From the NCBI RefSeq assembly GCF_905475395.1, contig NC_058342.1:29718140-29782139 (forward strand): a stretch of 64,000 nucleotides of DNA. Reading direction: 5' to 3'. Numbering within the stretch: position 1 is the stretch's first letter; each line of letters opens with the position of its first letter. The DNA is from Chrysoperla carnea (Eukaryota; Arthropoda; Insecta; Neuroptera; Chrysopidae). The notes under the pieces were generated by a model. The model was given only the letters and a program-made list of their open reading frames with translations. It had not been told where the DNA came from and searched no databases. Positions 1-64,000 of the stretch are shown here, piece by piece. Both the position numbers and the translations under genes were made by a program.

Positions 1-300
1 AGATGGGCGCTTGGGTACTTTTAAAATGGCTCGTCCTAAATCTGATACTTTTAATGTTCGTTTCAGTAACCCATAAACCCATCTAGGAGTGAAATTCGGC
101 AGAGAAATTTCCGACACTCCGGCAAAAGCTTTCTGTGTTATCTCTGACCTTGACAGAGTTTTATAATAACTGCTCTGTCGCCAGGTGGTGAGATTCTTTC
201 CAAGAAGGCTTAGAATGTCTACAGGCCCAGGTTCTTGGTTTGCGTTCGATAATTTACAAAATAACTCATATATTTTTGAAATTCCAGAGTTGCTGAAAAT
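1..300 (-). other. unidentified open frame reaching the left edge
   Basis: The minus strand is open for about 100 codons, from a TGA complementary to 301-303 to position 1. The base composition is clearly less AT-rich than the DNA to its right. The translation begins near IFSNSGISK and includes PRWVYGLLKRT. I recognise no family. No ATG lies in the open part, so it would have to be an internal exon, and a possible acceptor (TTTTCAG) lies near 293-295. It overlaps the start of the RhoGAP exon on the other strand and otherwise lies in that gene's intron. A transposon remnant or chance is as likely as a nested gene. Confidence 0.25.
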
Positions 301-486
301 TCAAAACTAAACAGTATGGACAGTAAAAATTTGGCAATATGTTGGTGGCCTACACTACTTCCAATTGAATTCAGTGATATGGGTTGTTTTGAACAAATGC
401 GACCATATTTAGAAGATATTGTCCAAACAATGATCGATCAGTATCCGTTCCTATTTTGTGGAAAAGAAGCATTTGTAATGGTGTGA
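288..486 (+). CDS. RhoGAPp190: RhoGAP-domain protein, p190 type: last coding exon
   Basis: This is the 3' coding exon of a GTPase-activating protein that switches off Rho-family GTPases. The exon follows an acceptor ending ATTCCAG at 287, starts with one base completing a split codon, and encodes 65 further residues to a TGA at 484-486. It holds the end of the RhoGAP fold: an N-x-M helix (LNSMDSKN), then NLAICWWPTLL, the conserved Asn-Leu-Ala-Ile-Cys and Pro-Thr-Leu block that shapes the GTPase-binding face, then a final helix ending FLFCGKEAFVMV. The W-P-T-L followed by a spaced F and M resembles p190 RhoGAP (ARHGAP5/35) more than other RhoGAPs, and the protein ends almost directly after the domain. 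The catalytic arginine exon lies left of the window. RhoGAP is seen from the sequence; p190 is inferred from the motif. Confidence 0.8.
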
Positions 487-1764
487 TCTATTTAAAAATA
501 TATATATATATATATTCAGATGATAACAAACAGCAGCAATTGTTACCAACCAAACAAAAATTAAAATTATTTATTTACTACCGTCACACTTACATAAATA
601 CACACCCACACAGAAATCAAAAAAAAAAGGTAAAAAAATATGGCTACTAAGTAAAAAATAATTGTTTGTGTTTTATAATTTAAGTAAAGTAATCCCAAAC
701 TTGTGGGATTTGAGACTGATTGAGATTATGACAGAGGTTTCGAGTTTGTTGAGAGTGTGCAATTTGCAAAAAAAAAAAAATTAAATTGACTGGAAAAAAA
801 AAATTTTTACGAATTTTAAGGCTTATTACCAATATATTTGCATTTAAAAAAAATAAATAATTGCTTTTTAAAATAAAATAAAAAAAAAAAATCACAAAAA
901 AAAAAATTATAAAAAAATTTATATTTTATAAATTTAGATAAAAACTCGTTTTATTTGAAAAACAAGAAAAAAAAATGAAAATTTTTGTACATTGATTTTT
1001 GTTTTGTTCGTTTTTTTTAATCAAATTTTTCTGTGTAGAAACTAAAAAAAAAAACGTAAAATTTGTTGATGGTCAGAAAAAAAAAATGTATGCGCGCGCA
1101 ATGTTGTGGTGTGATTAATATGAGAGGTATTTGAACATATTTGTACGAACTGTGAGTGTACAGTTATTTTGACATTTGCGAAAATATTAACCTCAAAAAT
1201 GTTGATTAGTACACTTTTAATAATTATTAAATTAAATATTATATACGATTATCGGTGACAGTAGTTTCGAAGAATTTTTGAGAAAGAATAAGGAAATTTA
1301 AATACCACTCTTTTTTTTTGCATTTGACCTGCAGGAAGATATTTGATACATCGAAAATTTCAGCGAATCCCACAATGAGATCTGAATTAGACTTTTAGTC
1401 GCAGGAAAATCTTTCCCTTCTAACCCTAAAATATAACCTTGACGAAATCTACTACTGCAAGACAATTATGGTTATAAGTATGCTTATAGAAGTCTTCAAT
1501 AAGTAATAAAGGAGCAGCAATTTTATAGGGTATTGGCTGGGACCCAAATGTCAAACTCCTTTCTATTTAGCACCTAACAAATGTGCATTCAAATCGACGC
1601 TCGTGTGATCCCTCATCTTCCAATAGCAGTCGGTTTCCCGATCTCTTTGCGCCTTACTTTGCTCGGTTTCCAATTATATATTTTCGTTGCGATGAAGGAT
1701 ATACCATCGCCACTTTTTATAGCGAATTTCCACTCCGACGAACTCTATTTTATTATAATTAACT
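487..1764 (+). other. 3' flank of the RhoGAP gene, low complexity
   Basis: Probable 3' UTR followed by intergenic DNA. It has an alternating TA run near 497-513 and many A8-A13 runs between 620 and 1090. AATAAA-like hexamers occur near 850-900, so the true polyadenylation site cannot be chosen. I see no second gene here. Confidence 0.5.
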
Positions 1765-2125
1765 TTGGAAAATGCCTTGACAGGACACTATCGATTAAAC
1801 TATCACCTTCATAACATAGGGATCTCTAATGATCCCACTTTTAGAGCCTGTATTGAGAATGACGACACCTTTATACATTTTATTTGCACCTGCAGAATCT
1901 GCAGGGCGTCAGACTTAGAATATTCGAGTCCTAAACCTTGGATCCATCATTCCTGTGTGTCCTCGACAGAATTCTTGCGCCTAGCCTCGACAGAACTTAG
2001 TCTCATCCGATTTTAATAGCGCCTCTAACTCGAAGACGTCTCGTTTTTGGGTAACAGAGTCGTTCTCAAGGAGGGCACAGAGGACTCTTGGTCTAGGTGC
2101 TAGGGATCCACTTGCGGTAGCCCTC
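1765..2125 (+). pseudogene. degenerate non-LTR retrotransposon ORF2 end
   Basis: The open frame 1765-2016 reads GHYRLNYHL, then FRACIENDDTFIHFICTC. This is the pattern after the RNase H domain in I/R1/LOA-type LINE ORF2 proteins: a GH-x-L-x2-HL helix, then a C-x2-C...H-x4-C knuckle. The frame is broken on both sides and no reverse transcriptase is present. The tail contains AGACGTCTCG and a GAGGGCACAGAG motif that recur at 9385-9670, so both are remnants of one family. Confidence 0.6.
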
Positions 2126-2795
2126 TTTTTGTTATTATTATTATTAACTTTGGAAAAACGTGTTTAAAATAGACGCTCGTATTAAATAATTAAAAATAGT
2201 GTATTATAAATTTCCCTCATATTTTTCTCAAAGACCCTTGAGAAATTACTGTCACACATAAGCGTGTAAAAATAAATGGCTCCGTTGCTTTTTAAAAACA
2301 GTGTCTTTTTATAATAATATATAAATATTTGTAATATCAGTGTCATCTAGTAATTAAAAACTAATTAATTAATTAATATTTAATAAAAAAAAAATGAAAT
2401 CATGCACAAATAGTGTCTAGATAGTTTTACAAAAAATAAAAAAAATAAATACAAAACAAAAAAATATCTTCCATTTTACATTCCAAAAAAATTTAGGAGT
2501 ATGATGATATTAACGAAATAAGTGATATAACTCAATGTTTTTAAATAAAGAAAAAAATGAAATTAAAATTAAACAAAATGCTGCATGTGTTTTTATTACT
2601 AATAAAATGAAAAAAAAAATTTAAAAATATTTAGCACCACTGATTTTTTTAATTTATTCACTTTTTTTTGTACCATCAAACAATTTTTTGAAAATAGGGA
2701 AAAAACAAAAAGAGAACTTGCATTTCTTGATTTTTCTAATTTAACTTGTCTGTTTAATACACAGTACTAGTCGACCCATGCGGTCGGCTATAAAT

Positions 2796-3000
2796 CTACT
2801 TTCTTTTTATTTATAGGCAATTTTATGACAGATATGATTTACAAATTACATACTAAACAAAATGAAATGTTAATAGTATGTATTTCTTTAGCCTGTTTTT
2901 TCCTAAGCGATATATTTTTAGATCATGAGTCTGTTTTGCGTTATAATTTAAGCTTGAAAATGAGGGGCAAATCATGGAAATTGATTAATAAATAAGATCT
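2796..3000. repeat. dispersed repeat, copy 1 (pair with 23195-23400)
   Basis: Shares an ordered series of words with 23195-23400: TTTATTTATAGGCAATTTTA, then GATATGAT, AACAAAAT, GCCTGTTTTTT, GAC/TCATGAATCT-like and GGTAAATCAT-like blocks. The copies are diverged and in the same orientation. The family is not identified. Confidence 0.55.
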
Positions 3001-3049
3001 CGTGATGTGACAGAAAAACAGGCTAGAGAAATAATATATAGAGCTGAAT

Positions 3050-3195
3050 TTAAGGCGCCTATCTGGACGGGGGCATCATATTTCAATCAATTGATTGAAA
3101 AAGACAATAATTTGAAAACCAAAGACAGCCTGATGCGCAATACAAAGTACGCAACAACCGAGAGGACTTGACCTCACCTAGATAGCCGCCTTTTT
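3050..3195. mobile_element. possible small MITE with terminal inverted repeats
   Basis: The left end AAGGCGCCTATCTGGA and the right end TAGATAGCCGCCTTTTTT form imperfect inverted repeats about 140 bp apart. No coding capacity. No convincing target duplication was found, so the superfamily is open. Confidence 0.35.
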
Positions 3196-3418
3196 TCGTC
3201 CTACCCTCTCCACTCTAGTTTTACGTCCTTATTAATTACGTTCTTGATCCCATAAAATAAGACCAGCGGTATAATTTGATTGTTTATCGGGTTCTATAGG
3301 CTACCCCTTGAAAAATATTTTTTCTTCAAATAGATTTGAATATAAGTAGAATTGAAATCGACAAAGAATGCAAGTTCTTCTTTAGATTACTTGGATTATT
3401 GATGCATATATTTCCAGT

Positions 3419-3700
3419 ATGTTGCCAACTATTTGTAAACAAATTCGTCAGCAATTTTCTTTTTATAAAAATTGTGGATTATCTGAAGACAAAATTTTTA
3501 CACAAATCCCTCTTCAAATTTCATTAAAAACTATCCTTATCCAACTGGCTGTTCACAATGCTTCCGCAATCAACATTTGCACATTGATCGAAACAGCCAG
3601 ACATATTTTGATGGCATTCCGAAATGATAAAACATCGGCCAAGATAAGCCCAATGTTTTGGTTGCCGAAAACAAACCGCCTTATGCATGGGAGTCCTTAG
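3419..3700 (+). other. orphan open frame, unrecognised
   Basis: An ATG-initiated frame of 93 codons (begins MLPTICKQIRQ, ends NRLMHGSP) in DNA less AT-rich than its surroundings. No domain, signal peptide or family is recognised, and no splice-supported extension was found. It could be a relic of a transposon protein. Confidence 0.2.
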
Positions 3701-3989
3701 CAATTTTTTTGTTTTATTTGTATCCAAATTATATTTAATCCATTTTGAGTTAACCCACAAATTTTGGGCAGATCTATTGCCAAGGACTTTTTCTTCTTAA
3801 AACTAAGTGAGAAACATTCAGGGGGATTTTTCAATATATTAACTATTCTTAACAAATTTTTAGATTACCTAAAAATTTTCTCTGATCCAAACACACGTTT
3901 TAAGCCAGGACCTATAAACCGTCCCATTTTTCCCATAGATTTACGACCAATATCTTTTTTCTAGTAGCAAAAACCTTTATCAAGCATAT

Positions 3990-4422
3990 AAATATTATCA
4001 AAGATAATAAATGAGAACTCTAGGATTTTTCGAAATAAATTTCGTTTTTTGCCCCAATTTCCTAAATTAATTTTTTTGTATTATATAAATACGTATTTCG
4101 ACTTCAGAGTAGTCATCATCAGTATGAATTAGCTAATCGTAATTAATCTTATTTTGTATGTTACTCGTTGCTAATTTGGTGACTAGAGCTTGGCTGACGT
4201 CACTGACATTACAATTTGACAGATACTTGGAAAAGTATAAATTGTAGGTACACGAAAATATCAATGTGCAGTCCGCCACCAAATTAGCAACGAGCAACAT
4301 ACACAATAATAGTAATTACGATTAGCTAATTCATACTGATGATGACTACTTGGTAGTCGATATTTATATAATACAAAAAATTGATCTTGGAAATTGGGGC
4401 AAAAATCGAAATTTATTTCTCT
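3990..4422. mobile_element. inverted pair of Penelope-like (hammerhead-bearing) repeats
   Basis: Two arms of about 150-200 bp in head-to-head orientation: GATTAGCTAATTCATACTGA reads rightward at about 4320 and leftward at about 4137. Each arm carries a CTGATGA box, a short hairpin and GAAA. The left core lies on the minus strand at 4096-4122; the right core on the plus strand at 4336-4362 is decayed to GATA. The outer part shares GGGGCAAAAATCGAAATTTA with the copies at 16.8, 26.3 and 35.4 kb. Hammerhead motifs and inverted terminal arrangements are known in Penelope-like retroelements. No reverse transcriptase is present, so this is a terminal fragment or a non-autonomous unit. Confidence 0.65.
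4096..4122 (-). ncRNA. hammerhead-ribozyme-like core (copy A, left arm)
   Basis: Read on the minus strand: CTGATGA, one extra T, a stem GACT...AGTC with two further positions, GAAA, then palindromic TACGTA at 4095-4090. The order CTGATGA-stem II-GAAA is the hammerhead catalytic core. The one-base insertion before stem II and the minimal stem III mean self-cleavage is not shown. Confidence 0.5.
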
Positions 4423-4429
4423 ATCAAGC

Positions 4430-5863
4430 AAATAAAAACTTAATTAGTGATATTTAAAGCACAATTTTATATTAATAGTGAATTAAGTATAGAAAATACA
4501 CTTAATTTTTCCGGTACAAATATGTTTAAATAACCTTTTTTCCAAAATAATTTTGGGAAAACAAACTTTCAGTAAAAACCTGTACTATGCGGTAAATTAT
4601 TATTCCAGTGTTTTAAAAGCTTCATATTTGAATTCTGTTTACTGTACGGGTTTTATCACTGTAAGACTGTTATTTTAGCTGTAAAAAAAAATAAGACTCA
4701 TTAATTTGAGCGATTTGAGGCGACAAATAAGACAATAGTTGCAATTTTGAATAATATGCACAATAATACAAGAAAAACAATTTTTCAATCGGATGCATTT
4801 CAATTAAGTGGAAATTTTAGCAATGTTTGTACATTTTTTCAAAGCGAGTAAAACTAGTGAAAACCAAAAAGTGAATTTTTATCATAATTGGGGAAAAAAG
4901 GCATTCATTTGAATTAAAATCGAGCTCTTTAGGAAAAAAACAAACTGAACATTTTTCTTGTAATTATACATTTTCGGTTTAATTTTATGAACGCATAAGT
5001 TATTGAGTATTGTTGAGGCAAAAATTTCTGAAATCTTTTAAAACGCCTAAAAAGTTATCGTGCATAACTCGTGATTTTTTTCTTGGAAAATCCTCGAAGA
5101 CAAAGACAATATGAACATTTTTTAAAAACGTTCTGAGAGAGTACTTATTCATCCTCTAACTGACTACTATCGATCGAAACAAAGTCCGGAAGAAAACGGA
5201 ATCCGTATATTGTATCTCTCTTTTTCTCTCAGAAAACTCTTTTATTTGGAATGGAGTCATTTAGGCTGAAATTCTAAATTATAAGGTCAGCGTCTTTCCT
5301 AGACTTGTTTATACTTTATTATTCCAGTTCGATTAATTAAATCGAACTAATCGAACATATATCAGATGTGTGAAGAAATTCCCAAATTGTCGAATTAATT
5401 CACGGTAATACACCCTTTTAAACTTCGCTACTCGTTAGAGAAGACTTTAGGATCTGAACTGGATTAACGAATAGAAGACCTACTGTATTCTCCTACGTCA
5501 TGAATTAACGAAATTTAATATTCCCAATATATTGCATTCATAAAAATTAAACTTACGCATGCGTATAAATTGATTTAATTTGATATTTAAAAATGAACTG
5601 CTGTATAAATTGTTCATCTGCCAAAATAACTGTGATGTTAATTATTAAATATGTATTAGGAATTGACTGTTAAAAGAAAATAAAAATAAGAAACATTGCC
5701 AAATATTCCACTCACTAAAAAAACATACTTGAATACGAGATTCGAAGATTTTTGGATCTTATAAAATCTAATTCAAGCATTATCATTTAGAACACACGTT
5801 CACTAGACCTATAAAGCTTTTTTTAGGACCATGAAGACTATAAAAAAAAGAGGCTTAATTCTG
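4430..5863. other. intergenic, no gene seen
   Basis: AT-rich DNA with stop codons in all frames. No recognisable repeat or RNA gene was found. Confidence 0.5.
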
Positions 5864-6071
5864 GATCTCGGGCAATGTATTCGATGGGCTCATATACGTT
5901 AGTCACTTAATAAGTTCGCTTATCTGAATTTGGCGGCGCTGATTGTATCACACGACCATGCGTATTGATTCTGCGCAATTCGTGAGATACAATCAGTGCC
6001 GCCAAATTCAGTTAAGCGAACTTAGCAAGTGCCGGACTTATATGAGCCCATCGAATGACTTACCCGAGATG
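5864..6071. mobile_element. fold-back element, about 85-bp arms
   Basis: The left arm starts ATCTCGGGCAATGTATTCGA and runs through GGCGGCGCTGATTGTATC. The right arm is its reverse complement, running from GATACAATCAGTGCCGCC to ATGACTTACCCGAGAT. The arms enclose a loop of about 35 bp near 5950-5985. The open frame 5943-6164 is a by-product of this structure. It is typical of a non-autonomous fold-back MITE; no target duplication was confirmed. Confidence 0.7.
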
Positions 6072-9000
6072 ATATCTTTCAATATCGCAGAGAGCGAATT
6101 TTCGGATCGATTTCTAGTTTACCAAGCATCCCAATTTCCTAAAACAGGCTTTTTGGCTGAGTGAAAGTATGTACCAAACGGCATTACTTAATCATTTTTT
6201 ACAAGATATAAACCTTCGGACTATAATTAGAATGAGAGCCCGACATATTTAAAAATGAACGCCTTTTCGAACAAAAAATATTCCTTGCTTATTAAAACAA
6301 TAATTTAGTTCATATTTTTCATAAACATTCCTAAAACTTTTGCAGTGTTTAGCACGAGACCCAACTGCTCATAAACTTATGTATAAAAATTTCAGTATGT
6401 ACTGAAATATCCTCCCCCCTGCCATGCCATCTCTTTATAACAGGAGTTTCACGAGAAATTTGGTAAAATTTATAGACATTTTTTAAACATTAAAGAAAAA
6501 ATATTAAAAAAGTACAATTTCGAATTCGATTCAATTCGAATTTTTTTTATATGATAATTATCGAAGAAAATAATTTACAACTCTATTAATAATTGTTGAA
6601 GTTTTTGTTTTTTTTTATAAATAACAAGTTGTAGCCATGAAAAACAACAAACGTCCCTTAATTAAAATGGATTAAAACGGGATTGAAGGAATCATCAATT
6701 TTGGTCATTGTAACCGATATTTAAAGTAATAAGATCCAAAATAAAGTTAACAAAGCTAATTATGATGTTCTTTTGTTTGGCTAAAAAGGTACATGTAACA
6801 AAAATGTGTTTGCGCATGCCTTGATCGTTATAGTCGATATGTCGGTTTTTAATTCCAATTAATATTGGTCACTTTAGCCGATATATCGTTATAATCGATG
6901 TTGTTATAGCCAATATATTCACAATTCGTTCGGGATCCTTCACTTTCATCGTTATCCTGTTTCGAAACCGATTTTAATTTTATATCGATTCTTAGATCAT
7001 CTGTACACTCCATCGAAATATTTCGTTGAATGTAAAATTAGTAAAGCGGCTATGGAATCTCATACCGTTAAACCGGATCCATGTCGAATCGATTGGACAT
7101 ATTTTCAGTTTCCGGTGCCTCCTGGAAATGTATTTTTCAGACACATTCTCATAACTGGTTAAAAATAAAGGAATTAAATTTGAAAGTTTCGACAAACGAA
7201 AAGAATCGAATGTGAAAACATACTCTCTTAGCCACGATCTAATTGGTTTTTGAATTTTTGTATTTTATTTCAATTCTTTATCATAAATAATATTGAATTT
7301 AAGTAAATTATAATTAATAAAATAATTCACAGATTACAAACGTTATTTAGGCAAAGTGTGCTATGTTCGTGACGTATTAATATTAAAATACAAAAGCCTA
7401 TGTATAAATATACATAACTATTACGTCACAACGATGTTTTACCGAAAATTTTTCTTCGAGCGTTTTCGTTTCTCTCGTAACTTTCAAATTATTATGAAAA
7501 AATAAAAACAGTTTCACATTCATGAAATATTTTAAATTTAAACGGATGTTCTGAGACACTCAATATGCTGGGTTAAACATTTTATATTTTTTAATTTCTA
7601 TTTTAAATAATTGGGAAAAAATGAAAATATCACGCGTGTCTTGAAAGAAAACATTGTATGCCTGTAAATGTTAACAGATTATTCCTGAAATACTTTGTAT
7701 ATAAAAATACAAAAAAAATGCACTTTAAAGATTGAGATTCTGACCCCACAAAAATAAAAAATAGAGAAAATAATAAAAAAAACTATTTTGTATATTGGCA
7801 ATTATCGATGTATCTAATTAATATGTGTAAAAAAAACCAATTTTGCATGGAAAAAAATTTGTTTTTCGCTTTATGATGTATTTTTAAAAATCCCGCGCTC
7901 AGATATTTTATTTATTCGAAGAAAACCGCTTATCTTTTTATTTTTGGAAAAACAATCCATATTTCAGAAATAATTCTTGAATGTAATTTTTAAGAAAAAA
8001 TATTCCTAATAAACAGTTTTTCATTTGTAAAAAATTTCCGTCCTGTATAAAAATTTTTAAAGTATACTATTTTTTCAAATCTGTTCCATAACGAAAACAC
8101 AATGACTTTTCGATAATCCATAATATTTATCTTAATATGTTTTTTTTTTTGGCCTTAAGTTTTTTTGGAGGTTTAATTATAAAAAACAAAAAAAAATTAT
8201 CTTTGGATATTGAAAAGTTTTTTGGAAATTTTACATTCAAGAATCAGTTTTTTTTTATGTATGATTTAGGATAATTTTTCAAAAAATGTTCCTTAGATAT
8301 TTATGTCAATTTTATTTGATCTTTGCCCTTGCAATTCAATTTAAGTGAAGGAAAAACATTTTCTTAAGTACACTAAACGATTAGAAACAAAATTATGGGT
8401 CAAAATATCCTTCTTCTGGAACACAAGTATTTTTTAATAAGAAATTGTCGCTTTAAAAGTTTTTAATAAGAGTATGAGTAGCAAAACATAATCTATAATA
8501 ATTGTTTGATCCCTGCTAAATTTGCTCCGGCTCAGTACTATTGTTTCTGGAGTATGTCAATTGTTTATTTGATTTATGTTGCTCAAATTTTGAACACTTT
8601 TTAATGGTAGGAAGCCTTAGCCAAAGAGAAAAAAAAAAGAGCAATGGGAGGGAAAGACTATTAATAAATGTTTTAAAATAAGCGTTGTGAGGGGCTCTAA
8701 TGGGGATTTTCAGAATTTCAGCGACAATTTTTTAGACCATGAGCTAATTTTTCACTAAAAGCGAGAATAAAACAGATAAACAACGAATAATAAACTTGTT
8801 TACAACTTTTATATGAAACTTTTTTTTAATGTATATGAAAATTATTCTAAATCATTCGAATACTTTGAAGAAAATCCTACAAATCTCAATTTTAATGTGA
8901 ATTAATAATAATATTAAACTACTAAAAAAATTTTTTTATTTAACCTCAAAAAAAACTACTAAACTTACAAGAACTTCCAAAAGTGAAACTAAAAAAAATT

Positions 9001-9384
9001 TCGAAATGAATGAATCACAAAAAAAAAAAAATAAATAAATAAATAATTGCCTAATTTTATAAATTTTTTAATATAGTCTCAAAACAAAATGGCTGTTTGT
9101 GTATAAACTTAAAAAAAAAAAAACTAAAAAAAAATCGATTCATTTGTTTCCAGCGTACGTAATTCTTATATTTTGTGTCAGTTTTTTAGTATGGAAAGAA
9201 AATTGTACATTTTTTTTAAAAATTCATATCTAAGGAATTTCATCACTCAAATTGTAAAAATTTTGTGCGAAAATTATTTCGTATAATTCTGTAAATTATC
9301 TTCTTAAATTAATTTAGTACGAGCTATGAAGTGGTTTTGAGCATTCGATTACTCTTTTTGCATAGTTTGAATTGGAATCTAAGA
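6072..9384. other. intergenic, no gene; ATCGAT/CGATAT-rich patch
   Basis: No coding exon was found. Between 6700 and 6925 several imperfect copies of a GTTATAGCCGATAT-type word occur (TAACCGATATT, TATAGTCGATATGTCGG, TAGCCGATATATCG, TATAGCCAATATA), probably a decayed short repeat. The rest is A/T runs. Confidence 0.45.
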
Positions 9385-9670
9385 CAATAATGATGACATC
9401 TCTTGTATGACCTGTGTGGAGGACGATGAAACCATATGCATGTTATTTGGACCTGCATAAATCTGTAAGATGTCAGTTATAGAATATTTGGGTTCAAAAC
9501 CTTCTAACTATCAATCCTTGGAGCAATATCGACGGAGAAGCTATGTGCTTTCTGCGTAGTATTTGACCTCGACAGAATCCTATAGCTTCACCTGCTTAAC
9601 ATTGCACCTCTTACCCGGAGACGTCTCGCCTTCGGGTGACAGATTGTTCTCGGAGAGGGCACAGAGATTA
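9385..9670 (+). pseudogene. degenerate non-LTR retrotransposon end, second copy
   Basis: Matches 1840-2110 in word order: GACGATGAAACCATATGCATG, the codon remnants around ATTTGGACCTGCA, GACCTCGACAGAATCC, GGAGACGTCTCG, GGGTGACAG and GAGAGGGCACAGAG. Both copies are frame-broken. It is a relic of the post-RNase H cysteine motif and 3' end of a LINE. Confidence 0.5.
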
Positions 9671-10062
9671 TAAATAATTATCATACAAAATATCAGCGCA
9701 TTTGTTTACACAGCCAACTGACGTCATGACCACATAACAATACGGCGTACACTCCAGCGATTTCGTGTAATTACGTTCGAAATTTGAATATGTAAAATTT
9801 AAATGCCGTTTATTAGCTACATAGAATCTAATTGATACACTTTTCAAAAATGGGTCCCTATTCTTGAAAGACCATTTACTCAAACTTGTCTCTTTTGGTT
9901 CCAATTATAACTATACAAAATGAGCAATTCAATTCCATCGATAAATTTAAACCACTATAGTAAATTTGAAAATTACGATTGAATTTTTACGGATGATTTA
10001 CAAAAGTAAAAATGAAGTCACAGTTTTCAAATTTGACCCAATAGATGGAACACTGTCACAAT

Positions 10063-10559
10063 ATACAGAGTGTTAGATAAGAGCCGGAACAGCATAACAA
10101 CTCGAAAAAGAACGATTGTAAGGAAAAACAGTTAACACTTAAGTTTGGCCGGGGATGGGCCAACCCATTTACGGTATCACAACGGACCCTATGGTCTAAG
10201 TGTGTCCCACCCCAGGACAGCCACTCTAACCTAACCTAACACTAAAGTTTTTGGGTTAAAGGAGTTGTAAAATAAGTGATAAAATAAAGCTTAACTTTCC
10301 AGATCATTTGGTAAGTTGTCCCTCATAAAAGTAACAACTTTGACTTAAGAAAATTTTACAAATTTTTCGGACAAAAGTTGTTGGGTTTTAATGAAGAAAA
10401 ACATTTACAATTAAAAATTTTCATCTATCTCTTATCACTTATAAGCACGAGCTCCCTTTTTTACAACAACCTTGAACGTCAAACCAAATTTCAGGCTTAT
10501 CACTAAAAGCTATCACTCCTTTAACTCGGAATTTTGGAACTTTTAGTAGCACTCTGTAT
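10063..10559. mobile_element. Tc1/mariner-like MITE, with a nested repeat
   Basis: Perfect 12-bp inverted ends: ATATACAGAGTG at 10061-10072 and CACTCTGTATAT at 10550-10561, with terminal TA dinucleotides as expected for a TA target site. There is no transposase. The CCTAA-tailed repeat at 10146-10247 sits inside it and is probably a later insertion. Confidence 0.6.
10146..10247. mobile_element. CCTAA-tailed SINE-like repeat, copy 1
   Basis: Begins GGCCGGGGATGGGCCAACCC, contains ATTTACGGTATCACAACGG, GGTCTAAGTGTGTCCC and CCAGGACAGCC, and ends CTAACCTAACCTAAC. Nearly identical to 33738-33838; its 3' half matches 61190-61290. The tail unit CCTAA is the complement of the insect telomere repeat TTAGG. 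Confidence 0.65.
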
Positions 10560-11519
10560 ATTTACAAATTTAAAAAAAAAAATATTTAAAGATATTAGCT
10601 ACAAATAATATTTAAAAAATAAAAATAAATTTAAAAAAAAACTAAAAAAAAAAATACAAAAAAAAAAAACAAAAACCAATTTTGATAGTCATGTAAAAAT
10701 AAAAAAAAATTATACTTACAATTTTTATAAAAAAAAAAAGTATTATATAATATTATTTATTTGTTAATTATTATTATTATTTTTTTAATTTTTATTTAAA
10801 TTAAGTGATTAATTAATTATGATTGTAATTTATTTTTTTAATATATTTTTCTCCATTGCAAAAAAAAACATAAAAAAATGAATAATTAATTCGCTACTAA
10901 AAAACAAAAAATATATGTTTATAATTATTATATTATTGATTAAAGCGTCGTAATTGTTTTTTTTTAACTGATTAAAAAGAAAAACTTAATTTTAAACAAA
11001 AAGGTGCAATGAAAATTAACAAAGTTTTTGAGGGTATTCAGTTATTTTCTAGAAGTAGAGAATCCTGTAAAAATCAAATGTAAATGACCTTTCGGCCAAA
11101 TTATATTGACAGTTGGATAAAAGGACTTTCGTAAAATGTTGATCAAGAGAGTCAATGAACCGAAAATTTTTGATATACACTCCGCAAAAATAAAAATCCG
11201 ACACTTCTTTTTCGATAAAAAATCCACTTTTTGCAACCATGTAACTTTGTTTTTCTTGACCGTTTTGCGATCCACCAAGATTAAGAATCTAAGAATCGAA
11301 ATGTCATGGCAATCAGAAATTCGCTACTATTTCCCCCGTCCAACTAAATAAATGGTAAATCCAGGTTCATGAAAAAGACAGCTGCTCTGGCCTGCCTTTT
11401 CCTCGGTACTCTCATGTGTCCGTATAAGCTGAATTTGTGGGTAGTATTTGTTCAATTTGATAAAGACAGTCAGTGGCTGTGTTGAGCCGAACTGAAAGCT
11501 TAGATAATTTACTAACATA

Positions 11520-11710
11520 TCTCCATGCGCCTCAAAGGTAGCACAGGACTACCAAACGTCCTCAACTGGGTTGACGCAACAAATAAATCAACCAGATATA
11601 GGTACTGGGGCCCAAGGACATTCCAAAGAATTGTAAAGCCTACGAGCTTGCTAAAAATGTCACAAAGCTATGCGATACAAGCATCAATAGCCATCCGGGA
11701 GTTCCGTTTG
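11520..11710 (+). pseudogene. possible retroelement RNase H remnant
   Basis: Read in shifting frames, the strand gives a WGP block, GHSKE and KAYELAK. This recalls the W-x-P-G-H...N-x-K-A-x-E-L-A signature of LINE RNase H domains, broken by at least one frameshift. The nearby open frame starting at 11525 is not itself a recognisable protein. Weak call. Confidence 0.35.
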
Positions 11711-11965
11711 CGAACTGTTAGCTGCTCCTGAATGAAGATCTAAAGAAAGGTCAATCTTTGATGGAGGGAGAAGGACATTTGTGATACTACAAGACAGATA
11801 TGGTCTAAGTACAATCGTAGGCGTTCCGAAGACCTTATATCGCTTCAAAAGGTCTCTATAAGCAACAATGTAGTTTTATTTCAAAATAATTACTTTCATT
11901 TATGAAAAAATTGAATACCTACTTAAAAATTTTGTTAATAACAATAACGTTTATCTATTATCTAG

Positions 11966-11979
11966 CCCCCCCCCCCCCC
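11966..11979. repeat. poly-C tract, 14 bases
   Basis: An uninterrupted run of C in AT-rich DNA. A similar 12-base run lies at 55885-55896. Confidence 0.9.
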
Positions 11980-12711
11980 TCTCTTATTAAAATATGCGTC
12001 ATATCATATTTTTTAAATACACAAAGCTAAAAAATATAATTTATTTACAGTACTATTACTAATTAAAAAAAAAAAACAAAAAAAACAAAAAAAAAACAAG
12101 GAAAAAAGCAATTTGTCGACTCTAACAAATTTTTAAAGTAGGTGATAGAACGTCCATAATTTAAAAAAAAAAAATTGATTTATTATTGATGATCTGATGA
12201 ATAATTGAGTGAAGAAAACAAAAAAAAAACCATTTTATTTCAAAATAAATGTTAAAAAAATTATGATTGTGAATAAAATACTATATAAAAATAACAAGTT
12301 TTAGTTTTTGTGTAATAAGTACCCCAGTATCCCTATCCCGGTTTCATGACGATTCATTATGGTCATTTCGTCTTCGAAATTTCATCCCTCTCTTTCTTGG
12401 GTAATCTATCCTCAGCAAAATTACGTAAGTTTCCAATGTCTGAGTATTTTCTTTCAAGGTTTGTGTTACCCCATCGATAACCCATATAACGTCAATTTAT
12501 TTCAATGACAGAGTTAACGCAAAAGCCAAAAAACCCACAGATCTGTAGAATGTATATTTCAATCACACGGTTAACATGAGGGATAAAAACCTTACAAACC
12601 CGTGGTAGCTCGACTCCATTAGAACGTAAACGGGAATGGTCTACCTGTGGAACGCCTGGATATTTCAATCGCAGGGTTAATGCAGAAACCAAAAATTAGA
12701 GGTATGACGAA

Positions 12712-12908
12712 CGTAAAATGGTAATTTTTTTCAAAATATACTGTTTTAACTTTATTTAAAGTGGTTATCTTATTTTAAATACGCGCCAGGATATTATGTT
12801 GTATATTAAGACATGCGTATTATGACCATGCTTCGACATTTATTATCCTTGTCAATCTACTTTGAGACGTTCTAACTCTGTTAACAATTCCAGTAGTATA
12901 TTTTCAAA
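12712..12908. repeat. dispersed repeat, inverted partner of 24663-24900
   Basis: About 195 bp whose reverse complement recurs at 24663-24900, including GGATATTATGTTGTATATTA, AGACATGCGTATTATG, CCATGCTTCG, TTATTATCCTTGTCAATCTA and CTTTGAGACG. No terminal repeats or coding frame were identified. The family is unknown. Confidence 0.7.
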
Positions 12909-13288
12909 GACGTTTCCTATGTCTGCCTATACAGTTCTATGGTATTATCTCTATGGAGTATCCTTACTTTATTTTTAACCCTAAAAAAAGTAAATACCAA
13001 AAATTTATGGGGATGATCGTATAAAAAATTGAAAATTCCCAAACTTTTCTCATTTTCCATTTGAAAATTGTTTGTAACAAACAGTTAAGCTAGTTGAACT
13101 AACTGAAATATAGATGTCACTATTATGCACAATTGCAATTTTCACATTATTTGACAGATTTGAATCTTAGATAAAAATTTATAAATAAAATGTAGATTTT
13201 CCGATTCTTTATGCAAATCTGATAAAAAATATTCTTTTAATAATACAAACAATAATCTAATTTTTGTGTTTGTAATTTGAAAAAAATA

Positions 13289-16200
13289 ATGTCCACTTTA
13301 TGGAAATTAAATAAAAATGTTAGGTTATTTGTTCGGCATTTGAAAAATACTGAAAGATTATATTCAACCAAAACGAAAAATGTGAATCAAACTTATCTTT
13401 TACTAGCTCCAATATGTGGGAGTGGTCTAGCTGTATTTGGATATTGGGTTTATTGTAAACAGTATGAGAAAAATCCCTTCGTAGTTAATGCCGCTCGTCA
13501 GAATATAGTACGTAGAACTCGAATTTTCTTATTTAAAAATACATGTTAATTTGCTTGTTGACAATGATGTATCTCAGAAAGTTTTTCCACACATCCACGG
13601 AGGTTCTGAAGCGTTTTAGAAAGTATGTTATTGGATTTTCGCAATTAGAGAAGTGTAACACCCTTTGAACATATTTTTCAACAGTAGAAACGGGTTTCCT
13701 TAGAAAGTATTTCGCAGAGGCAAGAATGTATTTTCTAAAACGTTTTAGACACTCTGATATGTACATTCCACCATATTTGGATAATAAACTTCCTTGAGAA
13801 GTTTTAGAAAGTTATTTCAGAATGATATAGTCCATTCAGAAAGCTTTTTCCCGAGCAGAAGTATTTCAAAAATATAATTTTGAATAAACTTTCCATATTC
13901 AGTTAATATTTTTCGGTATATTTAGGATGAATGGGGACCAGTCGTACAATTAACTTCCAGAGAACGTCGATTCATCAGATTTGCATCAGTCGAATTCGAT
14001 GGACAGTTGTATATGACACCTCAAGATTTTCTTGAATCAGTTATTGAGCAACAACCAAGACGTACGTAAACTTAATTTTGAATAATTATTGAATTTGGTT
14101 TTGGGTAAATAACCCGATTATTATCACAGACTTATTTAAAGTAAAAGTAAAGAATGGCGAGGATGACAAACATAAAATCCGAGACATTCTTTACTCGCTC
14201 CTGTGGTGTGTATACTATTTTTCGGCTCTACTGAGGTGAAAAGCGGCAACTTCGTTTAGCACAGCGGAATTTTTAGGGCTGCACAGAAAATAATTTAGAA
14301 CTGCACAAATCGAAAGTAGAACTGCACATTAAAAAAAGTTTGATTGTTCATACAATGAGTAGTTCGATATTCGACTGAATTCCTTTTTTTTTCCTCTCAC
14401 ATACAGGATGTTCAAATTTATATAATAAAATTAAGATGAAGATAATTTGCATTGAGTGATGGTTGGGAACTATCATCATGGATATTTGGCATTTCTCGTA
14501 TCTTTTGATGACTAAAAAAAATAAAACAGGGTGGCTCATAAAGTACATCAATACTAATTTTCTACAAACTAATTTAAATCACAGTAAATTTTTCAATTTT
14601 ATTGAGTAAATTTTAATAGTTTGTGGCTTTTATGTTAGGTATAATGCTAACGTACATTTTTTGGACTTATTTGCTACAAGTCAAAAATTTGTGCGAGCAA
14701 TTAAGAAAGCCACGCTTTTTCATTTCTGAACCCGGAGGAAATTAGAGATAATTGACTCTCCGACACTATCGACTTCTCGAATTTTTGCCTTGGTGCAAAT
14801 AAGTCCTCAAATAGGTACGCTAGCTTTATAGTCCGTGCAAATTTGGAATTTAGTTCCTTGAATTCTGAAACGCGCAATTTCTGAACGTATAGTTATAGTT
14901 TTTTATATACCCTATGAAATATATCAGATAGGACCCAGATATATTAGATAGGACCCATTTCTTAAACCGTAACAGAAAAAATGAAAGATTAAATAGAGAA
15001 TGTTTATTACAAAATAAAAAACTTTTGTTTCAAACATTTTTTTGGTAAATATCATAGTTTACTCGTAAGGCCGCAAAATAGGGCAAAAATTTATGTTTCT
15101 ATTCTCTCCAAAACTATACAAGATAGTTGGCTGCGACATCCCTAGCTTTTTACTAAACAGCCCCGTTCAACTAGCGATTTGAATGATATTCAGCTTTGCT
15201 TCTAATATAATATTTAATGAACGGGCGACTGATGCTCACGCCTTTCATATTTAATTCCAACTTTTTGTCACTACACTCTTCTATTATCAATCTGTGGGAA
15301 ACTCCAAGAATATTGTTCCTTGTCGACGCCATATTGACAGTGTGCTTTTTTCAGCACCGGGAGGCAGAAAGTGGAACTGAGTGTCATAGACTAGGCTAGG
15401 CAAGTAGTTAAACGTTACCGATACAAGTCATTTGCCTAGCTGTTTGATTGAATGACTGCATATCGATCAGGCCTGTTAGCGAAAAAGACTAGGCTGTTAT
15501 ATATAATATAATTTTCCATGTGTTAAGAGTACGGGTGTCGAGAATCTTTTTAAAAAATTAAAAACTTTGAGAAACTACGTCGCAAAACTGCTTATTTCAG
15601 AATTTAACGAAAATCCACTAATAATAAATAACTAATTTGCCTGGACTATTTATACCTATGTGTGTGTGTTTGGTAAAGTTGAGTGTAGCCGCGCTCCAGA
15701 TTTTTTGCTTTATTGTTACCATTACAAATTTCACATGTCTAAAAGTTATTTTTTTGCCTTACAGCTCGCCTTAAACGACGTATTTTAACCATGAAAGAAA
15801 TTGAACAATTCCGCGATGCAACGCCCAGTTTAAATAAAGGTTCATCGCATTTGTTCAGGGATATGCGGGATAATGGTATTATTTCTTACACTGAATATCT
15901 ATTCTTGCTTTCAATTTTGACAAGTAAGTATTGTACTTATTGTTTTTCGATGTTACGATATTTTTGGTCACATGACGTAAAAAAAAAAAACAAACAATTG
16001 AGTAATGAACACTGTCTATACATGGTATTTCAACAATTAACTCAGTCAATAGTTTGTTTTCACTTGTTTTAGTGTATTTTATATCTATTCTAATCTTTTA
16101 ATTTTCAGAGCCTCAATCTGGATTTCGTATTGCCTTTAATATGTTCGACACAGATGGTAATGAGCGTATTGATAAAAATGAATTTTTGGTAGTGAGTACA

Positions 16201-19200
16201 AACATTCAAATTTTCTGTTTTCAAAATTTTCCAAAATTTTTTGTTTGTTTGTTAAATCATAATATTTTCATTATTTGCATTTTTTATGTTTTTTCCAAGT
16301 AGTAGTTTTCACTTTTTAGTTTTTTTTTTTGTTTTATTTTGTTACAATTTTGAATATTAGATTCGGGGACTTCTATCCGGTAGACTGAAATCAATGGCTG
16401 AATTGGATGATTTCACTCGAAATGATGTGAGTTTTTTTTTTTTTTTATTTTTTTTTTTTAAATTAATTTTTTAAAAGGCCATTCCGAATTATTTAAAAAC
16501 GTTTGTTATCTATGATTATATAATAGTTATCTATTATAGCATCTCCTGAATGGATGCTTCTTGTTATTATTAGATGCTTTTTATTAGAATGGGATCAAGG
16601 CTGATTTAAGATTGGTGGGGGCCCTGAGGCCAGTTAATGGCGGGGGCTCGTACCAATAAACGTGAAAAATCGAGTAACCACAAAAGTGAATTTGGAGGAA
16701 TTATTAATTTGTCAACTTTATTTTTAATATAAATATTGTCAATGATAATAAATGAGAACTTTGGGATATTTCGAATCAATTTTTGATTTTTCTCCAATTT
16801 CTTAGATCAATTTTTGTGTTATATAAATGTGAATTTCGACTGCTATATAGTCATCATCAGTATTCATTAGCTAATCGTAATTATTCTTATAATGTTTGTT
16901 GCTCGTTGTTAATTTGGTGACGCTCTGCAAACTGATACATAATTTATACTTTTCCAAGTATCTAACAAATTGTGACGTCGGCCAATCATCTTCGATCAGG
17001 TGATTAGTTTTTGTCCAATGAGCGTGATCTTTATAGGCCAATGATATTTGAGTATTTTATCACCTGATTTTGACACTTAAAATAAAAATTTAAATTTTAA
17101 ACCAAAAATAAAATAAAATTTGTATTAAATCTGAATTTGAATAGGTCCTTTATAATTCTGAATGCGCCTTAAATCTAATCGTTTTTACTTATGATTAATT
17201 TTTCATTAGTTTCATTTATTTTTAACATTTGTTTTATTTAACCTAGATATTCGTCTTAAGCTAGAACTAATTAATCAAAATTTAGATTTCGTTACAACAA
17301 AATTGAGTTATAGAGTAAAGAAAAATTTAAAAACTCGTTGAAATACGTATTTTTTTCTAGTAATTTTATTATGTTTTACTAACGGAGGGGACCAGCATTT
17401 ACTTATTTTATAGAAAAAAATAATGGGTTGTTCACAAACTAAGGAACCAAATGAGACTGATTTCGAGATTGATCTCCGGGAATTTCTCTAAACTGAACTC
17501 TTGATTAAGTCACCTTTCAAAACATAATGGTTCCTTCCCGTCAGTTCGCTCCGGGGCTCCGTGGGTTCGATTTTAAATCAAAATAGTGATTTTTCATGAG
17601 TTGATTAAAGAAAGGTTTGCTGGTAAAAAACTTATCAAATTATAGGTCTAGGTTCATCCGTAGTATTTGACAGTTATTTCAGAATAACTGGAATGTCTGT
17701 TGTAAAGGTCGTGCCTAACAACTTTAATCCGATTGGATTTTTTCTTGATAATAATAAAAGTTATTAAACTTTTTTGGAAAGAACAAAAATTACATTTTTC
17801 GCTGAAATCTGGAGAATATTTATTCCCCTGTCCGGAGACCAGAGATACATTTCGAAAACCGGAGACTCCAGCCACAAAACCGGAGAAATGGCTAACTAAA
17901 AGAGCAAAAATTTGTTAGATACGACGTTGGCAACAGCTTTTCGAATTTCCAGCGGACTGTGAAATACTACACCTACAAAGACCTATTAAGTTCGCATTTG
18001 AAATAACTTAAAATCTGTATGCTTTAAAATAATTACAAATTCTTCTAACAATGCGATTTTTTAAGTATGTGTAAAAAATTTTAAATGAAATATATTTCTT
18101 AGATGGAACGTATCTTCAGTTACGCATGGAAAGGTAAGCGAGGTATATCTGGTTCTCTAGAAGAAAAGAAAACCGAACGAAATCCAGAGAAACATGCGGA
18201 GCAAGATCAATACGTAAACGATGAGACTGGTCTACAACGGCGACATATTGTCGATACCATGTTAACTGTTCACTTCTTTGGTAAAAAAGGCAAAGATGAA
18301 TTACGTTTTAATGGTTTTCGTAAATTTATGGAAAATTTACAAACAGAAGTATTAGAATTAGAATTTAATGAATTTTCTCGGGGCTTACCAACCATTTCGG
18401 AATTGGATTTTGCGAAAATTTTGCTAAGATACACGTATTTGGATACTGATGAGTAAGTAAAAGCCAGATTTTATTACCTATTCAATTTTGTTTTAGAAAA
18501 AATAAAATATATAGCCATGAGTGGGGCATTTTGTCAGCAAAAAATCCCCGCCCCCCAATTTTTTAGGGGAAGGCCATGAAAAAATTAAAGTTTATCGAAT
18601 AACCTCATTAGTTTGAAGAAATTTTCGACCAAATGCAAAAAAACCTCATCTATTTAGCATATATAGAAGCTACAAGCGTATCTTATGGAATAATCTTCTC
18701 ATTATGGGGGGGGGGTTACCGAATAGCCTCATTAGTTTAAAAATATTTCACATCTTTGCAAAAAATCGTACTCTTGATGACGGAACAATAATGACCGTAA
18801 AGCAGATGGTAAGAAGAGAAGATACGTGTTAAAAAAAATGTGTTTTTTTTTACTGATTTAGGGTTGTGGAAAATTCGATATGGCAACTCAGGTTATATTG
18901 ACTTACAGGATTTTTAAAACGGGCAGGTCGCTCCTAACTTATGTAACAATATTTGAATCTTTTTTCCAGATATGACATGTACTTAGATCGTTTAGTAGAA
19001 CGCTTAAACGAATCGGATCGAATATCATTCGATTCATTTAAAGATTTTTGTCAATTTCTAAATAATTTGGAAGACTTTACGGTTGCAATGCGTATGTACA
19101 CACTAGCCGATCGTCCAATATCGAAAGGTAAATTAATTTTTCTTAAAAAATTTATTAAATAGATGCTAAATATTCATTTTTAATTTAGATGAATTTACGC

Positions 19201-19951
19201 GTGCTGTAAAATTATGCACTGGTACAACTTTAACACCACATTTAGTCGATACAGTATTCGCAATTTTCGATGTTGATGGTGATGGATTATTGAGTTATCG
19301 AGAATTTATCGCTATTATGAAAGATCGAGTTCATCGTGGACTTAAGGTAAAATTTTTTTTTTATCAAAAGCGAAACCAAACGACTATCGTTGAATCAGAA
19401 ATCAGTGGTCCCAAACAAGTGAATTATTAAGGGGGAATGTCTGTGTGACAAATTTTTTTGCATGTTTTAAAAGTTTACAACAAGTCCGAAGGAAGTCACG
19501 TATAGAAAGAATGCGAAATTTTGACCATATGTTTTGAGACTTGAGGAGAAGTTTCGATAGATAAGCTTGGGAGTTGAATATAACAGGGTGGCGATCGAAA
19601 ACCAAAAAATGTAAGGGAATTTTAAAATTCTGTAAAAAAACAAGGAATAATCAAGGAATTTTAGTATAATTTAGTATTTGAATAATTTCAAACTATTTCA
19701 TAAGAACAATTCCATCGCTACCCTGTAGAATCTGTGACACGTATAAGTCTTTATCAGTGACCCGAATATGAAAAACCTCTTATTGTTAATTAAAATCTCT
19801 AAGAAATTTTCTATATTATTTCCCTTCCACCCTGTATGATCAATTAACTTATATATTTGTTTTTTTACAGTCCTATGCAAAAGCTGAAGGTTGGGATGCG
19901 TTCAAAGCTTGTGTAAAACAAGAAATGAAAACGCCAACATGGAAACATTAA
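13289..19951 (+). CDS. MICU3: Calcium uptake protein 3, mitochondrial (MICU3)
   Basis: EF-hand regulator of the mitochondrial calcium uniporter, expected to face the intermembrane space. Nine exons join in frame to 469 residues: 13289-13507, 13926-14061, 15765-15923, 16109-16191, 16361-16426, 18103-18452, 18970-19127, 19189-19346 and 19871-19951 (TAA). All introns are GT-AG. The first ATG at 13289 opens a basic N-terminus (VRLFVRHLKN...RLYSTK) typical of a mitochondrial targeting peptide, followed by a hydrophobic segment at about residues 35-56. Canonical EF-hand loops lie at 185-196 (DTDGNERIDKNE) and 418-429 (DVDGDGLLSYRE). The stretches HFFGKKGK, FMENLQTEVLELEF and KILLRYT favour MICU3 over MICU1 or MICU2. 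Exon 6 adds a charged, low-complexity insert before HFFGKKGK. Introns 5 and 8 carry transposon copies. The family is certain; the paralogue is fairly sure. Confidence 0.93.
14920..15100. repeat. fragment of the 28-kb dispersed repeat, in MICU3 intron 2
   Basis: Shares GATAGGACCCA-like text, GTTTATTACAAAATAAAAAAC, CTTTTGTTT, TAAATATCATAGTTTAC and GGGCAAAAATTTAT with the end of the repeat at 28010-28390. Diverged. Confidence 0.45.
16722..16990. mobile_element. Penelope-like hammerhead repeat, copy B (MICU3 intron 5)
   Basis: Begins with AATAAATGAGAACTTTGGGA, continues with the GATCAATTTTTGTGTTATAT block, has a hammerhead-like core on the minus strand at 16834-16860 (CTGATGA, hairpin, GAAA), then TTAGCTAATCGTAATTATTC and TTGTTAATTTGGTGACG. 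It extends into the ACTTTTCCAAGTATCTAACA sequence also present inside copy A. Single arm, no coding sequence. Confidence 0.6.
19583..19725. mobile_element. short MITE in MICU3 intron 8
   Basis: Ends ACAGGGTGGCGA and TCGCTACCCTGT are inverted repeats with one mismatch in 12. It is about 143 bp with no coding capacity. The ACAGGGTG end is common in Tc1/mariner-type MITEs. Confidence 0.45.
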
Positions 19952-20270
19952 TTTGATTATTTGCCAAAAATTTGATTTTATTCACAATATTACCAATTAC
20001 TACTAACCCCAAACTAGCTTTAAAATATGTTGTTTTTTAATGAAAACTAGTTGAAATTTTTTGCGCGCTAATGTATTCAAAACTAGGATAATTTCCTGTT
20101 CCGTCTCATATTAATTTATCGTCTGTGATTTATTTCATGAGATATTATTACAAATCTATTCGTACAAATATTTATAGATATTTATTTATTTGAAGTTATG
20201 TTTCTAGATGAAAGAGGATTTAATAATACTTTACGATCTTGGAATCGAAAAAAAATGATCGATTTATTCA

Positions 20271-20276
20271 AATAAA
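20271..20276 (+). promoter_or_regulatory. candidate MICU3 polyadenylation signal
   Basis: AATAAA lies 320 bases after the MICU3 stop codon and is the first perfect hexamer downstream. Confidence 0.5.
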
Positions 20277-21526
20277 ATAGTCTTCCTAAACTCAGCACAC
20301 TAGGCCTATCGTTTAGAATAGTTAAGTAATAGATCTAATTTAAATATCCTACGTTCTTCCCTGTCAAGAAAGACAGGTGTAAAACAGGAATTTTTGGCCT
20401 ATGGTCTATGGATAGCACGGTACGATTTGAATCTACAAAAAATAGACATACATTTTACACTCATCGGATAGAATTTTCGAAATACAGCTAAATCGAAAGA
20501 ATACACAATGTAGCTCCAAATTTAGTAGAGAAATTTGGTGCCAGTGAGTATCTTCTATTTTTAGTTAGGATTTAGAACTGATTCCAAGATCAAAAACCTA
20601 ATAACTTTTAAAAAATTTTTCAATCATTACTAAGATGATCTAAAAAAATACTCATTAATAGATATCCTAAAATCTTCTTGCCATGATTGAATTTGTTTGA
20701 AAAGTTTATCGGTATTATTAAATCCTAATTGGGTTTGAGTGTGTGATATTAGATTTAGAATTTTGTTAACATTGCTTTAAAAAGAAATCATCGGTTGTGT
20801 TTTGTTTATCTAATTAATTTTATATCTAAAGAATATATTTTATTGTTACGAATTATCGTCGCTGACTGGGCGTACTTTTAATGATAATCATTTCAAACGT
20901 ATTCCAACTTGACGATGAGTTTGAGCATCAAGTTAGGTCACGTGGCCAGTTTATTCTGTGCTGCCATCTGAAAAAAAACTGATAGCTTTTTGATTTTGAC
21001 AGTACTGACTAAATAAATTTACATTCAACTATCGAGCAGACATGAAAACAATACAATATAGCGCTGACGCTTGACGTGGAGCATAATTATATTTTTTTCA
21101 CCTAGATGGAACTCTAATTTGACGCTCAAAGCTAGCGTAATCGTCATCATGAGGTTACATCTTAAGAATTTATTCATATGTATTTCAACATTCATGTATT
21201 TCAACTTTCTTGAAATGTTATATTTAAAGTACGTTCAACGTAAGACATTTTACCTGTTTAGCTGATACAACGAGGCGTTAATGCCCGTAACAATCAACCA
21301 ATAAGAAAGCGATGTAATAACTCATTGTCTGTGTTTCTTATTGGTTTTTGTTTATTATCTGCTAAACGAACTAATTAGGACGCACAAGTTTCATTGAAAT
21401 CTCACCATTAATAAAAAAAAAACGTATATAATATTATAATAAAAAGTATTTTTGACCTACTTTAAAAATGAGATCTGTTTAATCTCAGACGTTGTTACAT
21501 TTAGTGCAAATTTTGCTAGTCACAAG
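20277..21526. other. intergenic, remnants of a GACGCT-rich repeat
   Basis: No gene. Around 20900-21150 the words TTGACGCTCAAAGCTAGCG, GCTGACGCTTGACG and GTTTGAGCATCAAGTT resemble the GACGCT-rich unit at 31120-31745. Confidence 0.4.
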
Positions 21527-22466
21527 TAGGGTTGCCAAATTTGAAAAATGTCATCCCGGGATATTGAAAAATGATCAATAACAGGCCTTTTAACAAACAG
21601 TTGAGCGCAATTATTCTCTTTCTGTTAATATTTGTTATTAATTATGCGACTGCGCGACGTAAATAAGTAGTAATTTGTGCCTCAGTTTATATATGTTTGT
21701 TGGTTACTTTGCTATAGAGATCAAACTCAAGGGCCGATTTTAATTATTCTTACGTCAATACATTTGTCTTCATCTTACGAATCTTATTAAAGACATGGCG
21801 GTAATGAAAATTAAACATGGCGACCATCAGAAGACATATTGTGAAAAAAAATAATATGATTCTATGTTAAGTGGGGTATCGTTGAATAGGTATTAAATAG
21901 ACAAATCGATTGACGTCGGGTCACGCGTTTGGTCTCTAGAGGGCTAAACATAAAGACCGCCACAAAGGACTAAACATACATACAAAAAAACCAGAATTCA
22001 TTAAAGAAAAAAACAAAGTACGGTAGATTACATAACGATTTTAACAATCGGGACCCATTAAAATATAGAACAGTTCGAATATGTCCAATAATGGCCCCCG
22101 ATTGTTAAAGTCGCGTTTTTTGATTTTTAAATTTACTTGTTTATTTTATCATATTAGTTTTTGACATACTGCCCGAAAAAAAAGAATCATTATTTAAAAT
22201 GAAAAGGTCTATTATGTGGGACATAAAGAAATTATCAAAAAATTCATATTTAAAATTTATTTATTAATTTTTGAACCAATCAAACAATTATAAATGATTT
22301 AAACATATTAAAAAAAAAAAAAAAAACGTAAATAATTATTTGAATTTGTTCTTAAAATTACATTTTGTTGGCTATTTTGTGCATTTCAAAAGGTTTTTCT
22401 TTAAAAAAAAAAGAAAGAAGGAATCAGTTAGAATAAATCGAGATTTCGGAATGATTGGCAACCCTA
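21527..22466. mobile_element. hAT-like non-autonomous transposon, about 940 bp
   Basis: Ends TAGGGTTGCCAAA and TTGGCAACCCTA form terminal inverted repeats, a sequence often seen at hAT ends. The flanks GTCACAAG (21519-21526) and ATAACAAG (22467-22474) agree at 6 of 8 positions, consistent with an aged 8-bp target duplication. There is no transposase frame inside. Confidence 0.6.
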
Positions 22467-22474
22467 ATAACAAG

Positions 22475-23194
22475 TTATTAAAGTATATTTATTAATTATT
22501 TCAAATAAATTGATAATTGTTTTTTACAAAACATTATTTTTATTTTAGAAATGCGTCTAGTCTATTTTGAGTTGATTTCAGAATGTTCAATTTATTTGAA
22601 ATAAACAATAATTTAAATATGTACTTAAAAATTTTATTGTATTTATAACCATTATTAACCTCAATAAAAGTTTATTTAAATCTGAATATCTTGTTTTTAT
22701 ATTCACATCAACCATTTCCCAGAGACGGATTAAACTTTAGACAGAGTAGGCACCTGTCTAAAGAGATGCATTCATGCTGTCAGTTGATGAAATACTTCAT
22801 ACTTACATAACAGAACCATCTAGTATTGCGTAGTAAAACTAATAAGGATGCGTTACGTTACGTTGGAAAAACTTTTAAGATGTTATGAACGATTTTGTAT
22901 CCGAAAAGCTAATATTTAAACTTAATCTACATGACAAAACTATTTTCTTAAAATAAAGTTAAAATACTCGCGTCTCATTTTACTCGCATCACTTCAACAA
23001 CTTGGAAAAAAGCTGATAAACTTCAAACGTCTGAAAAGGGACCCCGACATCTATTTAAAAAAAAGTTATATTGTGACGTATAAAGTCTGACAACACTGAA
23101 ATATTTTTGATGACATTTTAGGATCAATTCATAATATCATGACTTAAAAAAAGGTTTAGAAAATTTTAATTTCGTGAACAATATTAATATTAAT
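22475..23194. other. intergenic, no gene seen
   Basis: AT-rich, stop-dense in all frames. No recognisable repeat or RNA gene. Confidence 0.45.
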
Positions 23195-23400
23195 TTATTT
23201 TTATTTATAGGCAATTTTATTACATATATGATATAAAAGTTGCATAATAAACAAAATTACATTTTAATATTATTTCTCTGGCCTGTTTTTTTTTAGCTTT
23301 ACATTTTCAGACCATGAATCTATTTTTCGTCATTAGCCAATTCGATAAAATTGAAAATGATGGGTAAATCATTAATTGATAAAGGAATAAGGAAGTTTTG
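23195..23400. repeat. dispersed repeat, copy 2 (pair with 2796-3000)
   Basis: Same orientation and word order as the copy at 2.8 kb, beginning TTTATTTATAGGCAATTTTA and including GCCTGTTTTTTTTTAGC. Confidence 0.55.
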
Positions 23401-23699
23401 TAAATGGGTACAAGCTTTTAATAAATAATATGATCATTTTTGTGTAGCTTTTCTGGGTCTCGAGTTATTAACTTTAAATTAATGTGTTTACCGTCGTTTT
23501 CCAATCATAAATTTCTGAGTCTTGAGCTATGGACCTTAAGTTATCGAAATTCTACTGTACATTCAGCCATTTGCTAAATTTCAAACAGCTGTTTTTCCGA
23601 GAAAAAAGGTATAATCGTGTTCATCTACAACTCATTCGAGCGTATTTTTTATCAACCTCCACCGTTTTGCGTCGAGGTATTTTTTTTATCATAAACTTC

Positions 23700-23925
23700 A
23701 TATGACAAACATTTTTCTACATTTGTTGATGTTGAAACGATCACAAACGACCTCACACTGGAGAAAAATTTTATTCATGTGAAATTTTTCTCCAGCGTGA
23801 AATCGTTTGTGATCATTTAAAACGGTTTTCCGTGTAAATGCTTTATCACATGCTTGTCAAAATAAATTCGGTTTCACAAAATTAACATTAAAATGATTTT
23901 TCTCCAATGTGAGTTCGCGATTCTC
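23700..23925 (-). pseudogene. decayed C2H2 zinc-finger gene
   Basis: On the minus strand one nearly intact finger reads CDKAFTRKTVLNDHKRFH followed by AGEKF. The first zinc cysteine codon is TGA, a stop, so the finger is dead. More HTGEK-like remnants flank it, and an inverted GGAGAAAAATTT / AAATTTTTCTCC pair suggests local rearrangement. It lies about 2.6 kb beyond the end of the two intact zinc-finger genes on the same strand, so it is probably a third, lost member of the cluster. Confidence 0.6.
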
Positions 23926-24067
23926 CAATTTCTAGCGATTCTTTAATCAACAAGTGATGCTTGAAATGAATTTCTTCATGGTCCAGTATTTACTGTTTTT
24001 AGCCCATTACGATTCAGACGAATTTTCAATACTGAAAATAATAGGTTTTTTTTATCGAAGTGTCTAT

Positions 24068-24262
24068 TGACACCATCCACGGACCAATCTTATCCTTCTA
24101 GTCATTGGGTCGCCGTTAATGCGGTCGAGTTGGCATAAATGTGCGAGCTTTTTGACTTTTTGGTTAACTATGTGATTGCGTTCATTTACTGATCCACGGG
24201 CATTTGCGTGTTAATTTCGAGTTGTTCGGGATTCTAATAACTTTGGTCCGTGGATGGTGTCA
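24068..24262. mobile_element. MITE with 19-bp perfect terminal inverted repeats
   Basis: TGACACCATCCACGGACCA at 24068-24086 is exactly inverted at 24244-24262. The interior is GC-richer than its surroundings and has no long frame. Target duplication is unclear. Confidence 0.65.
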
Positions 24263-24662
24263 GTCGTAGCACAAATAAATTATGTTGCAATACCTTTGAA
24301 AAAAATTACTTCCTGTAAAATGAGAAAACCATACTCTGGCACTTGAAATTTTAACTTTTTTCATTCAAATTTGTCATCTATTAAACATTTCATTTCTTAT
24401 TCTTACTGTATCAGCACACTTTGGTAACTGATAAAAACTGAAATCCGAACTTCCAGTTTTTGTAGATTTGCACATTGGCACACCACAACGATAATTAAAT
24501 GACATAGTGATCCAAAAATAAAAGCAATTATTTTAAAGTTTTATATAATTTTTTGTTGATAAAAATTATTACATTAACCTATTTATTTTATGCCCAACAC
24601 AGGAAACAACGTGGAGTATAGACATATATTATTCTACGAGTATAGAGATTAAAGAAGCACCA

Positions 24663-24900
24663 TAGAGATAATCTGTATTAAAATGCTCCGTGACCTTTGA
24701 AAATACACTACTGGAATTGTTAACAAAGTGAGAACCACGTCTCAAAGTAGATTGACAAGGATAATAAATGCCGAAGCATGGCCATAATACGCATGTCTTA
24801 ATATACAACATAATATCCTGGCGCGTATTTAAAATAAGATTATACCACTTTTAAATAAAATTAAAACAGTATATTTTGAAAAAATTACCATTTTACCATT
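24663..24900. repeat. dispersed repeat, inverted partner of 12712-12908
   Basis: Reverse-complement match to the 12.7-kb copy, ending in a TACCATTTTACCAT sequence. Similarity is high enough that both derive from a recent common source. Confidence 0.7.
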
Positions 24901-25289
24901 TTTAAAAATTTTTAGAATTAACACAAAATTATCTAACAATATTAATCGTTTGAACGTTAAAACAAAATAAATTTTTATGTGCAGTTGTGAATGTGAAATG
25001 TAAACAGATAATTGATGCAGCTGATTCCGGTCATAAGATCATGCGTATTGAATACCATCCTTCGGTATTACGTGTTTCTCCGTCAGCTGTTTGAATATTG
25101 TATTTTTATCTTTGTTAATCTACTCTGTGAAGAAAAAATATACATACTTGGTATACGCTGGGCTCATCTATTTAAAATATATGATCTAAGAGAAACGTAA
25201 TAAGTGAATTATTGACTGATAAAAAATAAAAAACCAAAATAAAGCATTTTTTACGTAGATTACGAATAAAATTTAACATTCAAATTTTC

Positions 25290-25470
25290 CTAAAGTGTAC
25301 AACTTTCTCGGAATAGTTTTGGATTGTTAAATCTTCTTTACCTCATGCTACGAAATTATCCGTCTAAGTGAGACAATTTTAATTCGTATAAGATCAGTGG
25401 TCGACTAAGGATTTATTGCTCCCTAAGACACCCCTTTAGCAGAAGTTTTATTTCATTCTAGAATTTAAAA
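25290..25470. repeat. dispersed repeat, pair with 28775-28920
   Basis: Shared words in order: CATTCAAATTTTCC, GTACAACTTTCTCGGAATAG, GTTAAATCTTCTTTACC, GGTCGACTAAGGATT and ATTGCTC. Same orientation, diverged. Confidence 0.5.
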
Positions 25471-25614
25471 TCTTTTATATTTTACCAATGTGAATCTTTT
25501 ACTAAAATTACCCTTCTTCGAGGAAAAATGAAAGTGCAATCATCAAAAGTCAAGCTGGAACAGTACAGGTTTGGATGAGGTGCCCTAATCCGACACTTTG
25601 ATATTAGTAAACAA

Positions 25615-26121
25615 CAGGGGCGTGGCTACCGCCGTAACAATAATACGGGGCCCCCTGAAAACATGCTTCAAATCTGAAAATCAAAAAATGCATTCCATTA
25701 AGGAAGTCATGGAATTATTGCTGATAAAATTCAATAACAGCATGATTTTTTTACTTGACTCTTTCAGATACACCCACAAACGCTAATTTAAGTTTTTCAA
25801 AATTAAAACTGATAAAAATTAACCTAAAGACTTCGATGGAACAGGAAAGGCTATCAGAAATTTTATTAAAACTGAAATTATCTTCAGCTATGATTTAAAA
25901 AATCAATTTGCCGAAAAAAAAAAAACAAAAAAAGTATTATATTTAATTTGAATTGTTTGGCTAGCTCGATTTCTAGGAGAAAGTGATCACTTATAATCAA
26001 TAAATATTTAATTTAATTTAATGCAAGCATTTTTGTTTCATTTGTGAGAAACCTTTATCCTTAATTTGGGCCCCAAAACTAATTTTAATACAGGGCTCCT
26101 CCAAGGCCAGCTACACTACTG
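25615..26121. mobile_element. hAT-type non-autonomous element, perfect 8-bp TSD
   Basis: A 507-bp element starting CAGGGGCGTGGCTAC and ending GCTACACTACTG, flanked on both sides by GTAAACAA (25607-25614 and 26122-26129). Eight-base duplications and CAGGGGCGTGGC-type ends are hallmarks of hAT. No transposase frame. Confidence 0.8.
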
Positions 26122-26186
26122 GTAAACAATATTCTAAAATAACAACCTTTTAGTTTCTTAATTTTCAATAAATATCTATTTATAAA

Positions 26187-26405
26187 TATTATCGAAGATA
26201 ATAAATGAGAACTCTAGGATATTTCGAAATAAATTTCGATTTTTGCCCCAATATTCTAGATCAGTTTTTTGTATTTTTAAAATACGTATTTTCGACTACC
26301 AAGTAGTCATCATCAGTAAGAATTAGCTAGTGAATGTTACTCTTTGCTAATTTGGTGGCGGACTGCACGTATCTAGGAAATTGGGGCAAAAATCGAAATT
26401 TATTT
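26187..26405. mobile_element. Penelope-like hammerhead repeat, copy C
   Basis: Carries the family block GATAATAAATGAGAACTCTA, GGATATTTCGAAATAAATTT, a hammerhead-like core on the minus strand at 26290-26316 with a perfect six-pair stem II (GACTAC/GTAGTC), and a GGCGGACTGCACGTA junction. It ends in an inverted GGAAATTGGGGCAAAAATCG, so it is a shortened inverted pair. It lies in the 3' flank of the first zinc-finger gene. Confidence 0.65.
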
Positions 26406-26460
26406 TAAATATTTATTTGTTTATTAAAATAAAAATATTTTTATATTTATGATCGTTTAT

Positions 26461-26573
26461 TTCATTTGGATGGGTAATAATTAAGTCACAGTTTTCACAT
26501 GTGTATGGAAGTCTTAAATGTCTAAGTCTATGTTTTAATAATTTTTTTAAACTTAAATGTTTTATTAAAAACA
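26461..26573 (-). pseudogene. ghost zinc finger beyond the stop codon
   Basis: Directly after the zinc-finger gene's stop, the +1-shifted frame reads SLCDVFNKTFK, a spacer, HRLRHLRLPYTCENC. This is the outline of another C2H2 finger with its second cysteine replaced by Phe. The intact genes end at a stop formed in the same place, so this finger was lost by a frameshift. Confidence 0.6.
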
Positions 26574-27521
26574 TCACACAGGGACTGGTTTTTCTCTGCT
26601 ATGCATTTTTAGTTTATGTTGAACTAAACCTTGTTTATAGCTAAATTTTATCTCACAAAGATCACAAGAGAAAGGTTTTTCCCCAGTATGTGTGCGTTTA
26701 TGTTTAACTAAATAATCTGGACGAGTAAATTTTTTCTCACAAACATCACAAGAAAATCGCTTTTCTCCAGTATGAGTTCGTTTATGTATATTTAAATATC
26801 GTTTATTTTTAAATTTTTTCTCACAAACATCACAAGAGAATGATTCTTTGAACAATTCTTGATAATTTGATTCAGTTTCAATTTCTTGCAACATTTCATC
26901 GTGATTTTCATCTTTTATAATTAAATCTGTATGGAGGAGCTCTGGTTCAATTTTAACATCACAAGAGTGTGATTCTTTGAACAATTCTTGATAATTTGAT
27001 TCAGTTTCAATTTCTTGCAACATTTCATCGTGATTTTCATCTTTTATAATTAAATCTGTATGGAGGAGCTCTGGTTCAATTTTAACATCACAAGAGTGTG
27101 ATTCTTTGAACAATTCTTGATAATTTGATTCAGTTTCAATTTCTTGCAACATTTCATCGTGACTTTCATCTTTTATAATTAAATCTGTATGGAGGAGCTC
27201 TGGTTCAATTTTAACATCACAAGAGTGTGATTCTTTGAACAATTCTTGATAATTTGCTTCAGTTTCAATTTCTTGCAAAATTTCATCGTGACTTTCATCT
27301 TTTAAAATTAAATCTGCATCGAGCTCTGGTTCAATTTTAATTCTTTGGTTTTTTAGTATTATTTCATTATCAGTTATATTGTGACATATTTCGTCATGAA
27401 CCTCTTCTTTGATTTTGAATTCTTCATTTTCCATATTTTCACCTATATTTTGTTTTTTTTGTACCATCAAGATAAATATTTTATATAAGTAATTATACTC
27501 AAAAAAATGCTTACCATCCAT
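26574..27521 (-). CDS. C2H2 zinc-finger protein with acidic tandem repeats
   Basis: Probable nuclear DNA-binding protein. ATG at 27519-27521 starts MDG; the codon run ATGGATG is followed by a perfect donor GTAAGC, and an acceptor TATAG lies at the 27443 side. A 72-base intron (27443-27514) therefore separates a 7-base exon from the main exon 26574-27442, giving about 291 residues beginning MDGENMENEE. Reading through the intron stays in frame. Residues up to 203 are acidic, with IKEEV and tandem 43-residue repeats containing VKIEPE, a psi-K-x-E SUMO-type motif. Three C2H2 fingers follow (CDVCEKKF, CDVCEKKF, CDLCEIKF) with TGEK linkers; the last is H-x4-H. No BTB, KRAB or ZAD domain is visible. 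Paralogue of the gene at 29.3-30.5 kb. The target is unknown. Confidence 0.85.
   Translation of the reverse strand: MDGKHFFEYNYLYKIFILMVQKKQNIGENMENEEFKIKEEVHDEICHNITDNEIILKNQRIKIEPELDADLILKDESHDEILQEIETEANYQELFKESHSCDVKIEPELLHTDLIIKDESHDEMLQEIETESNYQELFKESHSCDVKIEPELLHTDLIIKDENHDEMLQEIETESNYQELFKESHSCDVKIEPELLHTDLIIKDENHDEMLQEIETESNYQELFKESFSCDVCEKKFKNKRYLNIHKRTHTGEKRFSCDVCEKKFTRPDYLVKHKRTHTGEKPFSCDLCEIKFSYKQGLVQHKLKMHSREKPVPV
26840..27330 (-). repeat. 129-bp coding tandem repeat, almost four units
   Basis: The word complementary to CTTGCAA recurs at 26885, 27014, 27143 and 27272, exactly 129 bp (43 codons) apart, so every unit keeps frame. Copies differ at few positions (SHDE/NHDE, EILQ/EMLQ). 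The last unit runs into the first zinc finger through a shared SCDV. Confidence 0.95.
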
Positions 27522-28009
27522 TATTTTATGAAAAATAAAAATATATCATAAATTCAAATAAAAAGTACGAAATAAAAATAAAACGTACAAAACGGCGGAG
27601 GGATACTTTGTGCTTTCAAGAAAAACTGAAACATTGGCTCTAAAAAAATATGACTTTTCCTGACATCTATGGCGACGAAGTAAAATTCATTACCGGGACA
27701 TTCAAATTGGTGTTTCTGAGAAAACATTTTAAAAGTTTGTGCCTTTTTAACTCAATAAATACCGAGTAAAACTCGGTCATTCAGATACTTATTATAATTC
27801 AAGTAAATTAATCATTAAATGTTGCGCACTATATTTAATTCAATAAATAAGTATCCTTAATACAATAACGAACAAAGATTTTATAACTAAAGCGCTATAT
27901 ATGTGGGTAAGATCGTCCGCCATTTTTGACTAATGTCAAATCGACAAAATTTTCTCAAACATATACATATTATACCATGTATATATGAAATATACATAGT
28001 ATTATAAGT

Positions 28010-28390
28010 TTAGTCCCAAGTTTGTAACGCTTAGAAATATTGATGCTACATAGGTGTTCATAAAATCATCTAATTAATCCATTTCCGGTTGTCCGTCCGT
28101 CCGTCCGTCTGTGGTCACGATTACTCAAAAACGAAAAGAGATATCAAGCTGAAATTTTTACAGCGTGCTTAGGATGTAAAAAGTGAGGTCAAGTTCGTAA
28201 ATGAGCAACATGGGTCAATTGGGTCATGGGTCCGTAGTACCCATCTTGTAAACCGTTAGAGATAGAATAAAAGTTTAAATGTAAAAAATGTTCCTTACAA
28301 AAAAATAAACAACTTTTGTTTGTAAACATCACTGTTTACCCACGAGGGCGTTAATTAGGTACAAATTTTATAGTATGTATTAATATAGGA
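28010..28390. repeat. dispersed repeat with GTCC(G) runs, copy 1
   Basis: Contains AAGTTTGTAACGCTTA, the short run GTCCGTCCGTCCGTCTG, GATTACTCAAAAACGA, AAGAGATATCAAGCTGAAAT, GTGAGGTCAAGTTCGTAAAT, and TTGTAAACCGTTAGAGAT. A diverged copy follows at 28920-29175, with fragments at 32565-32600 and 14920-15100. Probably a transposon-derived family; no terminal repeats were identified. Confidence 0.6.
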
Positions 28391-28419
28391 ATATCAAAGT
28401 GAATATCTTTTGTTATTTA

Positions 28420-28590
28420 CATGACGTCAAAAAAAACAAACGATTGCGCATCAACACTTGCGCATTATGTGAGAATATCAGTTAAATATGTCAGATATGT
28501 ATGTATGTGAAATGTGACAGAGTTATCAACACTGCCTATACATGGTATTTCAACAATTAACTCAGTCAATTGTTTGTTTTCACTTGTTTT
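28420..28590. repeat. dispersed repeat shared with 15985-16075 and 34915-34965
   Basis: TATACATGGTATTTCAACAA, TTAACTCAGTCAAT and GTTTGTTTTCACTTGTTTT recur in MICU3 intron 3 and, more diverged, at 34.9 kb. Family unknown. Confidence 0.55.
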
Positions 28591-28774
28591 TAAATTAATT
28601 ATGTATATCAACGCTCCACTAAAATTGACGCATTTTTTTTGGAATATATTTGATTTTTTCCAAATATTAATTATATGCTTTAAATTAAAATGTTAAAGAA
28701 TAAAAAAAAAATTAAAATTGACTATATTTTTTATTAATTGATACAGTTTTTATTAATTAATACAGTTTTAAATT

Positions 28775-29175
28775 CTAACATTCATATTTTCCCAAAGAGT
28801 ACAATTTTCTCGGAATAGCTTTTAATCGTTAAATCTTTTTTACCATAAGTTATGTAATCATTCGTTTAGCCGGACTTAACCGGTCGACAAAGGATTCATT
28901 GCTCACTATCAAGACATACTAATTTTAGTCGCAAGTTTGTAACGCTTAAAAATATAGAAATATTGATGATACGAACCCAATTTTTGTATAGGTGTATTAA
29001 ATCATCTTTCCAATCAGTCTATGTCCGTCTGTCCATCCGCCCGACTGTCTGTGAGCACTATAACTCAAAAACGAGAAGAAATATCGAGTTGAAATTTTAT
29101 TAACATGCTCAGGATGGAAAAAGTGATGTAGAGTTCGTAAATCTGTAACATAGATGAATTACAGACCCAAGAAAG
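28775..29175. repeat. two adjacent repeat fragments
   Basis: 28775-28920 matches 25290-25470. 28920-29175 is a second, diverged copy of the 28010 repeat (AAGTTTGTAACGCTTAAAAA, GTCCGTCTGTCCATCCG, CACTATAACTCAAAAACGAG). The intergenic space between the zinc-finger genes is thus largely repeats. Confidence 0.55.
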
Positions 29176-29249
29176 AGCTTTTTTTGGGAAAAATCGCTAA
29201 ACCCGATATTTTTATGTTTAAGGTTTAATTAATTTTGATGCGTAGACTT

Positions 29250-29315
29250 CTCATCACATGCGTATGGAGACCTTAAGTGTGTAAGTCTATGAACTTAAAT
29301 GTTTTATTACAAACA
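29250..29315 (-). pseudogene. ghost zinc finger beyond the stop codon (second gene)
   Basis: The +1-shifted frame after the stop reads SLCDVCNKTFKFIDLHT and then hits TAA. Both zinc cysteines survive here, unlike in the paralogue at 26.5 kb. Confidence 0.6.
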
Positions 29316-30545
29316 TCACACAAGGACTGGTTTTTCTTTACTATGGAGTCTTAGTTTATGCTGAATTAAATTTTGTTGGATGCTAAATTTTTTCTCACAA
29401 ACATCACAAGAAAATTGTTTTTTTCCCATATGTGTTCGTTCATGTTGAACCAAACTTTGTTTAAAGCTAAATTTTATCTCACAAAGATCACAAGAAAATG
29501 GTTTTTCTCCAGTATGTGTTCGTTTATGTTGAACTAAACTTTCTCGGCGATTAAATTTTTTCTCACAAACATCACAAGTGAATGGTGTTTCTCCAGTATG
29601 AATTCGTTTATGGCGAATTAAATGGTGCTGTTGGTTAAATTTTTTCTCACAAACATCACACAAAAATGGTTTTTCTCCAGTATGAGTTCGTTTGTGAATA
29701 ACTAAAGTTTGTTTATAGCTAAATTTTTTTTCACAAACATCACAAGAAAATAGGTTTTCACCAGTATGTGTTCGTTTATGTCCAATTAAATGCTGTTGTC
29801 GATTAAACTTCTTATTACAAACATCACAAGAAAATGGTTTTTCTCCAGTATGAGTTCGTTTGTGTCCAACTAAATGGTGTTGTACGATAAATTTTTTCTC
29901 ACAAACATCACATGAAAATGGTTTTTCTCCAGTATGTGTGCGTTTATGGACAATTAAATGGTTTTGTTGGTTAAACATTTTATTACAAACATCACATGAG
30001 AATAATTTTTCTGCAGAATGAGTTCGTTTATGTACAACTAAATTTTGTCTATGGTTAAATTTTTTTTCACAAACATCACAAGAAAATTGGTTTTTCCCCG
30101 TATGCGTTCGTTTATGTATAACTAAAGTGCGTCGATAGTTAAATATTTCATCACACACGTCACATGAATACAATTTTTGCTTCTGTATTTGTTTTTGTTT
30201 ACGTAATTTAATTGTAGTTGTATCACAAAAATAATTTTCCTTGAACACTTCTTGATGATTTGAATCAGTTTCAGTTTTTTCCAACATTTCATCTTTTATA
30301 ATTAACTCTGAATTAAACTCTGGTTCAATTTTAACCCTTTCATTTTTTATTATTATATTATTATCACTTATATTGTCACATATTTCATTATTTTCAAATA
30401 ATTTTTCGTCATTAACCTCTTCTTTGATCTTCATTTCTAAACATAATTCTTCATTTCTTATGTTTTCACCTATATTTTTTAAAATTACCATTAAAATAAA
30501 CATTATAAATAAATAATTATTTTTAAAAAAATTCTTACCATCCAT
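29316..30545 (-). CDS. C2H2 zinc-finger protein, ten fingers
   Basis: Probable sequence-specific DNA-binding protein. The start resembles the 26.6-kb gene: a 7-base first exon (30539-30545, ATGGATG), donor GTAAGA, a 69-base intron (30470-30538) ending ATATAG, then the main exon 29316-30469. This gives about 386 residues beginning MDGENIRNEE. The acidic N-terminus (IKEEVNDE, VKIEPE) fills residues 1-102. Ten C2H2 fingers of 28-residue period run from about residue 103 to the end, most as CDVCEKKF...H-x3-H with TGEKPF linkers. Linkers after fingers 1 (TGKNQ), 2 (SAEKL) and 9 (MGKKQ) deviate, and the tenth finger is H-x4-H. It lacks the 43-residue tandem repeats of its neighbour. Near-identical fingers suggest recent expansion or gene conversion. 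Targets unknown. Confidence 0.88.
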   Translation of the reverse strand: MDGKNFFKNNYLFIMFILMVILKNIGENIRNEELCLEMKIKEEVNDEKLFENNEICDNISDNNIIIKNERVKIEPEFNSELIIKDEMLEKTETDSNHQEVFKENYFCDTTTIKLRKQKQIQKQKLYSCDVCDEIFNYRRTLVIHKRTHTGKNQFSCDVCEKKFNHRQNLVVHKRTHSAEKLFSCDVCNKMFNQQNHLIVHKRTHTGEKPFSCDVCEKKFIVQHHLVGHKRTHTGEKPFSCDVCNKKFNRQQHLIGHKRTHTGENLFSCDVCEKKFSYKQTLVIHKRTHTGEKPFLCDVCEKKFNQQHHLIRHKRIHTGETPFTCDVCEKKFNRRESLVQHKRTHTGEKPFSCDLCEIKFSFKQSLVQHERTHMGKKQFSCDVCEKKFSIQQNLIQHKLRLHSKEKPVLV

Positions 30546-30620
30546 TATTTTAGGTATTAAATATAAAAAAGTATAAACTATTTAAAGTAAATAAATATAC
30601 TAATGTCAAATGTTCTCTTA

Positions 30621-31080
30621 CTAGCTTGATACCCGCCAGCTTCACTGTGGTTAAAAGTAAAAACCACCGCTTTATAGCCTCCACCTCTCTTAATCTCACT
30701 TATCCCCCTTCCATGACACTCGAAGGGATTGTTTTACACAGCTGAAATATATGCACAGTTTTCAATTTTTTTTAAGTGTAAAATAGTCATAATTCATTGA
30801 GTATATCAGAAAAGATAGCCATGAATTGTTTAACATTTACTATTTTAAATTTTTATAGAAATCTTAAGTTTATAGTTTAAAATGATGATCATAGATGGAG
30901 TGAAATGTCAGAATAAATTTAATTTTTTTAATTAAAAAAAAATATATATATATATCTTTATAAATTAAAACTCATGTGTTATTCTGATGTATGAACTATA
31001 TTGTTGTACAGTTTCATTCAAATTCATTCGCTAGTTTTTCCTTCTTAACATCCTTACTTTCACATTTATAATATATAGGG
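30621..31080. repeat. dispersed repeat, pair with 58870-59335
   Basis: Shares with 58.9 kb the opening TAGCTTGATACCCGCC, CTTATCCCCCTTCCAT, CACTCGAA...GGGATTGTTTTACACAG, ATCATAGATGG, CTCATGTGTTATTCTGATGT and GTTTCATTCAAATTCATTC. The closing sequence resembles conserved 3' ends of insect RTE-like retroelements, but no coding part is present. Confidence 0.6.
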
Positions 31081-31119
31081 ATTGTTATTTGATAATAAGA
31101 TCAAATATAGTAACTAAAA

Positions 31120-31745
31120 TAACGCTAGCTTTAAGAGTCAAATATGATCACATTGTATAATTTTGATCAGAGTACCATCTAATTAACGCTGCTATCATTT
31201 ACTTGGCGCTAAAAATGTTACGTCGAACTGAATTACATACGATATTATGAAGCAGTTTGAAAATACTGAAGACAGGCAGTTGCTCTTGTTAGATATTATT
31301 TAATAATTATTTATTAAAGATTATAATAAAAACCATATTATGTTATTATGTTAATGTTAATTAGGTTGTTGTTGATCCAAATAGGTTAGGGAATAATATA
31401 GAACAATAAGTCAACTTGACGCTTGACGCTAGAGTTTGACGCTCAAATTTATGCTGCTTTTTTTTATGGCACTTTGATCGAAATTTGACTATGTGATCAA
31501 CTTTGACGCTAAAAGCAAGCGTCAAAACACTTTAGATAGACAGTTGCATTTGTTGGATATTATTTAATAATTATTTATAAAACATTATTATAAAAAACCT
31601 ATTATATTAGTTTAACTATGGCGTATTAATCGAATAGGTTAGGGAAGAATATAGATCGATAAGTGAACTTGACGCTTCTCGCTACAGTTTAATGCTGCCT
31701 TTGTCTAGACAGCACTCTGATCGAAATTACATAATAGCAAAGTAC
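31120..31745. repeat. imperfect tandem duplication, about 273-bp unit
   Basis: CAGTTGCTCTTGTTAGATAT at about 31276 recurs as CAGTTGCATTTGTTGGATAT at about 31549. Each unit continues with ATTATTTAATAATTATTTAT, AATAGGTTAGGGAA and AACTTGACGCTT. The words GACGCT and AGCGTC recur in both orientations. Lies just upstream of HDDC2. Confidence 0.65.
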
Positions 31746-32111
31746 ACAAGCTATTTTTTTTGATGTCTATGGGATTTTATTACAATTACATTCTATTTTC
31801 TATTATTTAATTAAATCATTGGCAGAATATTTATAATTATAAAAATAATAATTTATTAAATAAAAATAGAAATATTTATCCCTACCCCCTAAAAAGAAAG
31901 TTTCAAAATATTTTTAATTTGTAATTCAGGATGAATCATGCAAATTAATAAATCGATTAAACAAAAATTAATTTGAAAATAGCAAGCGCTGCATCGCCCC
32001 AAATAATATTCAAATATTCAAATGAATTAATAGACAACTAACAACCACGGCAACAAAATCAGTTTATGAACAGTTGACGAAGTAACCACATAACCTAAAT
32101 TTTCAATAATA

Positions 32112-33147
32112 ATGTCTTCAAAAGAAATTCTCAGTTTTCTTGAATTAGTTGGCCAATTAAAAGTAAGAAATTAGAAAAATTATCAAATTTTAGCTTATAT
32201 TTAATTCAACATTTTCGAATTCTAGCATTTAAAACGGGAAGGATGGGTTATTAAGAAAATCGACAATTGTGAAACTGTTTCGGGGCATATGTATCGAATG
32301 GCGATGTGTACATTTTTATTAGACGAGAAAAGTCAATTAAATCGTACAAAATGTTTAGAATTAGCTTTAGTTCACGATTTAGCCGAATCAATAATTGGTG
32401 ATATAACACCAAATGAAGGAATTCCACCAGATGTAAAACATCAAATGGAGCTAGAAGCCATGCGAAAAATAACGAAATTATTACCAAAAAGTACGGGAGA
32501 TCGAATTATGGAATTATTTGAGGTATGCTTTTTTTTTTTATTAAATATATATATCAAGGTATACCAAGTTTAATCCAAAGTTTGTAACGCTTAAAAATGT
32601 TAATAATAATAATAATAATAATAATGGGGTTTAACCTCCGTTTCTCTGACATATACGCCAATTATGATAAATGAGGGCGGTAGAATTGATCACATTGTCG
32701 TCGTTTGAATAAGAACGAAGTAACCGACTCCACCCACATCAAAATGTAATTGTAAATATGTTTGTAATTAAATAAATAAAGATTAACAAATAATGATGTG
32801 GGTGACCTCTGTGTTAAGGCGTATGCCATAAAAACGGAGGTTATAAACCCCCAGTATTTTTAATGAGTAACTCAGTAAATTGTTGGTCTTGAGTAAGTAG
32901 TTTAGTGATAACTTTTGTTTTCTAGGAATACGAATCGCGAGAAACAGATGAAGCAAAATTTGTTAAAGAATTGGATTATTTCGATATGGTTCAACAGGCT
33001 TATGAATATGAGAAATCAACGAATGTTAATTTACAAGAGTTTTTTACGGCTGTTGAAGGAAAATTTTCAACACCACTTTTAGTGAACTTAAAAATGGAAC
33101 TAGATAAGAAACGAGCTGAGATTAAGAGCGATGAAAATATAGAATAA
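32112..33147 (+). CDS. HDDC2: HD-domain 5'-deoxynucleotidase HDDC2
   Basis: Metal-dependent phosphohydrolase of the YfbR/HDDC2 family, which removes the 5' phosphate from deoxyribonucleoside monophosphates; probably cytosolic. Three exons join in phase 0 to 189 residues: 32112-32162, 32226-32522 and 32926-33147 (TAA), close to the roughly 200 residues usual for the family. Metal and catalytic residues are present: His38 in VSGHMYR, His67-Asp68 in LALVHDLAE, Glu71, Asp76 in GDITP, and Asp133 in KELDYFDM. The start MSSKEILSFLELVGQLK gives the family's N-terminal helix. No targeting signal is seen. Intron 2 holds an inverted pair of SINE tails. A complete, apparently functional gene. Confidence 0.95.
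32600..32850. mobile_element. inverted SINE-tail pair in HDDC2 intron 2
   Basis: Starts with (TAA)n at 32601-32624, then ATGGGGTTTAACCTCCGTTT. It ends with AAAACGGAGGTTATAAACCC in the opposite orientation, with GATGTGGGTGACCTCTG before it. Both ends match the 3' tail of the tRNA-derived SINE at 54.3 kb, so two tails lie head to head. Confidence 0.6.
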
Positions 33148-33737
33148 TATTTTCGGCCTATTTTTATAAATTTTATTATTTTTGACGTAATCATTTGGAT
33201 TTAATCCAAAATTTAATAATTTTTTGGTGGTATAGTAATAGTCTAATTAACTAAAAGTCGAACAATTGGCTGTAAAAGAATTTGTATCTTAGGTTAAGTT
33301 TAGTCCAAAATATTTTGCTAAAATTGCAGCACAAAATTTCTCTTCGTAAGGGGTAGAGGGAGATCCAGGCGCTGGCCGGAACACAAAATCGATCGAATTA
33401 GTTGTTAATTTTTGTTCCATTTATTGTAATTAAAATACAATACTCACCTTCAACACCTCCACCCTGAGATGAGGTTTTAAACTGCAATCAATTTTGATGT
33501 TTCATTTGGTCATTTTAAACACATGTATTCCAAATTTGATTCTTTCATGGCCTAAAGGTATTTATTATTTCTGGGGCAAGTGTCCTGATTGGCCCTCCTC
33601 TCTAGATTCGGGGCTGCCACCTGAAATTTTTTATAAAAAAGGATACCCAATGACCATTTTATGGGGCCCGAAAACTACTCGTCAAATTGAAAAAAATTAG
33701 TTTGTTTATACATATGTTTATATGGTTCATGGAGTAG

Positions 33738-33838
33738 TGGCCGGGGAAGGGCCAACCCATTTACGGTATCACAACGGACCCTATGGTCTAAGTGTGTCCC
33801 ACCCCAGGACAGCCCCTCTAATTTAACCTAACCTACAT
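33738..33838. mobile_element. CCTAA-tailed SINE-like repeat, copy 2
   Basis: GTGGCCGGGGAAGGGCCAAC through GGTCTAAGTGTGTCCC to TTTAACCTAACCTAC. It differs from 10146-10247 at only a few positions. Confidence 0.65.
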
Positions 33839-34213
33839 ATGTTTATAATGACTAAATGAAACATTTTAACCAAAAATTTAAAACTTAAGAGGCAACTTTT
33901 ACGTCTCATTTAGATTAATTTTGTGTGTTCCATAGATCAAATTTATTTTATATATCAGAGATAAATTACAATTAATAAAATTAATATATAATTATAGTAA
34001 AAACAATTAATATATAAATGTGAAAAATAATTAATAAATAATGAGGAAAAAAATATGTAAATATTTTTATATGAAAAATTTTAATATAAAAATTCAAATA
34101 GCATTCATTCAGTTTTATTTTACTAAAAAATCCCGAAAAATTAAGTAGAAAATATTTGTAATTAATTTAGTAACATCATCTTTGAAATTAAAACTACAGC
34201 CAAAATTAGTTAT

Positions 34214-34690
34214 AAAGACTTCTCTTAAACATTCGTTGTTGGAAAAAAATATTTATAAAGAATAGCGGTTTTCCAGATAAGAATGGTTAAAGTTTCAATT
34301 GAATTTCAAGCACTGCGATTATACCCTTTACTCTATCGATTTGAAATTTGGTTATTTTATAGGTACTCATATTCTATCTGCCCTGGTTACTTTTATTTTT
34401 CGAAAATCCTGGTTATTTTTCACAATTTTCATTGTTTACATCCAGATATAGTGGAATACGAAAAAGTACTTAAGTGGAAACAATGAAATTGTGAAAATTA
34501 TCAGGATTTTCGAAAAATAACCAGGGCAGATAGAATATGAGTACCTATAACATATCCAAATTTCAAATCGATAGAGTAAAAGGTATAATCGCAGTGCTTG
34601 AAATTCAATTGAAACTTTAACCATTCTTATCTGGAAAACCGCTTTTCTTCATAAATATTTTTTTCCACCAACGAATGTTTAAGAGTCTTA
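34214..34690. mobile_element. large fold-back element, about 230-bp arms
   Basis: A near-perfect palindrome. The left arm contains AACATTCGTTG, CCAGATAAGAATGGTTAAAG, GGTACTCATATTCTATCTGC and CGAAAATCCTGG. The right arm is its reverse complement, ending CAACGAATGTTTAAGAGTC. The spacer is about 20-40 bp near 34445-34475. Both strands encode the same MVKVSIEFQALRLY frame, an artefact of symmetry. High arm identity implies recent insertion or ongoing homogenisation. Confidence 0.85.
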
Positions 34691-35200
34691 AAAAAAATAT
34701 AAAGTTTCACGCCAATCAAATAATGATTTCACGCCGTTGAAAAAGGTTGAGGAACTGTCTTAACGAAAGGTATTAAACAGAGAGATCCGATAAGAAAAAT
34801 GACGTCGGTGTGTCTCTCAGCCATATGCTACAGCATAGCTATTTACGGTATACGATAGCTACTGCATGTTAAATTCTGTTTTGCTAGAATGAGATAAAAA
34901 CAAAAATTTTTGCCACAAGGTATTTAAGCAATTAACTCGGTCAATTGTTTATTTCACTTAATTTTTTAAAACTGGCTTTAGTATTTGCTATACAGCCATT
35001 AACAAAATACATTCAAATTACAATTTAGCAAAAGGTAAGTGGTTGAGTACGTTTTTTTGAACCTACCATTTTTTTTAATGATTACCGGTATAGTGCCATC
35101 TGTTTGTGAGTTACTGAACGTATGTATTTAAATATGGCAAACCCAATACACACATCATAAATCAAATACATAATCATACAGCATGCAGTTACTGTTCATA

Positions 35201-35308
35201 AAAATATAACAGTTTCATTATTTTTTCATAGATGGTGTTGCTAAACTTATTAAATAAAATATAACAGTTTCATTATTTTTTCATAGATGGTGTTGCTAAA
35301 CTTATTAC
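35201..35308. repeat. exact 55-bp tandem duplication
   Basis: AAAATATAACAGTTTCATTA starts at 35201 and again at 35256. Both copies run through CATAGATGGTGTTGC to AACTTATTA without visible differences. Confidence 0.9.
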
Positions 35309-35319
35309 AACATATACTA

Positions 35320-35527
35320 TTATAAATATTATCGAAGATTATAAATTAGAACTCTAGGATATTTCGAAATAAATTTCGATTTTTCCTCAATTTCCTAGAT
35401 CAGTTTTTTTGTATTTTATAAATATGTATTTCGACTACCAAGTAGTCATAATCAGTATGAATTAGCTAATCGTAATTACTCTTATTATGAATGTTACTCG
35501 TTGTTAATTTGGTGGCGGACTGTACTT
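35320..35527. mobile_element. Penelope-like hammerhead repeat, copy D
   Basis: Single arm with GAACTCTAGGATATTTCG, GAAATAAATTTCGATTTTT, a hammerhead-like core on the minus strand at 35429-35455 (box decayed to CTGATTA, perfect stem II, GAAA), GAATTAGCTAATCG and a truncated GGTGGCGGACTGTAC end. Confidence 0.6.
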
Positions 35528-35790
35528 AAAAACGTATTTAAGGACACCCTCCATTAAATTACCTTTTTTCTTTGAGCCTTCTCCAAACTGAACCGATTTT
35601 GAGAATCATCGCCTATTTTTTAGTTTTTCCTGGTACGCAACCCTAAACTCGCTCTTGAAGCATAGCTAAGAACACTCTCATTAATTTATCTTTCAAAAGA
35701 AACTAAAAAAATCCAAATCGGTTCATCCATTTAGGCGCTACGATGCCACAGACAGACACACATAGCGGTCAAACTGATAACACCCCTAAT
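35528..35790. repeat. retroelement 3'-end-like remnant
   Basis: Contains AAACTGAACCGATTTTGAGA, CCAAATCGGTTCATCCATTT, AGGCGCTACGATGCCACAGA and CAGACACACATAGCG. This is the phrase arrangement common at the 3' end of insect RTE-like repeats. No coding region. Confidence 0.4.
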
Positions 35791-36582
35791 TTTGATTCCT
35801 GGATTAAAAATAAGCATGTGATTTAATTTTGGAATTAATATTTTTTGGATTCTCGTAAAAATTTACAAATAATTTTCTACCTTTTAAAAATTTTTGATGG
35901 ATTTTACTTTTATGGAGTAGGGTTTTAATAACAATATCTACTTTTTTAAAGAAGACCACATTTTCTGCAATTTCAGCCCAAAATCGTCTCTAAAGGCACT
36001 ATATCGTGTATATCCTGAAAAAAAATCACTCAAGGAACGAATAAATAAATTTAACCATTTATTATAATTACTATAAGTATATTTATTTTTATTTTAAGTA
36101 CAAACACTTATACGAATCATACGATTCCTTTAGACTAGTTAAGACGTAAAATGACGAATATGGCCAACTTGGACAAAATATGTTATACATAATAATTGTG
36201 TTTTTATATTGTGTAAAAATTCATGTTAAAAAAGTAGTCCAAACAAAATTGGACAAAAAAAAAATTGAAAATAAAAATTCGTTGATATTTTTTCTTCAAA
36301 CGAGGAACATTTTTTTTTTTTAAGACATTCTCAGTAACACAAAATATTAAAGCCTAATTTATAATATTTTAGTGTGATTTATAATAGTGCCTTGACTAGT
36401 AAAGTGTTTTACGTTTTACTAAACATTAATTCTGTAACTTTTTAACGACGACTATCGATATCGTTTTTTAAGAGGCTTGGTTTAGACGGTTATAGATATA
36501 CGAATGTTGGTATCATGATGACATCTATTATCATAATATATATTACCATTTGAATCAAGCACGACATTGTTTAACTAAGCAG

Positions 36583-36977
36583 ACTTACTTCTAGTCCTAG
36601 CACACGGAGAAAACATGCGCGCGCATCGTATATCTTTTATATAGATATATGAATGATTTCTGTAATTGTGCTTCATTTTTGAAAACAAAAGCTACAAACT
36701 TCAAAACATAATCAACTCCTCTATAGACAAACTCAACTTAACAAACTCGTAATTAAAACTATCTAATAAATAAAAATAATAATATGATAATAAATTTGGA
36801 AAAAAATATGTGACTGTTGCTGGATTCGAACTAAGAAATCACTAAAATAACATAATATATAGCCGTATTTTATAGCTCACAGAAATGATTATAATATAGG
36901 ATATAAATATAAATGTCAATTTTTGTGAGTGTGATGCGCGCGCATGTATACCGCGTGTGCTAGGACTAGAAGTAAGT
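36583..36977. mobile_element. 395-bp MITE with 8-bp target duplication
   Basis: Flanked by CTAAGCAG at 36575-36582 and 36978-36985. The ends ACTTACTTCTAGTCCTAGCA and TGCTAGGACTAGAAGTAAGT are perfect inverted repeats, continued inward by a diverged spacer and ATGCGCGCGCAT on both sides. The 8-bp duplication suggests hAT or another 8-bp superfamily. No frame inside. Confidence 0.85.
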
Positions 36978-36985
36978 CTAAGCAG

Positions 36986-38700
36986 TGATAAACGATAAAG
37001 ATTAGTGTCGTTAAGAAGTTATAGAATATCCGATTTAATTCTACTAGTCTTTTGAATTTATTGAGAAATATATATTCATTAACAAAAAATGAGAATGTCT
37101 CTATTTAAGTAGATTACTTGATACTTATAAACTAATTGCAAATGTCCTATTTACACAATATTTCATGAAAAAATATAATGAAATCAGTGCTGAAAACGTA
37201 ATTATTTCTATTTGTCTATTAATAGATGCCATTATATTCGTTTTTTTCATTTTTTTTTTTATTGGTTATTTCAGAAAATTCAGACTGAATTAATTAAAAA
37301 ATAAACATAAAAATTAATAAATTATTAATACAATAATTCTAAATTTTAATCATGAAAAATATATATATGTATATATATATTATATTTTTTTATATTAGTT
37401 TGGCCTTTCGACACTTCACAGTTCTTATTTACAAAAAGTGAGAAGGAATTATTACAGAGATAGAGAGAAAAAAATATTTTTTTGTGTGTTTTTTATTTTT
37501 TATTTCATTGTAGCAAAAGAAATATTAAAGTGGAAAAAACATGGCATTTTTTGTTGTGTATTCAAAATAAGAACATCTTTTTTTTAAATAAAATTAGGCC
37601 TATTATTTTTAGTTGCATTTTTTTAGTAGTAAAAAAGCAGGGTTCTTTTTGTTTGCATTTTTTTTCGTTGATGTATTGAATAATAAACGGTGATTGATTT
37701 TTTTTTCAAAAATTTGTTTTTTTTTTAAACATTTACTTAAAAGTCCTAAAAACTAGACAGTACCAGTAAGTGTAATACCAGCAATAGAAATTGTATATTT
37801 TGAACAACTACTAAAATAAATGAGGATATTGTTTTCAATTCAATTATTCAATGTTGTCAACTTGTATATTGATATGAGTGCCATCTGTGATCATTTTTGT
37901 AAATTTTTGTAGAAAAAAAAATTTATTAGACACAGCATTTTTTTTGGCAATTTTTTAAAGGATATAAGTTCACTCTTCGATTAACATGATGTCATCATAA
38001 ATGTGTCTCCGTCTCTGACAGTGGTTACACAAACATCGACTTGAGTGAACTTGCGCCAACTTGAGTGAAAATTCGTCCAAGGAAGTGATTCTTATATCCC
38101 ATGATGGTATAATATAAAAGCTGCCTATGATAATCCTTTTTTTAAAAACTTCATCCATTTAAATTATTTGTTTATTGCGACCAGGAGAGTATTCATAGAT
38201 AGCTTTTATATTCTACCACCAGAGAGTACTGGAGTTTCTATGTCGAATATTGTAAATTTTTATACTGTGTCGTTATTTAAATACAATTATGAATCTCAGT
38301 TCATCTTCCAAGCTATTTTCTTTGATTAAAAATAAATTTTCAGTTAATACCAACGGGCTGCGTTTTCGCCGATATAGATTTTAGTTCAATCTGAGCGATT
38401 TCTGGACTTTAATGAGCCCTGGGTCTTAAAAATTGTTCTCGAGATTTCCCTGGTGGTAATTTTGAAACTAATATATGATAGACAACTTCAGATAAAATGC
38501 ATATGGACGGATAGCAGCATATTAAAGTTTAAGAAAACAATATCACTATCAGTTCAGTATTTTTTCTTAAGTATCAATCATATGTTCTGAAATTACAGGA
38601 AATTTAATCGCACCCAATAGAACTCAAGAAATAAATAATTAATAAAATTATATTGTAGAACGTATTTACTTTCAATTATTAGAGAATAATTTTTACAAAA
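36986..38700. other. intergenic, no gene seen
   Basis: Poly-T and AT microsatellite stretches, with (AT)n runs near 37360-37380. The short open frames are low complexity. Confidence 0.45.
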
Positions 38701-38703
38701 TTA

Positions 38704-38928
38704 TGAATTCACATTAGAGCGACAGGCGATGAGCGACACGCGAATCTCTACAGAACTGTCGATTAAGTTGTATCAAACTGAAATTAGACCTTTTGTACAA
38801 ATGTATATGTACCTAATTACATAAACCTGATTGAAATAGCTTTTTCAATCGAGATTTTATAGAGCTCATTTGACAATTATGTCGCTTATTGTGTGTCGCA
38901 CGTCGCCCATCCTTTGATGTGAATTCAC
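38704..38928. mobile_element. MITE with GCGAC-rich inverted ends
   Basis: The left end TGAATTCACAT and GCGACAGGCGATGAGCGACA are mirrored, imperfectly, by TGTGTCGCACGTCGCCCAT and GATGTGAATTCAC. A related stretch lies at about 39990-40195 (GATAAGCGAC ... GCCTGTCGCTTGTCGCCTAT). Confidence 0.5.
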
Positions 38929-40289
38929 TATTATACCAAAGGCACTCTACACAAAAAATTTATAAAAATGGTAACAAAAGATGCGCTAATGTATTTAATA
39001 CAAGCTGAAACAATTGATTGATAATCCGAATAATCGAAAACTGAAAACAAACTCAACATTTTGATTCTACAAACATAAATAGTATTAACGAGTTGCTGTG
39101 TTAATATTTTTTTTTTTTATTATTATTATTTAAGAAAAACCCTGTTAGGACCTTTTTAACTTGGAATGCTATAAACAAAATTAAAAAAATTACATTAAAC
39201 AATTATTATTGGTGTCTTTTATTTTAATATTTCATTATTATTCAAAAAAAATTGAATACAATATTTTTTACTTAATTATTTTAAAATTGGTTCGTTTTTT
39301 TTTTTATACAAAAATATATTAATTACCTATCAAATTTTTTGACTAATCGCATATTCGTCATTTCTTTAAACCAGTTGAGTAAAAAATATTGTATAGTATT
39401 TATGAGTTGATAAAAATAATAGCACTTAAGCTTCTGTTCCAAAATGGAAGCCGACATGTAGTCTAGCATGACTGGACATAATACGGATGATGATGACGCA
39501 CCTTGGACTATTAAGTTACATAGACTGAGTGTCACACGATTTTAAGCGTGCCAATATCTGAGGTAATTGCTTAGGTCAAATCCATCATGATGGCGATGTA
39601 GAAATGTCAAAACAAAGTTTTGTTGTCGTACTTGTCATTGTAGATTCGTAAAAGAAAATGAAAAGTGATAAGTATTTTTTTAAGTTAAAAAGCGAAAAAG
39701 TTCAGTGAAATATGAAAATTTGGCATTCCAAATATGTTTTTTTTGATAAATGTCCCTATATTATTTTGATAAATGTCCCTAGCTCAGTCTCAGATGTTCA
39801 GTCCATGTACTTAATGGTCTAAGTGATGAAAATAATTTTGATGCACAAACGATACGATGGCACGATCTCAAATAGAATGTTATTTATAAATTAACTTATC
39901 AAATTGGTTATTGGAATTATTCACAAAAATTGACAATTAAAAGTGTAAAAAAAAAAGCTTTATAGATATTTTAAGTAGATGGAATTGCAGTTCTTATATC
40001 CATTAACAAGCCTTCGACTCGGATATAAGCGAGAATATCGGAGATAAGCGACAAATGATCTATCCATTGTAGTGTAAGAAATACGAATGAATGAAAAGTT
40101 AATATCGCAATCACAATTTCATGGAGTACAGCAGACAATCTGTCAATATTTGCCTGTCGCTTGTCGCCTATCACATGAGGTGTAAATTTACCTTTAGGAG
40201 TATACGGTGTTCACTTTATATTCATTTACCGCATAAAATTTTGGGTAAGAATTTCTATTTCACTCTAGATCTTGCCTTATAATCCTCAA

Positions 40290-40380
40290 GTAAATGGTAA
40301 GTCTGATACCAGGAATGTTCACTTAAACACGAAGGCCGGTTACCAGAATAAGTCTAGTTCGCCCCACGTGTCATCTTTCC
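40290..40380. repeat. ACCAGAATAAGTCTAG repeat family, four members
   Basis: GGTTACCAGAATAAGTCTAG, then CGCCCCACGTGTC. Related copies lie at 41975-42030, 55840-55890 and 56285-56345. Most are bounded by CACGTGG-type words and their complements, giving short inverted ends. Unknown family. Confidence 0.5.
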
Positions 40381-43300
40381 GTAGTTTAGTCTTCAAGTCA
40401 GTATTGGCACATTTTGACAATTTTTCAACAGAGATACTAAACGAATGGTATTTAATATGACAGCAAAAGTTCATTATATAATCGTCGGCCTAAGCGGATT
40501 CCTTCAATACAATTTGAACTCTTTAAAATCAAAAAAACGTTTAGCATGAACTACAAAGTCGGGCGAATAATAATGAAATATATAAAAGAAAAATACGAAA
40601 AATTGAAATAAACTACATCTGCTTAACATAAGTACATTTATAAGCTTAATAATTAGGTTGTATTATTTATTTTTTTTTTGATAAATGTAAGAAAATTTTA
40701 CACTGATTATGGTCGACATTTATATTTTTTTGGAACATTGCAACACTTAAGACATTTAAACATTTCTTAGGGGTTTAATATCAACCTCCATTGACACATT
40801 TATTTTACGGATAGTTTTATTATTTATTGTCGTGCGTTTAGACCGGCTTTTTTAAAATGGTTTGTGGTTCTCTTTAACAACGAATTTATGTCTCGTGAAT
40901 ACGTTACATAAATTCTTTGTTAAAGAAAAATTAAAAAAAAAATAATAAAAATAAAAACATTATAAAATTTTCTTACAAATAATTTTTCTTATATACAATT
41001 ATATTAAATTTAATTAATATAGAACATTTTTTTTGTCAATTTTATTTCAATTTGTGACTTCTGATGTTTAATAATGACATTAAATGTTCTATTTATTCAG
41101 TCAAATTCAGACGTATTAAAGTTCTGAAAGTGTCACAAATTGGAACATATTATTTCAAAATTTACACATTAACCTTTTTGATTTTCTCAAAAATTGTTAT
41201 GTGTAAATTTGAAAAAATAATTTAACAATATTATGCGAATAAATTTTTGGACATAATTTTTTATTTACGGTTAATTAAAAACTAAACAATTAAACAAACA
41301 CATTTGTTTTTTTTTTTTTTTTCATCTTCATTTTTAATTAGGTAAGTTACAGAAAGTTTTTGTTGGTTATGTAACTTCTTTTCTGGACTTAATCGGTTTC
41401 AATTTATTTCAAAGCGACTTTCAAGTATTTTTATGCAATTAAAACTTTATTTTGATAATACTGAAATTGATTTAAATTACGAAACACAAAATATTAAATC
41501 ATAATTACCTTACAGTTAATCGATCAATTTTTTATGTATTATAAATAACTTTCAAAAAAAAGTGATACAATCGGAACGATCTCTTCGGGGCGTTACAAAC
41601 GATTTCTTTTGTCGGATTATGTGGAACATTACTTATGAGTATGTTAGCGTCATCATAAAAACTTTTCGAGGAAAAACTAAGTCGTAGCTTACAGGGAAAG
41701 GTTTGTATAAACTTAGAACTATTATATTTGTGTAGTGCATTGCAGTTAGGCTTTATTCAAGTACAAAGCAACCAGCCCGCAACTTCTATGCACAAAGACA
41801 TGGAGAACGGGCAAATCGCATTCTATTTGAGTGAATCCTTTATATCTAATTCCTATTTCTAACACCTAATTTACAGAAAAGACATCAATTATATAAAGGG
41901 AATATAGCAAATTTGTATAATCTTCAACCATTCGGTATGGCCGACTTATTTCCAACGTTGGAGTGCTTTTCTAGACACATGGAACGGTTACCAGAATATG
42001 TCTAGGCCGCCCCATGTGTCCCTTTCACATTGCAGTTTAATTGACTGACACTAAGACATGACTTCTTCTTTCTTTCAATATTTTAATTTTTTCTAACGAG
42101 AGTAAAAAAGTTAAATTCCAGAAGTTCAAGAAAAAAGCCTGCGATACTAATTTTTAATTGGTGTTACTATGAATAAAATTCAAATTTCTTTCCACATGGG
42201 AATAAATGAAAGTACTAAAAGAAATAAAGTATAAGCAAGCCCCATTCCGTGCTTAATTTCGTGAGCATATGTTCAACGCTAATTTGTTAGTTGCTGCTTT
42301 GCTTTATCGGTTAATAATGGGTGTTTTCAGAAAGATAAAGTGAGTAAGTTCAGTAAGGCACTCAGAATATCTGACGTTTTTGTTCAAGAAAAAAGAATAG
42401 CTATTATTCCTATTAGATATTCTAAGTATCTAACTTAGTTTATTCACAGGTTTGTCGTTCTGAGCACGCTTATTTCTCGCCCAAGTTATTTTTAACACAT
42501 AGAAAATTTAATTACATAAACACTGAATATTTTTACTAGAAAACTTACAAATAACACTGAGTTGATTATAATAAGAATAATACTTAAAATATGTAATTTG
42601 ATTATAAATATACTACATGCCTATCAGAAGATTAGACACTGGGTTAATTGCCTCACTCTTTTATCTTCTCATGACTATTTACATTACTCACTTACACAAG
42701 CTAGTGAGTAATAAATAGTAATTTGAATTGTATGATGTGAGTTAACCATATTAGGCCATGAAAAACCATTTAAAATACATTCTGTATTAATATATTCAAT
42801 ATATGTGATAAATATAGTTCATATTTAAGATATATTTGTTTTAAGACAAAAAACACTTAGTTAAATATTTTTTATTGATTTGATATTATTGCATTTAAAA
42901 TAGTTTGAATTTTAATTATACTTTGATAAATTTGTAAACACCAAATGAGAATATACAAATGAACTTAATAAGAATTTATGAAATATGTTTGAATTTGAGA
43001 ACAACATGATTTTGAGAAATAGTCCATTTTAACAGCTGTCTAAAGACAATAACGTATAACAATAAGAAACATCTATAACATTTTATTGGTCTATTTAGTA
43101 ACTTATATTCTATCGATGGTATCTATATTTGGTACTCTTTGGCCAAATCATACTAATGTCATTGGTCTACCTAGTGCCTAGGTCCTGCTGACCGCGACAG
43201 TATTTTTCTATGAAATTTGGAGTCCGATTTTCATAAGTGTTTGCTTTTAACTCGTAAAAGCAGCATTCAGAAAATGCGGCAAGTACAAAGAGTATGATAT

Positions 43301-43439
43301 TTTTAAGTACGATGGATCTCGAATTGTTTTAGCAACAGTGTTTTTCCTGGCATTAAAATTAGGGTTGAGAATGTAAATTACTTAAGTTTCATAAAGCCCG
43401 CTAATAATTGATTATCAGGAATATCATACCAGTTATATG
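40381..43439. other. intergenic, no gene seen
   Basis: AT-rich; apart from the short repeat near 41975-42030 nothing is recognisable. Confidence 0.4.
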
Positions 43440-43890
43440 TTATTTTAATATTTATCTCTTTCAAACAAGTTGTTTTCTATTTATTTTTTTTATTTTTTTT
43501 TTATTTTAGTTTCTTTTAGTTTAATTTTTTTGTTTTAGCTTATTTTTTTTAGTTTATTTTCTCTTGTTATAGTTTAGTGTTTGTGTTTTATTTTTTTTTC
43601 TTTTAGTTTCAGTTTATTTTTTTTTGGTATAAGTTTTTTTTTGTCTTTTTTTATTTTGCTTTTTTTTTTGTTTTTTCTTTTGTTTTTGCTTTGTTTTGGT
43701 TTTGTTTAGTTTTAACTATAACATTTTTTTTTAGTTTATTTTGGTATTAACTGTGATAGTGTGGGCTTTTTACACTCACGCCATCAATTTTATTTAATTT
43801 ATTTTTAGTTACATTTTATTTACTACTTTCTAGTTTTTAAGTTTTATTTGTTTATTTAATTCTTATATTTTATTTTATTTTCCTGTATTA
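43440..43890. repeat. T-rich strand-asymmetric low-complexity tract
   Basis: About 450 bases made mainly of TTTTAGTTTA-, TTTTTTGTTTT- and TTATTTTA-like words. C is rare and T dominates on the plus strand. Not a simple microsatellite. Confidence 0.8.
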
Positions 43891-45019
43891 ACTGGTTTTC
43901 TTATTATTTTCAGGGGACTAATGAGTTAAAACTCGAAGCCCCAAATGAAGGGAGGGGGGAGTTACCCACAACTGTTTCGAAATTACAACTTTTCACTCGG
44001 AGAATATAAAATGACTTTGCACTATTTGTAAATAAAATATGCAGTCTGATCGATTAGCTCGTTTAAGCATGAAAATTCTACTTGATTAGGTTTGTGAATG
44101 TTCTGAAAGCTAAGTCCGTACGTTTCAGTTGTTTCCCTTACGTGGAATATTCAGATTCGCGAGACAATATTTCATTGTAATTAACGGTAAATTATGTTTT
44201 TAATGTTTACTCTAAACAACCCTACTTAAGTTACTAAATTGATCCAATAAAATTTGAGACAAATATTATTGATGATAAAATATCATTACATATTATCTAT
44301 AAACACATATTTTATACGTACAGTTACATGAATTGGATATCGCAAAATACGACAATGCTGTCGTCAGATTGACAAATATCCACGTAGGAATTTGGGGTAA
44401 TTTTACATTTTTATCAGTCACATTCTGTGTTGCTCAAAGTAAAACAATGATTAATGGAACGAAACAGTTTAACGTTAAATTAAATTTTTGGTTAACATAT
44501 AATTCTATAAGTAATTGTCTACATTCGCTCAGCAATAAATTTTTATTGAAATTGAGCACATTAGATCACAACAAAGATGAGCATATTATTGATTTATTCA
44601 CTTTTTTTTTTCATTTACACTACAAATATTGTAATATAACTACAACTAATTACGAAATAATATGCAAAATTGAAATCGTTATATCTCGTTTCGTCAAATT
44701 GGACTTTTTTTTGGTTAGGTTTTTTTTTATTGGGGAACTAAAAACTACATCAAAACGAGATATAACTTATTTCTAAGACAAAGTTACTATAGTAGACATA
44801 AATATACATTTATGCATACTTTTTAAATTCTCTAAATACATTACATTTCCCAAAAATTAATTAAGAATTCCAGCTGTTTTTATATTTAACGTCCATTATT
44901 GTAATATTTGTCAAATTAATGAAAATGAGAATAAAAATTACTAAACTTCACATACTGTTTTTTGAGTCCGGCAATGTCAAATAGATTTCATAGATAAATA
45001 CCTCATAACCTGTTTTAAA

Positions 45020-45475
45020 TAACTTTCATCTACCTACAGAATTAAATCTACTGAGGACTCAGTAGAGATGCCAATTTTCGCATCCGTTAATACCAACGAA
45101 TTTATCAGAATTCGACAGTGCGAATACTTAAATAAAATGTATCGTTTCAAGGCAATCGCTTCCGTCAGACTTCTTAGGAATTTTTACATAACCTGTTTAA
45201 TTTAAATCTTAAAGTTCGTTCTTTTAAGTTTACGCAATCCACTATACAACTTTCATGTACCTACAGTAATGAATCTACTGAGGATTCAGTAGAGATGCCA
45301 ATACGAAAAGAGGTAAAAGCATTCTCTTTTTCGTATTCGTTAATACCGCGACTTTGTCCGAATTCGACAGTGCGAATACTTAAATAAAATTTACCGTTTC
45401 AAGGCAATCGCTTCCGTCAGATTTCTTAGGAATTTTTACATAACCTGTTTAATTTTAATCTTAAAGTTCATATAT
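45020..45475. repeat. tandem duplication, 227-bp unit
   Basis: ATCTACTGAGGACTCAGTAG begins near 45046 and recurs near 45273 (GAGGATTCAGTAG). Both units continue with AATTCGACAGTGCGAATACT, TAAATAAAAT, GTTTCAAGGCAATCGCTTCC and TTACATAACCTGTTTAAT. Unit two has a local insertion (CGAAAAGAGG). Confidence 0.85.
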
Positions 45476-47971
45476 AATTAGTGAAGTTTTCACAGGAGTG
45501 AAGTTTTGTGTCCATGAATTCTACATCAGGCATGAATGCTTTTAAGTTCCATTTTTTTTCTAGCCTTTAATTGTAATCGGGTACATTTAGGTTGTGGTTC
45601 CTTTGAGGACAGACAACTCTAAATTCACCAAATCCCTAAATAACCAAGGGCAAAAAATAACAGTCCTTCCCATTAATGCCAGAGTAATTTAAGACGAATA
45701 CCTGCTGTATCTTTTAATGAAACACGTAGAGGGTTTATTAATTTTAAACATCGAATACAGTTTTCGTACAAATGTAGAAAAATTCGAAATGGAAACAGCT
45801 GGCAGCACTGGCAGTATCGTAGGGCAGTTATGTTTTCCTTACAAAATAGTTATTATATTACTAAAACATTTATTATACGACAATTGATTTTTTGGGGTAG
45901 AGGAGTTTAACATCAATTTAATATATAAACATAAATCGTCTCCTTTGAACCCTTTACTGTCTCAGTAAAAACGATGTACTGTTTTCTTTAAATGGGCTCG
46001 TATTTAGAGAATACAGGGTTGTTACATCTTACTGCAAGTTGACCAGAGTCAAAAATTTGAATCCAGTTTATTCGAAATATAGCTGAATGTATGTGAAATT
46101 TAGTATCAAGAAATAACTCACTATCGGAAAAAATATATTTCTATATATATTCAATTTCTCACATGTTGGATTCGTTCATTTTTTTTTTAATAAAATAATT
46201 AAACATTTATTATATCCGAGGGATAAATATTTCATTTAAATATTCAAACATTTAATATATATTATTTGTATAGTCTGTAGACAAACAATTTAAAAAAATT
46301 TATGGCAACGCAATGCACTTTTTAATTTTAAGTTCTAGATTTAATAATATTCAGTGTTTCTATAATTTTTCAATTAAATATTAGGTAACCCTAGTAAAAA
46401 TATTCGATTCAATCCGGATATTTCCGATTCAATCCGATCCGAAATGCCATTTCCTAATCGGAATTCATTTCGATTCAAATTTTTTGATCAGGGTTTTAAT
46501 TGGTGAATTGAATTGGATTTTTTACTAGGGAAGATTGACGATAGTTATTATTCATGTTATCTAAATATTATTTTATTATTAATTAATATCATAGATATAA
46601 AAAATAATATATATCTATGAATTATATAATATTGTAATTAAAGCTTTGCTTACATAACAAGATCAAGCTATAAAGTGTTATAGTTTGTCTATAAACAGAA
46701 TATATGTAAAATCAAAATTTGATGTTATTAACAGTGTTTTTGTGTGAAAATTGTGTGTTATATTTTTAAATTTCTTATTTTCAGTGACGTCATACTAAAA
46801 AAAATGTATATTCAATATAGAGGAACAATACATGTTCTTCTGTTCATTATAATTTTGACTCTTGTATGTAAGTCTGTCATTGTCAAAGATTAGGTGTTGT
46901 CGGTCTATATATTATACAAATCTGTGGAATGGAGATAAACATTTTTTACTAGTACAAAAAAGTTCTAACATATTCATGGTGGAAATACCAAAAGTGAAAG
47001 TGTTTGCTTGATTTAAGAATCGACCAGCAAGATGGAGAACTCGATGTGACGTTAGACGTAAGAATATAAATGATTATTAAAATGATTAAATGGCGGTTAT
47101 AAAATATCTCTATTAAATTAAAAGATACTTACAAAAAAATTGTTAAAGGGTGAAACGGAGCTATCACAGGGAACTGTGCCTTCATTGGATGATCATAACA
47201 ACTTCTACGGCTAATATGACGAGGAAGAAGCAAGAAAGCACTTACTGTATTGGTGCATAAAACTAGGAAATCGGCATTCAAAAATTTTAGGACAGAATCA
47301 GAAGAAGTGGCAGAAGTGTACATCGAGAAAATAAGGATCTTTGCTAAAAGTTGAAATTAAAAGGTTTGGTACTGAAAAAAACCTTCAACTTAACCTAAAC
47401 GATTAAAAATTAATAAAATTTATGTTAAGGTTTTCTGTCAACAGAGGGTTGATAGCCCCTTTGGGTGAAATAAAAAAATTTAAAAAGAGAGAAATAAACT
47501 GCATGCTAATTGAATTTAAGAGGAAATTTGTTTCCATTTAGAAGTGATTTATGTTACTACTTGACTATTTCTGCATCTGACATGGTGTTTAGGTGTTTTA
47601 TTGTTGTCGACAAAGGAGGGGTTCACTATGGGGTTGTGCGGTATAGGTAACTGTTCGTCTGGTATGTAATTTAATTGTATATATAAATGAAGAAGTAAAA
47701 AAATGGGGGTTAAATATTGTTTGTAATACATTTGTCAAATATTGAGATTAATTCTACAAGTGTTCTAAACACCTATGATTAAGGACCAAGGGGGTAGATA
47801 TAATGGAATAATCTACCATGGTCTAGACGATGTATTACTAGGGATAGATTTATTATCGACCTTACTTTTGGTTTTCTGTTCGAAAAAATATATTTTACAA
47901 CGTCATTTAAAATAAGAAATTTAATATAAAAATAAAAATTTGACGAGACATTTAGTTTTTTTTTTCTGTGA
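45476..47971. other. intergenic, no supported gene
   Basis: 46395-46530 is a patch of degenerate ATTCGATT/CAATCCGA words ending ACTAGGGAAG. 47120-47340 is less AT-rich, but frames on both strands are broken and match nothing I recognise. Confidence 0.4.
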
Positions 47972-48322
47972 AGTGAAGGGGCGGATCCAGAGTTTAAATT
48001 CGGGGGAGGGTGCAATTTTGTAGTTTATGTCTTCTATATCTACGAATTATTTAAATTATTTACTTTTTTTGAATTTCAAGTTTTCAAAAACTATCAACGT
48101 AAGTCTCTGAGTCAAAATGAACTCAAATTTTTTATTTATGGTAAAATTTCCTGAGGGTTATTGAAACTAAAAATAACAAATTTTCCCGATTTTTTCAATG
48201 TTTTCAATTTTTCCAAAAATGAAAACCAAAAAAATATTAGACAAGGTTGGGCTCATAGATGGATTAAAAATAGGTTTTCTTAGACAATTAGAGTAATTTT
48301 CCACCCTTGTATCCGCCACTGA
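47972..48322. mobile_element. MITE with GGCGGATcC-type ends
   Basis: The left end AAGGGGCGGATCCAGAG and right end CTTGTATCCGCCACTGA resemble inverted CAGTGGCGGATCC ends found in many arthropod hAT-like MITEs. No frame, no clear duplication. Confidence 0.45.
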
Positions 48323-48984
48323 TGAAATGAAACATCGATTTTAAATTTAAATAGTTGTAAAAACAAATTATTAAGGTTTTTTTTGAAATAAGACCTGTTG
48401 CATATAGGACCTTTACGAAAATTTCTTTGTTCAAAAAAGTGAGTTCACATCAAAACAAGCGAAATATTTTTTTAATTAACTGTAATTGGAGATTTGACAA
48501 CTCATAAAAAAGCTTCTTTAATATTCCTTTGCCTAGTAAAAAATTTAAAGGAAATTAAACGCAAAATTATGAAAGTAATCTGAAAAATTCTGAAAATACA
48601 ATATAATTGGCCGTAAATAAATGATACGAGTTTGTTCCGAGGCATCTCCAGGTTTATAGAAAACATCCTTCGAGGCATTCCTTGAAATGGAGAGCAAAAC
48701 TGTCAGGAGATTGCTGTTTCAGTGCGTTATTATACAAATCGTAATAATTTTTTTTCTGCACAGAAAAAATGCCACAATTTAATCATAGACACACATGAAA
48801 TTTCAAGTCCATAGACCTTTGCAAGGGTAAAGTAGCAGAATGAAATCATGATTGAAACAAAGTTTTGTTATTTTCAACCATGGTGACAGGACAATTTTGT
48901 AATTTATCGCTCGTTGCTTCGATGAAAACTCACCTTTAGAAATGTTATTTTACTCTCTGAATGGAATTTAGAATACGAAACCTG

Positions 48985-49150
48985 ATCGATGAATCTTATT
49001 ACACAATTTAAGTCGTATGAGAAATATAAGCCATATTTGACATTTATTATTGATAACCTCACATTAATGTCAAATATGGCATATACCTCGCATGACCTCG
49101 TCCTTCGACTAAGGACATATGACTTTAAATTGTATAACAGACTTAAATAA
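48985..49150. mobile_element. fold-back element
   Basis: CATATTTGACATT and AATGTCAAATATG form the inner arms; outward, ACACAATTTAAGTCGTATGA pairs with CATATGACTTTAAATTGT. A second short hairpin (CCTCGTCCTTCGACTAAGG) interrupts the right arm. Confidence 0.55.
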
Positions 49151-50399
49151 ATCCTAAATGAAGACAATCTTTGTAAAAGCATAAAAATAAGTAGCTTCCA
49201 GTTATTTTCCAGTATTTTCTGATTTATAAACATTCTGTCTATATACTGACTTTGATTAAAATACTTTATATATTTTTCTGGTACTTATGCAGATGCTCTT
49301 TGTCTTTGTTTAAAATATAATTTTCGAAAAGATTAAAAAATAAAATTCACAAAGAAAAGTCGTAAGTACTGCAAATTATAAATGGTATAACTAAAAACAT
49401 GCTTATATAATGTTTACGTTTTTAGAGATCATTTACAAGAGAAAACATACTTCGATTTCAGTTTTAAATTAAGCATTATAAATGGCATTGATATTTCGCG
49501 AGGTACCGAAGTTTTAGTTAATGTTTAATATTTTCTATGAAAGAATAAAAATTATTAATCCTATTTCCTGGGAAATGTTTCATTACATGTACGTTTTTGA
49601 AAGGAAGACCAATTTTTTGTTTAAATTATGTTTTCTTATTTTGGAAAAAATTAAAACAAATTTTTAAAAGGAAGTTGTATGTGAAGAGCTATTTCCCAGC
49701 TCCAAAAGTTCAAGTAACCATGAGTTGGTTACTTGAATTATCAGTTCTCAGACATGTGCTCTTCTCCAAAGACTTCCTTTTAAAAAAATCATTGTTTTAG
49801 ATGTAACTTTCGTTTCGTAACTGTACCATTCCAGATTTCTTTACTTTCTAACTAGGAAAGAATTCAGATAATTATTTCCTTTTTCCTTTCTTTTGAATAA
49901 GAAAACATTTAAAAACTAAAAAATTAATCCTGGGCTCATATTTCAAAACTGTACCTGGAATATAGTTGGAACATCCAATTTTGATACATCAATACATTAA
50001 CGATCTTTGAGATCTTAACAATTAATTAAACACCGAATAATCTAGAAAATACGTATATTTTAAAGTTAATCACATTGAAACTTGGGTTGGCGTTTTCTAT
50101 TTGGAGGTAATTACATATGACAAAAAATATTTTCTAAGTATTCGAAAAAGAAAACTTATTGTAATATTAAACGTCACAGCAGCTACTTAGAACTATTTAG
50201 GTAACACTGATTATAAATAAAAGATGCGGTATCATTATGTCAGTATTTCTTCGGAGAAATTAGAATTCTGCCTATGATACGCTTTACCTACTTTAGCGGG
50301 GATCGAGATGCGTTTTACGTGAATGGGAAATGATGATATCGTTCACGAGGTGGTTATTTAGGTAACGTGTTTACAACATCTAACATCTAAGGCAATTTT
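49151..50399. other. intergenic, no gene seen
   Basis: A perfect short hairpin, TTCAAGTAACC/GGTTACTTGAA, lies near 49710-49740. Otherwise AT-rich with no recognisable feature. Confidence 0.4.
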
Positions 50400-52440
50400 C
50401 TTTTCCTCTCAATAACCTTTTTCGAATGAGTTATCTTCAGAAAATGAAGTATTTTCATTTTACGCGTATGGGGAATGTTGGGGTTTCGATACGTTTTCGT
50501 ACGTTTATGGTTTCGTTTTTACGACAGCTAACAATTATGACCGTTTTTACAACAGCTAACATCAATAACCTTCTTCGAATGACTTGAGGTGATGAAAATG
50601 AAGTATTTTCATTTTACGCGGCTGGGAAATGATAGGGTTTCGAAAGGTTTTAGTTTTTATTACAGCTAACATCTAACACTGTTTTCTTTATCTCGCAATA
50701 ACTTTTTTGGTAAGAGTTATCTTGAGAAGATAAAAATGAAGTACTTTAATTTTACGCGGATGAGGAATGCTAGGGTTTCTATTGGTTTTCGTTTTAGGCG
50801 AATGGGTAAATTTTATGGTTTCGTTTTTTACGACAGCTAACAATTATGACCGTTTTTACAACAGCTAACATCAATAACCTTTTTCGAATGACTCTATCTT
50901 GAGGCGATGAAAATGAAGTATTTTCATTTTACGCGGATGGCAAATGATAGGGTTTCGATAGGTTTTAGTTTTTTATTACAGTTCACATCTAACACTGTTT
51001 TCTTTATCTCGCAATAACTTTTTTGGTAAGAGTTATCTTGAGAAGATAAAAATGAAGTACTTTAATTTTACGCGGATGAGGAATGCTAGGGTTTCTATTG
51101 GTTTTCGTTTTAGGCGAATGGGTAAATTTTAAGGTTTCGTTTTTTACGACACCTAACAATTATGACCGTTTTTACAACAGCTAACATCAATAACCTTTTT
51201 CGAATAACTCTATCTTGAGGCGATGAAAATGAAGTATTTTCATTTTACGCGGATGGCAAATGATAGGGTTTCGATAGGTTTTAGTTTTTTATTACAGTTC
51301 ACATCTAACACGGATTTCTTAATCTCTAAATAATTTTTTTGGTTAGGGTAATCTTGAGGTTATAAAAATAAAGTATTTTCATTTTACGCTGGTGGTTAGT
51401 TGCGTAAAATGAAAAGACTTCATTTTTACGAAGTATTTCATGGGGTTTTTATAGGTTTTCGTTTTAGGCGAATGGGTAAATTTTAGGGTTTCGATTTTAT
51501 AACACCTAACAATTATGACCGTTTTTACAACAGCTAACATCAATAACCTTCTTCGAATGACTCTATCTTGAGGCGATGAAAATGAAGTATTTTCACTTTA
51601 CGCGGTTGGGAAATGATAGGGTTTCGATAGGTTTTCGTTTTTATTACAGCTAACATCTAACAACGATTTCTTTATCTCTAAATAATTTTTTTCGTAATAT
51701 TTATCTTGAGACTGAAAATGTAGTATTTTCATTTTACGCGGATGGGGAATGCTGGGGTTTCTATAGGTTTTCGCTTTATGCGAATGGGTAAATTTTAAGG
51801 TTTCGTTTTTACGACAGCTAACAGTTATGACCGTTTTTATAACAGCTAACATCAATAACCTTGTTCGAATGACTCTATCTTGAGGTTGCGAAAATGAAGT
51901 ATTTTCAATTTACGCGGTTGGGGAATGAATGGTTTTCGTATTTACGATATCTAAAAACTAAGACCCTTTACATTTCCACTTGTGGTCCTCTTAAAATGAA
52001 ATATTTTCATTTTAAGATGGAGAATAATAATAGCGATCGCCAGATGATTATAATGAATTTTAAGGTCTAATTGGTGTTTGTTTTAACAATTAAGGCTGCC
52101 TTCTGTTTTTCCTCTCAACAAAATTATTCGCAAGAATTATCTTGAGGAGGTAAAAACGAAGAACTTTGGTTTTATACCGATGGGAAGACGGTTTCGATAG
52201 GTTTTCGGTTTTACTATGTCTAACATTTAAGACCTGTTTTTTTCCTGTTAATTAATAGTATTTTCATTTTAAGATGGAGAATGATAATAGCGATCGCCAG
52301 GTGATGACAATGAATTTTAAGGTTCCGATTGGTGTTCGAGTTTATTATATCTAACAACTAAGGCTGTTTTCTTTTCTTCTCAATAACTTTATTCGAAGTT
52401 AATATTGAGGTGACACAAATGAGGTATTTTGGAGAGTTCT
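50400..52440. repeat. satellite-like tandem array, about 310-350-bp unit
   Basis: The word GACCGTTTTTA recurs at 50539, 50847, 51164, 51517 and 51829 (spacings 308, 317, 353, 312). Each unit holds GAAGTATTTTCATTTTACGC, GGTTTTCGTTTTAGGCGAAT, GACAGCTAACAATTATGACC, ACAACAGCTAACATCAATAA and TATCTTGAGGCGATGAAAAT. The edges, notably 51900-52440, are more diverged, which fits homogenisation of central copies. Confidence 0.9.
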
Positions 52441-52864
52441 TTGAAGATAAAACCGGCATAATAAAATACACATATTTGTACGAATATTATTGCATTTCGG
52501 ATAAAAAACACATTGAATTTTCGATATCGATTAACTTACTTAAAATCTACTGTACAATAATTTAGAAAAAATATCAAGCCATTTATAATAAATTATTTAA
52601 ACAAAATTTTGAGTATGCGTTCTCTGTAAATTTTTCTAATACGCATACACGAAGCTTTGTGGTAAATCTTTTGTGATACCGTAAACTAAAATATATACAT
52701 ATTTGTGTTGGTAGGGAGTGGGGGGGGGATGTTGTGGTAGATTTTATGCATCCTAAAACAATACACCTAAGAAAATTCACAGTTTCATACCTGTTGTTTC
52801 CTGTTTTGATCCCAAGACGAATGCACAAAATCTATTCGCGAAATTCGATTACAATACAACTTTG

Positions 52865-53165
52865 ATAGTGAAATAATGTAACTAAATCCGATTCGAAAGT
52901 CCGAATGTTTCGATTCATTCCAATTGAAACCAATTCGGTTTAATTGGAATAAAATTTCCAATTCATTCCGATTGAAGTCTAATTCAATCCAATAGAACTA
53001 ATCGGAAATTTCCAAGCGGTTACAATTCATGAATGAGATCGAATTGTGAAAATTTCATATTGGGTTCTATTGGATTGATTTGGAATTCAATTGGAATAAA
53101 TTGGAAATTTGAATCAGAATTCAATCGGACTTTTTTATCAGGGAAGCGAATCGCCTTAGAATTTG
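52865..53165. repeat. degenerate AATTGGAAT/ATTCCGATT array
   Basis: About 300 bases built of short words around ATTCCAATTGAA, CAATTCGG and TTGGAATAAA in both orientations, ending TATCAGGGAAGCG. A similar patch at 46395-46530 ends ACTAGGGAAG. Confidence 0.6.
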
Positions 53166-54259
53166 GTCTCTTTATCGAATAGAAGGATTTTTATGATGTA
53201 ATTTGTTTGTTTGTGTGTTCGTAAAATTTAGACAGATTTAACCACGAGAATATAGAAATTTTTGGCAGAGATTTAATCCCCTAAGATATTTTCGCGATTA
53301 GATCTGTCTATTGAATGGCAGTGTCTCAAAATTTATCATTAACGTGGTATTATCGCTGGTATTTTTCGAGAATATCTCGATTGAAATTAAAGAGAATAAA
53401 ATTTGTGTATATTCAACAAAATTGTAGAAAGTAAAATCATGTAATTTATCTTGAAAAGATTTGACGTTATACGGAAAAATATTTTAATGGACAACACTGT
53501 AAATTTGAAAGTTCGTTGCAAAAAAAAAGGGAGATAAATTGCTACATTAATCGAGAAATTAGGAAAAGAAAAATTATGATCGAAACGAATGAAAACTTCT
53601 AATCAAATAATTTACCCTAGATTTAAGTGTTATTTATTAGGTTATGGAGCGGTTCGAAGGACCAGTTAAGACGAATCGTTATAGTTAATTTAAATGACTA
53701 TATTATAGGTGTATTGAAATTTTTTTCGTTTTTCTAAAGAAATCTATAAAAAAAATGTCAAAAATAGAAAATGATTTCCGAAAGTATTTTTCTTTTATAT
53801 ATAAAAGTGAATCTTATATCATAATTATTATTAAATTCTAGTTTAATACTAATAATACGTTATACTTAATTTATTAATTAATATAAATAGTTAAGTTTTT
53901 AAATTTTTTAAAAATATTTTTAATTGCACCAATCGATCTTTTTCACTTTATTTTTGCCTCTAATAATTCTTATTCCTAACAAAGCTCATTTAACTTTGTT
54001 TTTTGTTTTAATTAACTGGGGAGTTTTTTTTTTGAGAACACATCCGTGTTCGGATAGTTTTCACAATCGTTCCATAATAAGTTGGGGAAAAAATTGTTTT
54101 GTTATATTTATCTAATTTACTTAAATAATTATTACATCATCTTTTTTTTTTCTAAATTATTTCAAATTTATAAAATTTGAAATAACCTAAATAAAGTAAA
54201 AATAAAAAAGATGGTGTAGTTTAAAAAATAAAAAATATTTAATAAATATAACAAAAAGA
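53166..54259. other. intergenic, no gene seen
   Basis: AT-rich; nothing recognisable. Confidence 0.4.
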
Positions 54260-54261
54260 TC

Positions 54262-54532
54262 AAAACGACTGGCTCAGTCGTCGTGCGATCTAAGAACGTT
54301 CTTAGAACGTTCGGCTATTGACTGGAAGGTTGCAGGTTCGAATCCAGGCAGCGGCAGTGTGAGCAATTATATAATTAATGACAGAGTCGTCGCTTGGATA
54401 AGAACGAAGTAAAATTAAATTGTATATTGGATGTAAATTAAAATAAAATAAAAAATAATAATGTGGGTGGCTTCTGTTATAGATAAATATCTGAAAAACG
54501 GAGGTTAAACCCCATTATTATTATTTTTATTA
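54262..54532 (+). mobile_element. tRNA-derived SINE, full length
   Basis: Internal RNA polymerase III promoter: A box TGGCTCAGTCG (54270-54280) and B box GGTTCGAATCC (54335-54345), about 55 bases apart as in tRNAs. The body contains GTCGTCGCTTGGATAAGAAC and GTGGGTGGCTTCTG and the tail is AACGGAGGTTAAACCCC followed by (ATT)n. Related tails lie in HDDC2 intron 2. No conventional tRNA cloverleaf, so it is a SINE rather than a tRNA gene. Confidence 0.8.
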
Positions 54533-54963
54533 ACAAAACGATTAGTTTATATTCTGAAATTTATTTTTTTATAAATGGGGAATGATCGTAAAAACCTTTT
54601 GAACACACTGTAAAATAATGGGAAAACTAAAAAAAAATCCAAAGTTAAATGAAAATCGTCAGGAGTATAATTTTTGCATCCGAAAATTCTACATTTCTTT
54701 AAAAAAATGGTTTGTATTCAATTGTTTATAGTTTTTTTTTTGTTACTAATTACTAAAAATTGTTAATAATTACTTAAAAATTAATATTTTTACAAATATA
54801 CAATGAAATTAAAATATTTGTTTTAAATTTGATTTACTTTGAGTAAATTTACTAAATTAATAAAATTGTTTAAGATACTTTTTTTTTTTGTTTATTTACA
54901 AAGAAATTTATAATTTCTTGGCGAACATAAAAATTGATTAATATTTTTTTTTTTTAAAATAAT

Positions 54964-55275
54964 ATAGGTTGTGCCAAAATTACCGACTTAGAAGAAAGTA
55001 GCATTAAACAGGATACAATTTTAAGTAATTTATTTGTGATTTTTGGCGCCCTATGTTAACTAGGTAAGGGCTATCGTTAATTATCGTTTTGAAAATTTCT
55101 CTAGTCCAAATAAAATTTGTCCATTTTTTTATTGAAAAATATTAAAACTACAAACGATAGTTAACAAAGTAACATCGTTCATAATACACTGTATCCAAAA
55201 ACTAACAATTTTGCTTAGAATTATATCCTCTATATTATTCTACTATTCTATCCCAAGAATTTTGGTACACCCTGT
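54964..55275. mobile_element. Tc1/mariner-like MITE
   Basis: The left end TATAGGTTGTGCCAAAATTA and right end AATTTTGGTACACCCTGTA are imperfect inverted repeats with TA at the edges. Interior non-coding; CGATAGTTAAC and GTTAACTAG words hint at further symmetry. Confidence 0.5.
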
Positions 55276-57557
55276 AAAAATTCAAATAAAAAGCACAATA
55301 AAATTATCGATAATTTATACAACATTCATATGTAAATTTTTCACATTTGCTCAAATAAAGAAAAAAAAAATTAATTTAATTTTGGAAACTTATATAAAAT
55401 AATCAGAAATTGATTATTTTTTTTCTGAAAAAAAAACATTGTTTTTTAAAAATAATTTAGGATTTTTTTTTTCCTAAAGCACCATTTTGAATAGTGGTAA
55501 TGTTTCTTTAACTTTTTTATATACAAATTTTCTTTTCTAACCGAATTTTTCAAAATTTTTTAATACATTGAAAAAAAATAAATAAATAAATAAGACGCCG
55601 AAACTAAAAACACTTTACCTGATTGATTCAAATGAATCAATTAGAAAATATATTTCAGTTTCTTGACATCGTTTCGTCATTTTAAAATGTGATGCTGACA
55701 CTCACATGAATAGAGAGTAACAGCGCTGTCAAATGAACTTCCACTTCCTGGAAAAATCTGTCCTAATTGAGGTTATGAAAGGTATGATTCTCATAAAAAA
55801 TACCATTCCTAGATTGGTGACTTGCATTTTCATATCTCAGACACGTGGACCAGTTATCAGATCAAGTCCGAGTTGCCCAACATGCCCCCCCCCCCCAATT
55901 TTCACATCACTTATTCCAAACCAGAGAAACAGACTTTTGGTTTTAATGTGCAGTGACTCAGACGCTAGCAAAGACATGAAGGGATTAACAAGAGATTCAG
56001 ATATTAGCCCATATCAGATATTAACCCGTATATTAGCCCCTAGATTTCTGAAGATTTCATTCAAAATCAAATACCCATTTTGCGCTCCTAGGGGTAAAAA
56101 AATTTAGGAAAAAATCTGAATCTATTGTTTTCTCTTCGTGTCGTTGCTAGCGACTGTGCGTCCAGTTAAAAAAACACGTAAAAAAATCTGTTCAAAGCCT
56201 AAGAGCCCATGATCACTTCCTTTGAAGCAAGTCTTTATCGATAGAAAGAAAGATAAGCTCATTGTATTCTAAATTAATGAAAGGGCTGCCACGTGGACCA
56301 GTTTACTAGAATAATACTAGGTCGCCCTTTCCCTCACTTAATTTTAATTAAGATTTTATTCATCACTAGGTCTTCCACTTTCTTCGAAGCAAATCGTATG
56401 GCAGATTATCGATTTCTATCACTCAGACTGTTAATTTGATCCAACGTCAGCTCCACTTACAGATTGCTATCGACTGTCGCCTCTCGGTAATTTTAACGCC
56501 AATTTTTTAAAAGAAAGAGCAACGAATATTTTTAATTTGAATTTGAATAGCAGTTACAATCATATTGTATGTATATAAAAAAGTTAAAATGGGGCCTTTC
56601 ATCCTAACAAATTTTTTATTTTCATTTTCAAATATAAAAATGAAAAATTTGGAATAAACACCTATTTTGAGTATTTTTTTTTTCGCTCATTTACTAAATT
56701 ATACCCTACGATGTAAATTGTATAAAAAACATTTGCGTTTTGGTTACTTAACAATATTTTTCACTAGATAGAGCTGGCTATTATATAACAAGGTGCTTCT
56801 CATTGTAAAAACATTTGTGTAAATGAAAGGCACTTTATACTAGTATTACGAAAATCATAAACAAACCGAAAAATAATTAAATTAAAATAAATTAAGACGA
56901 ATTGTAAATTAAATCCGCATTACTAGTAATAAAATGAACACAGTTGTCAGTCTGATTTGAGTAAATATATTATAATAAGTAATTAAAAAATATTTCGAAC
57001 GCCAATTTTATTAAATTTTCTGATTATTATATATAAATTTTTATTATAATTTTTTAATAAATTCTACCAAAAATATTTTTGACAAAACAATTGTTATAAA
57101 TATACTATATCTGATTTTTTTTTTCAATATAAATAAACGATTATTTTTTTAAAATATAAATATCACTTTTGTTTAAAACTTTTTGAAATAAAAAATCCTA
57201 ATAAAACCAATTATAACCTAAAAAAAAAACACATTTTTCATACATTTCCCATATAGAAGAACTCTTTTTTTCAAAATAAATTCACTATAAAAAAGTTTTT
57301 TTGGTCTATAAAAAAAGTACAAAAAACTAAAAAAAAAAAAATTTAATTTCCTTTTCAGATCGTAGTTTTATATGACGACGTATATTTAGGCCATATTTAT
57401 GACATTTAGTTGGTTTTTTTTTTTGTAATTTTTTTGAAATTTCCAATTTGCAAGGGATGTGTAAATATTACAAATTAAGGGACTAGTCCGTTTTTTTGTG
57501 ATTGGGACTAGTATGTGGGAAAAAGTTGAAGCATTAGTTTATACTGGCGATTGATGT
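55276..57557. other. intergenic and probable ephrin 3' UTR
   Basis: Below 57558 the minus strand should carry the ephrin 3' UTR; the nearest AATAAA on that strand is at 57040-57045. 55733-56107 is an open frame crossing two members of the ACCAG repeat family and a 12-base poly-C tract, so it is not a credible gene. Confidence 0.4.
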
Positions 57558-58701
57558 TCATCGGAAACGCTCTCGTACAACATAAAATATGGACATTGTA
57601 ATGTAGAAGGGAAGGATTAGACTGACTGATTTTTGTTTCATGCTCGATGATCCTCTGTTGTAAGTGAGTTCCTCGTTTTTAACGACTTCATTCTCATGCT
57701 TATTATGTTCATCTGTTAAAAAAATATAAAAATGTTAATATCACAAGAGTTAATATGTGACATGTTGCGGTGTATTAAACCATTTTCAAGTTGTGATAAA
57801 TAAAAACAAATCCGTTTTTATGTTAACTGAAAGTTGTTACTTACTTGTTTTCTTGTTAAGCTGTTTTCGTGAAGGTCGTGATTGTGTTGATTTGGGTGTT
57901 GTGGGTGCTGTGTAGGTATGAGCTGGTGATGTGGGTCCTGGTGTTTGCCATTCGGGCCATGCGATCTTTGTCAACGCCGTTCCAACTGTTGGTACTCGAG
58001 CATCTGATACAGCTGTGCTTGGCTTTTCCGATGTTACTTCCGGTGCACAGCATACTTTGAAAACGACTTTCATGTTGTGGGTTGAGCATCGGCCTCCGAT
58101 TCGACGATGTAAGTCACCTTTTGATGATGTTGCTAGAAAATAAATATGAAAGTGACAGATAAACTTCAGTTCAGATAATCTTCTCCAGTGTAAACTGGAC
58201 TGAACACTTGGTGATTACTTCTAGTAATTTTAGAAAAGAATACTATATGACGGTTTCGATTGGGACGTGAAATATTTTAGATATACATTAGCACTAGTTT
58301 AGCCCATTCTCTTTTGGGATAGATGACATTTTTCAAAATAAGTCTCGGTGTTTTGAAGGGATAATAAAAATAATATGAAAAAATACTTACAAATGAAATA
58401 ATAATCATTTCCAGGTAAGAATTCTAGGCCACCAGGTTGTGGGGTAAATGGTCGAAAGGTGATTGTGAAGTACATGGTTTTAAATGGTTTGTCACATATT
58501 GCGATGATCCGAGGATTTAAGTCTGTTATTCGACATGTTTCATATTCTTCTTTAGATACATTGTATATGATATACTTCTCGGGATCACCGTCATATGCAC
58601 CCGGCATATACGTCGGACATATTATGTTGACCTGGTCATATTCAAACTGTACATTCCCTTTGTTGACATCAATAATATGATCGGTATTATCAATCCTGAA
58701 A
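57558..58701 (-). CDS. Ephrin: Ephrin, C-terminal three exons (5' part missing)
   Basis: Membrane-tethered ligand of Eph receptor tyrosine kinases, used in contact-dependent cell and axon guidance. Exons on the minus strand: 58391-58701, 57845-58132 and 57558-57712 (TGA), joined in frame for about 250 residues. The first exon opens FRIDNTDHIIDVNKGN and contains MPGAYDGDPEKYIIYNVSK, RPFTPQPGGLEFLPG and YYFI. The four ectodomain cysteines are visible in IICPTY, ETCRI, AICDKP and GGRCSTH. A Ser/Thr/Pro-rich stalk follows. The end is a hydrophobic segment SVSLILPFYITMSIFYVV and a basic RERFR tail, so it could be a single-pass anchor or a GPI signal. The signal peptide and the WN-containing start of the domain were not found to 64000 and must lie beyond the edge. 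Confidence 0.93.
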
Positions 58702-58869
58702 CTGAAAGAAAAAACCAGATATTAGTAAGTCTCATGTAATTTTATTCTAATAATATTAAAATGTTTTATTAAAAAAAAAATTTAAGTGAGGCTATGATTA
58801 CGTATTTATAAAAATCGTTAAAATCTCTGTAAAAAATGTTCAGAGGTAAGTTTCATTTTATAATATAAA
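58702..58869 (-). other. ephrin intron, start
   Basis: Begins at the acceptor TTTCTTTCAG complementary to 58702-58711. All sequence to 64000 is probably this intron, since no upstream ephrin exon was found. Confidence 0.6.
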
Positions 58870-59335
58870 TTATTAGCTTGATACTCGCCCATTTTGCTGG
58901 GATTAAAAGTAAGGACCACTTCATAATAGCATCTACCTCTTTTGCTCTTACTTATTCCCCTTCCATTGCACTCGAAATAGGAATAGGGATTGTTTTACAC
59001 AGGTAAAACATGTATCCAGATTTCAATTTTTTTTAAATGTTTATATTATTCATTCATTTAGTCTATCAGAACAGGTGGCAATGAATTCTCGTTCACCACT
59101 TTTACAGAAATCTTTAATTTATGATTCAAAGTGATCCTCATAGATGGCGTAGTGAAATGCCATAGACTAAATTATGTTTTATAAATTAAAACAAAATATT
59201 TCTTTATAAATTATAGCTCATGTGTTTGTCTGATGTATGAGTTATATTACAGTCAGTCAGTCAGTGTGATGTATGAGCTATAGTACAATTTCATTCCAAT
59301 CCATTTAGTAGTTTTTGCTAAGTATGTAGAATTTA
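58870..59335. repeat. dispersed repeat, pair with 30621-31080
   Basis: Same orientation as the 30.6-kb copy: TTAGCTTGATACTCGCCC, CTTATTCCCCTTCCATTGCA, GGGATTGTTTTACACAGG, ATAGATGGCG, CTCATGTGTTTGTCTGATGT and TTTCATTCCAATCCATTTAG. A short TCAG-type run (CAGTCAGTCAGTCAGTG) is inserted near 59250. Confidence 0.6.
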
Positions 59336-61009
59336 TCAAGATACAAGGCTTTTTTTTTAATCTTATTTCGTCTGTGATACTTGGCGTAATTTTAAAGAGA
59401 ATACTAAAATAATTAATAAAAAACTCACTTATTTACAGATTTTATAAAAGTAGTAAAACTAAGTTTAAAAACAATGGCGTGGAATAGATATATGTTAAAC
59501 GTACCATTATTACTAACTTCTAGTAAAAAGTTGAATCTGCAGGTTTATGATCAAACATTCAGTGAACGTTCATCCAAAATCATCTTTATTATTAACTTTC
59601 AGAGAGTATCGATATATAATACATGTTAGCGTATTGGTTATATTGGTTATTATATTACCAATAATGTGTACCAGCTTTATTCCCTGTGTAAAGTTAACTC
59701 TTTACAAAAAATGTCGTTTAACTCACTATTTATAACCGTCAAGTGGAGTAACTAACGAAATTTTTAATATGCTGTTGATCGTAAAGCATGAAATAAGCAG
59801 GAGAAATATTTCAGAAAATGGCATAAATATACTATTGAGAGTTGCTTATTAAAAGTGTGGTCAGATATATGGCAAAGAACTTAGAAAAAACACGGGCAAG
59901 TCAAATACAAGCAATACTTCACCAAGCGAGTTAAAGTCGACCGCTCTTTAACTCGTTCCGCCACTTAGCCTCTCAATTTTCTAATACATTATGATCATTT
60001 AAAGATTAGATTTAAAATGAATGAACACCTCATTAATCTTTTAAAAGGGACTTTTTCATAATTTTGAAAATTATTTAAATCTAATTTTTGACTAATATGT
60101 TCATTTGTTTTAATTCTTTGCTCAATGGATGGCAGAAATACTTTATTTGTTAAAAGGTAACTCAAATATACAGGGTTCTTCAGCAAAGCTAGTCCATGGG
60201 ACGTTTTCAAAAGGTGTAACCACATTTACGTGTACAATATAAATGTAGCTGAAACAATATTCTTGTTGGATCCATTTAAACATACTTTTCTATTTGGTGA
60301 GAGATTATTTTATGTGAGCAGGTTCATTGTTATTAACTGTAGCTGCCGGAAGGGCTATATTAGAGTATTCGTGACCTTACCCCCCTCCCAGATGAGTTAA
60401 CATCAGATGGCATGACATGAGCATTGATGTTTAATTTTTGTCACTTTAACGTTAGGTAAAATAGTCAGTGTAAATGTGCTAGCTTGATACTTGTAATATG
60501 ATTTTAATACATTAACGATAATAGATTTTAATATTCGAGCAATTATTTAATTTTCTAACAATACCTAATCCAGTAGCTGTCATGATTCTATATATTAAAT
60601 CTATTGTTTTTAATGCAATAACCATGTCAGTTTAGTTATATTTAGGTGTTGATCCAATTTTACAATTTTATTAATTATAAATTTAATGACAATCCATAAA
60701 GTGTCCTGTGTGCATTTACTGGCAGGGTAGTAGTAAACATGCCTATCAATATTCAAGTTAGTCCAAGTAAATTGGCAATTTGGTTATTAGTGTATATTAT
60801 TGAAATTCTGAGACTAAAAGTGTTATAAATTGCTTCAAAATCCTTAAGTTTTGTTTATTTTACGTTGAGAATTGTTTCAGAATTTAAGTAGTCAAATGTC
60901 TTACTTGATTGAAGTTTGTGTTTAATGTATTTGATTCATTTATATTATTTCTGTAATAATGTCATAACGCTAATGTTTTTGACAATTTTTTACAGCAATT
61001 AGTACACGA
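59336..61009. other. probable ephrin intron, no exon seen
   Basis: AT-rich. ATACAGGG at 60170 followed by GCTAGTCCATGGGACG is probably one end of a truncated mariner-type element. No ephrin N-terminal exon was found on the minus strand. Confidence 0.4.
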
Positions 61010-61290
61010 AAAAGGCGTAACCAATTTTGTCCGCGGTATGTTTAAGGTAGCGGGTTCAATTCCCGCCATCGCAAAAAAATTAATTTAATTAATAGTTGTG
61101 ATGGGCTGGTGTAGTGCATGGTGTATGCATGAAGGAGATGCACTCAGCCTCTGAAATTGAGGAGCTGATAAATGAAATTATCAGCGGGAAGATGGTAAAA
61201 CACATATATGGTATCACAAAGGTTCTCTATAGCCTAAGTGTGTCCTTCGTGGACAGCCAATACAACCTAACCAAACCTAACCTAAAAGAG
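61010..61290 (+). mobile_element. CCTAA-tailed SINE, longest copy with B box
   Basis: GGTAGCGGGTTCAATTCCCG (61046-61065) has the form of a tRNA T-arm and Pol III B box. The body has GGTGTATGCATGAAGGAGAT and GAAATTGAGGAGCTGATAAA, then GGTATCACAAAGGTTCTCTA and AGCCTAAGTGTGTCC shared with copies at 10.1 and 33.7 kb. The tail is CAACCTAACCAAACCTAACC. No clear A box. The open frame starting at 61114 is part of it. Confidence 0.55.
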
Positions 61291-61579
61291 TACAAGAAAG
61301 TTACGAAAATCCACTTAATTGAGTAAATTTACATCGAAATTCTGAAATGAAAGTACATCAACAGCTGATCTTTATAATTACAGATTTTAATTATTACTCA
61401 GTGGATAATATTTTACAAGCTTTTATTTAGTTTCAGCTGTCCCGTTGTCTGTCTGTAATCAAATCTTGCAAGTCAAATTTGATCCACTTCCCGTTTTCCG
61501 ATTGATTTAGTTTGGATGACAATGCATGATAAGGTTGTGGCGTCCTGATTTTCCCATCGCTTCCACCATATTTGATATG

Positions 61580-61881
61580 TAATAAAAAATACTTTTTAAG
61601 GGACAAGCTTTGATTGTATTAAAAAGTAGAAAATAATTTTATCTTTGAGTTACTCATACCCGAATATTTGTAAAAGGTTGAGGTTCTTAATACCAAGAAT
61701 GGATCGAAAAATAATTAGGCATGTGGAGCAGATGAGGCGTTCATACCGATTCATTTTTGATATTTTAAATTAAGCGCCTCAAGCTTTTACAAATAGTCGG
61801 GTATGAGTGACTCATAGATAAAATTATTTTCTCTTTTTTAGTACAATAAAAGCTTGTCCCTTAAAACGTATTTTTTTATTA
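61580..61881. mobile_element. fold-back element, about 110-bp arms
   Basis: The left arm AATAAAAAATACTTTTTAAG, GGACAAGCTTTGATTGTA, GAAAATAATTTTATC, ACTCATACCCGA is mirrored by TCGGGTATGAGTGACTCATA, GATAAAATTATTTTC, AAAGCTTGTCCCTTAAAACG. The spacer is about 90 bp. Confidence 0.8.
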
Positions 61882-62499
61882 AAATTTTAATCAAAGTAAG
61901 GTAAATTAGTTTTGTTTATATTTTGTTTTAGAAGTAGGTTAAAAGTCTAAAATTTTTACTATTTGTTTGTAATTATTACCAAAAAAATTTCATTGGCTTT
62001 ATAATTAAATTCACTCATTTTCTTCATAATGGTGTTAACGGTCCTTTATACAAGTTTATTTTTGAACGTTACAGAATGATGGGTCAGTAAATATTATTAC
62101 ATCGAATTAAAATATAGCTTTCAACATAACAATAGTGCACAAAATATATCTATCCATGTATATTATATAATGCTGTAACCTTATCATAAGCTAGCATCTT
62201 TTCATTAATTTTACTCTATGATAACATAATATTACGTTATGTTCTTTTTGTCTCAGTGTAGTTCAAGTGAAAAGGATAGCGATTTTACAGTGTTACAAAA
62301 TTATTATTTTCTGCTTACATTCAGTGTAAATAGTGTGCACATATGAGTGCAAAAAGAACAGGCGTGTAACTACTCATATACATACAAGTATTATTAAACG
62401 AGACGCACGTTCTGTCGAATCGAAATTCTATAAATAAACTGGTTAATAGGAAACTGATGCACGAAATATTGGGTGTAGGTTTGGGTTTGAGATGTTTTG

Positions 62500-64000
62500 A
62501 TTACGTACGGCTCTTTCTCATCTTCGGGTAAAATTTTCAATACTCCAGGCAAAAATGGGCGATTTCAGAGCGATTTTTGGCATTATATCGAAAATTACGC
62601 CCAATCATCAAAGAAATATGATTTTTGTATTTTTTAGGTCAAAATTACCTTTGATATTGAGTTTTATCGAAATCGGAGAACAAAATTGTTTTTCAATTTT
62701 TGCAATTTTTTTAAGGGGTACCCCTTGAAAAAAATCGAAAATATCGAAAAATTTTTTCTGTTTCGGAATTCGATAAAACTCAGTTTATAGGGGTATTTTG
62801 ACCCAAAAAATTCAAAAATCGGGTTCATTTAAAGATTGAGCCAGTAGCAGTTATAAAAAAACGAGTTTTTGGATCGATTTTTGTCGATATGTCAAAAATT
62901 AGCCACCCAATCGTTAAATAAACCCGATTTTTGAAATTTTTGGGTCAAAATACCCTTATAAACTGTGTTTCATCAAATTCTGAAACAACAAAATTTTTTC
63001 GATTTTTTGTAATTTTTTGAAGGGGTACCCCTTGAAAAAAATCGAAAAAATCGAAAAATTTTTTCTGTTTCGGAATTCGATAAAACTCAGTTTATAGGGG
63101 TATTTTGACCCAAAAAATTCAAAAATCGGGTTCATTTAAAGATTGAGCCAGTAGCAGTTATAAAAAAACGAGTTTTTGGATCGATTTTTGTCGATATGTC
63201 AAAAATTAGCCACCCAATCGTTAAATAAATCCGATTTTTGAAATTTTTGGGTCAATATACCCTTATAAACTGTGTTTCATCAAATTCTGAAACAACAAAA
63301 TTTTTTCGATTTTTTGTAATTTTTTAAAGTGGTACCCCTTGAAAAAAATCGAAAAAATCGAAAAATTTTTTCTGTTTCGGAATTCGATAAAACTCAGTTT
63401 ATAAGGGTATTTTGACCCAAAAAGTTCAAAAATTGGGTTCATTTAACGATTGAGCTAGTAGAAGTTTGAAAAAAACGAGTTTTTGGATCGATTTTTGTCG
63501 ATATGTCAAAAATTAGCCACCCAATCGTTAAATAAACCCGATTTTTGAAATTTTTGGGTCAAAATACCCTTATAAACTGTGTTTCATCAAATTCAGAAAC
63601 AACAAAATTTTTTCGATTTTTTGTAATTTTTTAAAGGGGTACCCCTTGAAAAAAATCGAAAAATTTTTTCTGTTTCGAAATTCGATAAAACTCAGTTTAT
63701 AAGGGTATTTTGACCCAAAAAATTCAAAAATTGGGTTCATTTAACGATTGAGCTAGTAGAAGTTTGAAAAAAACGAGTTTTTGGATCGATTTTTGTCGAT
63801 ATGTCAAAAATTAGAAACCCAATCGTTAAATGAACCCGATTTTTGAATTTTTTGGGTCAAAATACCCTTATAAACTATGTTTCATCAAATTCCGAAACAA
63901 CAAAATGTTTTCGATTTTTTGCTTTGAAGGGTACCCCTTTGAAAAAATCGAACAAATCACAAAATTTTTTTTTTGTGGTATTCAATAAAATGTAGTTTAT
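62500..64000. repeat. dyad-symmetric satellite, 307-bp unit, runs off the edge
   Basis: GTACCCCTT recurs at 62718, 63025, 63332, 63639 and 63931 (spacings 307, 307, 307, 292). Within each unit, TTTATAGGGGTATTTTGACC and AAAAATCGGGTTCATTTAA are repeated in inverted form (TTAAATAAACCCGATTTTTG, GGGTCAAAATACCCTTATAA), so the array alternates inverted halves of about 150 bp. The first unit, at 62500-62700, is diverged. Confidence 0.92.

Follow-up and report, generated by a model that had tools for sequence, protein, structure and literature searches.

The window, a 64,000-nt stretch from contig 6 of the Chrysoperla carnea genome, was analysed around an inverted repeat at locus A. To judge by sequence, positions 3987–4418 are a decayed, head-to-head pair of pLTR copies of a Penelope-like element (PLE), an assignment based on protein domains and pLTR anatomy. 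An initial annotation had described hammerhead-like cores in a head-to-head inverted repeat, and the repeat itself is borne out: its 87-nt arms, at 4095–4181 and 4277–4363, are 91% complementary, and the string CTGATGATGACTAC lies at 4109–4122 (minus strand) and 4336–4349 (plus strand). The extent given then, 4096..4362, takes in the motif region, but the true feature is larger, covering 3987–4418 plus 12-nt duplications at 3975–3986 and 4419–4430. Its parts are as follows.

3975–3986: left target-site duplication CTTTATCAAGCA, one mismatch against 4419–4430
3987–4183, minus strand: left pLTR arm with tail, 5' end inward, profile positions 13–207
3987–4032, minus strand: optional tail, in the left arm only, profile positions 164–207 (44 positions, 46 nt here)
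4085–4125, minus strand: minimal type I hammerhead motif of the left arm, as read from sequence
4125–4123 with 4087–4085, minus strand: stem I of that motif, 3 bp adjoining the core
4122–4116, minus strand: CUGAUGA of that motif, then an extra U at 4115
4114–4100, minus strand: stem II of that motif, 5 of 6 pairs, one A-A mismatch
4099–4096, minus strand: G12 to A15.1 of that motif, a sequence reading
4096–4089, minus strand: left-arm palindrome AUACGUAU, then U17 at 4088
between 4088 and 4087, minus strand: cleavage site predicted from the sequence
4190–4418, plus strand: right pLTR arm, without tail, 5' end inward, profile positions 3–163
4236–4266, plus strand: TATAAAT (4236–4242) and initiator-like TCAATG (4261–4266), about 28 nt apart by sequence reading
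4333–4363, plus strand: right-arm hammerhead remnant (CUGAUGA, U, 6-bp stem II, GA), with a 6-nt deletion after 4360
4419–4430: right target-site duplication CTCTATCAAGCA, pairing with 3975–3986

The tail of the left arm includes a terminal ATTATC-TTT-GATAAT hairpin. The right arm extends at its 5' end into upstream promoter-like sequence, and a region similar to 4236–4266 is present in an intact relative described below; this stretch may act as a promoter in the right arm. Two further copies in the window (C and D, below) start within a few nucleotides of the initiator-like sequence, as though from RNA beginning there. By eye, the two arms of locus A have some variants in common that are absent from the window's other copies.

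The left arm has its hammerhead sense on the minus strand, where it reads CTGATGA-T-GACTAC.TCT.GAAGTC-GAAA-TACGTA-TTTAT. Its numbering and predicted cleavage position follow the hammerhead consensus. The initial annotation had seen CTGATGA, a hairpin and GAAA in both arms; this stands for the left arm, but the right-arm core has been lost to a 6-nt deletion. What was read there as GATA, a variant of GAAA, aligns as GTCGA[AATACG]TATT, with six bases missing. This deletion (GUCGA[AAUACG]UAUU in the RNA) leaves the right arm with neither A14 nor A15.1 and with little of helix III. The core order CUGANGA, GAAA, UH is kept by the left arm and by copies B and C of the window, and broken in the right arm by the deletion and in copy D by a change of G8 to U. 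The palindrome TACGTA, previously noted, is intact in two of the five window arms (left arm of A, and C) and broken or lost in the others. Pairing of GATTA with TGATC, also proposed, holds in the right arm; the left arm has GATTA/TAATT with one G-U pair, and copy C lacks GATTA. All five window arms have an extra U between A9 and stem II, a feature absent from the earlier description. To go by the sequence, no core at locus A other than the left one could be active.

A paralogue of locus A was found on contig 1 near its end (L008, C1 139.66 Mb; the window locus, L003, is at C6 29.72 Mb). One of its flanks is 94% identical to that of locus A across 1.7 kb and the other 88% across 1 kb; its two 12-mer target-site duplications are identical, and it has about 160 nt extra between the arms. 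Its right-arm hammerhead core is intact, so the loss at locus A is most simply secondary.

When the plus strand of the whole of locus A was folded, it gave a long hairpin with an MFE of −194.4 kcal/mol (z −23.9), and by this model the left core would be hidden in any RNA that extends across the two arms. The idea that transcripts from either strand would carry an active-sense core fails on two counts: the right arm has lost its core, and the two arms are predicted to pair with each other, so that both core regions would be buried in such an RNA. The best local Rfam match, MIR6135 (36 bits against a 99-bit cut-off), sits on this long hairpin and was dismissed.

BLAST and the arm profile located three more loci in the window, B (near 16729–16932), C (26182–26406) and D (35322–35525), so that five arms cover the motif region; as parts they are taken as follows:

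16720–17113, minus strand: copy B, a diverged pLTR with tail and further-upstream sequence, 67% to the intact unit
26181–26406, minus strand: copy C, a young head-to-head pair, 98.4% identical to the intact unit
35321–35526, minus strand: copy D, a single pLTR arm with tail, 82% to the intact unit

Identity to the intact PLE unit is 80% for the left arm of locus A and 79% for the right. Copy B retains the core CTGATGA/GAAA, with its palindrome broken (TTCACA); copy D has CTGATTA and the palindrome TACATA. In copy C the long arm (26369–26182) has the tail and the motif, with one extra A in GAAAA, and the short opposite arm (26370–26406, 37 nt) has neither; a 12–13-nt duplication with one mismatch flanks the pair. 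The pattern CTGANGA-N(6–30)-CGAAA occurs five times in the window against 0.58 expected from shuffles, and three of the five are copies of the locus A repeat. The remaining matches, at 45278 and 50420, were taken as chance, on inspection of the one at 50420.

No piece of a PLE ORF was detected in the window by tblastn, and no RT domain by Pfam among the 10 submitted of its 20 ORFs of at least 90 aa. Ordinary animal genes do lie near the copies: an ephrin-like stretch (PF00812) at 58299–58721 on the minus strand and an HD-domain-like stretch (PF13023) at 32226–32573 on the plus strand. About 170 nt separate the stop of a C2H2 zinc-finger ORF (26574–27545, minus strand) from copy C, which follows downstream in the same sense with its motif complete; if that gene had a long 3' UTR, the motif would be in it. 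Upstream of its fingers this ORF has several near-identical acidic repeats, ELLHTDLIIKDE...HDEMLQEIETE.NYQELFKES, and a related zinc-finger ORF is at 29316–30581 on the minus strand.

We searched the genome (559,487,470 bp in 337 contigs) with locus A as a DNA query and obtained 94 matches, 40 of 2889 first-look candidates having been scored. In some single copies the sequence runs on upstream to a short open frame bearing ELDAYESIYIQKL. This 67-aa ORF end by itself had no Pfam or PDB match; used as a query it led to 150 places, among them several open frames of 804–819 aa, some of which lie in arrays of tandem and head-to-head units. One of these, L068:4001-6457 on the minus strand, is uninterrupted for 791 aa from its ATG. 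In the Pfam search of this one ORF, RVT_1 was matched at 343–533 (E 5.3e-16) and GIY-YIG at 710–793 (E 3.9e-4; 21.1 bits, slightly under the cut-off of 22.6), and the ORF contains GIYCIGCQNCSKKYVG, YVDD and a GIY-YIG-like motif. Its CUGAUGA core is 140 nt upstream of the ATG, and the tail ends about 6–10 nt before the ATG. In L068–L071 the motif recurs every 2816–2818 bp, once per pLTR, as tandem copies. Across L068–L072, similar PLE units with long open frames are arrayed on either side of a single inversion point, in runs facing left and right.

The genome has the PLE traits of a single ORF with RT and C-terminal GIY-YIG and of pLTRs in tandem and partial-tandem copies, and next to an intact RVT_1/GIY-YIG ORF it carries the arm and motif seen at locus A. 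The earlier attribution of the copies to Penelope-like pLTRs is upheld by this, and the linked ORF is of RT/GIY-YIG type, not an unrelated transposase. The type I layout, with a palindromic helix III able to pair between two RNAs, likewise matches PLE descriptions (excerpts of PMC7761336 and PMC6466107). Overall the initial observation of cores in an inverted repeat was partly confirmed, and its interpretation as a Penelope-like hammerhead pair is partly supported.

The ends of the arms were compared among loci that are the best matches of two queries, locus A and the ORF end, not a random sample. The arm profile was given 65 sources (fetched stretches and the window), of which 60 hold an arm; dropping six duplicate loci (L008, L038, L044, L066, L073, L074) left 54 sources with 88 arms. 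L009 repeats L004. Among these best-match arms, 3' ends fell at profile 160–167 in 30, at 204–207 in 44 (a class that takes in eight arms of internal units continuing into the ORF) and elsewhere in 14, so that 74 of 88 end in one of two classes. The two classes differ by the tail, about 44 nt long. Many single arms likewise have these 3' ends.

Every non-duplicate locus with arms on both strands was head-to-head (23 of 23, best matches of the two queries). Three pairs (L029, L054, L071) could not be classified by their outer ends; in 18 of the 20 that could, again best matches, one end had the tail and the other did not (p 2e-4 against independent ends). The remaining two pairs, L015 and L053, lacked the tail on both arms, and no pair had two tails. 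The second arms of L058 (E 0.0047) and L010 (E 0.0011) are weak; without both, mixed pairs number 16 of 18. Duplications at the borders were sought in 20 distinct best-match pairs, with L054, L056 and L058 left out: 11 were good, two weak and seven had none that convinced. Perfect duplications measured 12 nt in L007, 10 in L051, 12 in L065, 13 in L068/69, 14 in L070 and 10 in L072. These lengths are approximate because each border could slide by 4–5 nt in the search, and p values have a floor near 0.007 because random null positions could coincide.

Unequal outer ends bear on two other origins for such pairs. A fold-back DNA transposon or MITE, with the motif in its inverted repeat by chance, would account for a palindromic 432-bp structure with flanking duplications, but we regard it as scarcely credible, given the tail difference in 18 of 20 classifiable pairs, duplications of variable length, the frequency of single arms with the same 3' ends, and the link to an RT/GIY-YIG ORF. 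Self-priming, in which one cDNA or RNA is copied by folding back and two priming events are unnecessary, has been proposed for Adineta Penelope from palindromes at inner junctions (PMC3846280, in part), and the variants that the two locus A arms have in common speak for it. We judge it unlikely, although it keeps appreciable weight: a single cDNA should give equal outer ends, in disagreement with the same 18 of 20 pairs, and the two inner junctions examined, those of A and C, have no palindrome beyond four pairs (longest perfect palindromes of four pairs, TGACGTCA, and two pairs, respectively). Priming at both ends of a staggered break from two start sites fits both the one-tail/no-tail ends and the 10–14-nt duplications.

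The predicted cleavage site is spanned by 75 of the 88 arms, and no arm has its start closer to it than about 8 nt, so most of the reverse-transcribed RNAs were uncut at that site. Some short arms start at profile 126–141, near GATCTAG (L010, L017, L051, L052, L056, L059 and window 26370–26406); this cluster could be a preferred point of cDNA stopping or joining, internal deletions as in L051, or an artefact of the profile.

A third origin, as a non-autonomous repeat of retrozyme type whose canonical type I hammerhead let it spread via small circular RNAs, appears very improbable. Short AT-rich units of about 200 nt, the type I motif and target duplications above 4 bp are all as in animal non-LTR retrozymes (PMC7229834, in part). 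Those, as described there, consist of small units in tandem that encode no protein themselves, and their hammerheads make canonical loop contacts and, in invertebrates, have a stable helix III; they are defined by head-to-tail units of about 150–450 bp processed by the hammerhead. Here the units are not head-to-tail tandems of 150–450 bp, the arm serves as pLTR to a unit of 2.8 kb that encodes an RT/GIY-YIG ORF itself, helix III is just a palindrome with no loop, and 0 of 88 arms begin at the hammerhead cut.

Of 84 arms two could not be parsed, and the best-match loci gave 54 unique parsed arms. CUGANGA was exact in 45 of these 54, GAA was present in 50 and A15.1 in 50; stem II had six contiguous pairs in 36, and helix III was a perfect palindrome of four or five pairs in 31. 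Core, stem II and palindrome were all kept in 15. The extra nucleotide between A9 and stem II was U in 51 of the 54. An extra A occurs in the natural hammerhead of a chrysanthemum viroid (PMC3705267, in part).

Two subfamilies differ in a way that preserves pairing. Subfamily A reads CAUA ... GAA-AUACGUAU-U-UAUA, and subfamily C, which includes the intact elements, reads CUUA ... GAA-AAUACGUAUU-U-UAAA; relative to A, pair 2.3–1.3 has gone from A-U to U-A and helix III is longer by one A-U pair. Intermediates exist, with CUUA and the short palindrome in the minus-strand arms of L048, L049, L052 and L053, and with CUUA, the long palindrome and U still at 1.3 in the plus-strand arm of L053, pointing to stepwise changes in which a U-U mismatch was later repaired. 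The inner 3 bp of stem I and the palindromic helix III would stay paired through the subfamily changes. Compensating stem changes across genomic copies, a test proposed in the initial annotation, were found, but they come from one lineage and amount to few independent events. Among the five window arms alone, one pair changed on both sides, and 101 of 500 shuffles reached that. Conservation was 0.978 in the motif core and 0.925–0.944 in the rest of the arm; we rejected this as a sign of selection, the difference being small and the copies mostly dead.

Rfam hammerhead models found nothing at gathering score in the 64 kb and nothing at E 10 in 3900–4600, so that the model match looked for at the locus was not obtained. 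They were equally silent at E 10 on the pLTR of the intact element; the models therefore seem not to cover this variant, and their silence says little. In folding, the hammerhead was the monomer minimum for none of the five window arms, although the right arm of A, C and D do form stem II. As dimers, a hammerhead-like form scored −12.9 against a minimum of −22.7 for the left arm of A, and −24.1 against −28.1 for C; these scores used the longest palindrome, so stem I is not counted in them. The dimer minimum of C has stem II and the intermolecular palindrome, without stem I beside the core.

Related motifs were sought elsewhere in the genome with the pattern CTGANGATG-N-CGAAACG, which itself fixes U after A9. 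There were 32 matches against two in a reversed control, and one of the 32 has the stem II of the locus A family. Among 30 unique matches, 11 had at least four contiguous stem II pairs, compared with a shuffled mean of 1.6 and maximum of 7 (G-U allowed, the closing G-C fixed by the pattern). These are possibly other PLE families. The motif pattern had no match in public viral contigs, and its matches at two loci in bacterial genomes were judged chance by a rough estimate. A search of the literature for the string CGAAATACGTAT gave a sole match, on an unrelated subject.

The motif might instead be a dead look-alike of a hammerhead, kept only along with the pLTR (for example as a protein-binding site or a part of the promoter) and never cleaving. 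The core is little more conserved than the arm around it, a U is added after A9, stem I has just 3 bp adjoining the core, folding does not favour the hammerhead, and no arm 5' end lies at the cleavage site. The Anolis PLE hammerhead, too, was uncut without protein and dispensable for insertion in vitro (excerpts of PMC11167929). Yet subfamily C restores pair 2.3–1.3 of stem I and adds an A-U pair to helix III, other motif families keep the core while stem II varies, and the pattern far outnumbers its reversed control. We think it improbable that the motif is such a look-alike, while allowing it a real minority share.

Our preferred reading, to which we give a probability of roughly 90%, is that locus A is an old PLE insertion, a head-to-head pLTR pair primed from two ends, with the hammerhead carried along. 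The pLTR brings together three parts: a stretch resembling a promoter, a minimal type I hammerhead motif within the 5' UTR, and a region, presumably at the tail end, where reverse transcription would start, immediately ahead of the ORF start codon. The RT/GIY-YIG protein of the element would cut the target with a stagger of 10–14 nt, and both 3' ends of the break would prime reverse transcription inside element RNA, one start being at the tail end and the other about 44 nt upstream. The two cDNAs may stop at variable 5' points and have their inner ends joined, which would yield a head-to-head pair within a short target-site duplication. We infer this order of steps from the finished products. 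The hammerhead would be a passenger. Its predicted substrates are tandem transcripts of the element, which it may cleave as a dimer joined by the palindromic helix III, and any activity today is likewise a prediction; most inserted copies would derive from RNA not cut at its site.

The asymmetry of the tails may say more. One might suppose that PLE integration is normally two-ended and asymmetric: the protomers of a dimeric RT/endonuclease, priming at the two ends of a single staggered break, would use different start sites on the RNA, one being the tail end and the other lying about 44 nt upstream. Head-to-head pairs with a single tail would then be the usual outcome, and tandem arrays would extend outward from them. 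We offer this tentatively and consider it clearly less likely than not. Work on the Anolis element, in the excerpts of PMC11167929, showed no apparent strand difference in RT start and does not predict asymmetric tails, which counts against the preferred reading as well.

PLE transposition is comparatively little understood (PMC11167929, in part). The lacewing genome, where head-to-head PLE arrays are young, duplications are clean and ends fall into two sharp classes, is a natural collection of integration products. The tail asymmetry of head-to-head pairs is the clearest mechanistic signal here and the part worth following: at 18 of 20 it turns a qualitative remark of the literature into something countable, and no count of it was found in the open-licence literature searched. 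As for the hammerhead, subfamilies appear to keep its fold via stepwise changes, in a variant that the Rfam models seem to miss. Earlier publications have described hammerheads in PLEs, inverted pLTRs and optional tails, and locus A is a further example of the known PLE-type hammerhead pLTR, not a new system.

PLE hammerheads are described as minimal type I motifs lacking helix III, located in pLTRs, that may cleave as dimers (excerpts of PMC7761336, PMC6155905 and PMC6466107). The motif here resembles those of Cervera & de la Pena 2014 and Lunse, Weinberg & Breaker 2017, as cited in PMC7761336 and PMC6466107 (both in part), in its pLTR location, in the order CUGANGA, stem II, GAAA, UH, in a near-absent palindromic helix III that permits a dimer, and in tandem copies within the element. 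Relative to those published motifs, which we compare through review descriptions, it may differ in the extra nucleotide after A9. Another difference is that the copies at locus A are solo and head-to-head, and so provide no tandem pair in one RNA, as a dimer needs.

Penelope of Adineta vaga (PMC3846280, in part) shares the RT and GIY-YIG ORF, pLTRs and partial-tandem copies, and its traits include head-to-head inverted pLTRs with a tail optionally on one and short target-site duplications; self-priming on an antisense template is favoured there. The tail is about 44 nt here against 31 bp in Adineta, the ORF begins directly behind the tail here but within the pLTR there, duplications are 10–14 nt against 8–10 bp, and neither of the two inner junctions examined here has a long palindrome.

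An experimental counterpart is Poseidon of Anolis carolinensis, PAc (excerpts of PMC11167929). In vitro, PAc used two adjacent internal RT start sites, which account for its tail and match the tail and no-tail ends seen here; both strands were cut and extended; hammerhead mutants still inserted, and the hammerhead was cleaved only with protein present. PAc also has its hammerhead near the ORF start, and tandem copies. RT would start just before the ATG in the lacewing element, whereas in PAc it starts 111–118 nt inside the ORF, and the lack of an apparent strand difference in start use reported in those excerpts differs from the tail asymmetry of the lacewing pairs.
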